A DNA stretch of 64,000 nucleotides from Paenibacillus timonensis (GTDB lineage Bacteria; Bacillota; Bacilli; Paenibacillales; Paenibacillaceae): contig NZ_WNZY01000003.1 of the NCBI RefSeq assembly GCF_009725205.1, forward strand, positions 186,001 to 250,000. Reading direction: 5' to 3'. This document shows, piece by piece, positions 1-64,000 of this stretch. Each line of letters starts with the position of its first letter. Position 1 is the stretch's first letter. Below the pieces are notes generated by a model. The model saw only the letters and a list, made by a program, of their open reading frames with translations. It made no database searches and had not been told where the DNA came from. A program made the position numbers and the translations under genes.

Positions 1-127
1 TTTCCCCTATTTTACCTTGTTTTTCCGTGAATACAAACCAGAGCTGCAAATAGACATCACGTCAGGAAAAAGGTATGATATTTTTAACAATACATAGCCA
101 TTATGAGATGAAAGGACGATCTCCCTC

Positions 128-445
128 ATGAAGTTGATGTTATCCCGGTTTGTCGCCATTATATTGCTGGTTATTCCCGGCATTACGGCGATGATCGGCT
201 TCCTGAAAATCAAAGACTCCCTATTTGATTATATGTCCGCTCACGGTGACGATGCGTTATCCCGCATAACGTTCGACTGGCTAAACTTTGGGCTGGGTGT
301 TGTTCTATTCGCAGCCGGCGCCGGATTTCTGGGTGGCTGGATCTTCTTCAGGGACCGCAAACGGAACTACGTCGGACCTAGATTTCGCAAAAAAGAAGCC
401 TCTGCCGTCAAAGAACCGGAGCCGGCCGGGATCCCGCACGATTAA
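128..445 (+). CDS. DUF2627 family small membrane protein
   Basis: A 105-residue protein with two hydrophobic segments (about residues 5-25 and 50-72) and a basic, Pro-rich cytoplasmic tail. The sequence resembles the DUF2627 family found next to spo0A in Bacillales (YqzF-like), and no biochemical role is known to me. The start has a modest purine-rich site (AAAGGA) about 12 bases upstream. In the ancestral layout this gene lay just beyond the spo0A/metal-efflux block, which supports host chromosome here. It is followed by a bidirectional terminator hairpin. Confidence 0.8.
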   Translation: MKLMLSRFVAIILLVIPGITAMIGFLKIKDSLFDYMSAHGDDALSRITFDWLNFGLGVVLFAAGAGFLGGWIFFRDRKRNYVGPRFRKKEASAVKEPEPAGIPHD

Positions 446-454
446 CCTTAGATG

Positions 455-505
455 GCAAAAAAATAAACCTCTTTCGCCTTAACAGATGGGCGGGAGAGGT
501 TTTCA
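455..505. terminator. Bidirectional rho-independent terminator
   Basis: An inverted repeat pairs AAACCTCT with AGAGGTTT and CGCC with GGGCG around a short loop, flanked by an A-run on the left and a T-run on the right. It sits between the convergent genes at 128-445 (+) and 508-717 (-), so it can serve both. Confidence 0.75.
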
Positions 506-507
506 AC

Positions 508-717
508 TTACTCGTATAAGGCTTCTTTCAGCTTGGTCGACATCCGCGAAGCGTTGTGGGAAGAAGCCCGAAGCAATGCTTTGCGTAATCTGGCATTTTC
601 AGCGGTTACTTGTTCGATTTGATCGATAAGCTCCAACAAAACCTGCCGCTTCTCCTCCTCCAGATGGACCTCCTCCAGCAAACTCCGATAAGCCGCCGAA
701 TCAAATTTCTGGGACAT
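508..717 (-). CDS. Small coiled-coil protein, hypothetical
   Basis: A 69-residue, highly charged, predominantly helical protein. The middle (about residues 12-50) is rich in Glu, Leu and Gln with heptad-like spacing, suggesting a short coiled coil. The ATG has a GGATGA-type ribosome site. I do not recognise the family. It lies 26 bases downstream of the CDF transporter on the same strand and may be cotranscribed with the metal-efflux pair, but nothing in the sequence points to metal binding. Confidence 0.6.
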   Translation of the reverse strand: MSQKFDSAAYRSLLEEVHLEEEKRQVLLELIDQIEQVTAENARLRKALLRASSHNASRMSTKLKEALYE

Positions 718-743
718 GTTTGCTCATCCTTTCTCAGATCGCA

Positions 744-1688
744 TTATACCATAAGCTCCCGATGTCGGATGTGCGTCGTTTCGACCTGAAAGGTGGAATG
801 ACCGATCTGGAACGTTGTCTCTAACACGGAAATAGCTTCTTGAAGCACGGTTTGACTCTGGCTTTCGTCCTCAATCGTCAGATGGCAGCTTAGCGCATCC
901 ATACCCGATGTGATCGTCCAAATATGCAAATCATGTACCTCAACAACGCCAGGTATGCCTTCCAGACACTGTTTAACCTCGCTTTGATCGATCGATGCGG
1001 GCGAACCTTCCATGAGAATATGCACCGATTGGACTAACACGCCCCAAGCACCGCGAAGAATTAACAACGCTACGACAACACTGATGATGGGGTCAAAAAT
1101 GTACCAACCAAATAACGACATCACGATTCCTGCCAAAATCGCTCCGACAGAACCCAAAGCGTCTCCCAAGACGTGTAGGTAGGCACTTTTCAGATTCACA
1201 TTCCCCTTCACATCGCCTTTCTTGAGCAAGGCGGCAGCGCTGGCTAAGTTGGCAAGCAAGCCGATGACCCCGATGACGATCATGGTATTGCTGGAAACGG
1301 TCGGCGGATCAAGCAGGCGCCCGTAGGCCTCCCATATGATAATTCCGGCAATCACGAACAGGGTAACCCCGTTAAGCAGCGCCGCCAATATCTCCAGCCG
1401 GTGGAACCCGTACGTGTTCCGCTTCGAAGCGGGGCGGGCGGCAAACCAAATCGCGAATAAGCTGAGCACCAACGAACTAGCGTCGCTAAGCATATGTCCC
1501 GAGTCGGATAACAAAGCTAAGCTTCCCGTAAACAACCCGCCGCAAAATTCGAGAACAGCAATCGAAGCCGTAATCAACAAAGCGATGAGCAGTCCTTTTT
1601 TATTCCCTGACCGCACGGCATGGTGATCGTGATGGCGGCCGGCATGGTCGTGATGGTGATGCGCGTGAGAATCATGATGATGTTCCAT
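744..1688 (-). CDS. czcD: Cation diffusion facilitator (CzcD/ZitB-type Zn/Cd efflux)
   Basis: A 314-residue transporter exporting divalent metals (Zn, probably Cd/Co) across the cytoplasmic membrane by proton antiport. It starts with a His-rich cytoplasmic tail (residues 1-25, many His pairs) and has six hydrophobic segments between about 38 and 225. The CDF metal-site patterns SDSGHMLSDA and HVLGDALGS hold the paired His/Asp ligands, and the C-terminal cytoplasmic domain ends in a His-containing tail. I chose the ATG at 1688 because GGGAGGGAG lies just upstream; an in-frame start 10 codons earlier overlaps the regulator. It is 13 bases downstream of the ArsR-type repressor gene and is expected to be metal-induced through it. 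Confidence 0.93.
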   Translation of the reverse strand: MEHHHDSHAHHHHDHAGRHHDHHAVRSGNKKGLLIALLITASIAVLEFCGGLFTGSLALLSDSGHMLSDASSLVLSLFAIWFAARPASKRNTYGFHRLEILAALLNGVTLFVIAGIIIWEAYGRLLDPPTVSSNTMIVIGVIGLLANLASAAALLKKGDVKGNVNLKSAYLHVLGDALGSVGAILAGIVMSLFGWYIFDPIISVVVALLILRGAWGVLVQSVHILMEGSPASIDQSEVKQCLEGIPGVVEVHDLHIWTITSGMDALSCHLTIEDESQSQTVLQEAISVLETTFQIGHSTFQVETTHIRHRELMV

Positions 1689-1701
1689 TGAAACTCCCTC
1701 C

Positions 1702-2010
1702 CTAATCGCATTTCGCATGTTGGATTGCCTGGGTCAAGAGCGAGATAACATGGTCGTCGTCGCAGCTGTAATACATCGTATTCGCCTCCCGCCGGAACTT
1801 CACGAGCCGCAAATTACGCAGTAAACTCAGCTGATGGGATACCGCCGATTGTGACAAATTTAGCACGTCCGAGATATGGGTCACGGAACATTCTTCTTCC
1901 GACAGCAAATAAAGAATTTTGATGCGAGTGGGGTCGGATAATGCCTTGAAAATTGTAGACACCTTCTCCAGCGTATCCGGGTTCAGATAGGTGTGGACAT
2001 CTCTCTCCAT
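1702..2010 (-). CDS. czrA: ArsR/SmtB-family metal-sensing repressor (CzrA-like)
   Basis: A 102-residue winged-helix repressor. The recognition region shows the family signature: FKALSDPTRIKIL, an ISDVLNLSQSAVSHQLSLLR helix-turn-helix, and a C-terminal helix with Asp and His residues (DDDHVISLL, IQHAKCD). This arrangement resembles the alpha-5 zinc site of SmtB/CzrA sensors; an arsenic-type Cys pair in the recognition helix is absent. It is cotranscribed with the CDF exporter, so Zn or Cd is the likely signal. The ATG has a GGAGGA site, and a palindromic operator lies upstream. The symbol is inferred from family and context. Confidence 0.88.
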   Translation of the reverse strand: MERDVHTYLNPDTLEKVSTIFKALSDPTRIKILYLLSEEECSVTHISDVLNLSQSAVSHQLSLLRNLRLVKFRREANTMYYSCDDDHVISLLTQAIQHAKCD

Positions 2011-2035
2011 CGGTAGTTCCTCCTCAAAATCAAGT

Positions 2036-2056
2036 ACATGAGCATATGTTCATATA
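2036..2056. promoter_or_regulatory. SmtB/CzrA-type operator palindrome
   Basis: The sequence ATGAGCATATGTTCAT (2038-2053) is a near-perfect inverted repeat centred on CATATG. It matches the imperfect dyads bound by zinc-sensing SmtB/CzrA repressors. It lies 28 bases upstream of the regulator start, in the expected promoter position. Confidence 0.75.
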
Positions 2057-2099
2057 CAGAATAATCCTCAAGGTAGGTTTTGTCAATTGGCTAATAAAA

Positions 2100-2170
2100 A
2101 ATTATCCGCCCAAAATAAAAAACGGCCGCATCCCGGTATACACCGAGAGGGACCGCCTTTCATTCGTATC
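2100..2170 (-). terminator. Ancestral spo0A terminator
   Basis: On the minus strand a hairpin (TCCC...CGGT GTAT ACCG GGA) is followed by GCGGCCG and a T-rich tract (GTTTTTTATTTT). It lies about 80 bases downstream of the displaced spo0A 3' end, so it is probably the original spo0A terminator, now separated from the gene by the insertion. Confidence 0.5.
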
Positions 2171-2246
2171 TGTATAACTACGCAAGTGAACGACCAACGT
2201 TATAAATTCACCAGTCGTTATCACGTTCATTCGTTTCCTTAGACTT

Positions 2247-2480
2247 TCACGACACTTTATGCTCGATCCGAAGCTTATCCGCCACCATGGCAATAAATTC
2301 GCTGTTCGTGGGCTTCGACTTGGCGATGTTGATCGTGTAACCGAACAGATGGCTGATGGAGTCGATGTTGCCGCGCGTCCAGGCGACTTCAATCGCGTGG
2401 CGAATGGCACGCTCGACGCGGGAAGGCGTCGTTTTGAACTTTTCGGCGATGGAGGGGTAGAGCGATTTCGTAATGGCTAT
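2247..2480 (-). pseudogene. spo0A: Displaced original 3' end of spo0A
   Basis: The reverse strand encodes about 77 residues that align without gaps to the last 77 residues of the intact Spo0A at 26548-27351 ([30 protein letters not shown]... to the shared end [10 protein letters not shown]). There are only three or so amino-acid changes, but many synonymous base differences (about four-fifths nucleotide identity by eye). Homology stops at about 2480. An in-frame TTG at 2519 would give a 90-residue product beginning with 13 unrelated residues, but it has no convincing ribosome site. This is interpreted as the host 3' end left behind by integration (2247 to the core at 2362-2387), joined to element-borne spo0A-like DNA (2388-2480). 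Confidence 0.9.
2362..2387. repeat. attL core (26 bp, within displaced spo0A 3' end)
   Basis: This 26-bp stretch (starting TCGATGTTGCCGCGCG) is identical to 26663-26688 and is the longest exact match between the two spo0A copies. It encodes Spo0A residues VAWTRGNID, an extremely conserved part of the DNA-binding domain. Differences resume immediately on both sides, as expected for a strand-exchange core. Confidence 0.8.
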
Positions 2481-2494
2481 TGAGCTGTCAAAAG

Positions 2495-2533
2495 TATCGA
2501 ATGAGTAGCGCAAATCCAAATGTTTATTGGGTT
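2495..2533. repeat. Left inverted arm of the element
   Basis: Two 13-bp motifs, TATCGAATGAGTA (2495-2507) and TGTTTATTGGGTT (2521-2533), recur as exact inverted copies at the right end (26447-26459 and 26417-26429) in mirrored order. They are probably arm-type binding sites for the recombinase or an excisionase. The spacers differ between ends (13 versus 17 bases). Confidence 0.75.
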
Positions 2534-2809
2534 TCGCTGGGATTATTTATAGCTTAAATCCCCTTACTCAAACCATACTTCACGACGAAGAGAGTGTCAA
2601 CCCGATAAATATCTAAGGTCTAAATTGTAAATGAAAAAAGCCAACATCTCTAGTGACTTATCATCACCTGTATAGACCAATGTACAAACAGGAACACAAA
2701 TCCATACTGGCATCTCCTAAGACAGTCGCTACACAGGCTTCTAAAAATGATGTATCTATAGATTTGATGTCACCCGAGCAATGCCCTGTCATTTATACAA
2801 TATAGTGAT
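2534..2809. other. Element left-end noncoding region
   Basis: About 275 bases without a credible gene between the left arm and the DUF6602-like gene. The segment is AT-rich. It contains a GATTATTTATAGC motif (from 2541) resembling GGATATTTATAGC near the right end (around 26488), possibly a further recombination accessory site. I see no clear terminator for the minus-strand cassette. Confidence 0.5.
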
Positions 2810-4105
2810 TCATCTTATCTTTCTCCGTTCTTCTGTATACTTCTTAATCCATCTTTCAAATCTTCCAGTCTTATTCTCCCCAGCAACAAACCTTCCATCA
2901 GGAAGTATTGCAGTTAAAAGTTCGTCCGTCAACAACTCTAGATTACCTTTACTATCTACATATAATATTCCCATTTTATTAAGCCTTGTTATAAACCCAT
3001 CTATTGAGTGCCCATACTTTTCCAAGAAATCTATAAAATCTTGATCATTAAGTGATATATTCACCCCATTGCACAATTCGCTAACAATAATATGTTCTGG
3101 AAGTTCTAATACCCATGGTTCCCAGGACACTGTTTCATCTGAAGTCATTAGTTCATGTTCTGGCAACTCAATATACTTATATTCCCACCCCTTTGAGCTT
3201 CCTGCCGTCGATACCTTACATTTTAGGAACGGATTAAAAACTTCAGTCTCTAGGTCCTCCCCAAAAATCGATGAGGGTAATTCATATTTATATGCTAATC
3301 TAGTCCATATCAGTTCTAGCATCAGTAATATTGGATTTCCGCTTCTCGACCCATATATATCAAGAAACCCGTCTTCAAATAGTTCTCCAGGGTAAGGCAT
3401 CCCATTGAACTTGATTAATGAACTATTCCTGCAAATCAATAAATTCGGAAATCTAGTAGGACCAAACCCCTTTATTGGATTATTAATATCTTGTGATATA
3501 TTTTCAGATAAATACTTAATAAAAGCCCCTCTCAGTTTATACTCTGATGAATATCCGTAATAACCAAATACTATCCTTATGGGTAGTAGTGCTTCTACAA
3601 TTAATGTATGATAAACATACTGTTCATCGACAGATAGTTCTTCAAGTTTTTCATGATCAGGTAATTCCCTCTTGCACACTCCTCTAAAAGCATCCCTAAC
3701 CATACTCAAGCTAACATCAGTAGGTACTGTGACATCAATTACACTTTTTAAATTCTGGTAGGAATCATTTATCTCCTGAGCATATAAATTCTTTTTCACT
3801 TCTACAATTGCAATAACTTGAACAGTATTATATAAGTAATGATCAGTGTAGGGAATACGTTCACCTGCTCCCTCAACAATCATACAATCAATTTGATCAC
3901 TCATTTGATTGTCATCATTGACGATCTTACCCGTAACAACTCTTATATCTAATCCCTTAAAAATAGCTCTTTCTAATATATTCCTTGTTAGACCTTCAAA
4001 CATATCGCCTATCATAGGTCCGTGCTTCAGCATATCATACTTTTTGAGTAGTTCGGTCTCCTTATTTTTTAATTGCAGTAACAAGTCCGCTAGAGTAGTT
4101 ATCAA
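2810..4105 (-). CDS. DUF6602-like putative PD-(D/E)XK nuclease
   Basis: A 431-residue protein. Its first 110 residues match the DUF6602 pattern: a helix with GDMFEGLTR (Glu37), then SDQIDCMIVE (Asp73) and AIVEVKKNL (Glu102-x-Lys104). This is the acidic/acidic/lysine arrangement of PD-(D/E)XK nucleases. The remaining 300 residues are unassigned and lack membrane segments. The start is a TTG at 4105, 9 bases after AAAGGAG. It is the fourth gene of the SIR2-HerA cassette, 194 bases after the dual-nuclease gene. Role inferred: an effector or accessory nuclease of a defence system. Family confidence is moderate and function is unproven. Confidence 0.7.
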   Translation of the reverse strand: MITTLADLLLQLKNKETELLKKYDMLKHGPMIGDMFEGLTRNILERAIFKGLDIRVVTGKIVNDDNQMSDQIDCMIVEGAGERIPYTDHYLYNTVQVIAIVEVKKNLYAQEINDSYQNLKSVIDVTVPTDVSLSMVRDAFRGVCKRELPDHEKLEELSVDEQYVYHTLIVEALLPIRIVFGYYGYSSEYKLRGAFIKYLSENISQDINNPIKGFGPTRFPNLLICRNSSLIKFNGMPYPGELFEDGFLDIYGSRSGNPILLMLELIWTRLAYKYELPSSIFGEDLETEVFNPFLKCKVSTAGSSKGWEYKYIELPEHELMTSDETVSWEPWVLELPEHIIVSELCNGVNISLNDQDFIDFLEKYGHSIDGFITRLNKMGILYVDSKGNLELLTDELLTAILPDGRFVAGENKTGRFERWIKKYTEERRKIR

Positions 4106-4193
4106 GGAATTTAGCTCCTTTTATTAATCTAGAATCTAATATGTTCAAAAATAAAATAATTGCTGTAGAGCTAATTGATATGAAAATAGAAAC

Positions 4194-4361
4194 CTACTCC
4201 CATGCGCGTTTTCGAAATTCGTTATTTTTGATTTCTTGAATTCCTCTCAATAGAGTTCTCAAATATGGATGTGAGTATTTTAGTTTCTCAATAACTGGCC
4301 TATAAGCCCAATCTAAAGTCTTCAATCTTTTGCTTAATAACCTCTTCAGGATTATTTCCAT
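4194..4361 (-). CDS. Possible frameshifted tail or tiny overlapping gene
   Basis: A 55-residue open frame begins inside the 3' end of the dual-nuclease gene in another frame and runs 106 bases beyond its stop. The product is basic and helical (YRPVIEKLKYSHPYL...). Its ribosome site is weak. It may be the true C-terminus of the upstream protein after a programmed or accidental frameshift, or a separate coupled gene. It fills most of the otherwise empty 194-base gap before the next gene. Confidence 0.3.
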   Translation of the reverse strand: MEIILKRLLSKRLKTLDWAYRPVIEKLKYSHPYLRTLLRGIQEIKNNEFRKRAWE

Positions 4362-5250
4362 TCTTCTTAAGCAACAGCATTTGCTCGTAGTCTGAATCAT
4401 CTATAAATATAATTAGCTTGGATTGTGCCATCCACACTTCTCGTTGCGTATGTACAGCTGATTCTTTTGGCCCTTTTCTGGATGAGATAATCCCAAACAT
4501 ACCTGGACCATAAGCTTTTAGATAATTGATCATTTGCAGCACACAATCTTTGGTTACTTTTGCAGAGTAATTCTTGGGATCAACCACTATGAAATCGGCT
4601 CCATATCTATTAGCCATGAATTTCCAAAACCCTGACTCACAATAATTTGCCATGATTATATCTCTTCTGTTTGCCTTTGCAGTGTCAGAAAGTTCTACAA
4701 TTGGCCTCCCTAAGTCTGGACAAAAAAGGTGTTCAAATATGGACGTACAAATCTTTTGATATGAACTCCAATTAGCTCTGCCAGGAATACATGACTTCAA
4801 ACTCTGCATCAACCTATCTTCAATGGTAGCTTCCAAATGTACAGACATAAGTACGTCTCTAAGCTCATAGGACTCAATAGTCTTTAATTGTTGTGAAAAT
4901 AATGCAGCTATTTTATTCAAATCCCAAACCTCAAGCCATTTAAGATCGCTAATTCTGTCCATCTGTAAGGCTGTTAACTCTCCTGGAAATGCCAACACTC
5001 TCTTCTTAGGAGTAGAATTTTGATAAATCAGTAATTGCTTTATCACATCATCAAGTCGACGATCAGAAAAAGTTGAGGCGGCTTTGCATTCAATCAGCAA
5101 GGTTTCCCCGTTTAAGTCTGCTTTTATGTCAGCATGCTCAGCATTAACCTCATGCTGGACATTGCTGAAACTCCCATGATTCCTTATCATTCTAAGTAGC
5201 TCATATTCAAATATAAATCCTTTAACGTGGGAACTCTCGTGAGTGCGCAT
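4300..5250 (-). CDS. Dual PD-(D/E)XK-like nuclease, SIR2-HerA cassette
   Basis: A 316-residue protein with two nuclease-like regions. Residues 8-75 show Glu15, then HADIKADLNG (Asp41) and LLIECKA (Glu54-x-Lys56), a standard PD-(D/E)XK core. Around residues 190-260, RRDIIMANY is followed by FIVVDPKNYS, which resembles a Mrr-type variant core with Asp replacing the second acidic residue. The ATG has AGGGGGGAGCGAG upstream. It lies 73 bases downstream of the HerA-like gene on the same strand. Role inferred: DNA or RNA cleavage by, or regulation of, the HerA/SIR2 complex. No specific family name is certain. The C-terminus may be altered (see 4194-4361). Confidence 0.65.
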   Translation of the reverse strand: MRTHESSHVKGFIFEYELLRMIRNHGSFSNVQHEVNAEHADIKADLNGETLLIECKAASTFSDRRLDDVIKQLLIYQNSTPKKRVLAFPGELTALQMDRISDLKWLEVWDLNKIAALFSQQLKTIESYELRDVLMSVHLEATIEDRLMQSLKSCIPGRANWSSYQKICTSIFEHLFCPDLGRPIVELSDTAKANRRDIIMANYCESGFWKFMANRYGADFIVVDPKNYSAKVTKDCVLQMINYLKAYGPGMFGIISSRKGPKESAVHTQREVWMAQSKLIIFIDDSDYEQMLLLKKNGNNPEEVIKQKIEDFRLGL

Positions 5251-5323
5251 TATTATCTCGCTCCCCCCTGATGCTCTTACTCAAAATGCTTTGTCGTGTT
5301 CTATAACTAAGCAAGATATAGAA

Positions 5324-7435
5324 CTATTGTCTCCAATCATCAGCAATAGTTGACCAATTAAGCTTCCGTTCCTCAAGTCCCACCCATACGTTCCAATAAT
5401 CAGGATCAGAAGACTCTGGTCTTTTTTCCAATGGCAACTCCTTCATCTTAACAAGTACTGGTATTGGGGAAGCCCATCCCATTATAATCGCCTCACCAGC
5501 AGGTAAGCTTGGAAGCTCGGAAAGTAAACCTCCGAGATTATCAGGCACAAGTTTACTGACAAGTTCCTGATCTCTGTCGTTGACTATTCGATGCAAGAGA
5601 AAAGTATTGCACTGGGATAAAACTGTTGGGGACAGCTCTGAAGGTCTTTGAGAAGAAAGAACAAGCCCTAGACCAAATTTACGACCTTCTCTGGCGATCT
5701 TCTCAAATATCTTTCTGCACTCAATACTTGCTGAAGATGACTGATCGTCTGCAATTTCCCGTTTTATAAATGTATGGGCTTCTTCAAGCACAAGAACTGT
5801 TGGAAGTTCTTTTCCCTCGTTAAGCTTTTTATATCTTTGTACTGCTTCAAACACAATTCTTGAAATGACTGCTGCAATTACATGGAGCAAGTCCGAAGGT
5901 ACTAGTGATAAGTCAATAACTGCTACTGGACCGTTTTGAGCTTGATCTTTACCAATATAGGACTCTAACCACTCTTCAAAAGTTAGATCATTCTCAGGCG
6001 CAACAACTTGATTAAAGCGCCTATCGCCAAGCATGGTCCTGATCCTCATTATTAGATACTGAATATTAGTTGCAGCGCCGCCCCCTGCTTCCGCAGCCAA
6101 GGCCTCTAAATACTCAGGAAAATCTCCAATGTTAAATGAAACAGGTGAATCTGCATCAACTCCACTATCTGGGATCGACGCTTCAGTTTGAACTACAGAT
6201 AGAAAGCTTGAAATTTCTTGATAAATATGGGTTAACACTGGTTCACTAAAATCATTAAAATACTCTTTCCTTTTATGATTGTCAATGACTTCCCTACATT
6301 TCCCCTTCAAGCTGTTTAGCCCTGTTTCCCATGTACTCGAGACCCCTAATGTACTCACCATAAGAAAGTAATGTTCACTTTCTTTAAAAATATTCTCAAG
6401 CAGAAGACCACAATTCTGCCTAGCGGGGAATCCTGAATAGCCAGCTGGTCCTTGTCCGATAATTGACCCAAGCTGCAAGAATCTTCCCTTGAAGACTCGA
6501 ATCAACCTTCTTTCAATTGGATCACTTATTGACAGTCCTTCACGAATGCCCTTTAACGCTTGTGAAAGGATAGGTCTTTGCACCTGTGAAGATGCTCGTG
6601 AAAATGCTCCCCATTCATGGCTATTCCATAACCAAGCAGGAACCTTTAATTGTTCAGAAATCACATCTGGTTGAACTTTAAATACACGAGAACCGATATC
6701 AGAGAATGTATTTGAATACTCACCATTAGGATCAAGAATGATAAAACGCGCATTGATGCCTTCACTTTGCTGATCCGTCCCACTAACAGGTAGGATTCCC
6801 AATTCCATTGACTCTTTTCTATCCTTCTTTGCTTCTTCCAAAGACCAACGTATAATTCCTGCGACAGAACAAGATTTTCCACTGCCTGTGTTCCCAAGGA
6901 TAGCTAAATGTCTGCCAAATATCTTATCTGGATCAATACTAACCAGAGCGTTCTCAGCTAAAGGAGCCTTTCCAATTACAACACGTTTGTTGTTACCGCT
7001 TGCCTCTACTATTGATCTTAGTTGCCTTATTGTAGGGATACAAACCTTATCGCCAACAGATGGAAATATTGAGATGCCGCGACGAAGTTCATAGGATTCA
7101 ATATTTTCATTTGATCTACAAAGAGTTCCAAGAGGCACTACTGAAAGCTTTCTAGTCGGAAATGGCAAGTCAATCAAGCCGAAGTCCTTTAATCCTGTTC
7201 TTTTTGGGTACAAGGAGCGCTCTATTCCAATCCATGAAATCAATCCAACTACCGCACCTTGCTCATTTGGTATTAAAATATAGCCGTTTATTCTAGGGAA
7301 CCCCCTTGGGATTCCTGCATTCATAGCAGTAGATTGTGGTGCGTCCGCATCCAAAATAACCTTAAACTCTCGAGGCGAGACTGATTCGACTGTGCCTACG
7401 ACTAGTGACGATAACCCTTCTATTGGAGTGGTCAT
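5324..7435 (-). CDS. herA: HerA-like hexameric ATPase/helicase of SIR2-HerA system
   Basis: A 703-residue ATPase. The N-terminal 120 residues form a beta-rich region like the HAS-barrel. Walker A is GNTGSGKS (181-188), Walker B is TVLVLEEAH (about 546-554), and a sensor region GLVLSSQRPSELS follows near 590. These are hallmarks of the HerA/FtsK-type motor family, which forms hexameric rings on DNA. The start overlaps the SIR2 gene stop by ATGA, so translation is coupled. SIR2-HerA pairs are known antiphage systems in which HerA stimulates NAD+ depletion and, in some, nuclease activity. The assignment as a defence motor is strong; the exact mechanism here is inferred. Confidence 0.9.
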   Translation of the reverse strand: MTTPIEGLSSLVVGTVESVSPREFKVILDADAPQSTAMNAGIPRGFPRINGYILIPNEQGAVVGLISWIGIERSLYPKRTGLKDFGLIDLPFPTRKLSVVPLGTLCRSNENIESYELRRGISIFPSVGDKVCIPTIRQLRSIVEASGNNKRVVIGKAPLAENALVSIDPDKIFGRHLAILGNTGSGKSCSVAGIIRWSLEEAKKDRKESMELGILPVSGTDQQSEGINARFIILDPNGEYSNTFSDIGSRVFKVQPDVISEQLKVPAWLWNSHEWGAFSRASSQVQRPILSQALKGIREGLSISDPIERRLIRVFKGRFLQLGSIIGQGPAGYSGFPARQNCGLLLENIFKESEHYFLMVSTLGVSSTWETGLNSLKGKCREVIDNHKRKEYFNDFSEPVLTHIYQEISSFLSVVQTEASIPDSGVDADSPVSFNIGDFPEYLEALAAEAGGGAATNIQYLIMRIRTMLGDRRFNQVVAPENDLTFEEWLESYIGKDQAQNGPVAVIDLSLVPSDLLHVIAAVISRIVFEAVQRYKKLNEGKELPTVLVLEEAHTFIKREIADDQSSSASIECRKIFEKIAREGRKFGLGLVLSSQRPSELSPTVLSQCNTFLLHRIVNDRDQELVSKLVPDNLGGLLSELPSLPAGEAIIMGWASPIPVLVKMKELPLEKRPESSDPDYWNVWVGLEERKLNWSTIADDWRQ

Positions 7436-8733
7436 ACAGTTGACTCCCTTTCATCTACTTTCAAATTATTCTGTTCTGGGGGTTGCTGGGGTTGTGCTCT
7501 TTTTGCAATTAATTCTGATTTTCTTATAGTAATCGTATCTATTGCAGATTTGGGCAGATAATGCTTTACCAAGTTACTGATATCTCCAAAATGGTTCCCA
7601 ATCAACAAAGATATTTGAGCATCTCGTCCGACTCTTTCAACAAACTTAGGAATTCTGCCTCCTGCGGTATCAAATGAGATAATAACTAAGTGGGTAGATG
7701 GAATAGTGAGCATATCTGCGATAACTCGATTAATATGATCATCACCAAACCCATACCCATATGTAACAATTGCTGAATTGGGACGACACAGAGCAGCTGA
7801 GAAGTCCCTGAATAACTCAGCATAGGGATATTGAAGGGTTTCAACGTCTTTAGCTGGGTTTGGATATATCATTACTTTGTTAACAGGATCGTCAACATTA
7901 TAAAAGTACTTGGAGGGAGCCCCAAAAGGTACAGGCCATTTTCTAAGCACTTTATCAGCATAGTGCCAATCGAGCGAACCGTGTAGTTTGGCCAATTTCA
8001 CAACGCCTTCAAGATATCGAGGTTCCCCTCTTATACCTGGTGGATTATAGTGCATGTCTATGTCAATTCGCGAAGAGCGAAATATCGGTGTAAGTGTTCC
8101 TACAAAACGGTCTATGACTCGTAAACCAATTAAATCGCATGCATACTCAATTAGCCTGTCGTAGTTTGTTGTAAAGATGTTCAAGCGTTCTCTTGTCGCA
8201 GTTCTACTTGCAAAACTCATCAAAAATGAGATTAGCACACTTTGAGCTATTTCCCCGTCAGGTGAGCCTTCTTTTATTTTTTCGTCAATACCTTGTTCTG
8301 TTTCTAATAAGCTTGTAATAAAGTCATTTAGTATCCTTGATAACGCTTGCTTCCAATTAGGCAATTCAGGGTCCTGAATTATTGCTAGCCCTTCCATTAA
8401 TGCTAATGCAGCTCGGATTTGATCTTCAATGTTTGCTGACCCTCGCCCACAGGCAGTAGCCGACTTTTCTGCATAAGCATTTAACTGCTCTTCGTACTTA
8501 CAACCGAACGAATCGATTCTCCCCATACCAGTCGCAGAAGATTTAGTTAAATAACCAATTGAAGAAGTAAATCCGCTCCCCAGTAACAATGAGAGATGTT
8601 CGCTTTGAAATAATGCAGATAACCAAGGCTCAATTTGGGAGCGAGCCTCTTTTATCTCTTCTTTCGACAAACTCTGTCCGAATTCCATGTACTCTGAACC
8701 AGTGCGGTATATATTAGATGCCCAATCAGCCAT
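7432..8733 (-). CDS. SIR2-like NADase, defence effector
   Basis: A 433-residue SIR2-domain protein. It shows the glycine-rich NAD pocket LLLGSGFTSSIG (49-60), FTTNYD (187-192, with the catalytic-type Asn190), KLHGSLDW (249-256, with His251) and GYGFGDDHINR (326-336). These match bacterial SIR2 NADases that kill infected cells by consuming NAD+, not the zinc-binding sirtuin deacetylases. I chose ATG 8733, which follows AGGGGGAATCAAT; the frame is open for 36 further codons upstream without a good start. It is the first gene of the cassette, with its 3' end overlapping the HerA-like gene by 4 bases. Confidence 0.9.
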   Translation of the reverse strand: MADWASNIYRTGSEYMEFGQSLSKEEIKEARSQIEPWLSALFQSEHLSLLLGSGFTSSIGYLTKSSATGMGRIDSFGCKYEEQLNAYAEKSATACGRGSANIEDQIRAALALMEGLAIIQDPELPNWKQALSRILNDFITSLLETEQGIDEKIKEGSPDGEIAQSVLISFLMSFASRTATRERLNIFTTNYDRLIEYACDLIGLRVIDRFVGTLTPIFRSSRIDIDMHYNPPGIRGEPRYLEGVVKLAKLHGSLDWHYADKVLRKWPVPFGAPSKYFYNVDDPVNKVMIYPNPAKDVETLQYPYAELFRDFSAALCRPNSAIVTYGYGFGDDHINRVIADMLTIPSTHLVIISFDTAGGRIPKFVERVGRDAQISLLIGNHFGDISNLVKHYLPKSAIDTITIRKSELIAKRAQPQQPPEQNNLKVDERESTV

Positions 8734-8968
8734 ATTGATTCCCCCTATATTATTAGGTCCATCAAACACTAGATAAGTTAGTATCACATTTCGACTAATC
8801 GCGACTATTCTCCTGCTTTTTGGAAAAAGAAAAAGCCTCATAGAGGCTAGAAGTCCTATAAGAGCTATATCATTTCTTATTAAAGATACTAGCTATGTGA
8901 TTAGATATGTGAGATATCCCCGCGCCACCTGAATGTCCTTGTAGGAAACATTCATCATCTCGGCTTGC

Positions 8969-9286
8969 TTATATGTCTGGTCGCTCCTGGAGGAGCGTCA
9001 TTAGCTTATATAGCAATCCAATGGGGCTATGGTTAAGTAAGTCTGTATTAAGTACAATGTAGGCATTTCTTGGTTCAGACTTCGTTATGGCACCAAATTT
9101 AATAAGATTCTTGAAGCGTTTGGCCACAGCGGTCTGTGAAACGCCTAAAATTTTGGCAATTTCGGTTTGTGAAATTCGGCTTACACCATCCGAATCCTTG
9201 TTAGATGACAATATGTTAATAACGGAGATATAAGCATCTAGTAGATATTGAGCATTTTCCTTTTGCTTTTCTGGGCTTGCCAACAC
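8969..9286 (-). CDS. Winged-helix transcriptional regulator (MarR/Crp-like HTH)
   Basis: A 105-residue protein with a clear helix-turn-helix: SQTEIAKILGVSQTAVAKRFKNLIKFG (about 43-69), followed by a short wing region. The N-terminal helix may be a dimerisation segment. No ligand domain is present. It lies between the SIR2 cassette and the lipoprotein genes on the same strand and ends about 235 bases before the SIR2 start, so it is a candidate regulator of the defence cassette. That role is inferred from position only. Confidence 0.65.
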   Translation of the reverse strand: MLASPEKQKENAQYLLDAYISVINILSSNKDSDGVSRISQTEIAKILGVSQTAVAKRFKNLIKFGAITKSEPRNAYIVLNTDLLNHSPIGLLYKLMTLLQERPDI

Positions 9287-9373
9287 TGAAAATCACATCC
9301 TTACGAAGATAATTCTCTAAGGGCTCGAACTTTTTCCATTATTCGACAAAGAGAGGCGGATAACCTGCTTCTG

Positions 9374-9404
9374 GGCAAAAGAAAAAGCGCCGCGTGGACG
9401 CTGT
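9374..9404 (-). terminator. Terminator after the lipoprotein pair
   Basis: On the minus strand AGCG-tccacgcgg-CGCT is followed by TTTTCTTTT. It lies just downstream of the 9429-10934 gene. Confidence 0.6.
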
Positions 9405-9428
9405 CACTGTTAAGTCATGATGTTCACA

Positions 9429-10934
9429 CTACTTCGCAGTATTCGATCTTTCCAATACATACTTATGCTGGCTATCTGTAAAGCCGAGTGTGCCTGTTTC
9501 ATACGGCACGAGATACGTCGTCCTTTCATCACTACCTATTTTCAATAGAACTCGATCAAGTTTTGACTGGAACTCGTACTGAAAAGGAGTAGCTTCTTCC
9601 TTTCCATCAATGAAATAAGTAATAGTGCCGCTGGATTGATCAGTGAAGGAGAGATTAATAATCAGTTCATCCGATCCAGGCGTTTTCCACGTACCTTCAT
9701 ATGCAATCACAGGATTGTCAGTTTTGATTTCACCAACCGAGCCAGATACATTATTGTTTTCAACGTCAGATTCTTCACTTGGTCCATCTTTATACGCCTT
9801 GATTCCCCTTTTCGTTACAACAATCATGCCCTCATTCACGAGGATAGGGAAATATTCAATGAAATCATTCTCCTTGTACTGCCATAACTCATTGCCTGTA
9901 TCGACATTCAAGGCTAGGAGCGTGGAGTATCCCGCCATCCCATTCTTTTGTTGATCGTCCCACATCGCATAATATACTTGATTGTCGGCAACCGCGGGCT
10001 TGGTGATCGCAGCTCCATACATATTGGTGAACGAGGGATTGCCAATATTCTTACTCCATAGTTCCTTGCCATTCGAGGCATCCAGCATCACCGTTATGCC
10101 ATTCTTAACTTCTGTTAATAGCACCTTATTATCAAGCAGGGTAATCAGCGGCCTATTTATCATATCTAAACCATCGTTCTCATAGCTCCAATTGGCTTGC
10201 TTGCTTTTCAAATCATAGGCAGTTACTCCGCCACCTAGATCGGCAACCACCAGAAGCTTATTGCTGACAGCTACACTGCTTACAGGTGATCCATGTTCGA
10301 AGGTATCCAGTTCTTTGCCTGACTTCTCATTTAGGATGTGTACGCCGCCCTCAAATGGAAGATACAGCTTGTTTCCCGCAACATAAGGAGAAATCTTAAT
10401 TGATACGCTATCCCCATAGCTCCAGTTTTCCCCACCTGTCTTTACATCCAGTGCCTTCAGGGTTACTCGACCATCCTCAAGCTGTTCAGGAATGAATACA
10501 TGATTGGATGACGCGGCGGATTCTGCTGGTCTTGCTTCGGAAGGAACTTCCTTCTTATATAGATGCTCCCACAGCAGTTCTCCTGAATCAGCATTCAAGG
10601 CATGAACCCCGACGTTATCAATAAAGCTGACCGTACCATCGGATGCAGTGGGACGCGATATCATGCCATCCACATCATGCGTCCATAGCTCCTTTCCCGT
10701 CTTTGAATCAATAGCGTAGAGATATCGCAAATCAGCGATATACATAGCTTTCTCCGACACTGTAGGTTCCATCGGTGGAGTCTGAAACTGATCCTTATTA
10801 CTCCATGCTACACTTTCAATGCCTTCAATTGCCTTGCTCTGATATACATTTGATGATTCAGTGTTATTGCCACATCCAGCGATTATTAAGCCAAGTGAAA
10901 TGGCCGCGATTAATCCAAATCTCTTTCCAAACAA
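9429..10934 (-). CDS. PQQ-like beta-propeller lipoprotein
   Basis: A 501-residue protein with a lipoprotein signal (basic start, hydrophobic stretch, LIIAGC with Cys21). It has repeated beta-propeller blades ending in Trp-containing motifs such as GKELWTH, GELLWEH, GGENWSY, QANWSY, GKELWSK and GNELWQY. These are PQQ-like/BamB-type repeats, probably a structural propeller rather than a PQQ enzyme. A separate C-terminal beta domain (about 405-501) ends the protein. It is expected on the outer face of the membrane. It is paired with a second lipoprotein gene 18 bases upstream. Function is unknown; it is element cargo that could alter the host surface or sense an envelope signal. Confidence 0.8.
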   Translation of the reverse strand: MFGKRFGLIAAISLGLIIAGCGNNTESSNVYQSKAIEGIESVAWSNKDQFQTPPMEPTVSEKAMYIADLRYLYAIDSKTGKELWTHDVDGMISRPTASDGTVSFIDNVGVHALNADSGELLWEHLYKKEVPSEARPAESAASSNHVFIPEQLEDGRVTLKALDVKTGGENWSYGDSVSIKISPYVAGNKLYLPFEGGVHILNEKSGKELDTFEHGSPVSSVAVSNKLLVVADLGGGVTAYDLKSKQANWSYENDGLDMINRPLITLLDNKVLLTEVKNGITVMLDASNGKELWSKNIGNPSFTNMYGAAITKPAVADNQVYYAMWDDQQKNGMAGYSTLLALNVDTGNELWQYKENDFIEYFPILVNEGMIVVTKRGIKAYKDGPSEESDVENNNVSGSVGEIKTDNPVIAYEGTWKTPGSDELIINLSFTDQSSGTITYFIDGKEEATPFQYEFQSKLDRVLLKIGSDERTTYLVPYETGTLGFTDSQHKYVLERSNTAK

Positions 10935-10952
10935 AGTGTATCCCCCCGCGAT

Positions 10953-11327
10953 CTATTTGCGTTCTGTTCGTTCTTCATCGAAGAACAGCTTATTGCGTAC
11001 AGTCCAATCAGTGCCATTATATTGCAACTCATATTGAAAGCTTTTAGTATAGTCCCAAGTCTTCTTCATGCCGTCATGTTTCCATGTGAATTCCATACTT
11101 CCGTCGAGAAACATCCTGCCGTCCGTTGCTCCTTCTTTGACGGAAGAAAAATGAACTTTCACAGTCTCAGCTACTTCTGGGCCGTATTGATCACCGATGC
11201 TTTCCTTTACCAACTGCGTGACCTTGGCTTTAGCCCCGCCGTTACTATTGTCCGTTGCATCAGCGCCGCATCCAACAAGCATAAGCAGTGAGAGTAATAT
11301 CGCCGCGGCCAATCCCATCTTTCTCAT
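10953..11327 (-). CDS. Small secreted lipoprotein, hypothetical
   Basis: A 124-residue protein with a lipoprotein signal (LMLVGC, Cys20), a short Asn/Gly linker, then one soluble domain rich in Lys and aromatic residues. I recognise no family. It is the promoter-proximal partner of the propeller lipoprotein, 18 bases away, so the two are probably translated together and may form a complex on the outer membrane face. Confidence 0.75.
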   Translation of the reverse strand: MRKMGLAAAILLSLLMLVGCGADATDNSNGGAKAKVTQLVKESIGDQYGPEVAETVKVHFSSVKEGATDGRMFLDGSMEFTWKHDGMKKTWDYTKSFQYELQYNGTDWTVRNKLFFDEERTERK

Positions 11328-11499
11328 GCAAGCTCTCCTTTGCGAAATAATTTACTTATACAGATCGGGAAGTTATAAAAAATTGGCAAGGTAATTATGT
11401 ATAGTAGAATGTCGCCAAAAAACGTAACTCGCCCACCCGTTCCCTACAGAACGCCCTCCTCCCTTCGATAGTCCAAATTTCCTAGCATTCATGTTCCAA

Positions 11500-11551
11500 T
11501 TATAACATGCAGTATAATGGTTAGTTAAGCTCATATCCTGCATTATAATGT
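11500..11551. promoter_or_regulatory. Promoter/operator region of the XRE regulator
   Basis: Two related 14-base sites read on the minus strand as CATTATACTGCATG and CATTATAATGCAGG. Each overlaps a plus-strand TATAAT (11513-11518 and 11544-11549). The -35 elements are weak. The arrangement suggests a promoter repressed by the XRE protein encoded immediately downstream. Confidence 0.4.
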
Positions 11552-11601
11552 TTCGACTAGCATTCGCGCATCCTCTACTGTTTTTGGTAAGAGGTGATAG
11601 C

Positions 11602-11952
11602 ATGGCTAGGAAATCAAGGGATGTTCAAAAGATCAAGATAGCTGTTGGTCAACGGTTACAAGGTTTTCGCAATACTCAAGGCAGAACCCAAGAGGACGTT
11701 GCGCACGAGGCCGATGTCCATCCCAGTTACGTGACGAAGCTGGAAAATGGCTCTGCCAATTTCACTATAGAGTCACTGGATAACATTCTGAATGCTTTAG
11801 ATGTTTCTTACGGCGAGTTGTTCCACAACATTGATGAATCCAAGCACAGAATTGATAATACCGTGTTGATTCAAATCATTAAGTTACTGGAAGGCAGAAG
11901 CATCGAAGATCAGCGGAAGGCGCTGCAACTTTTAAAAGCGCTGTACAGCTAA
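11602..11952 (+). CDS. XRE-family regulator (SinR-like HTH)
   Basis: A 116-residue repressor-type protein. Residues 12-68 form an XRE helix-turn-helix (GQRLQGFRNTQGRTQEDVAH, then HPSYVTKLENG), and a C-terminal helical segment could dimerise. I chose the ATG at 11602, preceded by AGAGGTGATAGC; the frame is open upstream without a ribosome site. It is the first gene of a rightward run and has its own terminator, with the sda-like gene next. It is probably the element's maintenance repressor, but that is inference. Confidence 0.75.
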   Translation: MARKSRDVQKIKIAVGQRLQGFRNTQGRTQEDVAHEADVHPSYVTKLENGSANFTIESLDNILNALDVSYGELFHNIDESKHRIDNTVLIQIIKLLEGRSIEDQRKALQLLKALYS

Positions 11953-11963
11953 CCGTGTAGAAC

Positions 11964-12018
11964 CAACACTGGGCTCTGTGGCTGCTCCCTAATGGGGGAA
12001 GGCTACAGAGCCTTTTTT
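11964..12018 (+). terminator. Terminator after the XRE gene
   Basis: A stem pairs GGCTCTGT(GG) with (GGCT)ACAGAGCC around TGCTCCCTAATGGGGGAA, followed by TTTTTT. It ends the XRE transcript before the sda-like gene. Confidence 0.85.
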
Positions 12019-12076
12019 CGTTTACAGAGATAACCAGGGCTGTGAGAGGACGCCCATATTGGAGGGGGTGAAGGGA

Positions 12077-12211
12077 ATGGCAAACGGCTTAAGGGAACTG
12101 ACCGATCAAGAGTTACTCAATGTTTTGGAGGCAGCAAGAGAATTGGAATTAGATGAGGCATTCATCGCATTAGTTGAAGACGAGTTGAAGCGCCGCGGCA
12201 TCCAACACTAA
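12077..12211 (+). CDS. sda: Sda-like sporulation kinase inhibitor (44 aa)
   Basis: A 44-residue protein too short for routine calling. It aligns with B. subtilis Sda (46 residues) across nearly its full length: LTDQELL then ELDEAFIALVEDELKRR and a final His, versus LSDELL and NLNRDFIELIENEIKRR in Sda. Sda is a helical hairpin that binds the dimerisation domain of KinA/KinB and blocks autophosphorylation, lowering phosphate flow to Spo0A. The hydrophobic Leu/Phe face used for kinase binding is kept. A very strong site (GGAGGGGGTGAAGGGA) precedes the ATG. It sits on an element inserted in spo0A itself. Family call firm; activity inferred. Confidence 0.85.
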   Translation: MANGLRELTDQELLNVLEAARELELDEAFIALVEDELKRRGIQH

Positions 12212-12232
12212 TCTATGAAAGGAATGATGCAA

Positions 12233-12622
12233 TTGAGCAAACAGTTATTGGTCACGAAGGCCACAGGCAATACGCAGTATCAGCTTTACCGCGTCGATAT
12301 CCTCTATCCTGCTACTTACAACGACTACAGAGGCACGGTGAACGAGCAGAACGTGAAGATCACGGCGTACGGCATTGTAGCGATCTTGTTCATAAACCTG
12401 GAAACTGTACATTATGACAGCGGAATATTGTCCCCGCACGGCTATCAGGTGAACTGGCTATTCCAGCACCTGCACAGGCAAGGGTTGAATGATCTTGATG
12501 AGATTCGGAAGGTGATATGGAAAGAACATGAGAGCTGGTGTTGGAACCAGTACGGTGACCCAGGATTCAGTAAGATCGCCAATCAAAAGCTACGAAGGAA
12601 ATTGAAAAAACAGCTCCACTAA
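12233..12622 (+). CDS. Hypothetical element protein
   Basis: A roughly 129-residue soluble protein, mixed alpha/beta in the first half and with a strongly basic C-terminus. No family is recognised. The start is uncertain: I prefer TTG 12233, nine bases after AAAGGA, over ATGs at 12215-12227, which lie too close to that site. It begins 22 bases after the sda-like gene and is probably cotranscribed with it. A terminator follows. Confidence 0.6.
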   Translation: MSKQLLVTKATGNTQYQLYRVDILYPATYNDYRGTVNEQNVKITAYGIVAILFINLETVHYDSGILSPHGYQVNWLFQHLHRQGLNDLDEIRKVIWKEHESWCWNQYGDPGFSKIANQKLRRKLKKQLH

Positions 12623-12623
12623 A

Positions 12624-12676
12624 GGGCTTCTGCTTAATACCTAGTAACAGGTATTGGTAGGAGTCCTTTTTGTTTT
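12624..12676 (+). terminator. Terminator after the sda-like operon
   Basis: AAGGGCTTC...AATACCT-agtaac-AGGTATT...GGAGTCCTT forms a stem, followed by TTTTGTTTTG. Confidence 0.75.
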
Positions 12677-12732
12677 GAACAGAGAACCAAATATAGGCCG
12701 TCGTGAGATTCAGGCCAGCGGGAGGGATTAAC

Positions 12733-12951
12733 ATGGAGGAATTTCGTAAGAAGCTGAATGAGGCATCAGTGGCGCTGATTCAATTGAGTGCTGAGTTTCA
12801 GCGTATCGAGGCAAAGCATTCCGATCTTTTATCCGAAGGATATCCATTCAGCGTGTGTCTGCTAGAAGTCGTAAATGGAATGCTGCAATGGCGGGACACG
12901 ATCAACCATATGGAGGTGATCGAACGTGATGGAGAAAAGACAGATATCTGA
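12733..12951 (+). CDS. Small helical hypothetical protein
   Basis: A 72-residue, charged, mostly helical protein. I chose the ATG at 12733, which follows GGAGGGATTAAC. No family is recognised. It overlaps the next gene by 26 bases, implying coupled translation of a three-gene set (12733-13358). Confidence 0.55.
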   Translation: MEEFRKKLNEASVALIQLSAEFQRIEAKHSDLLSEGYPFSVCLLEVVNGMLQWRDTINHMEVIERDGEKTDI

Positions 12952-13147
12952 CGAGATGACGGTTCTCGCGAGTCAACTCGTAGCTCAAAATCAGTTGGTC
13001 ATGGCCGCACGTGTCTTGGGAGTGTACTTTCAGCGCGTATGGAAGACAGATGAGATGACTGCCAATCTCTATGTTCGTGGCTACTTTCGCAAGTATTTCC
13101 CTAAGCAGTTAGAGAAGCATCTACAGCATCAGAATCGAGTCAGTTGA
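12926..13147 (+). CDS. Small basic hypothetical protein
   Basis: A 73-residue basic protein with a C-terminus rich in Arg, Lys and His (YFRKYFPKQLEKHLQHQNR). The start is GTG-ATG after GGAGGTGATCGAAC. No family is recognised. It sits in the middle of a set of three small overlapping or adjacent genes. Confidence 0.55.
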   Translation: MMEKRQISDEMTVLASQLVAQNQLVMAARVLGVYFQRVWKTDEMTANLYVRGYFRKYFPKQLEKHLQHQNRVS

Positions 13148-13163
13148 GGAAGGGTGAACTTCG

Positions 13164-13358
13164 ATGATAAAGCAGTTACGGCAGCGCAAAGAGGCTCTAA
13201 AGAGCGTCAGGAAGCATCTGGATGGAAGGGCATTGCTCAGAACCGATGAGGGAAGGCAGTATATCCGTTGCCTGGCTATGCTCGTTAGTACGGAAATGCA
13301 GATTGAAGAACTTGAAGGCAAAGCAAAACGGCCGCTCTGCGAAAGCGACCGCTCGTAA
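13164..13358 (+). CDS. Small hypothetical protein
   Basis: A 64-residue, highly basic helical protein. A GAGGAAGGGTGAAC site precedes the ATG, 16 bases after the previous stop. No family is recognised, and it could be a nucleic-acid-binding accessory. Confidence 0.5.
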   Translation: MIKQLRQRKEALKSVRKHLDGRALLRTDEGRQYIRCLAMLVSTEMQIEELEGKAKRPLCESDRS

Positions 13359-13401
13359 AACATATTCCAATTCAATCTTAAATCAATATCTATATCAATT
13401 T

Positions 13402-13434
13402 CAAGGAGAAGTGGCTTCGGCTACTTCTCCTATT
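13402..13434 (+). terminator. Strong hairpin before radC
   Basis: AGGAGAAGT-GGCTTCGGC-TACTTCTCCT is a nearly perfect stem with a stable tetraloop, followed by TATTACTATTTC. It probably terminates the small-gene set upstream of radC or acts as an attenuator for it. Confidence 0.6.
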
Positions 13435-13458
13435 ACTATTTCTTGGAGGTAATCCACA

Positions 13459-14058
13459 GTGAACATGTACTCTATTAAAACTGCCTTAGCTGATGCGCTC
13501 TGCGTTAAAGAAGATAGCAATGTCATTCAAGAGCTATTTACTCGCTATGTAACACCATATGAACTGCTTGATGCTAATGAATCTGAACTTATCAATATTC
13601 ATGGTGTTGGCCCCGTAAAGGCTCGTCAAATCGTTTCTACGCTTAAGTTGGCGAGAGCGTTAAATACTCCTCGTGAAGAATCATATGTGATCCGCAAACC
13701 AGAAGATGTGTTTCAGCTAATGCGTTTTGAAATCGGACATAAGATGCATGAGGAGTTCTGGCTTCTACCGCTTTCGACCAAGAACCATGTGATCTGTAAG
13801 CATCGTCTCAGCATTGGAACGCTAAATAGTGCTATTGTGCACCCAAGAGAATGTTATCGTTTCCTAATCCAGAGAGCTGCGGCAAGCTGGATCGCTGTGC
13901 ATTCACATCCAAGCGGCGATGTCACAAGCTCACCCGAGGATATCCAGCTAACTAAGCGATTAGCCGAAGCTGGAGAGCTTCTTGGCATCCAATTACTTGA
14001 CCACGTTATCGTTTCGACCGATAGTTACTGTTCTCTCAAGGAGCAGGGTTTAATGTAA
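13459..14058 (+). CDS. radC: RadC-family JAB-domain protein
   Basis: A 199-residue protein. The N-terminus has a helix-hairpin-helix (INIHGVGPVKARQI, 46-59). The C-terminal JAB/MPN+ domain has Glu99 and the zinc-site motif HSHPSGD (148-154) followed by SSPEDIQLT. RadC proteins are common on mobile elements; their biochemical role remains unclear, with DNA-processing or antirestriction roles suggested. The start is GTG 13459 after TTGGAGGTAATCCACA. It is followed by its own terminator. Sequence and length fit short, mobile-element RadC forms. Confidence 0.9.
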   Translation: MNMYSIKTALADALCVKEDSNVIQELFTRYVTPYELLDANESELINIHGVGPVKARQIVSTLKLARALNTPREESYVIRKPEDVFQLMRFEIGHKMHEEFWLLPLSTKNHVICKHRLSIGTLNSAIVHPRECYRFLIQRAAASWIAVHSHPSGDVTSSPEDIQLTKRLAEAGELLGIQLLDHVIVSTDSYCSLKEQGLM

Positions 14059-14061
14059 TCA

Positions 14062-14100
14062 TCTGTGGGAGTCGGCTTCAATGCTGGCTCCCTTCTATAT
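14062..14100 (+). terminator. radC terminator
   Basis: GGGAGTCGGC-ttcaat-GCTGGCTCCC pairs as a stem and is followed by TTCTATATT. Confidence 0.7.
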
Positions 14101-14213
14101 TAAGGCCTTCGGCTGTGTCGTTGGGCTCGCTTCGCTCGCATGTTCGTGCATATTTCATCAATCGAACTTATTGCATAACTAAATCTAAACCAAATTCGTG
14201 GAGGAATGTTACT

Positions 14214-14366
14214 ATGACTAACGCAGCGGCAATCGGATACGCAATACTGGCAGCAAAGAAGATGGGAATGAGCCATGAGGAACTTAAACGCCTCGAAGCA
14301 ATTATGTACGGCTATCTTGATCTTGTTTCAGAAGAGGAAGCAGAGGAAGTATACCGTAGAAATTAA
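14214..14366 (+). CDS. Small helical hypothetical protein (50 aa)
   Basis: A 50-residue acidic, helical protein (MTNAAAIGYAILAAKKMGMS...). The ATG at 14214 follows GTGGAGGAATGTTACT. No family is recognised. Its upstream DNA contains a GCTCGCTTCGCTCGC palindrome reminiscent of the structured repeats at 16141 and 17226. A terminator follows. Confidence 0.6.
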   Translation: MTNAAAIGYAILAAKKMGMSHEELKRLEAIMYGYLDLVSEEEAEEVYRRN

Positions 14367-14373
14367 CAGTGTA

Positions 14374-14413
14374 ATTGTGGAGAGCCAGTCCAATAGTGAT
14401 TGGCTCTTCTTAT
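14374..14413 (+). terminator. Terminator after the 50-aa gene
   Basis: AGAGCCAgtCCAA-tagtg-ATTGGCTCT forms a stem, followed by TCTTATAAG. Confidence 0.6.
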
Positions 14414-14510
14414 AAGCCCATATTATCGGAATGCTACGATGAAACAGACAGCAGATGTGAGGTTTAAGTTCAATTGGGAGAGAGTCGGCCGCTATTGGTC
14501 GGCCCCTTCC

Positions 14511-14789
14511 TTACCGCTTTAACCAGTCCGAGGATGGGCAGAATCGGTAGTTTGGATTAATCATTCTGTTAACATACATTTCTAACGGCAAATCCGTATA
14601 GTCGGAATCTGTAGCATTTGGTTTCCTGCCCTTAAGCAATAAATGCATCCTACGTCGAAACTGATTGGCTTCCTTCTGCGCTGAACTGGTACTTGGCAGT
14701 GAATCCTCCAAGTCTAAGGCGCGTAGGAAATCGTCATTATATTCATTCACTATCATCGGCTCCTTCTTCTTCGTCTTCATCTGCTCCAA
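14511..14789 (-). CDS. Hypothetical element protein
   Basis: A protein of up to 92 residues with an acidic N-terminal half, a basic middle (FRRRMHLLLKGRK) and an aromatic C-terminus. No family is recognised. The start is unclear: TTG 14789, ATG 14780, ATG 14756 and GTG 14750 are all possible. An AAGGAG lies just before the last two. It overlaps the 37-residue gene upstream, suggesting coupling. Confidence 0.5.
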   Translation of the reverse strand: MEQMKTKKKEPMIVNEYNDDFLRALDLEDSLPSTSSAQKEANQFRRRMHLLLKGRKPNATDSDYTDLPLEMYVNRMINPNYRFCPSSDWLKR

Positions 14790-14856
14790 AGCCGAATATG
14801 AATTCTGGCCAGTAGCTAGACTGGTCTTGCTCGATCACTTCAGTAGTGTGATTCAT
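14743..14856 (-). CDS. Tiny acidic hypothetical protein (37 aa)
   Basis: A 37-residue, very acidic protein (DEDEEEGADDSE at the C-terminus). The ATG at 14856 follows AGGGGGATAACATAC. It overlaps the 5' part of the downstream gene in another frame. Very acidic mini-proteins on phages and elements often mimic DNA or block host proteins, but that is only a suggestion here. Confidence 0.5.
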   Translation of the reverse strand: MNHTTEVIEQDQSSYWPEFIFGFGADEDEEEGADDSE

Positions 14857-14907
14857 GTATGTTATCCCCCTGTATCGATTTGTTGTGTATTCCTCGCCGC
14901 AAACAAG

Positions 14908-15342
14908 CTACAATATCGTCCCCCATAGGTCGGGATCATTATCGGTAATCGCCTTCCAAAATGCTCGTTGTTCTTCAATACTCATATCAATTGGTTCATC
15001 TGGCGCATCCTGATCTAATGTAAGTATTAGTTCTCCGTCTTGGTATAATTCTTCATATAAATACCGTTCAAACTCTCTATACCGATTTTTCATGATTAGT
15101 CTTTCTCCACGCTCGATAAGGCTGACTGTAGAAGCTGGAAGCCTTACAAGCTTTCCGAGCTGTTCCTGACTAAGCCCATCATGAATCCTCTTCAATTTGA
15201 TTTGCTTATGCAGAGGTAAACTATCAGGTTCAATTAGTACTCTCTTTCGAGCATTGAAAATGCTCATAATATCATTTGGGTCTTCAACGTAATCCTTATG
15301 AAAGCCAAATTCGCCATATTTCTTTAGATCATCAAAGTCCAT
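14908..15342 (-). CDS. XRE-family regulator
   Basis: A 144-residue protein. The HTH lies at about residues 45-100: KQIKLKRIHDGLSQEQLGKL, then PASTVSLIERGERL. An acidic C-terminal tail follows, containing DEPIDMSIEEQRAFW. No peptidase or ligand domain is present. It is transcribed away from the 15784 gene across a 440-base regulatory gap and begins a leftward set with the two small genes downstream. It is a candidate lysis/lysogeny-type regulator. Confidence 0.7.
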   Translation of the reverse strand: MDFDDLKKYGEFGFHKDYVEDPNDIMSIFNARKRVLIEPDSLPLHKQIKLKRIHDGLSQEQLGKLVRLPASTVSLIERGERLIMKNRYREFERYLYEELYQDGELILTLDQDAPDEPIDMSIEEQRAFWKAITDNDPDLWGTIL

Positions 15343-15783
15343 AACATCAGTCCTTTAGTGTTATCGTGCCCCCTCCTGGTGAAAGGGGGCTATACAGGAA
15401 GGAGTAAACGACAAGGGGAACAGTTGACAGTTGTAAACCCTTAGCGTTACTGCTAACTTAACCATTACATCTGGATATTTCAACTACTATTTACTAATTT
15501 ATTTAGAAAATTATTCAGCTTCAGAATTACCATGATGAGTTTCCACTTACACCACTGGGCAGCTTAATAAGACCATAAGCGCGCCATTACTGGAGTTTCG
15601 GGCATTTAGGAATGAAATATCAAACAGGGGGAAGTCGGCTTCTCGATGTGGGGCTAGGCACAAAATCAAGTAATCACGTTATCATGGCTGGTTATACACC
15701 GATTGATAGCCGTGTAATTATCAAGTGCTAGCTGCACTGCTACATGATAAGATCACTATATAATGGGAATTGGGGGGCTTCAC
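15343..15783. other. Divergent intergenic region, no gene
   Basis: A 440-base gap between divergent genes. It holds a hairpin GCCCCC-tcctggtgaaa-GGGGGC near 15368 and a TATAAT at 15759-15764 in promoter position for the rightward gene. I see no open frame with a ribosome site. It probably carries the control region for both directions. Confidence 0.5.
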
Positions 15784-16110
15784 ATGAGGAAACCATTGAT
15801 CAATGAGGATGCATTCAGGAAGTATCTTGATAAGAATGTTAGCACCGTGGAGCAGGTTCGTGACTGCGTTTCCAGATGCAAAAGAGTCGAGCAAACGGAA
15901 GGCAGTCTATACGATCACTATTTAAATGATCGGGGTAGGTCGCTGTCGAAACGTCTTACCTACAGCAAGGATGACGCAGATAAGGGAGTTAAACCACTAC
16001 ACGGAATTCCATTCAGTGGAAGAAAGGGATATATATCTATATACGAAGGAACAGTATCGTTGAAGCAAGCCGTGATGTATTACTTTGACTTTCTAAAGCA
16101 ACAAGGATAA
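15784..16110 (+). CDS. Hypothetical basic protein
   Basis: A 108-residue basic protein with a helical N-terminal half and a beta-like region near ISIYEGTVSLKQAV. I chose the ATG at 15784, after TGGGGGGCTTCAC; the frame is open for 7 codons upstream. No family is recognised. It is followed by a structured intergenic repeat leading to the HEPN-motif gene. Confidence 0.55.
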   Translation: MRKPLINEDAFRKYLDKNVSTVEQVRDCVSRCKRVEQTEGSLYDHYLNDRGRSLSKRLTYSKDDADKGVKPLHGIPFSGRKGYISIYEGTVSLKQAVMYYFDFLKQQG

Positions 16111-16140
16111 TGTGGGGGGTCTTCGCTGCCAACCAAAGAG

Positions 16141-16304
16141 CTAAAACGCAGCTCGCCGCAAGCAGGCCTCCAAACAATTTGGGAGGCTTAGGACACATCT
16201 GTGTTTACAGTCGCTTCCGTAAAGGCAAGCCGCTCTGCGGTCGCTATCAGCCCTTTGCCGTGCTTACGTTTTATCGTAAATCATTCTATAGTAAAGGGAA
16301 TTAA
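16141..16304 (+). repeat. Structured intergenic repeat, copy A
   Basis: About 160 bases upstream of the HEPN-motif gene resemble 17226-17385. Shared blocks include GCAGGCCT..AAAC, AAGCCGCT..GCGGTCGCTATC, CGTGCTTACGTTT and AATCATTCT.TAGT.AAGGGA. A hairpin CCTCC/GGAGG here corresponds to CCTTC/GAAGG in copy B, a compensatory change. CCGC/GCGG and CGTAA/TTACG pairings also recur. It looks like a conserved 5'-leader RNA or structured repeat. Confidence 0.6.
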
Positions 16305-16337
16305 TAAATAGTTAATAAATAAGGGAGATGATGCCAA

Positions 16338-17225
16338 ATGTCCACACTGTTAAAGCTGATCGAAGAGGCCAATATACCTCTCTCTTTCTTTTGTGAAAAG
16401 CTTGGATTAAACGTGGAAGAGATACAGAACATAGCGTCAACACACGATGACGATGCACAAATGGATTTGTATTTTCACTTTATCACTGTCCTCAATGATG
16501 AAGACCTTCTACCGAAGTTGATGGAATTCTATGCTCCATTTGTTTCGGATAAGGATGAACTTGCCGCGTTCATTTCTTCTGCCTTGCGACTACGGAGTAA
16601 TCCTGTCCCACGCAGAATGCTAAATAGCGCTCATAGGCTCATTACCTTGGCTGATCAAATGGATGAAGTTCGTCCAGGCAAAGACTCTCTGAAGATATTC
16701 TATTATGTCGTATGCATTGAATCTCTTTATTTCCTTCGTAACGGGGATGCGGAGAATAAGACATTAACGATAGTTGACTTCTTTACCAACTACATAGAGG
16801 AACATGATCAGCAACTCATTATGGATCGATTCCACCGAAATCTTGCAGACGAAAAGTACAATGTCCATCAACGTCCAGATGAAACATACGATGAATATCT
16901 GGAGCGCCTAAACACATCGGTTGACCGCACCTTCAATACGCGAGTGTCAATGGACGTCTTCGCTAGGGTTATTAACGAAATTAGGAATTGTTTTGCCCAC
17001 GAGGGAGACTATTGGAATTTCCATTTTGCTTCTGGGAGCCATAGTGTGATGAATTCATTAATTGTAGCGGAAAATCAAGTTGAATCTGGACTCAAGAGAA
17101 AACGGATTATCGAAGGATTGAAACGGATTTACTCCGTCGATCTAACATACGAGCAATTTAAGGCAGCTTGCATTCGGGGATACCTTCAATTCATAAGAGC
17201 CTACTACAAAACAATTAATGAATAG
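16338..17225 (+). CDS. HEPN-motif protein, putative RNase-type defence protein
   Basis: A 295-residue helical protein. Residues 216-221 (RNCFAH) fit the R-x4-H active motif of HEPN ribonucleases, preceded by a long helical bundle and followed by a second helical segment. The N-terminal 40 residues resemble a degenerate HTH. HEPN proteins frequently act in abortive infection or toxin systems, cutting RNA. The ATG has a GGGAGATGATGCCAA site. It is preceded by structured repeat A. No adjacent antitoxin (MNT nucleotidyltransferase) is seen. The motif is visible; the toxic role is inferred. Confidence 0.55.
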   Translation: MSTLLKLIEEANIPLSFFCEKLGLNVEEIQNIASTHDDDAQMDLYFHFITVLNDEDLLPKLMEFYAPFVSDKDELAAFISSALRLRSNPVPRRMLNSAHRLITLADQMDEVRPGKDSLKIFYYVVCIESLYFLRNGDAENKTLTIVDFFTNYIEEHDQQLIMDRFHRNLADEKYNVHQRPDETYDEYLERLNTSVDRTFNTRVSMDVFARVINEIRNCFAHEGDYWNFHFASGSHSVMNSLIVAENQVESGLKRKRIIEGLKRIYSVDLTYEQFKAACIRGYLQFIRAYYKTINE

Positions 17226-17385
17226 TCGCTTGCCGCTGGGCAGGCCTTCAAACGGGGTTTGAAGGGCGTGGATAGCTTGTGGTGCAATTAATCGCATCGT
17301 AAAGGGCAAGCCGCTTCGCGGTCGCTATCGCGCCCCTTGACGTGCTTACGTTTGATCTTTAATCATTCTGTAGTGAAGGGAGTTA
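17226..17385 (+). repeat. Structured intergenic repeat, copy B
   Basis: The second copy of the repeat at 16141-16304, directly upstream of the membrane-protein gene. The CCTTCAAA-cgggg-TTTGAAGG hairpin (17245-17265) is perfect. The CCGC-ttc-GCGG and AAGGGC/GCCCCTT pairings maintain the same fold as copy A despite base changes. Confidence 0.6.
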
Positions 17386-17391
17386 ATGTAC

Positions 17392-17949
17392 ATGGAAATG
17401 AAGCCAGTAGAATGGGTTACATCCATACTAGCTGTTGTAGCTATCGTCATAAGTGCATTTTCATGGTGGATTGCCCGCCGAAACACTATTGCTATGGAAA
17501 AGAGCGCTGTTGCTGCGGAAAGGAGTGCAGCGGCTGCTATTGAATCCACCGAGCATACCAGGAAGCAATATGAAGCATTCCAAGAAAAGGAACTTCAGCG
17601 GCGGGAATCATTCAGAAGTCTGTACATAAAACGTCTTGTTAAGACAGCAAGGCAGATTCATGATGCTGTCCTTGGAAAGTACCAAGTGGATTCCCCGTTC
17701 GCCCGTAAACCTGTGATAATCGATTGGGAATCCATAAGGAACGTACCACAGGAAATCATATTTGCCGATGAAATCATGATTGATATCTTTACCGCTGAAG
17801 AACGGGAGCAGATTGATCGTGCTTGGAGTAGCCTGAACCACCTTATAGATGAATATGGGATTGATGACGTGGAACGCAATGGAATTGGTTTCGCGGGACA
17901 AGTAATCGGGGACTTTCATCGCCTTATCCAGATGTTTGAAAGCAAATAA
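17392..17949 (+). CDS. Membrane-anchored coiled-coil protein, hypothetical
   Basis: A 185-residue protein with one N-terminal membrane helix (about residues 6-28), then an Ala/Glu-rich coiled-coil segment (30-70) and a soluble domain with conserved-looking acidic residues (FADEIMIDIFTAEEREQIDR). I chose the second ATG (17392), nine bases after GGGAG. No family is recognised. The architecture is common among phage-defence membrane effectors and sensors. Preceded by structured repeat B, like the HEPN gene, so the two may be coregulated. Confidence 0.55.
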   Translation: MEMKPVEWVTSILAVVAIVISAFSWWIARRNTIAMEKSAVAAERSAAAAIESTEHTRKQYEAFQEKELQRRESFRSLYIKRLVKTARQIHDAVLGKYQVDSPFARKPVIIDWESIRNVPQEIIFADEIMIDIFTAEEREQIDRAWSSLNHLIDEYGIDDVERNGIGFAGQVIGDFHRLIQMFESK

Positions 17950-18294
17950 AATGGGATTGGCCGCCACCACCACCTACAAGCTTCTAGACTCGCTGTGCGT
18001 TAATCCAGATATGAATAGACCTGCTCTCCCGCGCTATCGCTTGTAGAGTGAATACCCTATGTAATCAAGGTTACGGATGATGATTACTCCATGACTAAAA
18101 GACTAAATTGTTCACTGTACCCATGTGAAGATATATTCTGGTCTGGCGACAAGACTATAAAAGAACCGAAATGAAAATATAGGATTGGTATACCGCATTG
18201 CCGCTCCAGTTCACCCTATACCATTTTAGTTTCTTTTCAACTTAAATTGAACTTCATAATCTTGAGGTTAGAATAATTAAGGAGATGATCTCCC
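17950..18294. other. Intergenic region, no gene
   Basis: About 345 bases with no credible open frame. It contains an inverted repeat GGTATA...TATACC near 18188-18232 followed by ATTTTAGTTTCTTTT, which may end transcription, and a GCGCTATCGC segment near 18032 that weakly recalls the structured repeats. Confidence 0.4.
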
Positions 18295-18627
18295 ATTAAA
18301 CCATTGCCCACCGTTATTTCACTTCGTGATGCAGTAAATGCAGTAATCACTAGCAATAAGGCGGATAAGTATTCGCCACAGCGATTTGTTCAGCTCACTA
18401 CCGTACAAAATCAAGAACTTGTTTCAGCGTGCAGTAAACTCATTTTGAAAACAGAAGCTCTATCTAAGTTGTATGATGCTTTTCAGAACCATCCTGACTT
18501 ACTTACAATTGAAGACTTTGTCGCTAGGTATGGAGAACAGTGGGGCTTCTCTTCCGAAGTTATTGATGAAGCGCGAATAAGATCATCCGAATTTGACTCT
18601 TGGGTGAATCATAAGAGGTACGATTAG
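18295..18627 (+). CDS. Hypothetical protein with non-ATG start
   Basis: A 110-residue soluble protein (107 from TTG 18304), helical and acidic at its C-terminus. The only good ribosome site, AAGGAGATGATC, is 10 bases from an ATT codon at 18295 and 19 from the TTG. Either ATT is used (as in infC-type genes) or an ATG was mutated. No family is recognised. Confidence 0.5.
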   Translation: MKPLPTVISLRDAVNAVITSNKADKYSPQRFVQLTTVQNQELVSACSKLILKTEALSKLYDAFQNHPDLLTIEDFVARYGEQWGFSSEVIDEARIRSSEFDSWVNHKRYD

Positions 18628-18677
18628 CATATACATAAGTTAAGCCATGGTCCCCTTGAGAAAGGAGACCGAGTAAG

Positions 18678-18779
18678 ATGGATCATACACTGCTTTTCGT
18701 ACTCATGATATTCTTGCTATCTTTTGAGCGAATCGAAATTACAATCGGCATTAAGCGACAAGGCAAACGTAGAAAATAA
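18678..18779 (+). CDS. Tiny single-span membrane protein (33 aa)
   Basis: A 33-residue peptide with one hydrophobic segment (TLLFVLMIFLLSF) and a basic tail (KRQGKRRK). The ATG at 18678 follows AAAGGAGACCGAGTAAG. The architecture resembles type I toxin or holin-like mini-proteins, but no antisense RNA is proven. Confidence 0.45.
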   Translation: MDHTLLFVLMIFLLSFERIEITIGIKRQGKRRK

Positions 18780-18827
18780 AGCATAGTTGCAACGGGCTTT
18801 TATTCGCGAACAAATTAATATAAGTGG

Positions 18828-18870
18828 ATCATGGCGGCTGTTACCTCATTCAGGGGGGTACAGTCGCCAT
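18828..18870 (+). ncRNA. Long hairpin, possible small RNA
   Basis: CATGGCGGCTGTTACC and GGTACAGTCGCCATG form a roughly 15-pair stem with a short loop. Immediately downstream is a classical terminator, so a short structured transcript is plausible. No promoter was identified. Confidence 0.3.
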
Positions 18871-18883
18871 GAAAGCAAAATAT

Positions 18884-18925
18884 AACAAACACGCTTGAAC
18901 CTTGAGCGTGTTTGCTGTTTTTGTT
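18884..18925 (+). terminator. Rho-independent terminator
   Basis: AAACACGCT-tgaacctt-GAGCGTGTTT is followed by GCTGTTTTTGTTG. It closes the transcript of the 33-aa gene and the long hairpin. Confidence 0.8.
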
Positions 18926-19108
18926 GTTAATGATGGCATTTGAGCTGAAAATAAAAAAGCCGCTATCCTTGTCTGATAAAATTTCACCGACTTTTCAAAC
19001 GGCCTTCTCTGATGAAGAAGGGCTTGCTACCAGAATTGCGTATAAACCGACACCATTACTAGAATTCTGTAAAGCAGTTCGCATCCAACCATGATTATTC
19101 GCCCTTCC

Positions 19109-19744
19109 TTATCGTGGTAATGTAAAGCCCAAAAATCCCCGCTTCTTTGTTTCTTCAGTGTCTTCAGCAACTGATTCTTGTTCAAATACTTGATCGACCG
19201 CTAGCTTTGCCCTTTCACCCCCGCCTTTATTCGTATCTTCGTTGTATACCTCATCCTTGTCTTCCTCAACAACTTCAACGACAATTGCCTTACGCTTCAA
19301 GGTAATGAAGTCCTTTCCCGCTTTATCCACTTCCCAGCCTGTCTGAACCAAATGCTCATTTAGGTAATCTCGCGCCGCCATCGTACTAACCACTTGCTTA
19401 GCGATCCTGCCGCCGATTGCATCGCAGTGCGATGACGTATTGGATAGTGTAACCTCACTTACATCGTCTGATTGCTGCCGAAGATAATCTTGAATCCTGG
19501 TGATGACTGCCTCCTTAGCTACCGATCCAATCGTAGCTCTTGGTTTAAGTGCCGCTGTCAAAGATTCAACAGTATGGATGAGAATCCATTTCCCATCATG
19601 TGCGATATGATGCCCCTCCGTGGCAATGATCTCGATATCCTGAATAACAGGAACATCTCGGATACTTGCCTGCCTGAACTCATCAAGTGCTTTCTCGCAG
19701 AAGAATACTCCGCTTTCTCGAACCATTGCATAAAGTGTACTCAT
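19109..19744 (-). CDS. Hypothetical soluble protein with charged tail
   Basis: A 211-residue protein with a globular first half (mixed alpha/beta), a central region with Cys/His residues (SSHCDAIGGRIAK), and an acidic, Gly-containing linker ending in a hydrophobic tail (RGFLGFTLPR). The ATG has GGAGGCGGCAACA upstream. No family is recognised. It lies alone on the minus strand, divergent from the regulator at 19892. Confidence 0.55.
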   Translation of the reverse strand: MSTLYAMVRESGVFFCEKALDEFRQASIRDVPVIQDIEIIATEGHHIAHDGKWILIHTVESLTAALKPRATIGSVAKEAVITRIQDYLRQQSDDVSEVTLSNTSSHCDAIGGRIAKQVVSTMAARDYLNEHLVQTGWEVDKAGKDFITLKRKAIVVEVVEEDKDEVYNEDTNKGGGERAKLAVDQVFEQESVAEDTEETKKRGFLGFTLPR

Positions 19745-19891
19745 TGTTGCCGCCTCCTAAGATTGTAGTTACTGACCTCGGGAAATAGACTACCATGGAT
19801 ATAAAGGAAATCTAGCACATTTAAAGAATATTACTTTATACTCTTTATCCAAATCAGTTACACGATAAATATGAACATGAAAGGAGATCTT

Positions 19892-20518
19892 ATGTTCAAG
19901 AAAAATGGCGATTACAAAGGTCAGTTACTTTATGGAGATAAGCTTCTGCATTTTCATACATTAGGCAACGGTCAGAAACTTGGATACATTAGGGAGCTGT
20001 TAGAAGAAGAGTATGGCGCGGAGTTCTCCAGGGGACGGGTTGCCAAAGCTGTTGGACTTACACATCAGGGGCTATACTACTTAGAAATGAATAGTAAAGG
20101 AAATCCCAGGGAAGGCACATTGAACAAGCTGATTGAGTTATACAATATCCCGCATTCGTTGCTTAGAGATAGTAACGATAAGATCAAAGGCAAGTTCAGG
20201 GGTGATCCCGCCCCCATCTTCATCGGCAAGCCAGAAGATCATGTCATGTACCTTAAGGATGTACAGGAACAACGGGCTAGCATGGAGGATTCATTGCGCA
20301 ATTACACTCCGTCAACGGATGATCTGTTGGAAGTTGATTTTGAAATGCTCGCCTACATAACAGGCACCCCAATTATACACAAGAAGGATCGATACGCTCG
20401 CCGAGTTAGGCTAACACTGGAAGATATTCAAACGCTTGAAGGAATCATCGGAACTCAAATCGAAATTATTGCAAGCCGCAGGGAAGCACTAGAACTTCTG
20501 CGCAAAGAGGATGAATAG
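19892..20518 (+). CDS. XRE-type regulator with C-terminal extension
   Basis: A 208-residue protein. About residues 25-85 form an XRE-like HTH (YIRELLEEEYGAEFSRGRVA, then LTHQGLYYLEMNSKG) with a long first turn. The C-terminal half is helical and charged. I chose ATG 19892 after AAAGGAGATCTT rather than the frame start at 19871. It precedes the primase gene and may control replication of the element. Confidence 0.65.
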   Translation: MFKKNGDYKGQLLYGDKLLHFHTLGNGQKLGYIRELLEEEYGAEFSRGRVAKAVGLTHQGLYYLEMNSKGNPREGTLNKLIELYNIPHSLLRDSNDKIKGKFRGDPAPIFIGKPEDHVMYLKDVQEQRASMEDSLRNYTPSTDDLLEVDFEMLAYITGTPIIHKKDRYARRVRLTLEDIQTLEGIIGTQIEIIASRREALELLRKEDE

Positions 20519-20562
20519 GGAAACGCTCGCGGCCAACGGCTGACGGGCGTTTCCTCATTTAC
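20517..20562 (+). terminator. Hairpin after the XRE gene
   Basis: GGAAACGCTCG...CGGGCGTTTCC forms a strong stem; the following tract (TCATTTA) is only weakly T-rich, so attenuation is as likely as full termination. Confidence 0.5.
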
Positions 20563-20729
20563 AGGAATCATTCCTACTCCAGGACTTGACAAATAAAATT
20601 ACAAGGGGTTACAGGTTATGTATCAGCGATAGAGGGGCGCCTCGACAAGTCATGATTCCGTCACCTTGCATGATTTCGCTGGTTCCACAATCAACGGTGA
20701 CAGAGTATTCGATGAAAGGTGACATGAAA

Positions 20730-22736
20730 ATGAAGATCAAAGTTCGGATAAGTAATGAGGAGTTCGCCAACAAGGAACAAGCATTGGAACGTACGGGGGG
20801 ATTCAAAGCAGGATGGGCAGCAACAGACACCAACCTCACCGTCGAGGAATTAGCTGCGAAGTGGATTTCAGGCTACAGCATTCTGCCAGCTAAGATGCGC
20901 GGCAAGAAATCAGAAGATGATAATTGGACCAATCAGCAAGTGTTCGCCGTCGATTTCGACAATGAAAACGGCGATAAGGAACGTGTCAGCGATGATTACT
21001 ACGTGACTCATGAGGAAGCACTTGAAATGGCCAGGCAAGCAGGTCTATCCCCCGCCTTCATTTACAGCAGCTTCTCTTCGTCAGAAATTCATCAGAAGTT
21101 CCGCATGGTATTCATTCTTAACGATGAGATTACGACGAAGCAACAGCACAATGAAGTAACAACGAGGCTTTATTCGGCATTCATGAAAGGTGGATACGTA
21201 ATCGCCGATACCAAGTGTAGTGACCTTAGCCGAATCTACTACGGCGGTAGGAACCTGCTCTATCAGGACTACGACGCTGTAACGATGCTTTCTAAAGTGA
21301 TGAAGCTTGGAGTATCCGATGTACACTGTATCAGTAGGCTCCGTAGTAAACGTGGCATCGATGGTATTCGCATGAATGACTACATCCCCGCATCTCTCAT
21401 GCATTCGGATGATGTGCGCGGCGTAACAACTTCAGCAATGACGGCGCTTATCAATGGTGATCCGCATAAGTTGAGGGAGATTATCCATAATGGAGTGGAC
21501 AGTACATTATATATAAAAGAAAATACAGGTACTGTCCACACCAATATAAATCCATATCGAGTAATAAAGCAGTTCCCCTTGCACCATATCCTCGGTGTTC
21601 CGCTGAACGTAGCTTTCCGCTGTATCATGCATGGACATTTGGATACTCATCCATCGGCGAATGTGCAGTTGCGTAAGGATGGTACATATGCGTATTACTG
21701 TCATGGTTGTTACGGGGAAGGTAACGGGCAATCTCTGATCGACCTGATCATGGAAGCTACTGGCTGTGGCATTGGAGAGACTGTCGCATTTGCAGAAACG
21801 GCATTCGATATTAGCTTACAAACGGATCATCAGCTCATATGCCGTAGACGTTGTGACCACATTCTACGATTCATTGATTCGCATACTTTCCGCACTGGTA
21901 AGTGGGAACCGCTGTATCTTCACATGAAACGGAAGAAGTTACTCGGACATTATCGCTACTATGTAGAACAGTCTGCGCTCTACACCCCAAGTGAGTCGAT
22001 GTTAGGCGAAGGCATTCCCACGCTATACCAGTCCGTTCGTGAAACCGCAGATCGCATGGATGATTTCAGTTTCGCTTACTGTTCTGGCATAGATAAGAAT
22101 AGCGTCTCTAAAAAGCGTAATGAGTTGGCTGACCTTGGGTTGATAGGTAAAAGCACAAACATGGATCATCCAGCTTACGCTAAGGCGAAGGCATATCAGC
22201 GCAGACAAGGGAATGAATTTCATAAGGAATTCTTGTTCATCCCTGAACTTACAATTGAGATCCTGGATTTTGCCTTGGATCAGATTGTTCGCTCAAAGAC
22301 CGCAGGCGAAAGGGCCAAGTTCAGAACCAAAGCCTCTGTGGTAACGGCTAGAGGTGAGGAAGCATCCAATCGCATCTTCGCTCAATCGGCAGGCAAGGAG
22401 CTATCCAAATATCACAACGATTTTATTACCTTTATGATGCGTACGACCACACGACTATGCAGTAAAGGATGGACAACCGAGGATGAGATTATCGAGGAGA
22501 TCATTCGTACATCTAAGCATAAAGGGGTTAAATCGCTGGTAGGGCAGTTCAGACCGCTTCTTACAAATGGGGAATGCTTTACACTAGAGCTTGTGAGCAA
22601 AGAGTTACGTAACAAACTGAACCTACCTGAGTCGTTGCCGACCCGCAAGAAGATTATTGTGAAGATCGATAATAGTGAAAACCATCTGACTACAAATGAT
22701 CTCGATTTGATTCTGTTCGGCCATATTGCATCGTAA
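20730..22736 (+). CDS. AEP-type primase with CHC2-like zinc finger, replication protein
   Basis: A 668-residue protein. The N-terminal domain has primase-polymerase (AEP) motifs: FAVDFDN (Asp75/Asp77), SSSEIHQKFR (His121) and IADTKCSDLSRIYYGG (Asp160, Arg168). Next is a zinc-binding region with Cys298-x2-His301 and Cys324-x2-Cys327, like DnaG CHC2 fingers. The C-terminal third contains a winged-helix-like stretch (SGIDKNSVSKKRNELADLGLI). I chose ATG 20730, seven bases after AGGTGA; the frame is open 48 codons further upstream. It probably initiates or primes replication of the excised element. No helicase domain was seen. Confidence 0.75.
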   Translation: MKIKVRISNEEFANKEQALERTGGFKAGWAATDTNLTVEELAAKWISGYSILPAKMRGKKSEDDNWTNQQVFAVDFDNENGDKERVSDDYYVTHEEALEMARQAGLSPAFIYSSFSSSEIHQKFRMVFILNDEITTKQQHNEVTTRLYSAFMKGGYVIADTKCSDLSRIYYGGRNLLYQDYDAVTMLSKVMKLGVSDVHCISRLRSKRGIDGIRMNDYIPASLMHSDDVRGVTTSAMTALINGDPHKLREIIHNGVDSTLYIKENTGTVHTNINPYRVIKQFPLHHILGVPLNVAFRCIMHGHLDTHPSANVQLRKDGTYAYYCHGCYGEGNGQSLIDLIMEATGCGIGETVAFAETAFDISLQTDHQLICRRRCDHILRFIDSHTFRTGKWEPLYLHMKRKKLLGHYRYYVEQSALYTPSESMLGEGIPTLYQSVRETADRMDDFSFAYCSGIDKNSVSKKRNELADLGLIGKSTNMDHPAYAKAKAYQRRQGNEFHKEFLFIPELTIEILDFALDQIVRSKTAGERAKFRTKASVVTARGEEASNRIFAQSAGKELSKYHNDFITFMMRTTTRLCSKGWTTEDEIIEEIIRTSKHKGVKSLVGQFRPLLTNGECFTLELVSKELRNKLNLPESLPTRKKIIVKIDNSENHLTTNDLDLILFGHIAS

Positions 22737-22803
22737 TTCCCCCCTCTGTTCCAGTGGGAACGTATTGAGGCCTCCCCTGCCCCCGCCAGATCATTCGACC
22801 TTG

Positions 22804-22890
22804 GAAACGGATAAGTGTCGATATATAACTACCCGTCAAGACTGAGATGAATCGCTATCGCTCAGTCTTGACTGGCTTTATCCGTTAATC
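22804..22890. repeat. Nested palindromes downstream of the primase gene
   Basis: Outer arms AACGGATAA and TTATCCGTT enclose an 11-bp perfect hairpin TCAAGACTGAG/CTCAGTCTTGA with a CGATAG-type inner loop. It lies between the convergent primase and DUF4238 genes. It could be a bidirectional terminator or part of a replication origin next to the primase gene. Confidence 0.55.
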
Positions 22891-23911
22891 ATTGATACTC
22901 TTTTTCCAATTCCATTTGACGCATATGCCAGGTTTCCCACTCCCTTTTCTCGTCTTCAAACGCAACTTTGTCTACGATACGAGGAGCGATCTTTCTGATT
23001 TCATCAGAAGGATTGAAAGCAAAAATGTGACGATGCGCATTTTCGGCAATAAAACGATTTAAAGTTGTCGCTAGCTCTATGGAGCAAGCATTCATTCTAG
23101 TATCATTACCAACCTGAGTATATAATAATAACTCGGGAGATAAAGGAAAAATGATTTCGCTCCCCTCATTTCCCCACCCGCCTTTAAAATCGTACGATCC
23201 CGCTTCGTAGTAATTTAACTTCACTACAGGATTGTCGCTTGTGATCCACTCCATCCCTTCAGGAGCTTGGATTATACTCCATGTGTGCGTATTCAGTACC
23301 CTATAGGTGTTGAACAGAACGTGGCGAATAGAGAACAGCCAAAGTCCCCGCCCCAATAGCACTTCAGTTTTCAACTGCCCCCACTCCGAATCAGTGCTGA
23401 TTTCCTTAGTTACTTTCATAGGAATCATTTTGGAATCAGGATTCGACTCATTAGCTGGAATGTGACCTTGATCCTTTCCAGCTTCCAATATGCTAATAGC
23501 GGACTGCATCACTTCTTCCATGATATTCGGCATCTCCAACTTCCAACGCTTCATATGCTCTATGTAATTAGCTGGAGAGCGTATATCGTGAAGTGCAACA
23601 AATCTAAGCAAGGACTCCCACTCTTGTTCGTTTAAAGGCTCATTAGAACGTGCTTTTAATAAGGCTTTTTGTGCAGGGGATTCAATTTCCTGATCCATCC
23701 ACACTTCAACCTCATCGGACTCGTCTCCTACTATGGTTCGGGTAAACAGATGCTGATGATTGGCTATACTCCTTATTGACGATTGTGACCACTCTGGAAC
23801 TGCATTATGGGAGACTAACGTACGGTATGTCCAAACTCTATGATGATTATTTGCCCATGCTTTTAAGTATGATTGGGATACGTAATGATGATTCTTTCTA
23901 AGGTTTTTCAC
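22889..23911 (-). CDS. DUF4238 family protein
   Basis: A 340-residue protein with the DUF4238 signature NHHYVSQSYLKAW at the N-terminus, then an all-helical middle, and ITSDNPVVKLN in the C-terminal half. DUF4238 proteins are widespread on mobile elements; their biochemical role is unknown to me, though the conserved His/Asp residues suggest an enzyme. I prefer GTG 23911, 7 bases after GGGGGGAG, over ATG 23938. It stands alone on the minus strand, convergent with the primase gene, and is a typical cargo-type gene. Confidence 0.75.
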   Translation of the reverse strand: MKNLRKNHHYVSQSYLKAWANNHHRVWTYRTLVSHNAVPEWSQSSIRSIANHQHLFTRTIVGDESDEVEVWMDQEIESPAQKALLKARSNEPLNEQEWESLLRFVALHDIRSPANYIEHMKRWKLEMPNIMEEVMQSAISILEAGKDQGHIPANESNPDSKMIPMKVTKEISTDSEWGQLKTEVLLGRGLWLFSIRHVLFNTYRVLNTHTWSIIQAPEGMEWITSDNPVVKLNYYEAGSYDFKGGWGNEGSEIIFPLSPELLLYTQVGNDTRMNACSIELATTLNRFIAENAHRHIFAFNPSDEIRKIAPRIVDKVAFEDEKREWETWHMRQMELEKEYQ

Positions 23912-24143
23912 CGATAACTCCCCCCATTCAGAAGCCATAATTGTTCGGAAGATTTAGTCCTGTACTAGTACTAAGTCCCCTCTATTCCTGTAGATGTAAT
24001 TATAGCATGATTTCCAAATTCGCTACGGTGATCCAGCTCGTATTACTATAGATACAGTATCAATCACCAAATTCATTTCCGCATTCAGCATCCATTGTTT
24101 TCATATTCTGTGCGGGATACAATCGGTTCAAGAGGTGAAAACA

Positions 24144-25127
24144 ATGTTGAAAGAGGAACTGCTTGAACGAGTTCGAGAGCATGGAATATCAATAAGCAGC
24201 AATATGATTGAGCGTTACGTGGAATATGGTCTTATCGTTGGGAATCGTGTTAGTCTAGGGTTCTCCCAAGGTGTCGTTACCCACTACGACGAGCGGACAA
24301 TAAGCGCTGTTATCTTGATTGATAAGCTTAAATCTAGCAGGCTATGTAAGCATCAGAAGGACTATATCTTCATCCTGTACTGGAAAGGCTATCCCGTTCA
24401 GTGGGACAAGCTAAAGGCACGACTTATTGAATTCCATTCAAGCATTATGAATACATTCAAGGAAGTTGCGGGATATACTGCTCATCCTGACTATCCAGAG
24501 ATCATTGATGATATTGCCACCGACGACGCGGCAAAAGCACCAAAAGCAATTGGTCGGCCTTCAAAAGAGTTTGAAGAGAAGCAAAAGATCGAAGCACGGG
24601 AAAATGCTAAACGTATAATGATTGTAAGCAAGCTTATTTCTGATATCATTTCGAAGGGAGCCATCTCTCAGGAAGTATTCCGTGTCTTCAATCAGCAATC
24701 CAATATCGCATCGGAAATCGCGGGCGATACTGTCCTAGAGTCTACAAATGCATGGTTGCAACAAATGACCTGGAGGAATGCGGTTAGACAATCCGAAGAA
24801 CAGGACTATAGAGAAGCGTATGAGCTCATACATTTGCTTAAGGATTATTGGTCAGACCTTGAAACCCACTTTGGAAGCGTATATGACATCCCCATCTTCG
24901 GTCACAGCATCCAGAACCTTGAGGATTATTATCAAATAAAGTTCTTTACAGACAAGCCGTCGTTCTACAGATATGTACTGCTTGTTCTGATTAGCGGCGG
25001 TTTTCGTCAGCAGCTCATGCAGTTCTTGTCCAAGCCTACAACTAGGGAGAGCTGGAATCAAATTATCGCTTCTCTGCCCGCTCTCCTTGCTCAGATTACG
25101 GGAGAGGAGGTGACACACAATGGGTAA
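24144..25127 (+). CDS. Element protein with MerR-like N-terminus
   Basis: A 327-residue protein. The first 70 residues resemble a MerR-type winged helix (LLERVREHGI, then MIERYVEYGLI and RTISAVILIDKL). A linker with GRPSKEFEEKQKIEARENAK follows, and a long helical C-terminal domain ends the protein. I chose ATG 24144, after AGAGGTGAAAACA. No full-length family is recognised. It precedes the 41-aa membrane gene with an 8-base overlap and lies convergent to the recombinase. It could be an excision or replication regulator. Confidence 0.55.
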   Translation: MLKEELLERVREHGISISSNMIERYVEYGLIVGNRVSLGFSQGVVTHYDERTISAVILIDKLKSSRLCKHQKDYIFILYWKGYPVQWDKLKARLIEFHSSIMNTFKEVAGYTAHPDYPEIIDDIATDDAAKAPKAIGRPSKEFEEKQKIEARENAKRIMIVSKLISDIISKGAISQEVFRVFNQQSNIASEIAGDTVLESTNAWLQQMTWRNAVRQSEEQDYREAYELIHLLKDYWSDLETHFGSVYDIPIFGHSIQNLEDYYQIKFFTDKPSFYRYVLLVLISGGFRQQLMQFLSKPTTRESWNQIIASLPALLAQITGEEVTHNG

Positions 25128-25245
25128 CGTCGGAATCGCATTAGGAGGCGGCAAGGCCTTCTCAGCCCCTGCATGGTTCATCTTGGTAATAATCGGTTTA
25201 GCAGTTATCGGTATCAATCATGTAATCCAAAGGGCAAAGAATTAA
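25120..25245 (+). CDS. Tiny membrane protein (41 aa)
   Basis: A 41-residue protein with a Gly-rich start (GIALGGGKAFS), one hydrophobic span (AWFILVIIGLAVIGI) and a basic end. The ATG at 25120 follows GGAGAGGAGGTGACACACA, one of the strongest sites in the element. It overlaps the previous gene by 8 bases. Function is unknown; its size and fold recall holin-like or membrane-perturbing peptides. Confidence 0.6.
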   Translation: MGNVGIALGGGKAFSAPAWFILVIIGLAVIGINHVIQRAKN

Positions 25246-25251
25246 ACAAAA

Positions 25252-25290
25252 CGAGCACCTTCTCCATTACGAGATAGGTGCTCCATGTTG
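25252..25290 (-). terminator. Terminator between convergent genes
   Basis: GAGCACCT...AGGTGCTC pairs as a stem; on the minus strand it is followed by GTTTTGTTT, so it mainly ends recombinase transcripts. Confidence 0.65.
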
Positions 25291-25406
25291 TATGATATCT
25301 CACAGCCTCATAATGAGGCTATTACGATTTTTAACCCGCCCTATTGAAAATCCCCGCTCCCTAACCCCAAGAGCCTAGAAACGCCTCCTAGAGCTTCACT
25401 GCACAA

Positions 25407-26384
25407 TCAAATCCCATCCATGTGCGCGATAGGACTATGCTTCTGATACTTACGAGCGATTTCATCATTCGTGAAATCCAGATAAGCTTTCTGAGTTACT
25501 TCAACCGAGCTATGCCCTAGAATGCGGCACAAGCTAAACCAGTCCCCGTTATTCAAGATATAGTACTTAGCAAAGTTATTCCTCAGTTGATGAGGATGAA
25601 TGGATACCCCTACCCGTTCTCCCGCTTCGCGCAATGCTCGTTCATAATTGCGTACTTCAAGCTGCGTTCCTCTGGTCGTCGGAAACAAGAATGGGCTTTC
25701 CGAATACCTATCCTTGTACTTCATCCATTGCTTCATGTCATTAGCCAGCTTGAACGAGAAGTACACATATCGCTCCTGCTTATTCTTCGGGTTCGTGATT
25801 AAGATGCTCTTATGGGTATAGTCAAAATGCTCAGGGAATAAGGACAGGCATTCTCCAATTCGCATTCCCGTATCCAACAATAGCTTGGTAATGATGTAGT
25901 TCCTGTAGCCGTGGAAGGTTGATGAATCGAACTGCTTTAATACTCGCTTGATTTCATCAGGTGTCAATATCTTCTTCAACTTCCGTTCAGGCTTAGGGTT
26001 GTCGATACTGTCCACGGGGTTCTTTGGAATTTCCCGCTCGGCGTGGTACAGATAATTGAAAAAGACTTTGATGTTCCGAACGTAGTTGGCTATGGTTGTC
26101 GTCGATATGTCCTTTTTATAATCGCTTCGGTTATCGGGATGATTAATGTTCTTGCTCTCTTCCTTGTTGACGACCGTGTACTTGCCCCGCTCCCGCAGAT
26201 ACTTAATGTATTGCCGAATATGCCCCGATTGCACTTTCTTCACATCTTCGATATCAAAGCTCTGCTTCAAGAACAACGTAAACAACTTAAGGGTTTGTTC
26301 ATAGGATGCCAAAGTCTTGCGGGAAAGATTCTTCGAACTGCAATAAAGCATAAAATTGTCGATGTGAAATTCCATGTCTGTCAT
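25407..26384 (-). CDS. int: Tyrosine recombinase (element integrase)
   Basis: A 325-residue XerD-like integrase. The N-terminal SAM-like core-binding domain spans residues 4-120; the catalytic domain carries Arg175 (DTGMRIGE), Lys200, His265-x2-Arg268 (HPHQLRNNF), His291 (LGHSS) and Tyr301 (KAYLDF), so all catalytic residues are present. I chose ATG 26384, 11 bases after AAAGGAG. The gene starts about 33 bases from the inner right arm and about 280 bases from the attR core, a normal place for an integrase. It probably catalyses insertion at, and excision from, the spo0A core. Confidence 0.93.
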   Translation of the reverse strand: MTDMEFHIDNFMLYCSSKNLSRKTLASYEQTLKLFTLFLKQSFDIEDVKKVQSGHIRQYIKYLRERGKYTVVNKEESKNINHPDNRSDYKKDISTTTIANYVRNIKVFFNYLYHAEREIPKNPVDSIDNPKPERKLKKILTPDEIKRVLKQFDSSTFHGYRNYIITKLLLDTGMRIGECLSLFPEHFDYTHKSILITNPKNKQERYVYFSFKLANDMKQWMKYKDRYSESPFLFPTTRGTQLEVRNYERALREAGERVGVSIHPHQLRNNFAKYYILNNGDWFSLCRILGHSSVEVTQKAYLDFTNDEIARKYQKHSPIAHMDGI

Positions 26385-26416
26385 AAGAAATACCACTCCT
26401 TTATGGGGTTGTTGGG

Positions 26417-26459
26417 AACCCAATAAACAAGTGGTATTTGTTGGCTTACTCATTCGATA
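26417..26459. repeat. Right inverted arm of the element
   Basis: Exact inverted copies of the two left-arm motifs: AACCCAATAAACA (26417-26429) and TACTCATTCGATA (26447-26459). They overlap the integrase promoter region, so binding by integrase or excisionase could also regulate int. Confidence 0.75.
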
Positions 26460-26547
26460 TTTATCGGCTCAAACCGTCCGCTTTCGGATATTTATAGCCA
26501 AAACTGCAATAGCCCTTGACACGCTCAAAGCCTTACGGCTCTTGCCT

Positions 26548-27351
26548 TCACGAAACCTTATGCTCAATCCGCAGCTTGTCCGCGACCATCGCGATAAACT
26601 CGCTGTTAGTCGGCTTGGATTTGGAGATATTGATCGTATATCCAAATAGATGGCTGATCGAATCGATGTTGCCGCGCGTCCAGGCGACCTCGATCGCATG
26701 GCGAATTGCGCGCTCCACGCGTGAAGGCGTCGTTTTGAATTTTTCTGCGATTGCCGGATACAGCGTCTTTGTGATTGCGCCTAAGATCTCGATGTTATTG
26801 TATACCATCGTAATGGCTTCACGTAGATATTGGTACCCTTTAATATGCGCAGGAACTCCGATTTCATGTATGATCGAAGTGATGTTCGCATCGAGGTTTT
26901 TGCCCTTGCCTAAAGGTACCACATTCGATTTGGTGTAAGAAGTCGATGGTGTATTCGTCGTTAAGGTTTGAACGCCGACAAGCTGACGGATACGATTCGC
27001 TAGGACTTCCATGTCAAAAGGTTTCAAGATGTAGTAAGAAGCGCCAAGCTGAACAGCACGTTGCGTGATGTTCTCTTGACCAAAAGCGGTCAGCATGATG
27101 ATTTTAGGTTGCGGTGTCAAGTTGAGATCGCGAATGCGCTCAAGTACGCCGAGTCCGTCTAGATGAGGCATAATGATGTCCAGGATCAACACGTCCGGAA
27201 CTCTTGCTGCATTATCGATCATCTCCAGCACTTCTTCCCCATTATAGGCGATTCCCGAGACGACCATATCGTCTTGCTCCGAAATGTATTCCGCGAGCAA
27301 ATTCGTAAATTCTCGATTATCATCCGCCAACAACACTTCGATTTTCTGCAC
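26548..27351 (-). CDS. spo0A: Spo0A, master sporulation response regulator (3' end supplied by element)
   Basis: A 267-residue response regulator that, when phosphorylated by the phosphorelay, switches on sporulation and stationary-phase genes. The receiver domain has the acidic pocket LLADDNREF, phospho-acceptor Asp58 (VLILDIIMP) and the conserved Lys in ILKPFD. The C-terminal DNA-binding domain contains [19 protein letters not shown] and ends [10 protein letters not shown]. The length matches B. subtilis Spo0A. The last 38 or so codons (below 26663) come from the integrated element by my model and differ from the displaced host copy mainly at silent sites, so the protein is restored. An upstream sigma-H promoter and Spo0A boxes are visible. 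Confidence 0.97.
26663..26688. repeat. attR core (26 bp, inside intact spo0A)
   Basis: Identical to 2362-2387. Sequence on the high-coordinate side is host spo0A; sequence from 26548 to 26662 is the element-supplied replacement 3' end. Confidence 0.8.
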
Positions 27352-27414
27352 TGCCTACGTCCTCCTTCAGGTAAATGGATGGGTTCTAATATTTTTCTCC
27401 TCTTCCCAGAATAA

Positions 27415-27443
27415 GGATTCGACACGCAAAAGTAAATTCCTTC
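27415..27443 (-). promoter_or_regulatory. Sigma-H promoter of spo0A
   Basis: On the minus strand GAAGGAATT and GTCGAATCC are 11 bases apart, matching the sigma-H consensus (RnAGGAwww, 11-12 spacer, RnnGAATww). It lies 64 bases upstream of the start codon, corresponding to the Ps promoter of B. subtilis spo0A. Confidence 0.75.
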
Positions 27444-27536
27444 TGTCGAAAATTATTTTTATTTATTTTTTTGCAGGCTTGAGATATAATAAAATATTTA
27501 TTTACACAAAGCGATTTCGTTCGGATTCATTCGACA
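27418..27536. promoter_or_regulatory. Three Spo0A boxes in the spo0A promoter region
   Basis: TGTCGAA occurs at 27418-27424 (minus), 27444-27450 (plus) and 27530-27536 (minus, as TTTGTCGAATG). These match the 0A-box core, so autoregulation by phosphorylated Spo0A is expected. Confidence 0.75.
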
Positions 27537-27587
27537 AATGCATACAGGAATGAGGAGGGGTTTGTCGAGCGGCGTAACCCTCAGGAT

Positions 27588-27634
27588 AAAAAAATCTTAA
27601 GGCAGCGTTAGCTCGCCTTAAGATTTTGCTGTGT
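27588..27634 (-). terminator. spoIVB terminator
   Basis: AATCTTAAGGC and GCCTTAAGATT form an 11-pair stem followed by TTTTTTATCC on the minus strand. The stop codon of spoIVB lies within the stem. Confidence 0.85.
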
Positions 27635-28939
27635 TTCTTTGCCTCTTTGAAGAATACCAGCGTCCTGTAGCATCCATTCGATAAAGCAACCGTATCCCGA
27701 TTTCGGGTCGTTAACGAAAACATGGGTGACTGCTCCAATCAGCTTCCCGTTCTGAATAATCGGGCTGCCGCTCATGCCTTGTACGATGCCACCCGTTTTC
27801 TCCACAAGGCGAGGATCCGTAATTCGAATCACCAGACCTTTGGTTTCCGGAGCGCTCTGCTTGGAAACATGGACGATTTCAACCTTAAATCGCTCCACGT
27901 GTTGACCTTCCACCACGGTCAAAATTTCCGCGGGTCCTTCCTTAACTTCCTCCGCAAATGCAACAGGAATCGGTTTCTCATATACGCTATGTTCCGGGTT
28001 TTGTGACATTTTCCCGAAGATCCCGAAGTGCGTATTCCGTTCGATATTGCCCAGAGTTTTACCTTCCTTCAGAAAATGTGCCCGCTTCTCCCCCGGTTCT
28101 CCGCTTTCACTCTTAGAGATGGACGTTACGCTGGACTGCAGGATCTGTCCGCTACCCACCACGATCGGTGTCTGCGTATTCATGTCAGTGATAATGTGAC
28201 CTAACGCCCCATATACTCCATGATTCGGGGAATAGAAGGTTAACGTACCCACCCCTGCGGCGGAATCCCGGATATAAAGTCCCAATCTCCAGGCTCGATC
28301 CTGTAGATCGTAAGCCGGGCTCAGAGAAGTGTTAAATTCCTTGTCGTTCCGCTGATAGGTAATCTTGAGCGGTCTTTGGTGTTTGCCAGCATCAGCCGCT
28401 ATATCGGCCACCTCGCGGACATCCTGCAGTTTCGTACCATTAATGTGAGTGATCAGATCCCCGGCTTGAATTCCGGCAGCTTCGCCGGGAGATACCTTGC
28501 CGGTATCAGTGACGACCTGGTGATGGCCGACCACTAAGATCCCGGCGGATTTGACCTTTACTCCGATGGTTTGTCCGCCGGGAATGACTTTGAGGTCCGG
28601 AATCACATTGACCTTGACAGTCTTCAGAGGAATTTGACCGAATAATTTCATGCGGAGGGTTGCTTCTCCACTGCGAAGCGACGAGAGCTTGAGCGGATTT
28701 CCCAATGATACTTTCATGGATGGATTTCCCTGCCCGTTCAACATCACAACATCGGGCCGATCCACACTGACTTCGGCCTGTACAGGCAAAGCTAATGAAA
28801 TTTGCGTTCCCTGACCTTGAAACAGGCGTAACTCGTCCGGCAAAACAGGAAGCCGCCCTTCAGCGGCGGACGTGCCGAGAAAACAAAAGAAGAAGGCAAG
28901 AAAAAGACCGAGCATTCTATTCCTGAGGTTCGGGTTCAA
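27608..28939 (-). CDS. spoIVB: SpoIVB serine peptidase, intercompartmental sporulation signal
   Basis: A 443-residue S55-family peptidase made in the forespore. It crosses the inner forespore membrane and triggers pro-sigma-K processing by cleaving SpoIVFA. It has an N-terminal signal/anchor (residues 8-26), a PDZ domain around 125-205 (AAGIQAGDLITHINGTKL) and the S55 catalytic region with GALGHIITD (His) and GMSGSPIIQNGKL (Ser). The length is close to the 426 of B. subtilis. It lies between spo0A and recN in the canonical order. It has its own terminator. Confidence 0.96.
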   Translation of the reverse strand: MNPNLRNRMLGLFLAFFFCFLGTSAAEGRLPVLPDELRLFQGQGTQISLALPVQAEVSVDRPDVVMLNGQGNPSMKVSLGNPLKLSSLRSGEATLRMKLFGQIPLKTVKVNVIPDLKVIPGGQTIGVKVKSAGILVVGHHQVVTDTGKVSPGEAAGIQAGDLITHINGTKLQDVREVADIAADAGKHQRPLKITYQRNDKEFNTSLSPAYDLQDRAWRLGLYIRDSAAGVGTLTFYSPNHGVYGALGHIITDMNTQTPIVVGSGQILQSSVTSISKSESGEPGEKRAHFLKEGKTLGNIERNTHFGIFGKMSQNPEHSVYEKPIPVAFAEEVKEGPAEILTVVEGQHVERFKVEIVHVSKQSAPETKGLVIRITDPRLVEKTGGIVQGMSGSPIIQNGKLIGAVTHVFVNDPKSGYGCFIEWMLQDAGILQRGKETQQNLKAS

Positions 28940-29038
28940 TGGCTGTCACGCTCCCTTAGCTTCTTTCGCTTGACGAAAAAGTGGTCGCCAATTGCGTACC
29001 TATAAGATACCCCGGGTCAGGTGTTTTATTACTGTCAA

Positions 29039-30778
29039 TCATTGTGCCGCACTTAATAAACCATCCTTTTGTGCCTGTGCCAGCTTCAACATTTCCTGGG
29101 CATGATGCTGCGTCTTCTCCGTGATTTCCACCCCGCCGAGCATGCGGGCTAATTCATTGACCCGTCCCGCTTCATCTAAAGATTCAACGCGGGTCATCGT
29201 GCGGCCGTCCTCGACAACCTTCTCAATAAGATACTGACGATCGGCCATGCAGGCCACCTGCGGAAGATGGGTAATGGCGAACACTTGGCACATCGCGGAC
29301 AAACGTGATAATTTATCGGCGATCGACTGGGCTGCCCGTCCGCTGACGCCGGTATCGACTTCGTCGAAGATCAATACAGGAACTTGTTCATGCCGGGCAA
29401 AAATACTTTTGAGCGCCAGCATCATCCGCGACAGCTCGCCACCGGATGCAATTTTGCTCAGCGGCCGGAGCGGTTCCCCCGGGTTCGGCGAGATCAGGAA
29501 TTCGGCATTATCGATGCCCTGCTTACCGGGACGGATTTTCTTGCCTTCCCATTCCAACCCATGGGCGTCCTCCATCACGGACAATTTCACTTGCAGGGAG
29601 GTTCTCCCCATTTGCAGGTCTTTAAGCTCGATCTCGATCTGACCCGCGAGTTCTTCAGCCATCCGATGCCGCACAGCACTTAGCTCTAAGGCTTGAGTCA
29701 TCAGACTTGTGGTTAGTTTCTCCCGCTGTGCCTGAAGCTGCTCCAATCGCTCGTCCTTGTTCTCCAAAGCGTCGGCTTCCAAACGGATCTTCTCATAATA
29801 AGTGAGGATCCCTTGGATGTCGTCCCCGTATTTACGACGCAGGGAAGAGATCAGGTCTAGGCGTTCCTCTACCTCCTCCAGCCGCTCCGGATTAAACTCA
29901 ATCCGTTCACGGTAATCCCGCAAACTGAAAGACGCATCCTCCAGTTGATAATAAGCCGACTGCAGTTGCTCCAGGAGAGGAGAAATCCCTTTGCTGTCAT
30001 AAGCGGCCACTTCACTTAGTTTGGATACCGCTTTGGCGATCGCATCAAGTCCTTGGGGACCATACAACGAGTCATACGCTTTCGAGATGGACTCCATCAT
30101 TTTCTCGCTATGGGATAGCTTGACCTTTTCCTCCGCGAGTAATTCATCTTCACCCGGTTTTAACTCGGCTGCCGAAATTTCGCCAAGCTGAAAACGGTAT
30201 AAATCAAGCATTTGCAAGGCCTGTTGGCTCGTATTGCGCAGTTCGTTATATTCTTTATCAATGCGAACGAATTCGGCGTAAGTCGCCTGGTAAGCCGCCT
30301 TCACCGGATCAATCGATTCGGCCCCGTAAGCGTCCAGCAGCTCCAAATGGCGTTCCGGCCGAAGCAGGGTTTGGTGCTCATGTTGTCCATGCAGGTTGAC
30401 CAACTCGTCCCCAACCTCGCGCAGCATCGACAAATTGACCAGTTGACCGTTGATGCGGGCCGAGCTCTTGCCTTGGACGCTGATTTCCCGACGTATAATT
30501 AGAAGCTCGCCGGGATCCCCGGCAATCCCAAGTCCGTCCAAGGTGGTCCAAACCGGATGTTCCGTCGGCAGATCGAAGGAGGCCTCCATTTCAGCCTTGT
30601 CACAGCCATAACGAATCAAGTCCGCCGAACCCCGGCCGCCGGCAATCAAGCCCAGCGCATCGATAATAATCGATTTACCTGCACCGGTCTCCCCCGTCAG
30701 GACATGAAAGCCGGAACCAAACGATACCTCCACCGCTTCAACAACCGCCAAATTACGTATGGATAAATGAACCAACAT
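29039..30778 (-). CDS. recN: RecN, DNA repair SMC-like ATPase
   Basis: A 579-residue SMC-like protein acting early at double-strand breaks. Walker A GETGAGKS lies at about residues 29-36. Long coiled coils flank the middle (about 160-380), and the C-terminal ATPase half carries the ABC signature ASGGELSRMML and Walker B LIFDEVDTGVSG. The size is typical. It is 32 bases downstream of argR, the conserved argR-recN pair of Bacillales. Confidence 0.97.
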   Translation of the reverse strand: MLVHLSIRNLAVVEAVEVSFGSGFHVLTGETGAGKSIIIDALGLIAGGRGSADLIRYGCDKAEMEASFDLPTEHPVWTTLDGLGIAGDPGELLIIRREISVQGKSSARINGQLVNLSMLREVGDELVNLHGQHEHQTLLRPERHLELLDAYGAESIDPVKAAYQATYAEFVRIDKEYNELRNTSQQALQMLDLYRFQLGEISAAELKPGEDELLAEEKVKLSHSEKMMESISKAYDSLYGPQGLDAIAKAVSKLSEVAAYDSKGISPLLEQLQSAYYQLEDASFSLRDYRERIEFNPERLEEVEERLDLISSLRRKYGDDIQGILTYYEKIRLEADALENKDERLEQLQAQREKLTTSLMTQALELSAVRHRMAEELAGQIEIELKDLQMGRTSLQVKLSVMEDAHGLEWEGKKIRPGKQGIDNAEFLISPNPGEPLRPLSKIASGGELSRMMLALKSIFARHEQVPVLIFDEVDTGVSGRAAQSIADKLSRLSAMCQVFAITHLPQVACMADRQYLIEKVVEDGRTMTRVESLDEAGRVNELARMLGGVEITEKTQHHAQEMLKLAQAQKDGLLSAAQ

Positions 30779-30810
30779 GCGAGGCCCTCCTCCCCCTACT
30801 CCAAGCTCAA

Positions 30811-31260
30811 TTAAGATATGTATCCCATGATCTGTTCGATCAGAAACCGGCTGTAGTCCTCATTCCGGCAGATCAGCAAAATCGTGTCATCTCCGCAGAT
30901 CGTGCCAAGCAAATCCGGCCATTCCATATTATCCAGCAGTACGGCTACCGAATTTGCCGTACCCGGAAGGCATTTCATGACGACTAGATTGCCGGTGTGA
31001 TCAATATGAACGAAACTGTCGACCAGCGCCCGCTGCAGCTTCTGCACCGGGTTATAACGCTGAGCAGTCGGCATGGAGTACTTATACTTGCCGTCGTCGG
31101 TCGGTACTTTAATCAACATCAGTTCCTTGATATCACGGGAGACCGTGGCTTGGGTGACCTGGTATCCTGCCTCACGCAGCGCTTCCACCAACTCATCTTG
31201 GGTTTCGATTTCTCTTGCCGTAATGATTTCCCGAATTTTGATATGTCTATGCCCTTTCAT
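30811..31260 (-). CDS. argR: ArgR/AhrC arginine-dependent regulator
   Basis: A 149-residue hexameric regulator that represses arginine synthesis and activates catabolism with arginine as corepressor. The N-terminal winged helix contains TQDELVEALREAGYQVTQAT, and the C-terminal oligomerisation domain has GTANSVAVLLDNM and GTICGDDTILLICR for arginine binding. I chose ATG 31260, after GGAGGGCAGA; it gives the family's standard length. It precedes recN. Confidence 0.95.
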   Translation of the reverse strand: MKGHRHIKIREIITAREIETQDELVEALREAGYQVTQATVSRDIKELMLIKVPTDDGKYKYSMPTAQRYNPVQKLQRALVDSFVHIDHTGNLVVMKCLPGTANSVAVLLDNMEWPDLLGTICGDDTILLICRNEDYSRFLIEQIMGYIS

Positions 31261-31297
31261 TCTGCCCTCCATTCGCCTGATGATCGAAAATTTCGAT

Positions 31298-31777
31298 TCA
31301 GGCGGATTCATCTTCTTCGTCTTCTTCCGTCGTTAAGGAGATTTCCTTGAGCTCCCCTTGATCTGGATCTACGTACAACACGCCGGCGCATTCCGGATAA
31401 AGCAGCAGGAACGGGAGCAGATCTCTGCGTAAGCCGCTGCCCGTCCATTCCATCGGGAGACGTTCCCTCGCGGTTCTTACCAGATAGAATTCCCCGTTCT
31501 TGACCGCAATATAGTCGATAAACAGACGGCTGTGCAGGAGTTCGCCGTCTACGCGAAAGGTGAGCGGCACCTTCAATTTATCACTGATGACCTCGTAACC
31601 CGCTTGCTCCAGCATGTCCACGGCAGGATGCTCTAGAATCTCCTCATTCATTTCAAATCCGATTCCCGATCTTAATGAAAACGGTTTGCGGACCCAGGAA
31701 TGAAAACCTCGGTAAAGCAAATAAGCGCCGATTCCCGCGATCACGACCATCAGAATACCGTCCGAGTAAGCTCCCAC
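31298..31777 (-). CDS. Membrane-anchored hypothetical protein
   Basis: A 159-residue protein with one N-terminal hydrophobic segment (ILMVVIAGIGAYLLYRGF) and a soluble domain of alternating strands and helices, ending in an acidic Glu/Asp tail. No family name is certain. It lies between tlyA and argR on the same strand, apparently as a lineage-specific gene of this cluster. The domain looks nuclease-fold-like, but no catalytic motif is convincing. Confidence 0.6.
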   Translation of the reverse strand: MGAYSDGILMVVIAGIGAYLLYRGFHSWVRKPFSLRSGIGFEMNEEILEHPAVDMLEQAGYEVISDKLKVPLTFRVDGELLHSRLFIDYIAVKNGEFYLVRTARERLPMEWTGSGLRRDLLPFLLLYPECAGVLYVDPDQGELKEISLTTEEDEEDESA

Positions 31778-31919
31778 CGATTATCACCTCAACCCTTATT
31801 TCGACGCAACCGCGATCAGCTCCTGTCAGGTACATAACAAAAAGTTGAGAGGAATGAGGACAAAAGCACAGTTTTGATTTCATTATAGGGAACAGGCGTT
31901 CGATTTGCAAGCGTAAACA

Positions 31920-31952
31920 CGCAAAAAAAAGACCCATCACTTGGATGGGCCA
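31920..31952 (-). terminator. tlyA/dxs operon terminator
   Basis: GGCCCATCC-aagt-GATGGGTC is followed by TTTTTTTTT on the minus strand. Confidence 0.85.
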
Positions 31953-32794
31953 CCCGAAAAAGTGTTTGATGCTTCTTGGACAACGCTCGTCGCCAATTCG
32001 CGGATCGGAGCGAAACGATCGTCCCCTAGTTCCCCAGCCTGGCTTGCGGTTTCCTCCAGCCTTAAATGAGCTAGGAATTCGATATTTCCCTCTCCGCCGG
32101 TAATCGGGGAAAAGGTCAATCCGGCTACCATGTAGCCCTGGTCCAATGCAAAGCTCAGCACAGTCTCCAGCACTTCCTGATGCACCTTAGGATCCCGAAC
32201 GACCCCTGATTTGCCAACCTTTTCACGGCCAGCCTCGAACTGCGGCTTAATTAATGCGGCAACATCCGCCGGCCGTTCCAACAGCGCAAGAAGCGGCGGC
32301 AAAATGATTTTGAGCGATATAAATGAAACGTCGATACTGGCAAAGTCGGGCTTGGGCCCCTCCAAATCCTCCGGTGTCATATATCTAAAGTTGGTGCGCT
32401 CCTTGACGTTCACGCGCGGATCATTGCGCAGCGACCAATCCAGTTGATTATAACCGACGTCAATGGCATAGACATAATCGGCGCCATGCTGCAGGGCGCA
32501 GTCGGTAAATCCTCCTGTGGAAGAGCCGATATCCAGCATCGTTCGTCCCGTCAGATCAAGGTTGAACCGCTTGATCGCTTTCTCCAGCTTCAGCCCGCCC
32601 CGGCTGACATAGGGATGGATCGCCCCCTTGACAGACAACGCGGTATCGCGCGGTATCTTCATTCCGGCCTTCTCGATCCGTTCCTGTCCGCCGAACACCA
32701 GCCCGGCCATGATCGCGGCTTTCGCCTTTTCCCTGCTATCGAAATATCCCTGCTCCACGAGCAGGACGTCTATGCGTTCCTTGGAAACCGACAT
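31937..32794 (-). CDS. tlyA: TlyA-family rRNA 2'-O-methyltransferase
   Basis: A 285-residue protein with an N-terminal S4 RNA-binding domain (residues 5-65, RIDVLLVEQGYFDSREKAKA) and an FtsJ/RrmJ-type methyltransferase domain. The SAM site is LDIGSSTGGFTDCALQ, and FASIDVSFISL follows. TlyA enzymes methylate 16S/23S rRNA riboses and were once annotated as hemolysins. B. subtilis YqxC is the counterpart. It is 12 bases downstream of dxs. Confidence 0.93.
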   Translation of the reverse strand: MSVSKERIDVLLVEQGYFDSREKAKAAIMAGLVFGGQERIEKAGMKIPRDTALSVKGAIHPYVSRGGLKLEKAIKRFNLDLTGRTMLDIGSSTGGFTDCALQHGADYVYAIDVGYNQLDWSLRNDPRVNVKERTNFRYMTPEDLEGPKPDFASIDVSFISLKIILPPLLALLERPADVAALIKPQFEAGREKVGKSGVVRDPKVHQEVLETVLSFALDQGYMVAGLTFSPITGGEGNIEFLAHLRLEETASQAGELGDDRFAPIRELATSVVQEASNTFSGGPSK

Positions 32795-32806
32795 GCCAAT
32801 CTCCCG

Positions 32807-34717
32807 TCAATAATTTACTTTTTTGCCTAATGTCAAATGCTGACCGCCTCGCAATTTCTGCACCTCGCGTACAACATGATCGGCCGTCAAGCCCACTTCT
32901 TCCAACTGCTCCTTAATGCTGCCATGCTCGATAAACCGATCCGGGACGCCCATCAGATGAATGTCCAGACCAATAATCCCCTGCTCCGCGTAGAACTCCA
33001 GGATAGCGCTGCCCAGGCTTCCGGCCTGCGATGCCTCTTCGAGCACGACAATCTTTCCGCTGCCCTGCGCAAGGCGACCCAACATCTCCCCATCAAGAGG
33101 CTTCAAAAATCTCGCATTCACCACGGCAGCCGAAACCCCCTCACGCTTCAGTTGCTCCGCGGCTTCCTCCGCAACCTGCACCATCGGTCCAACCGCGACA
33201 AGCGTTAGGCTGTCGCCTTCGCGCAGTTGTTCCCACGTACCGATCGGGATCGGTACCAGCTCATTGTCCAGCGGGACCCCGGGCACGTTGATCCGCGGAT
33301 AGCGATAAGCGATCGGCCCGTCATTATATTCAAGCGCCGTCTTCATCATGTGGCGCAATTCGTTCTCATCCTTCGGCATCATTAATACGATATTCGGAAT
33401 ATGCCGCATAAAGGCGATATCGTATACCCCTTGGTGAGTCTCCCCGTCGGCGCCAACAAATCCAGCCCGGTCGATGGCGAACATCACGTTGGCATTATGG
33501 CGGCAAATATCATGCACGATCTGGTCATAAGCCCGCTGCATGAACGTGGAATACACGGCGTAAACCGGCTTCAAGCCTTCCATCGCCATCGCGGCGCACA
33601 TCGTGGCGGCATGCTGTTCAGCGATGCCCACGTCAATCATTCGGCCGGGGAAACGTTCCCCAAATTTGACCAAGCCGGAGCCTCCCGGCATCGCCGGAGT
33701 CACGGCCACGATACGTTCGTCCTGTTCGGCCAGCTCGATCAGCGTCTGACCGAACACCTCCGTATACATCGGATTGCCGACCGCCTTCAGCAGTTGGCCG
33801 GATTCGATTTTGTACGGCGTAATGCCGTGCCATTTATGCGAATCCTGCTCCGCCGGCGTATATCCTTTGCCTTTGGTGGTTAGAACATGCACCAACACAG
33901 GGCCGCTCACGTTATTCGCCTGTTTGAAGGAATCGATCAACCCCGGTAAATCATGGCCATCAACCGGTCCCAGGTATTTGAAACCGAGCTCCTCGAATAG
34001 GACGCCGGAGACCATCAAATACTTGAGGCTGTCCTTGACCCGTTCTACGGTTTTAGCTACTTTCCCGCCAATAGCCGGGATTTTTTTAAGCAGCTGCTCG
34101 ACTTCATCCTTGGCCCGCAGGTAATTGCGGTCGGAACGGATTTTGGTCAAGTAGTTGTGCATGGCTCCGACGTTTGGCGCGATCGACATTTCATTGTCGT
34201 TCAGGATAACCATGAGGTCCTTCTTCTCATGTCCGATATGATTCAACGCTTCAAACGCCATTCCCCCGGTTAACGCGCCGTCCCCGATGATCGCGATCAC
34301 CCGGTTCGATTCGCCTTTCAAATCCCGAGCCAGCGCCATCCCCATGGCCGCCGAAAGCGAGGTACTGCTGTGCCCTGCCTCCCACACGTCATGCTCGCTC
34401 TCGCTTCGTTTGACAAACCCGCATAACCCTTGATGTTTACGAAGCGTGTCGAACTGGTCCATCCGCCCGGTTAAAATTTTATGTACATAAGCCTGGTGGC
34501 CTACGTCGAAGATGAATTTATCCTGCGGACTGTTATAGCAATAGTGCAGGGCGATCGTCAATTCCACCACGCCCAAATTCGATGCCAAATGCCCGCCGGT
34601 AACCGACAGCTTCTCGATCAAGAACTGGCGAATTTCCTCGGCGAGCGGCGTCAATTGCTCCAGGGACAAGTTTTTCAGATCGGCAGGCTCATGTATTTGC
34701 GAAAGCAGCACAGCCAT
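32807..34717 (-). CDS. dxs: 1-deoxy-D-xylulose-5-phosphate synthase
   Basis: A 636-residue thiamine-diphosphate enzyme that condenses pyruvate and glyceraldehyde 3-phosphate, the first step of the MEP isoprenoid pathway. It shows the cofactor motif [16 protein letters not shown], the catalytic His region ([13 protein letters not shown]) and the transketolase domain with DIGIAEQHA. The length is typical. The ATG follows AAGGAAAGCGGGGA. It lies between ispA and tlyA, a conserved gene order. Confidence 0.97.
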
Positions 34718-34885
34718 TCCCCGCTTTCCTTAATGTATAGTTCAAAAAGTCGGCCTTCAAATACCGGCTTCTGATGCACTAGATGATAATAGCCTTCATT
34801 ATACCATATGTCACGATGATGTCGAAATCACTTGCAAGGGATGAATGAGTCACTTTTCCCTGATTTCGCTGATTTGATTCTGTAT

Positions 34886-35800
34886 TTAATGATCGCGGCG
34901 AAGCAGCACATCGGCGATTTCCAACAACCGCTGCGGGTGCGGAACCTTCCCGTCCTGCACGGCTTCCTTCGCTTCGCGCGTCAGCCGGTCGACTTCGGAG
35001 CGGGAAGCGTCAATGCCGATAAAGTAAGGGTAGGTCACCTTCTGCTGCTTCACGTCGCTTTGCGTTTTTTTGCCTAGTTTGCTTTCGTCCCCGATTAGAT
35101 CCAGGATATCGTCTTGGATTTGAAAAGCATGGCCCAACGCGCGTCCGTAACGCTCCAAAGCTTCGAGTTGCTCTGTCGAACCGGCGGCGATATGTCCACC
35201 TGCTTTTGCCGAGAAAACGATCAGATCACCGGTTTTGTGCTCATGGATATAGCGCAGCTGCTTCAGGTCGGTCACTCCCTGCTCGCCTTGCATGTCGGCC
35301 ACTTGGCCGCCAACCATACCGCCGGGTCCGGCATACCGCGACAGCTCTTCCACAATCGAGAGGGCCGCCGCCGCAGGTATTCCATGCTCACGGCTCGCTT
35401 GAACTACGCGATAAAAGGCATGCGTCAACAGACCGTCTCCCGCCAATATGGCCATCGCTTCCCCAAACACTTTATGATTCGTGGGTTTGCCGCGCCGAAA
35501 GTCATCGTTATCCAGGGCGGGCAAATCGTCATGGATCAGCGAATAGGTATGTATCATTTCCACGGCGCAGGCGACGGACAATGCCGCTTCTCGGTTACCG
35601 CCGAGCGCCTCCGCCGCAGCCACGACGAGCAATGGCCGCAGCCGTTTCCCTCCCGCCATCAGCGAATAATCCATCGCCTGGCGCAGCGTATCCGGCACTT
35701 CCCATGAGGCCGGAAGGCTTGCAGACAATCGGGCAGAAACGGCTTCGCCAATTTCCTTCATGTACTCCTCAATCGTTAGATGCTGCCGCAACAAGATCAC
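34886..35800 (-). CDS. ispA: Farnesyl diphosphate synthase (polyprenyl synthetase)
   Basis: A 304-residue all-helical prenyltransferase. The first Asp-rich motif is DDLPALDNDD (about residues 92-101) and the second is DDILD in the QIQDDILDLIGD segment. It joins IPP and DMAPP/GPP to give FPP for undecaprenyl and quinone synthesis. The start is a GTG after GAGGAGAGCG. It is 8 bases downstream of xseB, in the xseAB-ispA-dxs operon. Confidence 0.95.
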   Translation of the reverse strand: MILLRQHLTIEEYMKEIGEAVSARLSASLPASWEVPDTLRQAMDYSLMAGGKRLRPLLVVAAAEALGGNREAALSVACAVEMIHTYSLIHDDLPALDNDDFRRGKPTNHKVFGEAMAILAGDGLLTHAFYRVVQASREHGIPAAAALSIVEELSRYAGPGGMVGGQVADMQGEQGVTDLKQLRYIHEHKTGDLIVFSAKAGGHIAAGSTEQLEALERYGRALGHAFQIQDDILDLIGDESKLGKKTQSDVKQQKVTYPYFIGIDASRSEVDRLTREAKEAVQDGKVPHPQRLLEIADVLLRRDH

Positions 35801-35808
35801 CGCTCTCC

Positions 35809-36096
35809 TCAGAAATCCGCATTATCGCTCAGCGGCGGCTGAAACGGCTGCTTCGCTACCGCCCCGTCTTCTTCAACGATCATTTCGATCTTCTGTTCCA
35901 CTTGGGCTAGCTTCTGGCCGCATATTTGCGAGAGCCGCATGCCCTGCTGAAACAGGTCGATTGCTTTCTCCAGAGGTACATCCCCGTGCTCCAGTTGAGA
36001 CACGATGTCTTCCAGCTGGTTCATCGCTTCTTCGAAATTCAAATTCAGTTCCGGTTGCTGCGCTTCCGCGTTAAGCTTGGCTTCCTTTTCCTTCAT
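35809..36096 (-). CDS. xseB: Exonuclease VII small subunit
   Basis: A 95-residue helical protein with the ExoVII small-subunit core (FEEAMNQLEDIVSQLEHGDV, then LEKAIDLFQQGMRLS). It forms the ExoVII complex with XseA. The start overlaps the xseA 3' end by 26 bases. The N-terminal extension is charged and the C-terminus slightly longer than the usual 75-80 residues. Confidence 0.95.
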   Translation of the reverse strand: MKEKEAKLNAEAQQPELNLNFEEAMNQLEDIVSQLEHGDVPLEKAIDLFQQGMRLSQICGQKLAQVEQKIEMIVEEDGAVAKQPFQPPLSDNADF

Positions 36097-37456
36097 CTTC
36101 TTCTCCAGCTCCTTCCGGTCTCATGCCCCAAACTTGACAATCCAGTTCTCCATCCGTGACTTTCACGGTGATTCGGTCGCCGGGGTCAACCTCCGACAAC
36201 GACTTAATGAGCCGTTCCCCTCGTTCATCGTATACAAGACTGTACCCCCGCGCCATAACCTTAAGCGGGCTCAAAGCATCCAAATGGCGGATGCCTGAGG
36301 CCAGCTGTCCGGATTTCTCTCGCAGGATGCCTTGCATGGCCTGCCGCAGCAAGCGATCCGCTTCCCGCCGCCGGCGTCCCGCGAACACCAGCGCTTCCTT
36401 CGGATGGAAGCGCAGCAGTCGCTGGTGCAGGCGGTCCTGCGCCGCGCCGGCGAGCTGCAGGCGCGTCTCCATGCGGCCGGTCAGCCGCGAAGACAGCCGG
36501 TCCAGCCGCTCCGCGTGCTGGAGCAGGCTGCGCCGCGGCTGCGTTAACGCCGGCGAGCGCGTCAGCCGGCGCAGCCGTTCGCGCGCCTGCTGCAGGCGGT
36601 GCTGCAAGCCTTGCTGCAGCACCTGTTCTCGCTGGCGCAGAAGCGCGCGCAGCTCGGCCATGTGCGGCACGGCCAGCTCGGCGGCCGCAGTGGGCGTGGC
36701 GGCACGCAGGTCGGCGACGAAATCGGCGATGGTGAAATCCGTCTCGTGGCCAACGGCCGAGATGACGGGGATCGCCGATTCGTAGATCGCACGCGCGACC
36801 TGCTCCTCGTTGAACGCCCACAGCTCCTCGAGCGAGCCGCCGCCGCGGCCGACGATGAGCACGTTGGCCTCGCCCATGGCGTTTAGCGTCTGGATCGCCT
36901 TCACGATCGACGGCGCCGCCCCTTTGCCCTGGACGAGCACGGGGTACAGGATTACTTTCGCTTGCGGATACCTCCGCCCGAGCGTCGTCAAGATATCGCG
37001 AACTGCCGCTCCGGTCGGCGATGTTACAACGCCAATCGTCTTGGGGAACTGCGGCAATGGCCGCTTCCGTCCCGGCGCGAACAAACCTTCCGCTTCGAGC
37101 TTCTGCTTCAACTGCTCGAATGCCAGATACAGGCTACCCACGCCGTCAGGCTGCATATGCGTCGCGTAGAATTGATATTGGCCATCCCGTTCGTAAACGG
37201 AGACGTTGCCACGAGCAATGACACGCGTTCCTTCTTTGGGACGGAACGGCAACCGCTGGTTATGGGAGGCGAACATAATACATTTAATTCGGCTGTCCGC
37301 GTCCTTTAGCGTAAAATACATATGTCCGCTGGAATGATGAGTGAAATTCGAAATTTCGCCGCGAATCCAGACATCGGTGAGCACCTGATCTGATTCCAGC
37401 TTCATCCGGATGTAGCGGTTCAAATCCTTGACCGTCAAAATCCGCTGCTGATCCAA
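36071..37456 (-). CDS. xseA: Exonuclease VII large subunit
   Basis: A 461-residue nuclease subunit. The N-terminal OB-fold (VWIRGEISNFTHHSSGHMYF) binds single-stranded DNA, and the catalytic domain has GVVTSPTGAAVRDILTT, LIVGRGGGSLEELWAFN and SAVGHETDFTIADFVADLRA. Then comes a long Arg/Leu/Gln-rich coiled coil (about 280-390) with very GC-rich DNA. The start is TTG after AAGGAGGCGGCCCCC. It functions in single-strand DNA degradation in repair. Confidence 0.96.
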   Translation of the reverse strand: MDQQRILTVKDLNRYIRMKLESDQVLTDVWIRGEISNFTHHSSGHMYFTLKDADSRIKCIMFASHNQRLPFRPKEGTRVIARGNVSVYERDGQYQFYATHMQPDGVGSLYLAFEQLKQKLEAEGLFAPGRKRPLPQFPKTIGVVTSPTGAAVRDILTTLGRRYPQAKVILYPVLVQGKGAAPSIVKAIQTLNAMGEANVLIVGRGGGSLEELWAFNEEQVARAIYESAIPVISAVGHETDFTIADFVADLRAATPTAAAELAVPHMAELRALLRQREQVLQQGLQHRLQQARERLRRLTRSPALTQPRRSLLQHAERLDRLSSRLTGRMETRLQLAGAAQDRLHQRLLRFHPKEALVFAGRRRREADRLLRQAMQGILREKSGQLASGIRHLDALSPLKVMARGYSLVYDERGERLIKSLSEVDPGDRITVKVTDGELDCQVWGMRPEGAGEEDEGKGSQA

Positions 37457-37517
37457 GGGGGCCGCCTCCTTTTATTCAAATCTCACTGAACTTGCAGCTA
37501 TTGTTCGAATGCTCGGA

Positions 37518-38375
37518 TTACGACAGCCCTTGCAACCGCTTGGCCGCGATCAACGTATTCTGCATCAACATCGTGATCGTCATCGGTCCTACGCCGCCGG
37601 GTACCGGTGTGATGGGGCCGGAAACCTCCTTCACGCTCTCAAAATCGACATCCCCGGCCAGCTTGCCGTTCTCAAGTCGGTTCATGCCGACGTCAATGAC
37701 CACCGCACCGGGCTTCACGTAAGACGCGTCAACGAAGTTGGCACGCCCGATCGCTACGACCAGAATGTCTGCAAGCTGGGTTAATTCCTTCATGTTGGCC
37801 GTCCGCGAATGACACATCGTTACGGTTGCGTTCTCCCGCTGCAGAAGCAAGGAGACCGGTTTGCCAACGATATTGCTCCGCCCGATAACGACCGCGTGCT
37901 TACCGGCGATGTCCACGCCCGCGCGTTTGATGAGTTCGATGACTCCCGCCGGCGTACAGGGCAGCAAGCTATCGTCGCCGATCATCAGATTCCCGACATT
38001 GACCGGATGGAATCCGTCAACGTCCTTCTCCGCGGAGATGGCATCGATAACCGCTTTCTCGTCAATATGCTTCGGCAGCGGCAGCTGTACCAATATCCCA
38101 TGAATATTGCTCTGACGATTCAGCTTGTCCACCAAGGCTAGCAGTTCCTCCTGAGACGTCTCCGCCGACAGGCGGTGAACCTCCGAATAGTAGCCTAGTT
38201 CATGACATGCTTTCTCCTTGTTCCGCACATACACTTGCGAAGCCGGATCCTCCCCGACGAGCACGACCGCCAGTCCCGGCTTAAAGCCCTGCTTCGCCAG
38301 CTGTTCTACCTCTTCGCGCAAATCCTTGCGGATCTCTTCCGAAATTTGTTTTCCGTTAATGATTGGTGCCGTCAT
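37518..38375 (-). CDS. folD: Bifunctional methylenetetrahydrofolate dehydrogenase/cyclohydrolase
   Basis: A 285-residue NADP-dependent enzyme interconverting 5,10-methylene- and 10-formyl-THF. The family motifs are Y-x3-K-like YVRNKEKAC with [20 protein letters not shown], the cofactor-binding [14 protein letters not shown], and [11 protein letters not shown] near the C-terminus. The size is standard. It lies between nusB and xseA on the same strand. Confidence 0.97.
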
Positions 38376-38404
38376 GCTCGTCCTCTCCTCTACCCTAAAT
38401 TGAA

Positions 38405-38854
38405 TTATCGATTGCTTTTCAACTGGTCAACGTCTTGAATCATCTTCCCAAGGACCCCGTTCACGAACTTCCCGGATTCCGCGGTTCCAAAATGCTTGGA
38501 CAGCTCAATCGCTTCATTGACGGCCACTTTACCCGGCACGTCGTCGCGGAAGATCATTTCGTAGGTGGCCAGACGCAGCACCTGCCGGTCCACCTTGGAC
38601 AAACGGCTGATTTGCCAGCCTTTCAAATAGTCCTCCAGCAAGGCGTCGATCGCGTCTTTCCGCCCCCAGGTGCCGTTCACCAGCTCCAGCACGAAAGCAC
38701 GGGTGGCATCCACGTCGGAAAGTTCAACCTCGCTCTCGTTCTCCTCCATCGCTTCCGTAAGCAGCATCGTTACCGCTTCGTTTGCGTCCACTTCATTCAT
38801 TTCCATCTGATACATGCTTTGTACCGCAATCTCTCTCGCCAAACGCCGTTTCAT
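38405..38854 (-). CDS. nusB: NusB transcription antitermination factor
   Basis: A 149-residue helical protein that binds boxA RNA with NusE/S10 during rRNA transcription. It shows [13 protein letters not shown] at the N-terminus and [33 protein letters not shown] and [10 protein letters not shown] in the C-terminal half. It precedes folD by 29 bases. It has a 20-residue acidic insertion relative to the shortest family members. Confidence 0.95.
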
Positions 38855-38969
38855 CTGTTTCCTCCTAAAAATTTCTACGCTTTAACCCTCAACCTGCGCC
38901 TATCCTTCAGCATGGACCAAAACTGCCACAATCATCACCAAATGCGCCAAACTCACACACTTCCGTTTA

Positions 38970-39046
38970 CACAAAAAAAGACCCGTAATCCGCTTACTCC
39001 ACAAAAGGGGCAAGAACACGTTCCTAGCTCTTTTCCGGAGTAAGCC
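38970..39046 (-). terminator. Terminator of the Asp23/AmaP cluster
   Basis: GCTTACTCC (38992-39000) and GGAGTAAGC (39038-39045) form the stem. The loop is long and an A-run at 38972-38979 (T-run on the minus strand) follows. Confidence 0.55.
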
Positions 39047-39080
39047 TATCACAGGAAACGGTAATGAGGAATTAGAAATC

Positions 39081-39326
39081 TCATTTAAAAGGACGCCAAC
39101 GTGTAGACAGCCATTCCCAAATCATACTCCAGGGTAACAGCGGGCCTCCCTCCAAGTCCTTCTGCTTGCCGATCGTATACCCGATAAACAGCAGCAAGGC
39201 GCAGAACAACATATTCCAAAATCCGAAAAACAGATAGATCGGGCATAAAAACACGGCCGCCGCTATACCAAGCAGGCGTCCTTTGTGACTCTCCCACAAT
39301 TGTTTCCAGAACACCCCGCTGCTCAC
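39081..39326 (-). CDS. DUF2273 small membrane protein
   Basis: An 81-residue protein with two hydrophobic spans (about 17-35 and 38-52) and the DUF2273 pattern GRLLGIAAAVFL, FGFWNMLFCALLLFIGY. DUF2273 genes neighbour AmaP and Asp23 in Firmicutes. The start is GTG, 2 bases after the amaP stop. It probably works with AmaP at the membrane. Confidence 0.85.
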   Translation of the reverse strand: MSSGVFWKQLWESHKGRLLGIAAAVFLCPIYLFFGFWNMLFCALLLFIGYTIGKQKDLEGGPLLPWSMIWEWLSTRWRPFK

Positions 39327-39328
39327 CC

Positions 39329-39868
39329 CTATTCAACCCGGCTTTTGATGACCGGGGAATGGACCAGATTCGCAATGTAAACCGACACGTAGGATACGGG
39401 AATCCCCGTAATTTCCTCGACATGATCATGGACCTGTCTCTGAACTTCCTCCGTCAGCGCCGGGATCGATGTCTCTCCGTCAACGAGTGCACGTACCACG
39501 ATTTCGAGTCCGGATTCGGTGATTCGAATCCGCGTCTTCACTTCCTTGATGCCACGCACGCGAGAAGCCGCTTTGTAGGACAGGTTCTCAATGGTGTCCA
39601 CCGAGATTTGGATATCCCCGTATTCGTTGCGTTGGTCAATCGAGGTTGCTGAGCTGCGGTCCCTGCTGATCGATATGTAAAAAACGCGGATGCTGATAAG
39701 CAGCAATACGATCGCTACCACCCAGGTACCGACATAGAACGGTTGCCGATCCAGGAGCTCCAGGTTCAGAGGAACCGCATCCGTAAGCAATAGAATGACG
39801 AAAACAGATAGGATCGCGATGCTCAAGCTGTAAATAAACATCAGAATTCGGTCTAAAATTTTGGCCAC
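39329..39868 (-). CDS. amaP: Alkaline shock response membrane anchor AmaP
   Basis: A 179-residue protein with two N-terminal membrane helices (residues 7-30 and 45-65) and an Asp23-like cytoplasmic domain (DIQISVDTIENLSYKAASRV, then ITGIPVSYVSVYI). AmaP tethers Asp23 to the membrane in Staphylococcus. It sits between DUF2273 and Asp23, the conserved trio. Confidence 0.88.
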   Translation of the reverse strand: MAKILDRILMFIYSLSIAILSVFVILLLTDAVPLNLELLDRQPFYVGTWVVAIVLLLISIRVFYISISRDRSSATSIDQRNEYGDIQISVDTIENLSYKAASRVRGIKEVKTRIRITESGLEIVVRALVDGETSIPALTEEVQRQVHDHVEEITGIPVSYVSVYIANLVHSPVIKSRVE

Positions 39869-39927
39869 GACAGGTATTGCCTCCTTAATAGAGGTTTGCT
39901 TCAGCTTGTCCCAGCTGAAAATTACAG

Positions 39928-39963
39928 TAAACCCCTGACCTGAGAAGCGGTCGGGGGTTCGTT
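39928..39963 (-). terminator. Terminator after the asp23 gene
   Basis: AACCCCCGACC...GGTCAGGGGTTT stem on the minus strand, 8 bases beyond the stop. Only a short T-run follows, so partial read-through into amaP is likely. Confidence 0.6.
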
Positions 39964-39970
39964 ACGATCG

Positions 39971-40387
39971 TTATTTCACGCGATGGGTCGCTTCCACTTC
40001 TTCCACACGTTCGGATGCTTTGAAAATGACGTCGTGAATATGTACATTCACTTCGATGACATTCAGCCCCGTCATGGTTTCGATGGAGCGCTTCACGTTG
40101 CGTTGGATTTCCGAGGCGACTTCCGGGAGACGGTTGCCGTATTCGACGATCACGGATACGTCTACCGCAGCTTCGCGTTGGCCGACTTCCACCTTAACGC
40201 CTTTGGAAAGATTCTTTCTTCCCAACAATTCGGCAATGCCGCCGGCGAATCCGCCGCTCATTCCGGCAACGCCCTTCACCTCAACGGTAGCCAGTCCGGC
40301 AATCACTTCGATCACTTCCGGGGCAATTTGAATTTCACCAATATCCGTACGTTCGAATTCCGTTGGCAAAGTGCTCATTCTATTCAT
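39971..40387 (-). CDS. Asp23/Gls24 family envelope stress protein
   Basis: A 138-residue protein with the Asp23 fold: GEIQIAPEVIEVIAGLATVEV, VKGVAGMSGG, and the C-terminal MTGLNVIEVNVHIHDV. YqhY of B. subtilis, encoded next to accBC, is the counterpart and has been linked to fatty-acid synthesis balance. The ATG has a GGTGGATGAAT site. It is upstream of amaP and downstream of accC. Confidence 0.92.
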   Translation of the reverse strand: MNRMSTLPTEFERTDIGEIQIAPEVIEVIAGLATVEVKGVAGMSGGFAGGIAELLGRKNLSKGVKVEVGQREAAVDVSVIVEYGNRLPEVASEIQRNVKRSIETMTGLNVIEVNVHIHDVIFKASERVEEVEATHRVK

Positions 40388-40490
40388 CCACCTCTCAATA
40401 AGTATGACGCTGCTCTAGCGATAGATACCGCGCACTTATTATACATACTATATCATTTTGGGTTCATTATGACAAACTCGCGGAAGCTTT

Positions 40491-41834
40491 CTATATCTCG
40501 TTTTCTTCCAAAAATTTGATATCGAAGTCACCCTTGATAAACGTCGGATGCTCCAGCAGCTTCTGGTGAAAGGGGATCGTTGTATGAATGCCTTCGATGG
40601 CGAATTCGGACAGCGCCCGTTTCATTTTCGCGATCGCTTCATCCCGCGTAGGGGCCCAAACGATCAGTTTGGCGATCATCGAATCATAATGCGGCGAGAT
40701 CATGTATCCCGGATAAGCGCCGCTGTCGACGCGAACGCCCGGTCCACCCGGCGGCAAATAGAAGCCGATTTTCCCTGGGGACGGCATAAAGTTGCGGGAC
40801 GGGTCCTCGGCGTTAATCCGGCACTCGATCGACCAGCCGTTCAGTTGGATGTCCTCTTGCGTGAAGGAAAGCGGATTGCCTTCGGCCACGGAGATCATTT
40901 CCTGGATCAAATCAACGCCGGTAACCATTTCAGTAACCGGATGCTCAACTTGAATCCGCGTGTTCATTTCCATGAAATAAAATTGTCCGTCCGGACCTAA
41001 CAGGAATTCCAGCGTTCCCGCGCCGGAATAGTTCACGGCCAGCGCGGCCCGTACCGCAGCTTCGCCCATCTCCTGCCGTTTCTCCGGCGATAGCACCGGA
41101 CAAGGCGCTTCTTCGACCAGCTTCTGGCGGCGGCGCTGTACCGAGCAATCGCGTTCGCCCAAATAAACCGCGTTGCCGTGCTTGTCGGCAATGATTTGAA
41201 TTTCCACGTGCTTCATGCCGGTCAAATATTTTTCCAAATACACGCCGGCATTGCCAAACGCTTTTTGCGCTTCCTGCTGGGCCGTCGTAATTTGCTTGAT
41301 CAGCGATTCCTCGTCGTCGGCGATGCGGATCCCTTTGCCTCCGCCGCCGGCGGTCGCCTTGATGATAACCGGGTAACCGATGTCGCGCGCGACCATGACG
41401 GCTTCGTCCAGATCCTCGATCAGGCCGTCTGAGCCGGGAATGACCGGCACCTCGGCTTCCTTCATCGTTAGCTTCGCCATCGCTTTGTCGCCCATGCGGG
41501 TGATCGCTTCCGGAGAGGGACCGATGAACGTAATGTTGCAAGAGCCGCAAATTTCCGCGAAGTCAGCGTTTTCAGCCAGGAATCCATATCCGGGATGAAT
41601 CGCGTCGCACTCCGTCAACGTCGCAACGCTCATTAAGTTGGTCAAATTCAAATAGCTGTCCTTGGACAGCGTAGGTCCGATACAATAGGCCTCATCGGCC
41701 AGACGTACGTGCAGCGAATCCTTGTCCGCTTCGGAATAGACCGCTACGGTGGAAATCCCCAGCTCGCGGCAAGCCCGAATGATCCGCACGGCGATCTCGC
41801 CGCGGTTAGCAATCAATATTTTATGGAATTTCAT
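40491..41834 (-). CDS. accC: Acetyl-CoA carboxylase, biotin carboxylase subunit
   Basis: A 447-residue ATP-grasp enzyme that carboxylates biotin on AccB. The N-terminal domain begins [22 protein letters not shown]; the ATP-lid glycine-rich loop is [13 protein letters not shown]; catalytic motifs include [18 protein letters not shown] and [15 protein letters not shown]. The size is standard. It is 36 bases downstream of accB. Confidence 0.98.
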
Positions 41835-41870
41835 GAGATTCTCGTATCCTCCTTTGGAAAGCTCCTTCTT

Positions 41871-42371
41871 TTACTCCGGCTTCACCAAAAAGAGAGGCTG
41901 TCCGTATTCGACCATCTGCCCGTTTTCCACGAGGATGTCGATGATTTCGCCTTTGATTTCCGCCTCCAGCTCGTTCATCAGCTTCATCGCTTCAATGATG
42001 CAAACCGTCGTCTTCTCTCCGACCTTGTCGCCGATGTTTACGTAAGGTTGGGCTTCCGGTGACGAGGAACGATAGAACGTCCCAACCATCGGCGAAGCAA
42101 TGGTATGTAAGTTAGCTTCAGGCGCAGCGGAACGCGCGGCTTCCGTCGCTTGAGGAGCTGGCGTGGCTTCTTGGGCAACTGGCGCAGATACGGCGGCCGG
42201 AACAAATCCCGGAGCAGCCGCCGCCTGCATTGGCTGCACGTGAACGACTTCGCTCACCCCGTTCTTGCGGATGCACAAGCGAGCGCCTTCATTTTCGATT
42301 TCTAATTCATGCACGGACGTTTGGTCCAGCAGTTCGATCAATTCTTTTATTTCACTCAACTTAAACATATT
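41871..42371 (-). CDS. accB: Biotin carboxyl carrier protein
   Basis: A 166-residue protein. An N-terminal helical region is followed by an Ala/Pro-rich linker (about 60-90). The biotinyl domain contains PMVGTFYRSSSPEAQPY with the thumb typical of BCCP, and EAMKLMNE, whose Lys carries biotin. I chose ATG 42371, after GAAGGAGAGAGTG, over a 16-codon upstream extension. First gene of the accBC pair. Confidence 0.96.
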   Translation of the reverse strand, partial: NMFKLSEIKELIELLDQTSVHELEIENEGARLCIRKNGVSEVVHVQPMQAAAAPGFVPAAVSAPVAQEATPAPQATEAARSAAPEANLHTIASPMVGTFYRSSSPEAQPYVNIGDKVGEKTTVCIIEAMKLMNELEAEIKGEIIDILVENGQMVEYGQPLFLVKPE

Positions 42372-42463
42372 CTCACTCTCTCCTTCAGCTTTGTAGGAAA
42401 AGCCTTGGCCTTCAACCATAAGCCTTCTCGGCTCATAACTTTATGTATTATATCATAATCGAT

Positions 42464-42503
42464 CAAAATGGAAAGAGTCCAAGTTACCTCGGACTCTTCC
42501 CGC
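42464..42503 (-). terminator. spoIIIA operon terminator
   Basis: GGAAGAGTCC and GGACTCTTTCC form a 10-pair stem on the minus strand followed by ATTTTGATC. It lies 43 bases beyond spoIIIAH. Confidence 0.85.
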
Positions 42504-42545
42504 AATGGGAACCTATCGGTTCGCTATTAAATACGCAAGAAACCC

Positions 42546-43355
42546 TTATTGCGTCACGTATTGTACGCTGACTTTATCCTGGGATACGCCCAGTTCCTTG
42601 ATCACTAGGTCCATGATGCTTACGGCTTCTTTGGCCTCCATCTTCTCGCTCACGACGACGACTTTATATTTGTCGTCTGCTTCTTGTACGACGGCATTCG
42701 CATATTGTTGTTTCAATCTTTCCTCAATGTCGTAGATCTTCGCTTCCTTTTCTTCAAGAGCGCTTAATTCCTGTTGGGCCATCGCCGCGGCCTCCAGCGA
42801 TTCGTTCTCGCTAATCGCTTGCATCAGCTCTTCTTGCTTCTTCATGTTTTCCTGAGTACGGGCGAATTGGTAAGCATTTAGAGTGTCTGTGGAGGAGACG
42901 CCTTGGGCTTCCAGCTGACTCAACACATCCTCATCCGTCGCAGTTTGCTTCTGACCCTCTTCCGTAGCCGGGGTGCCTTCCGTAGCCTTACCGGTATCCG
43001 TCGTTTGAGCATCGCCGTTAGCGGCGGCATCGCTGTTAGCGGTAGCTTCCTCTTGCATCGCCGCGTCAGGCTTCTCGCTGTCTTCGTTCCCAACTGCTTG
43101 TTCCGTTTGATCCGCTGCAGCGGCATCATCTGTGATGACGCTGCTGTTTTCACTGCCATCCGTTGTCACTTCCGAGAGAATCACGTCATCTCCTGTCGCG
43201 TTTCCGCTCATCCCGTTATTGGTTGTACTCACTTGCTGTCCGTCGGTTGGCGTCGACGCCTGCGGACTGTCTTCCGTAAACAGATAATACGCAGATAAAA
43301 TGACCATCAAGCTCAGCATGGAAACCAGCCAAATCGTTTGTCTTTTGGATTTCAT
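42546..43355 (-). CDS. spoIIIAH: SpoIIIAH, feeding-tube/engulfment channel protein
   Basis: A 269-residue mother-cell protein. One membrane helix (residues 6-25), a long low-complexity Ala/Glu/Thr linker (about 30-140), then the YscJ/FliF-like ring-building domain (QFARTQENMKKQEELMQAI...). It pairs with SpoIIQ across the intermembrane space. I chose ATG 43355, after GAGGAGGAATCCCATT. The linker is longer than in B. subtilis (218 residues in total there). Last gene of spoIIIA. Confidence 0.95.
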   Translation of the reverse strand: MKSKRQTIWLVSMLSLMVILSAYYLFTEDSPQASTPTDGQQVSTTNNGMSGNATGDDVILSEVTTDGSENSSVITDDAAAADQTEQAVGNEDSEKPDAAMQEEATANSDAAANGDAQTTDTGKATEGTPATEEGQKQTATDEDVLSQLEAQGVSSTDTLNAYQFARTQENMKKQEELMQAISENESLEAAAMAQQELSALEEKEAKIYDIEERLKQQYANAVVQEADDKYKVVVVSEKMEAKEAVSIMDLVIKELGVSQDKVSVQYVTQ

Positions 43356-43414
43356 AATGGGATTCCTCCTCAAAATTTAAATGAACGAACTGCTACATGA
43401 TTCCGGTTGATCGA

Positions 43415-44062
43415 TTATTGAGATTGCTTGCGCGGGACGACGGAGATTCGGTATGCCGGTACGTTCAATCCCTTTTCAACGGCGTCTACGATCAAGCTTT
43501 TCACCGTTTTGTTCTCGGCTCCCCGGGCGACAACCAGCACGCCGCGAACCTTCGGTTTGATCTTCTTGGTGACGATCGGCTGCTCGCTGCCGGAAGCCTC
43601 ATAGGTGACGATCTCACCGTCCCGGGTATATTGGGTGATGTGCCGTTTACCTCCGTCCGCGTCGCTTTCTTCCGTTAACTCCTGTGAGTCTTTAACGTTG
43701 CGCTGAACCACGATTTCCTCCGTCGAATCGATCGTTACCAGCACGTCGACCGCACCAACGCCGACGATTTTCTCCAGGATCTCTTTCGTTTTGCCTTCGA
43801 GCGTCATTTCGATGCTGGTGAAATCATCGTCCCCCGCACCTCCCGCAAGTCCGGCCGAACCGGCGAGATCCTGCATCATCGGCGGCTCGCGGCTCCCCTC
43901 GCCGTTAGGCTCGAGCTGCTTTACATTTACGAAGGAATTGAACAGCATAATGGCAATCCCGACCAGCCCGAGGATCAGCAGCCAACGAAACGTACTTATG
44001 GTTTTTTTGCCTTCTGTTCCTCGGCCAAGCCATTGCTCCAGTTTCTTCAGCCATCCCGGCAC
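43415..44062 (-). CDS. spoIIIAG: SpoIIIAG, sporulation channel ring protein
   Basis: A 215-residue membrane protein. A short basic N-terminus, one membrane helix (about 25-45), and a ring-building domain with VGAVDVLVTIDSTEEIVVQRN and KVRGVLVVARGAENKTVK. It forms a large ring in the mother-cell membrane. The GTG at 44062 is 8 bases after GGAGG; a GTG 9 bases earlier is less likely. Confidence 0.95.
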   Translation of the reverse strand: MPGWLKKLEQWLGRGTEGKKTISTFRWLLILGLVGIAIMLFNSFVNVKQLEPNGEGSREPPMMQDLAGSAGLAGGAGDDDFTSIEMTLEGKTKEILEKIVGVGAVDVLVTIDSTEEIVVQRNVKDSQELTEESDADGGKRHITQYTRDGEIVTYEASGSEQPIVTKKIKPKVRGVLVVARGAENKTVKSLIVDAVEKGLNVPAYRISVVPRKQSQ

Positions 44063-44067
44063 TTTCT

Positions 44068-44901
44068 TCACCTCCCCGCATGATCTTCGCTTGGATTCAC
44101 GGCCCCGAGGACCGTTATTGCTTCTTTATCTACACCCCAGCTCTGCTGGAGCAGCTCTTCGATTTGCACAACCAGTTGGTTAGTCGCCGGCTTGCCCCCG
44201 GATTTCGCATTTGCCTCTGGGTCGGTTTCGCCCCCCGCTTCATCTCCGGAGCCGGCCATCGCCGCACTGCTTTGCGCTTCGTTCTGGCCTTCTGCGTCCC
44301 CGGCCTTGCCGGAATCTGTGTTGACGCTGATTTTTATTTTTTCCACCGGTGCGATCGATACCTCCGGCCCCCGTCCGGCTGCACCGGGAGCAGCGTCCCC
44401 TTCCGGCTTGACCTGCGCCATGACCACCTCAACGGAAGAGATAACCGGCTCAGCGGCAAGCGGATTTGTTGCGTTTGCTCCAGTCGGCGCTTTTACGGGT
44501 TCCGTTCTCAGCTTGACAGTGACCCGGTCCACCTGCTGTCCTGTCGACCGTTCGATTTGCTCCTTCATTTGCCTTGCCGCCTCCTCGCCCGCCCAAGCCA
44601 GCGCTTCGGACTCCTGCTTTTGCCTCAACTTCTCCCCTTGCTGCAGAATTACCTCCGTGCTTTGGCCCGCAGAATCGTTCCCCAGTCCGTCCCAACTGGT
44701 CGCAAACGCCGCCTCGAGCTGGTCCTTAGCATCTGCCGAGAAGAATCGCATGACCGGGGACAGCAGCGTCAGGAGGATCAGCAGGCTGACCACGAATTTG
44801 ACGTAGCGCTCCATCGCACGGTTGGGCAGCAGCAAATCGATAAATACCGCGATCAGCACGATAAAGATGATTTCTCTCAGCCACCCCGCCAGCCAGTCCA
44901 C
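44068..44901 (-). CDS. spoIIIAF: SpoIIIAF, sporulation channel protein
   Basis: A 277-residue protein with two N-terminal membrane helices (about 5-25 and 33-52, FIDLLLPNRAMERYVKFVVSLLILLTLLSPV) and a ring-building-motif domain. It is about 70 residues longer than the B. subtilis protein through an Ala/Gly/Glu-rich central insertion (about 185-235). It lies between AE and AG. Confidence 0.94.
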   Translation of the reverse strand: MDWLAGWLREIIFIVLIAVFIDLLLPNRAMERYVKFVVSLLILLTLLSPVMRFFSADAKDQLEAAFATSWDGLGNDSAGQSTEVILQQGEKLRQKQESEALAWAGEEAARQMKEQIERSTGQQVDRVTVKLRTEPVKAPTGANATNPLAAEPVISSVEVVMAQVKPEGDAAPGAAGRGPEVSIAPVEKIKISVNTDSGKAGDAEGQNEAQSSAAMAGSGDEAGGETDPEANAKSGGKPATNQLVVQIEELLQQSWGVDKEAITVLGAVNPSEDHAGR

Positions 44902-44944
44902 GCATGATCACCACCCCTTATGAAATCGTTCTTGTCCCCCGGCG

Positions 44945-46141
44945 TTACCTCATCATGACGGTGATGTTCCCCGCGGTCAGCATAATCGTGATGGCCAGAA
45001 AGAACATCATCCCCACCGCGGCCAGGGCGGCGAAAACATACAGCATGCTCTTGCCGATCGTCTCCAGGCAAGTGATAACCGGGGAATCGCCAAGCGGCTG
45101 CATGACCGCGGCTGCCAGGTTAAAGATCAGCGCCAGCGTGATGATTTTGATTGCCGGAAAGGCGCAGAGGAACAGCAGGATAATGACCCCCACGAGGCCG
45201 ATGGAATTCTTGACCAGCAGGGAGGCGGAGATGACCGTGTCCGTGGCGTCCGCGAACACTTTGCCGACGACAGGGACGAAGTTGCCGGTCAAGTACTTGG
45301 CCGTCCGCAGGGTAACTCCGTCCGCCACCGATCCGGCGATACCTTTCACGGAGATCACGCCGAGGAAGATGGTGAGCAGAACTCCCAGTAAAGCCATGCT
45401 CACCGTTCGGAGCAGATTGGCCAATTGGGTCAGCTTATACTTGTCGGATAAGGAGCTTACGATGTGCAGCACGGCCGAGAAGAACAACAGCGGGAACACC
45501 ACCGTATGCACCGCCGTCCCCACCGCATGGACCATAAACACCACCAACGGGTGGGTCACCGTCACCGTCACCGCATTGCCCAGGGAGGCCAGCAGCGTGA
45601 ACAGCAGCGGCACCATCGCCATCATGAAGTCGATCATCCCGCTGATCGCATTCGTGGCATACGTAATCGCGACATGGAAGCTGTTGATCGCAAGCACCAG
45701 AATCACCATGTAGCAAATTGAGTATGCGACCTTGCTGACCTGCTTGCGTTCGAACGCCGTTTGCAACGTCTCCAGAATCATGCTGAAGATGGAGAGCAGC
45801 ACGATGGTCACCAGAATGTGCCCGTTATACAGCACTTCGTGCCACATATACCGCATCAGGCCGCTTAGCCCCGACTTTAGACTGAAGCTTTGATCCTGTT
45901 GCAAGAGCATATCCATGAAGGATGGAACCTTCTGATCCGGAAAAAATCCGCCGTACTCCTTCATCAACTGCTGCCAATACGTTTCGACCTGATCGGTGGG
46001 AAGCTCCTCGGCCTGCCGCTGGATCCAGTTGTCTCCTTCCCCTTCGGCGGAGGCGATGACGGGCATGTACCAAAACAGCAGGATCCCGAGGAAGATCAAG
46101 AGCAGCGTAGGGCCGCGCCATCGTTCATTCGTAGCGAGCAT
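44945..46141 (-). CDS. spoIIIAE: SpoIIIAE, polytopic sporulation membrane protein
   Basis: A 398-residue polytopic membrane protein with a cleavable or anchoring N-terminus and about seven hydrophobic spans from residue 100 onward (MSIF..., MVILVLAINSF, GMIDFMMAMVPLLFTLLAS). It is the export-gate-like component of the SpoIIIA channel. The size matches the family. Confidence 0.95.
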   Translation of the reverse strand: MLATNERWRGPTLLLIFLGILLFWYMPVIASAEGEGDNWIQRQAEELPTDQVETYWQQLMKEYGGFFPDQKVPSFMDMLLQQDQSFSLKSGLSGLMRYMWHEVLYNGHILVTIVLLSIFSMILETLQTAFERKQVSKVAYSICYMVILVLAINSFHVAITYATNAISGMIDFMMAMVPLLFTLLASLGNAVTVTVTHPLVVFMVHAVGTAVHTVVFPLLFFSAVLHIVSSLSDKYKLTQLANLLRTVSMALLGVLLTIFLGVISVKGIAGSVADGVTLRTAKYLTGNFVPVVGKVFADATDTVISASLLVKNSIGLVGVIILLFLCAFPAIKIITLALIFNLAAAVMQPLGDSPVITCLETIGKSMLYVFAALAAVGMMFFLAITIMLTAGNITVMMR

Positions 46142-46176
46142 AAGTCCTTCTCCCCAATCTGATGCAATGCAGTCTG

Positions 46177-46566
46177 CTAAGCCGGCAACAGCTTGATGAC
46201 CGTTTCGATAATAATGCTGATGATCGGAATGGCAAGCGCCATGATCAGCACTTTCCCCGCCATTTCGATTTTGCTGGCGATGCTCTCCTGCCCGGCATCC
46301 CGGACGATCTGGGCGCCGAACTCGGCGATGTAGGCGATGCCGATAATTTTCAGAATCGTCTTCAGATAAATCATCTGGACGCCGGATTTCTCCGCCAGAT
46401 CCTCCAGCACCTCGATGATCCCGCCGATTTTGCCGATCAGATACAGAAAAATCAGAACGCCCGTACTTGCAGCGATGAGGAAAGCGAACATCGGCTTTTG
46501 TTCCTTGACGACCAGGACCAGCACGGTTGCGATCAGCCCGAGGCCTACAATTTGGATGATTTCCAC
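46177..46566 (-). CDS. spoIIIAD: SpoIIIAD
   Basis: A 129-residue protein with three to four membrane spans and the family sequence IIQIVGLGLIATVLVLVVKEQKP, GKIGGIIEVLEDLAEKSG, IVRDAGQESIASKIEMAGK. It is part of the SpoIIIA channel, 11 bases downstream of AC. Confidence 0.95.
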   Translation of the reverse strand: MEIIQIVGLGLIATVLVLVVKEQKPMFAFLIAASTGVLIFLYLIGKIGGIIEVLEDLAEKSGVQMIYLKTILKIIGIAYIAEFGAQIVRDAGQESIASKIEMAGKVLIMALAIPIISIIIETVIKLLPA

Positions 46567-46577
46567 GGAGCGCTCAC

Positions 46578-46781
46578 CTACTGGAATAAGAAGATCGATT
46601 TGATTTCCTGAAACAGACTGTCAAGCAGCCGGATGACCATAAACAGGACGACTACGAACCCGATCAGCGTCACCCAATGCGCCATGTCTTCTTTGCCCAT
46701 CTGCTTCAACACCGTATGAATCATGGCGATAATGATACCGATGCCCGCAATCTGAAAAATGGCGTTCACTTCTATGTTCAT
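46578..46781 (-). CDS. spoIIIAC: SpoIIIAC
   Basis: A 67-residue protein with two membrane spans (IFQIAGIGIIIAMIHTVLKQ and VTLIGFVVVLFMVIRLL), the full-length size of the family. It resembles the N-terminal part of SpoIIIAD. Confidence 0.95.
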   Translation of the reverse strand: MNIEVNAIFQIAGIGIIIAMIHTVLKQMGKEDMAHWVTLIGFVVVLFMVIRLLDSLFQEIKSIFLFQ

Positions 46782-46841
46782 TGATTTGGCACCTCACTAA
46801 CGATTTCACAGGCGACAATCAGCCGTGGAGGGAAATGGTAT

Positions 46842-47360
46842 TCAGTAGAACAAAATGACGATGAACGCTCCGCACAAAAGACCCAAGCTTCGATACATTT
46901 TTTCATAGCGGGCTTGTTCTTCCCGTGCCGCAGATTCCTCGCTTTCCAGCTGTCGCACCGCCGTGGCCAGGTGACCCAATTGGTCCTTCCGGTCGCTTGT
47001 CCCGAGCGTCAAGCTAAGCTGCCGGATGACCTCCTGCTCGGGTGCCTTCATCGCGGTATATATCCACAGCTTCATCACGGCTTGCTCCAGGCTTTCTTGG
47101 GCGGTTAGCGGATGGGCAGCGCTCATATTGTCCGCCGCAGTCACGAAGATCGCCCGGATTGGCTCTCCGCTTTGCTCGCCGATTCTGCGAAGCGCATCCG
47201 GCAGCGGGGTAAAGCCGTACATGATCTCGGTCTCGAGCCGCCTCAAGGCAAGGATCAGCCGCCGAATTTGGCTAGGCCGGGCGGCGAATTGCCTGGCCTG
47301 CAGCCAACCTGCCAAGGTGGCGGTCAGCAGGACGAGCGCAGCTCCAAACATCTTAAGCAT
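46842..47360 (-). CDS. spoIIIAB: SpoIIIAB
   Basis: A 172-residue protein with a membrane span at each end (residues 3-20 and 155-171). The middle is a helical domain beginning RPSQIRRLILALRRLETEIMYG, similar to type II secretion F-domain pieces. The ATG at 47360 overlaps the spoIIIAA 3' end by 8 bases and fits the family's 171-residue length; the much longer upstream frame is spurious. Confidence 0.95.
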   Translation of the reverse strand: MLKMFGAALVLLTATLAGWLQARQFAARPSQIRRLILALRRLETEIMYGFTPLPDALRRIGEQSGEPIRAIFVTAADNMSAAHPLTAQESLEQAVMKLWIYTAMKAPEQEVIRQLSLTLGTSDRKDQLGHLATAVRQLESEESAAREEQARYEKMYRSLGLLCGAFIVILFY

Positions 47361-48351
47361 GCTCTTCCCTGCCTTTCCAGCTCGGGGCGGCTGCCGGGAT
47401 CCCTCGGCGTTTGCCATCCCACAGCTTGAATGCCAGTCCCTTGTCCGTCCTTGCGAGCACCGCGTACATCTGGAAGAAGGAACTCTCCGCCAGCTTGGAC
47501 AACGCCGGACGAGCGCCCAGATCATCCACGCTTGACCCGTGCGCCGTGGCAATCACCCGCACGCCGGCGTGCAGCGCTTCGGCTAAAGCCTCGGCGTCCT
47601 CCGGCCGCCCGATCTCGTCGACGATCAGCACGTCTGGCGACATCGAGCGAATCATCATCATGATTCCCTCGGCTTTTGGGCAGCCGTCCATCACATCGGT
47701 GCGCGGACCCACGTCGAAGCCGGGCACGCCCCGCTTGCTGCCGGCGATCTCCGAGCGCTCGTCGATGACCGCGACCTTCAGCCCCGGCCAACCCGCCTCG
47801 GGGTGCCCCCAGGTTCCGTTGCTGATCTGTCGGGCCAAATCGCGAATCAACGTCGTTTTACCTTGTTGCGGTGGCGACAGGATCAAGGTGTGTTGCACCG
47901 TCTTGTGCTTGAAGTCCAGCAGCTTGGGCAGGATCGGATCCGCGATGCCTCGAATCTCTCGGGCAATCCGCACATTAAACCCGCTGATATCGCGCAAGTG
48001 CTCAACCCTTCCTCCGCTTAACAGGGTTCTGCCAGCCAGTCCGATGCGATGGCCGCCGGCTATTGTGATAAACCCTTTGCGAAGCTCTTCCTCCATCGTG
48101 TAAAGCGAATGGTTGGTGATGAGATCAAGCAGGCGGTTGCCGTCCTGCTTACTCGGCTTGTATGCGGTGTCCGGATTCCTCGTCATCTCCCCATCGGGTG
48201 AAAGAAAAAAGTAGCGGCCGCCCGCATTAATCTCTAATGGACGTCCCTCGCGAATGCGGATTTCTTCCAAACCCGGAAAGATAGAGGGCGGGAGCTTCAG
48301 CAGCAAGGCCCGGAGATTGTCGGGAAATACGGTCAACCAACTCGGGTTCAT
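47353..48351 (-). CDS. spoIIIAA: SpoIIIAA ATPase
   Basis: A 332-residue AAA/secretion-type ATPase that powers the SpoIIIA channel. Walker A is LSPPQQGKTTLIRDLAR, Walker B LIVDEIGRPEDAEAL, and a conserved VIDERSEIAG follows the P-loop. I chose ATG 48351, after GGGGGTACGCCT; 13 more codons upstream are open. It is the first gene of the spoIIIAA-AH operon, expected to be sigma-E driven. Confidence 0.95.
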   Translation of the reverse strand: MNPSWLTVFPDNLRALLLKLPPSIFPGLEEIRIREGRPLEINAGGRYFFLSPDGEMTRNPDTAYKPSKQDGNRLLDLITNHSLYTMEEELRKGFITIAGGHRIGLAGRTLLSGGRVEHLRDISGFNVRIAREIRGIADPILPKLLDFKHKTVQHTLILSPPQQGKTTLIRDLARQISNGTWGHPEAGWPGLKVAVIDERSEIAGSKRGVPGFDVGPRTDVMDGCPKAEGIMMMIRSMSPDVLIVDEIGRPEDAEALAEALHAGVRVIATAHGSSVDDLGARPALSKLAESSFFQMYAVLARTDKGLAFKLWDGKRRGIPAAAPSWKGREEHA

Positions 48352-48477
48352 AGGCGTACCCCCAAAACTCTTACTTTCATGCATGTCCATACCGTCTAAT
48401 GCTTTCTCTTAATTGGATTGTTTTTTGCTATATCACATGTGTATGCTTGTACTTTGCCATTATGCTAGGGAAATCTA

Positions 48478-48744
48478 TCATTTCTTTAAAATACCGATTA
48501 AGAGACATGTCACCCCGCAGCCGATCCATACCATCTTCCCCCACGACAGCTTGTCGGCCATGCCGGCCAGTCCGATGGATGTAGTGACGAGCAGAATCGT
48601 CGGTCCAACGAACGCGAGCGCCGAATTGACGGCAAGTGCCTTGTCCACTCTGCCCAGCTTCAGCATGAGCAATGCAGCAAGGATTTCGATCGTTCCCGAG
48701 AAGATGCGCAGGGCTGCCATGCTGGTCACAAATTTATCAAGCAT
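48478..48744 (-). CDS. yqhV: YqhV/DUF2619 membrane protein
   Basis: An 88-residue protein with three membrane spans (SMAALRIFSGTIEILAALLML, ALAFVGPTILLVTTSIGLAG, WIGCGVTCLLIGIL). It matches YqhV, which sits just upstream of spoIIIAA in B. subtilis; a sporulation link is inferred from order. The ATG has a GGAGGTACTT site. Confidence 0.88.
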   Translation of the reverse strand: MLDKFVTSMAALRIFSGTIEILAALLMLKLGRVDKALAVNSALAFVGPTILLVTTSIGLAGMADKLSWGKMVWIGCGVTCLLIGILKK

Positions 48745-48805
48745 AAGTACCTCCTTCTTGTCCCATCTGTTCTCTTAACGATATGCCCGAATATCTCTAT
48801 TTATT

Positions 48806-48845
48806 AAAAAAAAATCCCCCGAAGCCATAGCTTCAGGGGATTCCC
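48806..48845 (-). terminator. lysC terminator
   Basis: CCCCTGAAGC-tatg-GCTTCGGGGG followed by ATTTTTTTTT on the minus strand. Confidence 0.9.
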
Positions 48846-48883
48846 ATTTTTCGCGTTTGATATGTTCTGTGGGTTATGCGGGT

Positions 48884-50137
48884 TTAGCGGCGATCCTGCG
48901 GCCCGCCAACAAAAGCGGTGCTTTCCGCATCCAGGCCGTATGCCGTATGCAATGCGGTTACAACCTCGTTCAGCTTACTTCCTTCGATCACGCAGGACAC
49001 CTTGATTTCCGAGGTGCTGACCATGACGATATTAACGCCTTGCTTCGAGATGACGTCGAACATCTGTGCTGCGACGCCCGGATGGCTAACCATGCCGGCG
49101 CCTACGATCGACACTTTCACGAGCCCTTCCTCGGAAGTTACCTTCTCATAAGGCAACTCGCCGCGGATGCCTTCCAGTACCTTCACTGCATTGTCGCAAT
49201 CGGACAAGGCCACCGTAAAGGAGAAGTCCGCTTTGCCGTCCGTTACGCCGCTTTGAACGATGATGTCCACGTCGATTTTCGCAGCAGCCAGAGAACCAAA
49301 CACCTTGGCCAGCACGCCGGGCACATGCGACACGCCCATGATGCTGATCCGCGCCACGTTTTTATCATAAGCGATCCCGCTCACTACCACACCTTGTTCC
49401 ATATTGACTTCCTCCTTCACGACCGTACCTTCATGATAGTTAAAGCTGGAGCGAACCACGAGCCGAACCTTGTTGTGCTTCGCATATTCCACCGCGCGAG
49501 GATGCAGGACCGCCGCACCTAGGTTCGCAAGCTCAAGCATTTCGTCATACGAGATTTCGTTCAGCTTGCGGGCGTTCTTCACGATCCGCGGGTCGGTGGA
49601 ATACACGCCGTCCACGTCCGTATAAATCTCGCAATAATCCGCTCCCGTCGCCGCGGCCAGGGCCACCGCCGTCGTGTCGGAACCGCCGCGCCCAAACGTG
49701 GTGATCTCCCCGTCCTCCGTCATGCCCTGGAAGCCGGCAACGATGACGATATGACCTTCGTCCAGCGATTTCAACACCCGCTCCGGTTGAATCTCGGTAA
49801 TCCGGGCTCTGCCGTGCTCCGCCTCCGTGCGGAAGCCAGCCTGCCAGCCCGTATAGGAAACGGCTTTAGCGCCAAGCGCGTCGATGGCCATCGCCAACAA
49901 CGCGATGGAGATTTGCTCGCCGGTCGTCATCAACATATCCATTTCCCGCAAAGGCGGATTTTGATTCAGCTGTTTGGCCTGATCAATCAAATCATCCGTC
50001 GTGTCGCCCATCGCGGAGACAACAACCATTACTTGATGCCCTTCCTGCTGTTTTTCCACAACGCGCCGGGCGACGCGCTGCATACGCTCCGTATCGCCTA
50101 CGGAGCTACCTCCAAATTTCATCACGTATAAAGCCAA
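48884..50137 (-). CDS. lysC: Aspartate kinase (monofunctional, two ACT domains)
   Basis: A 417-residue aspartokinase making aspartyl phosphate for Lys, Met, Thr and diaminopimelate. Kinase motifs are VMKFGGSSVGDTERM, TTGEQISIALLAMA and FGRGGSDTTAVALAAATGADYCEIYTD (split across the text). Tandem ACT domains (about 265-410) provide end-product control. No lysine riboswitch is visible upstream. It lies between yqhV and efp rather than at the typical B. subtilis lysC site, so which isoenzyme it is remains open. Confidence 0.93.
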   Translation of the reverse strand: MALYVMKFGGSSVGDTERMQRVARRVVEKQQEGHQVMVVVSAMGDTTDDLIDQAKQLNQNPPLREMDMLMTTGEQISIALLAMAIDALGAKAVSYTGWQAGFRTEAEHGRARITEIQPERVLKSLDEGHIVIVAGFQGMTEDGEITTFGRGGSDTTAVALAAATGADYCEIYTDVDGVYSTDPRIVKNARKLNEISYDEMLELANLGAAVLHPRAVEYAKHNKVRLVVRSSFNYHEGTVVKEEVNMEQGVVVSGIAYDKNVARISIMGVSHVPGVLAKVFGSLAAAKIDVDIIVQSGVTDGKADFSFTVALSDCDNAVKVLEGIRGELPYEKVTSEEGLVKVSIVGAGMVSHPGVAAQMFDVISKQGVNIVMVSTSEIKVSCVIEGSKLNEVVTALHTAYGLDAESTAFVGGPQDRR

Positions 50138-50253
50138 GTCAGACCCTCCCTAATGGTGCTCCGAATTGGAGCGTTCAGCCCATTAAATCCAGTAACGCTT
50201 TAAACCAGTATAATACGAAAGCCCCGAAGTTCGTCAATGGTTTTGCGGATATT

Positions 50254-50294
50254 AACAAAAATTCCTCCACCCAGGTCAGGTGGAGGATACCGCT
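50254..50294 (-). terminator. efp terminator
   Basis: CCTCCACC-tgacct-GGGTGGAGG followed by AATTTTTGTT on the minus strand. Confidence 0.85.
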
Positions 50295-50350
50295 TGATGG
50301 ACAAGACCCCGCCTGAAGCAGAGCCTTGTACCAAACAACCGCAGGGAATT

Positions 50351-50908
50351 CTATGCCCGCGAGATGTATTTGCCTTCGCGTGTATCGATGAGGAGCACAT
50401 CATCTTCGTTAATGAAGAGCGGAACTTGAACGTTCAAGCCGGTTTCGACTTTCGCGTTTTTGGTTGCGCCGGTAGCCGTGTTCCCTTTGATCCCCGGTTC
50501 GGTTTCAATTACCTTCAGCTCGACGCTGTTCGGCAGGTTGATCCCGAGAATTTCGCCTTGGTAGCTGACGATCTTGACGTTCATGTTTTCTCTCAGGAAG
50601 TTCAGCTCCCACTCCAGTTGATCCGAAGTCAACGAGAACTGATCATAAGTTTCGTTATCCATGAACGTATGCTCTTGGCCGCTGGCATACAAGTATTGCA
50701 CGTCGCGGTTTTCAATCATCGCCCGGCCAATCGTTTCACCGGCGCGGAATGTTTTTTCCACCGTGTTGCCGTTACGCAGGTTTTTCAGCTTGGAGCGGAC
50801 GAACGCCGCGCCTTTCCCCGGTTTTACGTGTTGGAACTCCAACACCGTATAAATGTCGCCGTCCACCTCGACGGTCAAGCCTGTTTTAAAATCGTTTACT
50901 GAAATCAC
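50351..50908 (-). CDS. efp: Elongation factor P
   Basis: A 185-residue translation factor relieving stalls at polyproline. Three OB-like domains: the KOW-like N-domain with the loop [16 protein letters not shown], whose Lys32-region tip reaches the peptidyl-transferase centre, and a C-terminal domain ending [13 protein letters not shown]. The start ATG follows GAGGAGGTACTTTTG. It is downstream of papA, as in B. subtilis. Confidence 0.98.
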
Positions 50909-51066
50909 AAAAGTACCTCCTCAAGTGGGTTAACATCTCTATTAAAATTGAAAAATACCCAAAATTCAAGCGGCCAACGTAAGCTGCTGTTTCCCCCAAC
51001 CTTGGAGTCCCTGCGAAACCACGTACAGCCGGGTGCCGGCTACATTAAACCGTCGTCACCCTTATT

Positions 51067-52140
51067 TTAGCCGAGCGCGATGAAATCCTTCGTCGACTCT
51101 GTCAACCGGCGGATTCCGGTCTCCGTGATCACGACATCGTCCTCGATGCGAACGCCGCCGATCCCCGGCAAGTAGATCCCCGGTTCCACGGTGACGACCA
51201 TCCCCGGCTTCAAGACCGTGTCGCTCGCTTTGGATACGCGAGGGGCCTCATGCACTTCCATCCCGAGGCCATGCCCGGTGCTATGGCCGAACTGATCGCC
51301 GTAGCCGTAACGGGTAATGACGTCACGCGCCAAGGCATCGGCTTCCCGCCCAGTCATCCCCGGACGCAGGAATTCCAACGTATGCAGTTGGGCTTCCAAG
51401 ACGATATCGTATATTTCGCGCAGCTTGGCGATTGGTGTTCCCAAAGCAACCGTCCGTGTAATATCAGAGCAATACCCCTTATACAAGGCGCCGAAATCCA
51501 TGGTTACCAGCTCGTTCGTTTGCATGATGCGTTCGCTTGCTCTGCCATGGGGCAGAGCGGAACGTTCCCCGGAGGCCATAATCGTATCGAAGGAAGGACC
51601 CGTCGCCCCGTTCTTCTTCATGAACGTTTCCAGCTCCAGCGCGGCATCCCATTCGCTCATTCCCGGCTTCAGGACGTCCAACATATGCAGGAAAGTCCGG
51701 TCAGCCAGTTCGGCTGCTTCTTTCATGATCGCCAATTCCTCAGCGTCCTTGAAGATGCGCAGCTCTTCTACCATACCGCTCAGCGGAACAAGCGTCACCG
51801 GCTGCAGTTCGCGCTCGTAAGAACGGAAGGTGGCAAACACCATTTGCTCTTCTTCAAATCCAAGCCGATCGATGTTCTCTTGTTGCAGCAGGCTTTGGAT
51901 GATTCCAGTGACCGATGCACCATGGTCCACAATTTCAAACCCGGGCGCTTGTTCGGCCGCCTGTGTCAAATAACGGAAGTCCGTTAACAGCCAGGCTTGT
52001 TGTTGCGTAATCAGCACATAGCCGGAGCTTCCCGTAAATCCCGTCAAATAGCGGCGGTTCACTTCTCCGGTAATCAGTACGGCTTCGATCTGCTGCGATG
52101 TCATCGCTTCGCGGAGCCGGGTTACACGTGTACTCGCCAT
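51067..52140 (-). CDS. papA: Xaa-Pro aminopeptidase (YqhT/PapA-type)
   Basis: A 357-residue M24 metallopeptidase removing N-terminal residues before proline. The creatinase-like N-domain begins with RRYLTGFTGSSGYVLI. Metal ligands lie in MDFGALYKGYCSDITRT (two Asp), GHSTGHGLGMEVHE (His), VTVEPGIYLPG (Glu) and GVRIEDDVVIT (Glu). I chose ATG 52140, after AGGGAGAGTTAGTT. It precedes efp by about 160 bases. Confidence 0.94.
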   Translation of the reverse strand: MASTRVTRLREAMTSQQIEAVLITGEVNRRYLTGFTGSSGYVLITQQQAWLLTDFRYLTQAAEQAPGFEIVDHGASVTGIIQSLLQQENIDRLGFEEEQMVFATFRSYERELQPVTLVPLSGMVEELRIFKDAEELAIMKEAAELADRTFLHMLDVLKPGMSEWDAALELETFMKKNGATGPSFDTIMASGERSALPHGRASERIMQTNELVTMDFGALYKGYCSDITRTVALGTPIAKLREIYDIVLEAQLHTLEFLRPGMTGREADALARDVITRYGYGDQFGHSTGHGLGMEVHEAPRVSKASDTVLKPGMVVTVEPGIYLPGIGGVRIEDDVVITETGIRRLTESTKDFIALG

Positions 52141-52328
52141 AACTAACTCTCCCTTATTATAAGGTAGTTCAAAATGCCATCTTTGGATCACGAAGCATTG
52201 GCTGGGATGCGAGGTCGGCGTCGAATCCGTCTTCCCCGGGCCTGCTCAGGGTCAGGATGGAGTCGGCTCTATCTCCATAAAGGCTAACCAGGCTACTCCT
52301 GTCCTTCCGCCCGTTATTCTGCTTAGCG

Positions 52329-52769
52329 CTATCCCCGTTCCAAATGCCGTTTCAACGCCAGCAGTCCCATTTCATAGCCATAGGATCCAAATCCGGCGAT
52401 TTGACCGACAGCGATCGGCGCAATGACCGAGGTATGACGGAACGCCTCGCGGGCATGGATATTAGACAAATGAACTTCGACCACAGGAATTTTCACCGAA
52501 GTCAGGGCGTCCCGAAGCGCATAGCTGTAATGCGTCAACGCACCTGGATTCAGCAGAATTCCGTCCGTGTTTCCGTAGGCGGCGTGAATTCGATCAATCA
52601 GCTCGCCCTCATGGTTGGACTGAAAGAAGGAAAGCTCCAGCCCGTTTGGCACAGCCAGTTCCTTCAGCTTATCTTCGATATCACCGAGTGTCTCGGATCC
52701 GTAAACGCCGGGCTCGCGTACGCCAAGCATGTTTAAGTTCGGTCCGTTCATGACGAAGATGCGATACAA
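52329..52769 (-). CDS. aroQ: Type II 3-dehydroquinate dehydratase
   Basis: A 146-residue dodecameric enzyme of the shikimate pathway converting 3-dehydroquinate to 3-dehydroshikimate. It has [19 protein letters not shown] (catalytic Arg and Tyr), [31 protein letters not shown], and [15 protein letters not shown] with the catalytic His. The start is TTG, after AAGGGGGAGCCGCC, giving the standard length; the 15-codon upstream frame is unlikely. Confidence 0.95.
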
Positions 52770-52857
52770 GGCGGCTCCCCCTTTCCGAAAAATAACCAAA
52801 AATAATTTTAACATAGGAGGGAGTCGCTTGAGAAGCTATAACTTTTCGGACGATCTC

Positions 52858-53406
52858 TTATTGAAGCGCATGCTGCTCGCGGGCTTTGTTCGGTTCACGC
52901 GACCGTTCGTCCGTATATTCCTCCGCCGTGGTATAGCCGATAAACAACCCCCACAGTAAATACAGGCAAAACTCGCTGATGATTGTGGTCCGTGACAGAT
53001 CGCGCAGCGGAGGAATCAGATCCAGCAACGGGCCGAGCACCCCGAACAAAATTCCCCACCAGGCGATGCCGTATAAGATCCCCGGGCCCGGGCCTTTCAG
53101 TTTACGGAACGCTACCACATAGAGGATCGTCGCCAGAATGGACAACACGATAAACGACAGCCATCCAATGTAATATCCAGCCTGACTGTTCAGGAACGAA
53201 TTTTTGAAGAATGGCTCCACCAGATAGCCGGGCAATACCGAGGTAAAGCTCATATAGAAAAATAAGCCTTTGACACCCCCCCAGATCAATCCGGCAAACA
53301 ATCCGATCTCCAACGCAAACATCCAAATGTTGGTGTTTTTACGTCGCTGCTGCCGCCATGGCTGAACCCTCGCATGTGATTTTTCCTTGTTCGCTTTCAT
53401 TCGCAT
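52858..53406 (-). CDS. yqhR: YqhR-like membrane protein
   Basis: A 182-residue protein with four hydrophobic spans (MFALEIGLFAGLIWGGVKGLF, YYIGWLSFIVLSILATILYVVA, GILYGIAWWGILFGVLGPLLDL, FCLYLLWGLFIGYT) and basic/charged ends. Family and position match YqhR of B. subtilis, conserved among spore formers; function unknown. Divergent from yqhQ. Confidence 0.9.
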   Translation of the reverse strand: MRMKANKEKSHARVQPWRQQRRKNTNIWMFALEIGLFAGLIWGGVKGLFFYMSFTSVLPGYLVEPFFKNSFLNSQAGYYIGWLSFIVLSILATILYVVAFRKLKGPGPGILYGIAWWGILFGVLGPLLDLIPPLRDLSRTTIISEFCLYLLWGLFIGYTTAEEYTDERSREPNKAREQHALQ

Positions 53407-53584
53407 CCTTCCCTTCCATAGAAATATTTACATTCGTTTTTTTGAAGGTTAGTATGTACATTTCCAAAAAGACTAAACAAACTAGAATTTGCCCGCAAAG
53501 TCCGTTACAATGGAATCATTACAAATCTTGATGTCACGCCGCTTACGCCACACAAAACTCATATATTGTAGGAAGGTGAAAGTT

Positions 53585-54583
53585 TTGCCTGAACAATCTG
53601 CACCGACGATTTACGGCGGCCAAGCCGTTATAGAAGGCGTCATGTTCGGTGGAAAATATGTCAACGTAACCGCCGTTCGCCGGAAGACCGGGGAAATCAG
53701 CTTTTTGGAGGTCCCTAAAGAAGACAAGGATTGGGTCAGACGGCTGCGCAAAATCCCGCTGATTCGCGGAATCGTCAGCATTGTCGACTCCAGTGCCAAA
53801 GGTTCTAAGCACCTCAACTATTCGGCAGAGGCGATGGCCGATGACGAAATGGACCCGGAAGAACGCGCCAAACAGAAGGAAAAAGAGGAGTCCGGCTTCT
53901 CCCTCACGATGCTGCTTGGGGTTGCCGTGGTCGGCGTCTTGTCCTTTATCGTGGGCAAGCTGATTTTCACTTTGGTACCGGCACTCTTGGAACAATACTT
54001 GTTCCAGCACGCTTTTGCGAGTCAAACACTGCACTCCCTCATCGAAGGCGCGATCAAAATCGTCCTGTTGCTTGGTTATCTGTGGCTGATGTCGCAGACG
54101 CCCGTCATTAAACGGTTATTCCAATACCACGGGGCAGAACATAAAGTCATCTCCGCGTATGAAGCAGGGGAAGATTTAACCCCGGCCAATGTGCAAAAAT
54201 ACAGCCGTCTGCATTACCGCTGCGGCAGCAGCTTTATTATTTTGACAGTCATTGTTGGTGTTATCATTTATTCCTTGCCTATATTCAGTTGGGACTCGCT
54301 TTGGGAACGCGTATATATCCGCGTGCTGTTGCTCCCGCTCGTCATTGGTCTTTCGTTCGAAATGCTGCGATTCACCAATGCGGTTCGGGACATTCCGGTT
54401 CTGCGTTTCCTCGGGTATCCGGGTCTATGGTTGCAACTCTTAACGACAAAGGAACCGTCCGATGATCAAGTCGAAGTATCCATCGCTTCGTTTAATCGGA
54501 TGCGTGAGTTAGATACTCAATTGGAACAAGTCGGCGTCCTCGAGACGCCAGTTGGTTCGGCTTTGGATCCCTTGAAAGGATGA
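53585..54583 (+). CDS. yqhQ: YqhQ/DUF1385 membrane protein
   Basis: A 332-residue protein with YGGQAVIEGVMF near the N-terminus, DUF1385 motifs YHGAEHKVISAYEAGEDLTPANVQ and SRLHYRCGSSF (the latter with a metal-like His/Cys pair), and about four membrane spans. The start is probably TTG 53585 after AGGAAGGTGAAAGTT; 32 upstream codons are open but lack a ribosome site. Conserved across spore formers, function not established. Confidence 0.93.
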   Translation: MPEQSAPTIYGGQAVIEGVMFGGKYVNVTAVRRKTGEISFLEVPKEDKDWVRRLRKIPLIRGIVSIVDSSAKGSKHLNYSAEAMADDEMDPEERAKQKEKEESGFSLTMLLGVAVVGVLSFIVGKLIFTLVPALLEQYLFQHAFASQTLHSLIEGAIKIVLLLGYLWLMSQTPVIKRLFQYHGAEHKVISAYEAGEDLTPANVQKYSRLHYRCGSSFIILTVIVGVIIYSLPIFSWDSLWERVYIRVLLLPLVIGLSFEMLRFTNAVRDIPVLRFLGYPGLWLQLLTTKEPSDDQVEVSIASFNRMRELDTQLEQVGVLETPVGSALDPLKG

Positions 54584-54589
54584 GGTAAC

Positions 54590-54913
54590 ATGAAAAAACA
54601 AGGCATCATGTTTTGGATCATCGTCCTCTTGGTCGGCGTCGGCATTATCGACAGTCTCTTTGTGAGCCATCGGATCCCTTGGAGCAGCATTATCGTTCCG
54701 GTCGCCGTCATCGGCATCGTCTTTCTACTGTACAAATTCCCGCCGCGGAAATACCGGAAAGCACAGCCGAAAATCAAACCTTCGGCGCGTACAATGGCCA
54801 AAGTGGCCGCGGAACGCAAGCCTGCCCGAAGCGATAAACGCAAAGCGTATCCGTTTCAAGTTATTGAAGGGCAAAAAGGCAAGAGCGATGACGATTTGCC
54901 TAAATATCATTAA
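54590..54913 (+). CDS. YqhP-position membrane protein (SA1362-like)
   Basis: A 107-residue protein with two membrane spans (WIIVLLVGVGIIDSLFV, IIVPVAVIGIVFLLY) and a basic, Pro/Arg/Lys-rich tail. It is 6 bases downstream of yqhQ, where B. subtilis has yqhP (SA1362 family). Sequence similarity is not strong enough for me to be certain of the family. Confidence 0.65.
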   Translation: MKKQGIMFWIIVLLVGVGIIDSLFVSHRIPWSSIIVPVAVIGIVFLLYKFPPRKYRKAQPKIKPSARTMAKVAAERKPARSDKRKAYPFQVIEGQKGKSDDDLPKYH

Positions 54914-54914
54914 A

Positions 54915-54960
54915 ATGTAAAAGGACGGTCCGCTAAAATTGCGGTACCGTCCTTTTGGTT
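54915..54960. terminator. Bidirectional terminator
   Basis: AAAGGACGGTCC...GGTACCGTCCTTTT stem flanked by A- and T-runs; it serves the convergent yqhP-position gene and the patatin gene. Confidence 0.85.
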
Positions 54961-55934
54961 TATTTTAGCGCGGCGAACGCTTGCTGATACTTCTTGAACT
55001 GATCCTCGTACAACTGCATGTTCCAACTGCCGAAGAATCGGTCTCCGGCCAGAAATCCCGATTCGAATAACAGCAAGCTTTCCTCGTCGCTGATATCGAA
55101 TTGTGTCGTGCCTATGCCAAGCGTTGGAATCTTAATCGTCCGATAACGATTGGGCTGCTCGATGTACCGCTCGTCATGAGCGGACAGCATCGTCTCTACG
55201 ATCGCCTGCAGCATCGTAAACGGACCGGTAATGCCATGCGGCTTATTCGTATTTTTGCCGACCATTTGAAAGCCGACGGTCGGAATACGCCTCTCCCCGT
55301 GCCGTGGCTCTTCGCGATCAAACAACCATAATGGAAAATTGCTGAGCAGTCCGCCGTCAACGATGTGTAGAAACTGCTCGGCGAACGGTTTGCCTTTCGC
55401 AAGCTTCGGCGGCAGCCGCAACAGCACCGGATCAAAGAAATAGGGAATGCTGCAGCTCATGCGAACCGCTCGGGCCACTTCGAATGTCGCCGGATTGAGA
55501 CCGATGTTATGCAGGTCGTCCGGCAGTACCATGATTTTCCCGCTTGTGATATCCGAGGCGATAATTGTCAGCTTCCCCGGAGGGAGATCACCAAATGTGC
55601 GAATGCCTTTGACCAGCAGGATCTGGCGCACCCACTCCTCCAGCGCCTCTCCGGCATATAATCCTTTCTTGAGGAGCACACGGAGGGCCGGACCGATCAA
55701 CGCCAGATTAAAGATCGGCGCACGCTTCAGAAATTTTGAAAACGACGTGGTCAAGATAAGTTCTTTCATTTCATCAGCCGTATAGCCTGCAGCAATCATG
55801 GAAGCGATAATCGAGCCGGACGAAGTTCCGGCCACACGATGAAACCGCGCGCCGTATTTCTCCGCCGCCCTGACCGCACCGGCCAACGAAATCCCTTTGA
55901 CCCCGCCGCCTTCAAACACTCCGTTCATCAGCAT
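54960..55934 (-). CDS. yqhO: Patatin-like phospholipase (YqhO-type)
   Basis: A 324-residue lipid acyl hydrolase with the patatin dyad: oxyanion loop FEGGGVKGI, nucleophile GTSSGS, and catalytic Asp in VDGGLLSNFPLW. I chose ATG 55934 after GGGGGGAAGG; the frame extends 6 codons further upstream from a TTG. It is next to mntR-region genes as in B. subtilis yqhO. Intracellular; no signal peptide. Confidence 0.92.
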   Translation of the reverse strand: MLMNGVFEGGGVKGISLAGAVRAAEKYGARFHRVAGTSSGSIIASMIAAGYTADEMKELILTTSFSKFLKRAPIFNLALIGPALRVLLKKGLYAGEALEEWVRQILLVKGIRTFGDLPPGKLTIIASDITSGKIMVLPDDLHNIGLNPATFEVARAVRMSCSIPYFFDPVLLRLPPKLAKGKPFAEQFLHIVDGGLLSNFPLWLFDREEPRHGERRIPTVGFQMVGKNTNKPHGITGPFTMLQAIVETMLSAHDERYIEQPNRYRTIKIPTLGIGTTQFDISDEESLLLFESGFLAGDRFFGSWNMQLYEDQFKKYQQAFAALK

Positions 55935-56009
55935 CAGGTGCCTTCCCCCCAACCTACATCAGTCTATTGCTTATGTATGTTGGGAGGGGCTGTACGTATG
56001 CTAAAGAAC

Positions 56010-57716
56010 TTACACAGGAACGATACGTTGAATCGCCTCATTTAAGCTGATGAGTTCACGTTTCATGGTACCTCGTTCCAGCCATTCAACCTGGCCCTGG
56101 TCCGCCGTTTTGCCAATAATGACTCGATACGGGATACCGATGAGATCTGCATCATGGAATTTACTGCCTGCGCGCTCCTCGCGGTCATCCAGCAGAACAT
56201 CTACCCCAGCTTGAGTTAAGTCTTCGTATAACAGAGTTGCCAGTTTCATTTGCTGCGGATCCTTTATGGATATCGGTATGAGGTGCGCCCGATAGGGAGC
56301 GATCGTGGCCGGCCAGATCAGTCCGTGCTCGTCATGATATTGTTCCGCGATCGCAGACATTAGCCGAGATAGGCCAATCCCATAACAACCCATGATCATG
56401 GGTTGTTGCCGCCCTTGACTATCCAGAATAACAGCGCCCATTTGCTGGCTATACTTCATTCCCAGCTTAAACACATGTCCGACCTCAATTCCTCGCAGCA
56501 ATTTGAGCTGACCCCCATGACAGCGCGGGCAGGTATCCCCATTAACAACGTTACGGAAGTCGCCGACGGTTGCCTCAGGCACATCGCGAGTTGGGCAGAC
56601 AGAACGTAAATGGGTGTTTGCTGTATTTGCACCTGCGATAGCGGTCGTCATGATCCAGGCGTCTTGGTCTATTAATACCGGGATAGAGAGACCCAAAGGA
56701 CCGGCGTAACCAACCGGGGCGACGGTTATTTTCTCGACCGTCTCGCGATCGGCAAGCTGCACCGAATCCACCCCTAGCCAAGCTGCCACCTTCAGCTCGT
56801 TCACTTCGTAATCCCCACGTACGACGACCGCAATCGGTTCTTTCCCCTCAGGGACGTAGATCAGCGTTTTGAGGAATTGTTCAGGGCTTGCGTGAAAGAA
56901 CTCGCATAACTGTTCGATCGTATGCACGTCAGGCGTATTAACTGCCTCCGGAAGGGCCGCATCCGGCGCTTGATTCGGTTGGCTTCCGCTAGGCGGTGCC
57001 GAAGTTGCCTTTTCAAGATTCGCTGCATAATCGCAATTCCCGCATACGGCCACAAGATCCTCGCCGATATCGGATAAGGCCATAAACTCATGGGTGCCCC
57101 CTTCGCCGCCGATGGTTCCCGGATCCGCTTCTACCGCCCGATAATCCAAGCCACAGCGGCCAAAAATCTCTTCGTAGGCCGTAAACATCGCGCGATATCT
57201 CTGATCGAGGCCGGTCCAATCCGTATCAAAGGAATAGGCATCCTTCATCAGAAACTCTCGTCCACGAAGCAGACCAAACCGAGGTCGACGTTCATCACGG
57301 AATTTGGTTTGAATTTGATAGAGTGTAAGAGGCAGTTTCCGATAGGAATTCACTTCATCCCGCAGCAGCGAGGTGATCACTTCTTCATGCGTTGGACCTA
57401 AAGCAAATTCTCGATCATTTCGGTCCTTGAAGCGGATCAGTTCTGTGCCGTAGCGTTCATATCGACCGGATTCCCGCCACAATTCGGCTGGCTGCATTGC
57501 GGGAAGCAGTATCTCCATGGCCCCCGCCCGGTCCATCTCCTCCCGAACGATTCTTTCGATCTGATGCAACACTCTTCTGCCCAAGGGTAAATAAGAATAG
57601 ATTCCGGCAGCTAGTTGACGGATGTAACCGCCACGAAGCAGAAATTGATGGCTTCTCGCCTCGGCATCGGACGGAGCTTCCCTTAGAGTCGGTGATAATA
57701 ATCGGCTTTGAAGCAT
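56010..57716 (-). CDS. proS: Prolyl-tRNA synthetase (bacterial type)
   Basis: A 568-residue class II aminoacyl-tRNA synthetase. Motif 1 lies in RGGYIRQLAAGIYSYLPLGRR (split by spacing), motif 2 in KFRDERRPRFGLLRGREFLMKDAYSFD (Arg pair), the YbaK-like editing insertion at about 230-390, and motif 3 with GCYGIGLSRLMSA. I chose ATG 57716, after AAGGAGGTCATTGAA. A T-box leader precedes it. Confidence 0.97.
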   Translation of the reverse strand: MLQSRLLSPTLREAPSDAEARSHQFLLRGGYIRQLAAGIYSYLPLGRRVLHQIERIVREEMDRAGAMEILLPAMQPAELWRESGRYERYGTELIRFKDRNDREFALGPTHEEVITSLLRDEVNSYRKLPLTLYQIQTKFRDERRPRFGLLRGREFLMKDAYSFDTDWTGLDQRYRAMFTAYEEIFGRCGLDYRAVEADPGTIGGEGGTHEFMALSDIGEDLVAVCGNCDYAANLEKATSAPPSGSQPNQAPDAALPEAVNTPDVHTIEQLCEFFHASPEQFLKTLIYVPEGKEPIAVVVRGDYEVNELKVAAWLGVDSVQLADRETVEKITVAPVGYAGPLGLSIPVLIDQDAWIMTTAIAGANTANTHLRSVCPTRDVPEATVGDFRNVVNGDTCPRCHGGQLKLLRGIEVGHVFKLGMKYSQQMGAVILDSQGRQQPMIMGCYGIGLSRLMSAIAEQYHDEHGLIWPATIAPYRAHLIPISIKDPQQMKLATLLYEDLTQAGVDVLLDDREERAGSKFHDADLIGIPYRVIIGKTADQGQVEWLERGTMKRELISLNEAIQRIVPV

Positions 57717-57727
57717 TTCAATGACCT

Positions 57728-58015
57728 CCTTCTTCTGAAAAACAAAAAGACACATCCGTCAAGGGACGAATGTGTCGTGGTACCACCCTAATTCCACCGC
57801 TGCATAGCGCGGTGCTCTTACCCAAGGTAACGGTTGGGGAACCGGTGCGGGTTGAATTTCTTCAAGAAACATCCCCGTACAGCTCACAAGGCGGGAAAAC
57901 TTCACGCGCGACAGAGACCTTCCAGCTCACGGGTCTCCTCTCTGGGGACGCAGACGTCAAATTCGATCCTTGATCATAGCCGATGAAACGTAAAAAAGAA
58001 TTTGAGAACGAATTT
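57728..58015 (-). promoter_or_regulatory. T-box riboswitch of proS
   Basis: The minus strand contains the invariant T-box AGGGTGGTACCACG (57776-57789) followed by the terminator hairpin GACACATTCGTCCC/GACGGATGTGTC and TTTTTGTTTTT (57740-57777). Upstream it has the stem I-type segments GTGAGCTGGAAGGTC and CGCGTGAAGTTTTCCCGCC, with proline-type CCN triplets available for the specifier. Uncharged tRNA-Pro should favour the antiterminator. Confidence 0.93.
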
Positions 58016-58041
58016 ACTACATTTGTCTCTTCCTGTCAAGG

Positions 58042-59673
58042 CTACATCCCGTAATAAGACTGCAGCAGCTGAATCAAACCAAGCGGGTTCTTGCGCAGAT
58101 CCTTGGCGCTAAAGAAGATGCTGCCGCTGATCTCGGGAACTTGGCGGTTGTAATCCAATTGGTCTATGATTTCCTGCGCGCTGGACCATCCAATCTCCGG
58201 TGTCCCCAGTTTATATGGCGCGTGGCCGATATAGAGCTTCACGTTTGTACCTCTAACCTCGCTGGCCCACCAGTCCGCCAGCAGGTCATACCGAACCTCT
58301 TTGCGCGTCATACTCCAATAGATCTGCGGAGCCACATAATCGATCCACTCGTTTTTGATCCAGGTACGAACATCGGCGTACGTGCTGTCGTAGGCCGTAA
58401 CGCTGGCTTTCGTATCAGAACCCGTTAAATCGTTCGACTTGTTTCGCCAAACCCCGTACGGACTGATACCGTAAGACACGCTTGGTTTGGCTTGGGCAAC
58501 GCTTTGTCCCAGCTTCTGCACGAACTGATTGATGTTGTCCCGTCGCCAGTCGCCCTTATTTGCGATTTTCTTGACGTTATAGGCTTTAAACGCCGCATCA
58601 TCTGCAAATATCTTTGAGGTCGTTTCCCCGGTTGGATAGAAATAATCGTCCAAATGAACGCCGTCGATATCGTATCCGTTCACGACTTCCATGATCGCGC
58701 GAATGACGTGATCACGGGCTTCCGGAATCCCCGGATTGATGTACAGCTTGCCGTCGAACTTTACGATCCATTCCGGATGCAGGTTCGCCACATGATTGGC
58801 CGGAAGCTTGCTGGCGTCGCCGCCCGTGCTGGCACGGAACGGATTAAACCAAGCATGGAATTCCATGCCGCGGCGGTGTGTCTCCTCAATCAGGAACTGC
58901 AGCGGATCGTATCCTGGATCCTTTCCGGCTGTTCCTGTCAAATAGGAGGTCCATGGCACCAACGAGGACGGGTAGATCGCGTCCGCCGACGGGCGCACTT
59001 GAACGAATACCGCGTTCATGCCCATTGCCTGCACTTCGTCCAGCAGTTGAACGTATTCGGCTTTCTGAACTTCCACCTTGCCGTACGAGCTTTTGCTTGG
59101 CCAGTCCAGGTTTGAAACCGTTGATACCCAAACGCCCCGCAGCCCGTTAGTGGTATCACCCGCAGTTGGAGGCTGAGGTATCTCGCCTTGCGGAACCTCC
59201 CCGCCTGTGCCGGGAACCGATGGCTCTTCCTCAGTTCCACTCGTCAGCGAAATCGTGCGAGTTTGTCCATTCCAATCAACGGCAATCCCGAGCTGCTCAC
59301 TGACAAAGCGAAGCGGGACCATCGTTCGTCCGGAACTGATCTCTACGGACGCTTCGAGGCGAACGGCACTCCCGTCCACTTGAACCGTGGAATTCCCCAC
59401 TGTAAGCACAATCGTGCTGCCGTCTTTTTGAATCGTCGCTTTTTTATCGGCTTGGGACCAGGCCACTTGGGCTCCCAGGTTTTCGCTAATCACCCGAAGC
59501 GGGACCATGGTGACATTCGCTCCGTGCTTAATGTATGGCGAAGTATCGGAGGACAACTCAACTCCATCGAGAATAATCCGAATGTCGGATGCGGCAGCTG
59601 CAGGCGTATTTCCGGAATAAGGCCATACTAAAAGCAGCACAAAAAAAGGAATAAACCATTTACGAAATTTCAT
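58042..59673 (-). CDS. Secreted GHL10-type glycosyl hydrolase with stalk domain
   Basis: A 543-residue exported protein. A signal peptide (residues 1-27, ending around AAAA) is followed by two copper-amine-oxidase N-terminal-like (stalk) repeats (about 30-150: VPLRVISENLGAQVAW, VPLRFVSEQLGIAVDW) and a Pro-rich linker. The catalytic TIM barrel of the DUF187/GHL10 family spans 170-500 (LRGVWVSTVSNLDWPSKSSY, YDIDGVHLDDYFYPT). It probably acts on cell-wall or extracellular glycan. I chose ATG 59673, after TGGAGGATTCTG. Confidence 0.9.
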   Translation of the reverse strand: MKFRKWFIPFFVLLLVWPYSGNTPAAAASDIRIILDGVELSSDTSPYIKHGANVTMVPLRVISENLGAQVAWSQADKKATIQKDGSTIVLTVGNSTVQVDGSAVRLEASVEISSGRTMVPLRFVSEQLGIAVDWNGQTRTISLTSGTEEEPSVPGTGGEVPQGEIPQPPTAGDTTNGLRGVWVSTVSNLDWPSKSSYGKVEVQKAEYVQLLDEVQAMGMNAVFVQVRPSADAIYPSSLVPWTSYLTGTAGKDPGYDPLQFLIEETHRRGMEFHAWFNPFRASTGGDASKLPANHVANLHPEWIVKFDGKLYINPGIPEARDHVIRAIMEVVNGYDIDGVHLDDYFYPTGETTSKIFADDAAFKAYNVKKIANKGDWRRDNINQFVQKLGQSVAQAKPSVSYGISPYGVWRNKSNDLTGSDTKASVTAYDSTYADVRTWIKNEWIDYVAPQIYWSMTRKEVRYDLLADWWASEVRGTNVKLYIGHAPYKLGTPEIGWSSAQEIIDQLDYNRQVPEISGSIFFSAKDLRKNPLGLIQLLQSYYGM

Positions 59674-59762
59674 CAGAATCCTCCACATCATCTTTATGTA
59701 CGGACAAACCGCGCTACTCTCTTTAACGTCTAGTGGAGGTCAAGAGTTGCGCTCCTGGGGGT

Positions 59763-59812
59763 AAAAAAGAAATAAGCATCTGCCTTAAACTTCAAAGACA
59801 GATGCTTCTTCT
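59763..59812 (-). terminator. mntR terminator
   Basis: AAGCATCTGTC...GGCAGATGCTT stem on the minus strand followed by ATTTCTTTTTT. Confidence 0.85.
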
Positions 59813-60236
59813 ATGATTCGCTAATCAGTTCCTGATGGACCGTCTCCAGATCTCGGATCCGGGTGTTGTCGCGCTTGAAATATTCTACAAGCGTTGCAAT
59901 ACGGGTGATGGAATCCCAGCTTAAATGATGCTCAATGCCTTCGACGTCTTTATAAATGTTCTCGTGATCAACGCCAATCATGCCAAGGAACTCCTCGAGC
60001 AGTTGATGTCGGTCCACGAGCCGTTTGCCGATTTTTTTCCCTTTGTTGGTCAAGACAAGGCCCCGGTACTTCTCGTAAATCAAATATTCATCCTTGTCCA
60101 ATTTTTGAATCATCTTCGTGACGGAGGAAGGATGAACCTCCAAACCTTCCGCGATATCGGACACGCGTGCGTATCCCTTCTCGTCGATCAGTTTGTAAAT
60201 ACGCTCCAAATAGTCCTCCATACTGGGCGTTGGCAT
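59811..60236 (-). CDS. mntR: MntR, manganese-dependent DtxR-family repressor
   Basis: A 141-residue protein. The N-terminal winged helix contains [22 protein letters not shown], and the metal/dimerisation region has [30 protein letters not shown], with the Asp/Glu/His ligands of MntR. It lacks the SH3 domain of DtxR. It probably represses manganese importers. An inverted repeat (TTAACA-n6-TGTTAA) lies 54 bases upstream. Confidence 0.95.
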
Positions 60237-60289
60237 CTATCGATTCCCTCTTTTCCATGAGTTGACGCGGACAAACATGTACACGCAGG

Positions 60290-60307
60290 TTAACATTACT
60301 CTGTTAA
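60290..60307. promoter_or_regulatory. Inverted repeat upstream of mntR
   Basis: TTAACA and TGTTAA are separated by six bases. It could be an operator of mntR or the ccdA transcript end region; it does not match the MntR box closely. Confidence 0.35.
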
Positions 60308-60368
60308 TGATACATGTTCTGATTGTCCGTTGGCAAGTGCGCATCGGCACACTTTCCTACATCCACCC

Positions 60369-61082
60369 CTAGAACTTCAACCATTCGGGCGTGATTTGCT
60401 GCAGCCAAATGGTGATTTGGGCCATGCGGTTCGTAAAGAGCAGCACCCCCATCAGCAGCATCAAAGCGCCCCCGATTTTCATCATGATCGCGGAATAACG
60501 GAGGATCCATTTCGTCGAACCGATAAAGAAGGCCAGCGCAAAAAATGGTAAGGCAAATCCTAGCGTATACGCGGTAATGAGTCCTATCCAGGTTCCCGGC
60601 TCCGTCACAGCCAACGCGATAATCGCCGCCAGGATCGGGCCAACGCAAGGCGACCAGCCCGCCGAGAAGCCAATCCCGAAAATAAATGAACCGGCGTAAC
60701 CGGCTGGTTTGAACTTCAGGTCCATTTTTCGTTCCTTCAGCAAAAACTGCGGTTGGAAGATCCCCATAAGAAACAAACCCATGCAAATGATCAAAATGGC
60801 GGATAATTGCCGGATCAACCCGCGGTATTGATTAAAGAATTCTCCAAACAAACCGGCGCCGAATCCTAATGTGTAGAAGACGACGGAGAAACCGAGGATA
60901 AACGCCAGCGTATGCGTCATCGTCCGGAACCGGACGTCCCGTTTGCTTTGCTCCGTCTTCAACTGCTGCACGGACATACCGGTGATATAGGACAAATAAG
61001 ACGGATATAAAGGCAAGCAGCAAGGCGAAATAAAAGAAGCAACTCCCGCGCCAAAAGCAAGCCCGAGATGGATGTCGGCCAT
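60369..61082 (-). CDS. ccdA: CcdA/DsbD-type thiol reductant transporter
   Basis: A 237-residue protein with six membrane spans. Reactive Cys sit in SFISPCCLPLYPSYL and SAGWSPCVGPILAA, with Pro on both sides as in CcdA. It carries reducing power across the membrane for cytochrome c maturation and spore-cortex thiol proteins. It is 26 bases downstream of znuB and appears cotranscribed with the zinc importer. Confidence 0.92.
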   Translation of the reverse strand: MADIHLGLAFGAGVASFISPCCLPLYPSYLSYITGMSVQQLKTEQSKRDVRFRTMTHTLAFILGFSVVFYTLGFGAGLFGEFFNQYRGLIRQLSAILIICMGLFLMGIFQPQFLLKERKMDLKFKPAGYAGSFIFGIGFSAGWSPCVGPILAAIIALAVTEPGTWIGLITAYTLGFALPFFALAFFIGSTKWILRYSAIMMKIGGALMLLMGVLLFTNRMAQITIWLQQITPEWLKF

Positions 61083-61108
61083 ATGAACCCCCTATGTACC
61101 CTTGCGGG

Positions 61109-61921
61109 CTAGGCGGAAAATCCCCGTTTGCCCAGCAAAGTAAGTATCAACATACTGATTAGCAGCAGCACGATCGTGGCACCCGGTGCCAAATTCCAGA
61201 TGCCCGCCACAATCAATCCCGCCACGACCGCGATTTCGGCTATGATGACGGAGAATAGAACGGACGTCTTAAAGCTTCGAGCGATCAACAGACTGCAGGC
61301 GGCTGGAATCGTCAACAAGGCCGAGACTAATAAAGCGCCAACGATCTTAATCGCGGTGCTGATCACCAACGCAGTCATGACCGTCAGCAGCAAATTCAGC
61401 AGCTTTACCGGAAGGCCGCTCACCGAAGCGGCATCCTCCTCAAAGGTGAGCAGGAAGAACTCCTTAAAAAACGCCGCGACGACGATGATTACTACCAAGG
61501 TGACGCCAAATGCCACGTACAAGTCCGTCGTATCCAGCGTATAGATACTGCCGAACAGATAACTGACCACATCTGTATTGTAACCCATCCCTAGTGTGAA
61601 GAACAGGGAAGCTAGCGCAACGCCCCCGGACATGATGATGGCTATCGACAGCTCGGCGTAGCCTTTATAAGCTTTGCGCAGCTTCTCGATCGCAAACGAG
61701 GCGATCACAGCGAAAGCTAAACCAACCCCTACGGGGTATACACCAACTAAGAAACCTAAGGCCACCCCGGCAATCGTCACATGGGCCAATGTATCCCCGA
61801 TCATCGATAGGCGGCGCAATACCAGAAAGATCCCGATCAGCGGTGCCGTCAGCCCAATAAGCAGACCTCCAGCCAGCGCTCTTTGAAAAAAATCAGCGGA
61901 TAATATTTCCAAAATCAACAA
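61109..61921 (-). CDS. znuB: Zinc/manganese ABC transporter permease (ZnuB-like)
   Basis: A 270-residue ABC-3 family permease with eight predicted spans and the family sequence LIGLTAPLIGIFLVLRRLSMIGDTLAHVTIAGVALG (split here in the middle: GIFLVLRRLSMIGDTLAH). It imports Zn (or Mn) with ZnuC and ZnuA. 43 bases downstream of znuC. Confidence 0.93.
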   Translation of the reverse strand: MLILEILSADFFQRALAGGLLIGLTAPLIGIFLVLRRLSMIGDTLAHVTIAGVALGFLVGVYPVGVGLAFAVIASFAIEKLRKAYKGYAELSIAIIMSGGVALASLFFTLGMGYNTDVVSYLFGSIYTLDTTDLYVAFGVTLVVIIVVAAFFKEFFLLTFEEDAASVSGLPVKLLNLLLTVMTALVISTAIKIVGALLVSALLTIPAACSLLIARSFKTSVLFSVIIAEIAVVAGLIVAGIWNLAPGATIVLLLISMLILTLLGKRGFSA

Positions 61922-61964
61922 CTCCTAAAAGTTTTTCGAAGCAAAACGGCCTCGAAAGCGTAGG

Positions 61965-62726
61965 CTAAACCAACGAATGCTGTAGGTCCGGGATCGCGCA
62001 GTCTTGCTCGTGCGAATGACGCACGTAAAATTTAATCGCCCCGCAATGCTCACGGGGTTCATGGCCCAGCTGACCTTCGATCATGCTAATATCATGGGAG
62101 ACCATCAGAAACGTCATATGATGATGGGCGTGCATATGAAAGATTAATTCAAAAAAGTCGGCTTGCGTCTGTGCGTCGATACCGACTGTAGGTTCGTCTA
62201 AAACGAGCAGATCCGGTTTGTTGACGAGCGCCCGCGCCAAAAATACACGTTGCTGTTGGCCGCCCGAAAGCTGACCGATCCGTTTATCCTGGATCTCGCC
62301 GATACGCATTACTTCCAGCGCATCATCGCATTTACGTTGCTCCTCGCGGCCGATTCGGCGAAACAGCTTCTTATTGTTGTATAGGCCGGACATCACGACT
62401 TCGCGGACCGTCGCCGGAAATAGCGGGTTAAAGGCGTTCTTCTGCGGCACATAACCGATTCGCTCCCAATCGCGGAAGCGCCGAATTGATTCGCCAAACA
62501 AGCGGATTTGCCCTTCCGTCGGCTGCAGCAAGCCTACCATCATTCGCAGCAGCGTCGTTTTCCCCGCGCCGTTGGAACCGATCACGCCAACAAAATCCCG
62601 CTCACGAACTCGAAAGCTGAAATCGTTGATGACCTTTTGCTCTTGGTAAGCAAAGGAGACGTGGTCGAGCTCGATTACACTATCATGACAAACGGCTTCC
62701 TGTGCCGTATTTGCGTCGGATATCAT
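61965..62726 (-). CDS. znuC: Zinc ABC transporter ATP-binding protein (ZnuC-like)
   Basis: A 253-residue ABC ATPase. Walker A GSNGAGKTTLLRMM, signature LSGGQQQRVFLARAL, Walker B LLVLDEPTVGID, and switch His in MVSHDISM. A short acidic N-terminal extension and a Cys/His-containing C-terminus (HEPREHCGAIKFYVRHSHEQDC) may sense metal. Between znuA and znuB. Confidence 0.94.
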   Translation of the reverse strand: MISDANTAQEAVCHDSVIELDHVSFAYQEQKVINDFSFRVRERDFVGVIGSNGAGKTTLLRMMVGLLQPTEGQIRLFGESIRRFRDWERIGYVPQKNAFNPLFPATVREVVMSGLYNNKKLFRRIGREEQRKCDDALEVMRIGEIQDKRIGQLSGGQQQRVFLARALVNKPDLLVLDEPTVGIDAQTQADFFELIFHMHAHHHMTFLMVSHDISMIEGQLGHEPREHCGAIKFYVRHSHEQDCAIPDLQHSLV

Positions 62727-62762
62727 TTATATAGCGTCCTTCCGGTACATGTAGTTTTCTTC

Positions 62763-63749
62763 TTATTGTAGAGCTTGGATCAGATTTTGCAAATTTTTCT
62801 CCATCATCGTAAAATAATTGTCCCCTGCTTTTGCTTGGTTTTTCGTCAACCCTTCCACCGGATTCAAGACCAATGTCTCCACGCCAGCTTCGGAAGCCAG
62901 CGTTTTGGCTAACTTATCCGATACGAGCTCCTCGAAGAAAATATAGCGGATGCCCTCTTCCTTCACCATCTTCGACAGGGCTACCAGGTCCTGAGCCCGC
63001 GGCTCGGCTTCGGGCGAGAGCCCCATGATCGCATGTTGGGTTAAGCCGTAATCCCTGCACAAATAGCCGAAGGCCTGGTGGGAAACGACAATCTCCTTGT
63101 TTGGCAACGCGGATAATTGCTCGGTAAACTTGGCATCCAGCGCCTGCAATTGTCCAATCAGCTCCTGATAGCGGGCTTCATAGGTTGCCTCATGAGCCGG
63201 ATCTACCTCAATGTAGCTGTTCTTGATATTCTCCGCCATCACGATTGCGGATTTGGGGCTAACCCAAGTATGCGGATCGACGTGATGGTCGGCTTCCTCT
63301 CCCTCATGCCCCGAGTTCGACTCCGATTCCTCGCCATGTCCATGACCATCGTCCCCATCCGCTTCGATCAAATCAATGCCTTGGCTGACCTCCACGGTTT
63401 GCACCTCTTTGTCACCGCCCAAGCCTTTCAGGAAGTTCGGGACCCAGCCCTCCAGCCCTGCTCCGTTATACAAGAACAATTGCGCTTTGGACGCATTCAA
63501 AATATCCTGGCTGCGCGGCGTCCAATCATGCGGCTCGACCCCCGTGGGCAGCAGGTTGATAACGTTGGCTTCCTCTCCCCCGATCGCTTTGGCAAATTCG
63601 TAAATGGGATAAAAGCTAGTGATGACGTTAACCTTCCCCTCCACGATCGTTCCGCTGTCCGAACTCTTTCCGCAGCCCGACAAAGTCAGCGTGATGGTAA
63701 GCAGCGCCACCGCGAGGATCAGCGCCCGCTTGGATCTATGTATAAGCAT
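62763..63749 (-). CDS. znuA: Zinc-binding lipoprotein (ZnuA/AdcA-like)
   Basis: A 328-residue solute-binding lipoprotein. Signal with lipobox TLSGC (Cys26), then the metal ligands: His of PTGVEPHDWTPR, the His-rich acidic loop DGDDGHGHGEESES...DHHVDPHTW typical of zinc binders, HQAFGYLCRDYG, and an Asp/Glu near the C-terminus. The first gene of znuACB-ccdA. A Zur box lies 20 bases upstream. Confidence 0.95.
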   Translation of the reverse strand: MLIHRSKRALILAVALLTITLTLSGCGKSSDSGTIVEGKVNVITSFYPIYEFAKAIGGEEANVINLLPTGVEPHDWTPRSQDILNASKAQLFLYNGAGLEGWVPNFLKGLGGDKEVQTVEVSQGIDLIEADGDDGHGHGEESESNSGHEGEEADHHVDPHTWVSPKSAIVMAENIKNSYIEVDPAHEATYEARYQELIGQLQALDAKFTEQLSALPNKEIVVSHQAFGYLCRDYGLTQHAIMGLSPEAEPRAQDLVALSKMVKEEGIRYIFFEELVSDKLAKTLASEAGVETLVLNPVEGLTKNQAKAGDNYFTMMEKNLQNLIQALQ

Positions 63750-63763
63750 AAATAACTCCCTCT

Positions 63764-63786
63764 CTTAATCGTAATGATTACCAACA
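63764..63786. promoter_or_regulatory. Zur box upstream of znuA
   Basis: TCGTAATGATTACCA (63769-63783) differs by one base from the 7-1-7 Zur consensus TCGTAATnATTACGA. It lies between the znuA ribosome site and its promoter region, so zinc-dependent repression is expected. Confidence 0.85.
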
Positions 63787-63846
63787 AGGATTATAGGGCC
63801 ATTCTCCTACGATTGTCAACCTCTATTATTTCCTTTAATGAAGACG

Positions 63847-63890
63847 CCACAAACAAAACCGCCAGAGGGAGTTCCCCTGGCGGTCGCATG
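63847..63890 (-). terminator. Terminator of the gene at the right edge
   Basis: ACCGCCAGGGG-aac-TCCCTCTGGCGGT stem followed by TTTGTTTG on the minus strand. Confidence 0.85.
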
Positions 63891-63932
63891 ACACCGATAT
63901 TTTGACGCGTTGATCACGTCTGCAATCCTTGC

Positions 63933-64000
63933 TTACTTGACAATAGCGCCGTTCGGCATCGAATCCGGCACCGTCGCCAACGTCAGTTGGTCGCCTTGCG
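63933..64000 (-). CDS. Partial CDS at the right edge (3' end only)
   Basis: The minus strand encodes the final 21 residues of a protein (...GDQLTLATVPDSMPNGAIVK), ending 43 bases before a clear terminator. Too little remains to name a family. Confidence 0.5.
   Translation of the reverse strand, partial: QGDQLTLATVPDSMPNGAIVK

Follow-up and report, generated by a model that had tools for sequence, protein, structure and literature searches.

Is the integrase gene int, which lies directly behind spo0A in Paenibacillus timonensis, expressed by read-through from spo0A? Because spo0A is the master switch of sporulation, int under its control would tie the mobility of a genetic element to the development of its host. 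We analysed a stretch of 64,000 nucleotides around this locus, hereafter called the window. The initial annotation of the window proposed that the native spo0A terminator had stayed near position 2100, that no strong hairpin with a T-run lies between the spo0A stop and the int start, and that read-through could therefore drive int. Our results suggest that read-through is probably gated rather than free, by a conserved hairpin that hides the Shine-Dalgarno (SD) sequence of int. The locus has the following parts.

2112 to 2155, minus strand: displaced native spo0A terminator, a hairpin plus TTTTTTATTTT (score 26.2; near-identical in sister genome G051)
2247 to 2486, minus strand: native 3′ end of spo0A, displaced to the opposite island end (encodes Spo0A residues 192-267)
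25407 to 26384, minus strand: tyrosine integrase int, 325 aa (PF00589, 2.2e-30; PHROG integrase)
26385 to 26547, minus strand: gap between the spo0A stop codon and the int start, i.e., the int 5′ leader
26548 to 27351, minus strand: spo0A, intact ORF of 267 aa (Pfam Response_reg and Spo0A_C)

An island of approximately 24 kb is inserted in the 3′ part of spo0A. The spo0A 3′ end on the integrase side would be supplied by the island, and the ORF retains both Pfam domains in full. The island is thus not a gene-interrupting element of the regulated-integrity kind, whose target is broken until excision. The spo0A stop (26548) and int start (26384) are where the initial annotation placed them; the two genes are co-directional, and 163 bp separate the stop codon from the int ATG. 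Residues 139-303 of the int product form a Phage_integrase catalytic domain, which identifies it as a tyrosine recombinase. The native terminator did indeed remain near 2100, and its score of 26.2, like the terminator scores below, is of the d'Aubenton-Carafa type. In G051, whose spo0A product is 99% identical to that of the window and in which the search of family genomes gave no match to int, the near-identical terminator is directly 3′ of an intact spo0A. The insertion has therefore displaced the host terminator. The comparison with G051 shows no clear identity step that would mark the exact crossover, and so we give the insertion point just as from about Spo0A residue 192. Remnants of spo0A in relatives begin at residues 187 to 251.

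The remnant in the window also contains an open reading frame (2247-2519), roughly 50 bp behind an outward promoter-like site described below, that would encode a shortened C-terminal domain of Spo0A. A partial Spo0A effector domain might be made from it. The varying length of the remnant among relatives argues against a kept function for this frame.

The int leader contains a 26-nt inverted repeat with 6 nt between its arms, which spans 26385-26442 and includes these elements.

26388 to 26439, minus strand: conserved hairpin of 21 pairs (5′ arm about 26411-26439, 3′ arm about 26388-26404)
26396 to 26402, minus strand: int SD sequence AAAGGAG within the 3′ arm of the hairpin (predicted mean unpaired probability 0.13 in the spo0A-int transcript)
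26385 to 26390, minus strand: interrupted T-run TTTCTT, from the hairpin to the ATG

As RNA, the hairpin folds with −25.6 kcal/mol (z −5.7), and none of 200 shuffles is as stable. Its stem stops 3 bases short of the int ATG. Its terminator score is −9.1; of 60 shuffled gaps, one scores at least as high, and the shuffle maximum is −1.3. A simple scan of the gap for a hairpin plus T-run reported nothing, in our reading because 1×1 internal loops divide the stem, and the interrupted T-run overlaps it in part. The gap thus has no clean T-run, as had been claimed, but it does have a strong hairpin. The premise of an open path is wrong: between the two genes stands this hairpin, which is conserved at all 31 int loci examined and buries the int SD.

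The conservation was established by a search for relatives of int at a threshold of E 1e-60 or better. They occur in 23 of 394 genomes of the family and 23 of 392 genomes of the order, of which 17 are common to both sets (29 genomes together). Eight loci from named records and one IMG/VR contig were added. Removal of nine duplicates, the distant integrases of the window's own genome and L029, in which the N-terminus of int is missing, left 31 distinct loci, whose sequences are related, so that the counts do not represent independent events. A Spo0A-coding 3′ end is directly upstream of int and co-directional with it at all 31. It belongs to a full-length spo0A at 25 loci and is a 3′ fragment alone at four (L014, L031, L033 and L048); L045 has a spo0A split over two frames, and the match in L025 can be traced to residue 250, where a run of Ns follows. 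The last matched Spo0A codon and int are separated by 153-189 nt including the stop codon (counted from residue 250 in L025).

Each of the 31 loci has a hairpin. At 28 loci it is of the window's type, and none of 100 shuffles is as stable in 27 of these (1 of 100 in L021; z −3.1 to −8.5). The other three, L033, L046 and L047, have a nested variant in which an inner, terminator-like hairpin is found inside an outer stem near the SD (z −2.1 to −4.1 for a 71-nt piece). A covariance model built from the 28 loci also detects the hairpin in L029, which is outside the model set, with 44.8 bits. In the predicted fold of the spo0A-int transcript, the mean unpaired probability of the SD is 0.00-0.26 across all 31 loci.

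Covariation supports the stem. In a plain, sequence-only MAFFT alignment of 26 distinct rows, evaluated with the 21-pair structure, 90.9% of cells are paired, versus 83.0% in shuffles. Changes on both sides affect 10 pairs and 38 cells, where shuffles give 5.3 and 10.3, and none of 500 shuffles is as high on any of five measures. When the structure is slid along the alignment as a control, 48-54% of cells are paired. With a shift of −3, double changes likewise affect 10 pairs, yet just 21 cells, and 49% of cells are paired.

The terminator score is above 0 at 24 of the 31 loci. The window and the three loci closest to it are among the seven with a score below 0. The window's subclade retains the hairpin and the SD burial but has a broken T-run.

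Where, then, could int transcripts start? The following sites bear on this question.

2572 to 2600, minus strand: outward promoter-like site TTGACA-17-TATGGT at the left end of the island (10 of 12 matches)
27418 to 27424, 27444 to 27450 and 27530 to 27536, minus strand: three 0A-box-like sites upstream of spo0A (0.2 expected by shuffle)

A promoter of the sigma-A type in the gap was considered and set aside. Scanned for promoters of the sigma-A type, the 31 gaps give no signal above chance (mean best score 5.47, versus 5.87 in shuffles, with 140 of 200 shuffle sets as high), and TTGACA occurs in none of them. Given no detectable int promoter in the gap, we infer that int mRNA of the integrated island most likely comes from transcription of spo0A. 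The three 0A-box-like sites suggest that this transcription could well increase at sporulation.

At the left end of the island, the window's site taken alone is not above chance, as its region has 9 promoter-like sites versus 8.0 in shuffles. The signal emerges over 19 left ends, which remain from 23 remnant entries after exclusion of one intact spo0A, one repeated left arm and two further L091 remnants. Their mean best outward score is 9.76, compared with 8.10 (sd 0.49) in shuffles, and none of 200 shuffle sets is as high. An exact TTGACA points outward at 11 of the 19 and inward at none (shuffle mean 1.7, maximum 5); the other eight have no exact TTGACA. In the integrated island, the window's site is directed toward the displaced spo0A end, and in the excised circle it would be directed across attP to int.

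These observations can be joined in one mechanism, to which, as a whole explanation, we assign a probability of roughly 60%. The island would enter the 3′ part of spo0A and supply a new 3′ end that keeps the ORF intact. The native terminator has thereby been moved to the far end of the island, and int lies directly behind spo0A. The leader hairpin would gate read-through from spo0A. It has the look of an end signal for the rebuilt gene, one that is terminator-shaped in most relatives and weakened in the window's subclade by the broken T-run. Because the hairpin buries the SD, transcripts that pass it should still yield little integrase. Excision would bring the outward promoter of the left end in front of int, with attP between them. 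Against this scheme count the negative terminator score and broken T-run in the window's own subclade and the left ends that have no exact TTGACA. A hairpin that blocks read-through should also hinder the circle transcript, and for 13 of the 19 circle transcripts modelled, the window's among them (0.97), its predicted pairing probability exceeds 0.5. If int lacks its own promoter when integrated, the mobility of this family of islands in Paenibacillales would hang on spo0A transcription, filtered by one hairpin. The hairpin also illustrates how an island that takes the 3′ end of a gene can provide a new gene end and keep its integrase quiet.

The proposal of an unobstructed path, in which int is freely expressed by read-through from spo0A and excision increases at the onset of sporulation, shares several observations with the gated mechanism. 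The native terminator is displaced, the gap has no promoter signal above shuffles, 0A-box-like sites precede spo0A and, in the window's subclade, the T-run is broken. There is also a precedent for read-through from a host gene in ICEKp1, but stem-loops in the leader damp the read-through in that element (PMC13023037). Spo0A read-through as a source of int mRNA is thus plausible, as the initial annotation had it, but the path is not open: a strong, conserved hairpin stands in it and buries the SD. We regard free read-through as quite improbable, and with a gate in place a rise of excision at sporulation would not be the default expectation from the sequence. The hairpin could instead be a replacement terminator for spo0A only, kept for the benefit of the host, with the SD overlap a by-product of the closeness of int. 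Not only is it terminator-like at most int loci, but the hairpin model, at E 0.015 or better, also has matches at 9 of 28 spo0A loci that lack this int, as well as behind several spo0A remnants. Among 20 such hairpins examined, three are directly followed by remnants of int. For the other 17, the search for int covered 607 to 1206 nt beyond the hairpin; terminator scores are above 0 in 16 of them. The hairpin can therefore persist as an end signal of spo0A without int. Against a role in termination only, the hairpin and SD burial persist in the window's subclade where the T-run is broken. Moreover, the SD is in the paired arm at main-group loci and is lost in 11 of the 17 hairpins without int, in the sense of being weaker than any of the 28 int-bearing ones, as sought in slightly different windows. 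The SD thus tends to accompany int, and we consider termination alone an unlikely full account.

The gated mechanism must also be weighed against a promoter of int's own, in or beside the hairpin and of a type missed by a consensus scan. Transcripts that start in the loop would skip the 5′ arm and escape burial, which would otherwise leave integrase levels very low, and transcripts cut to start 34 nt before the ATG are mostly predicted to have a more open SD. The 31 gaps without sigma-A-like signal speak against it, as does the negligible promoter activity of the int 5′ flank of ICEKp1 (PMC13023037), and we doubt it about as strongly as free read-through. A further alternative takes the inverted repeat as a DNA feature, namely paired arm-binding sites of the integrase, with an incidental RNA fold. 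The core of the 5′ arm, TTTATTGGG, does occur again in opposite orientation (CCRATAAA), both at the left end and at other places within the gap. The ends of the island are themselves long, imperfect inverted repeats (2486-2540 and 26418-26473 in the window, 54 versus 55 nt, −50.9 kcal/mol as an RNA duplex), which differ from island to island yet are matched within many islands. By contrast, the int-sense strand folds better than its complement at 28 of 28 main-group loci, by a mean of 8.9 kcal/mol; among the nested loci, L047 is the opposite case, with the complement folding better (one of three). Outside the SD, G-U cells outnumber A-C cells 30 to 2, but a control slid by −1 gives 32 to 2. 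Composition can therefore explain part of the strand and G-U bias, which weakens the G-U asymmetry as proof of selection on RNA. Compensatory double changes outside the SD, e.g., GC to AU, are a stronger argument for RNA than the strand bias. We consider a purely DNA-level explanation highly improbable. Finally, because the ends are long, element-specific inverted repeats, the left arm of a circle transcript could capture the gap and the 5′ arm of the hairpin and free the SD, whereas a spo0A read-through transcript would lack the left arm and form the hairpin. The int leader would thereby sense whether the island is integrated or circular. Predicted pairing between left arm and gap averages −34.5 kcal/mol within an element versus −22.8 between elements, and in 12 of 20 elements the pairing with the element's own arm is the strongest (two share one left arm, and in G154 the two ends were taken from different contigs). 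Modelling predicts loss of the hairpin in 6 of 19 transcripts of the circle and in none of 19 from the integrated state. Some swapped arms likewise opened single hairpins, however, and the window's own hairpin is not opened in the circle model (0.97 to 0.97). The pairing has no preference for the sense strand (4 of 20), and the antisense strand pairs better on average; inverted DNA-binding sites may therefore be a simpler cause of the left-right pairing. We have accordingly set back a state-sensing switch as the main reading and think it decidedly unlikely.

We now note other properties of these islands and their relatives. The cargo at the window's left end (2810-8841) includes a predicted SIR2-HerA anti-phage defence pair (PADLOC, 1055 bits for HerA and 680 bits for SIR2), beside a DUF6602 protein and a PDC-M36A-like protein. 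A DUF4238 protein at 22889-23938 (Pfam 3.8e-30; PADLOC DUF4238-Pers 1.1e-10) is possibly further defence cargo. One contig of G190 has three int copies (L014, L031 and L033), each behind a spo0A 3′ fragment, some 30-55 kb from an intact spo0A, which looks like repeated tandem insertion. A second integrase lineage, 26-29% identical to int, occurs near spo0A ends in L014, L031, L037, L041, L048 and L113, and is on the opposite strand to int in the first five of these. Two integrase lineages may share spo0A as a hotspot. In L087, L090, L091, L104, L106 and others, spo0A ends are followed by hairpins like that of the int leader, with no int found directly behind them; the stem of these is often more perfect and the SD absent. 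They are possible scars of old insertions, retained as spo0A terminators.

Several known systems resemble parts of this arrangement. In IS10, the read-through transposase mRNA folds back, so that its 5′ arm hides the start signals, while the element's own internal promoter omits this arm. The hiding of start signals by the 5′ arm of a read-through transcript would be shared by the spo0A islands, but we found no internal promoter here. The skin element interrupts the sporulation gene sigK. The yin element interrupts yabG (PMC10747680), and the insertion described here is likewise site-specific and in a sporulation gene. In contrast to skin and yin, the island described here leaves the ORF intact throughout, and excision is therefore unneeded for gene function.

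The T1 terminator of Tn916 was shown experimentally to be an insulator that guards replication and conjugation genes (PMC11658703). Like T1, the hairpin is near an element end and would stop host read-through into element genes. In contrast to T1, it would guard int and overlaps the SD, and the window's copy lacks a proper T-run.

The closest parallel is ICEKp1. Experiments showed that the integrated element displaces the tRNA-asn terminator and that int, located 161 bp downstream, is transcribed from the host promoter (PMC13023037). Stem-loops in the leader reduce full-length transcripts, and a promoter at the element's end takes over after excision. The same study describes state-dependent switching of int promoters for ICEKp1, ICEclc and ICEEc1, and its discussion raises the possibility that, in the circle, a leader stem-loop pairs with a 15-bp sequence from the end (PMC13023037). 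The spo0A island shares with ICEKp1 an int that immediately follows the host target gene in the same orientation (163 bp away here), a host terminator displaced to the far end and a stem-loop in the int leader. A further likeness is a promoter at the opposite end that circularization would place before int; here we infer it from the sequence of 19 left ends. For the leader stem-loop, we observe structure and covariation, and attenuation is predicted. ICEKp1 differs in its host group and its target, a tRNA gene rather than a protein gene. We therefore rejected classification of the island as a conjugative element in a tRNA gene; a Pfam scan of the 18 larger island ORFs found no conjugation family, unlike ICEKp1. 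We also found no paper in the open-access literature on spo0A as an attachment site or on SD burial in an int mRNA. Compared with the leader stem-loops described for ICEKp1, the island has a single long, covarying hairpin that contains the SD, recognized in this case from sequence alone. What is new here is therefore spo0A as the target, together with one covarying hairpin that joins SD burial with the shape of a terminator.
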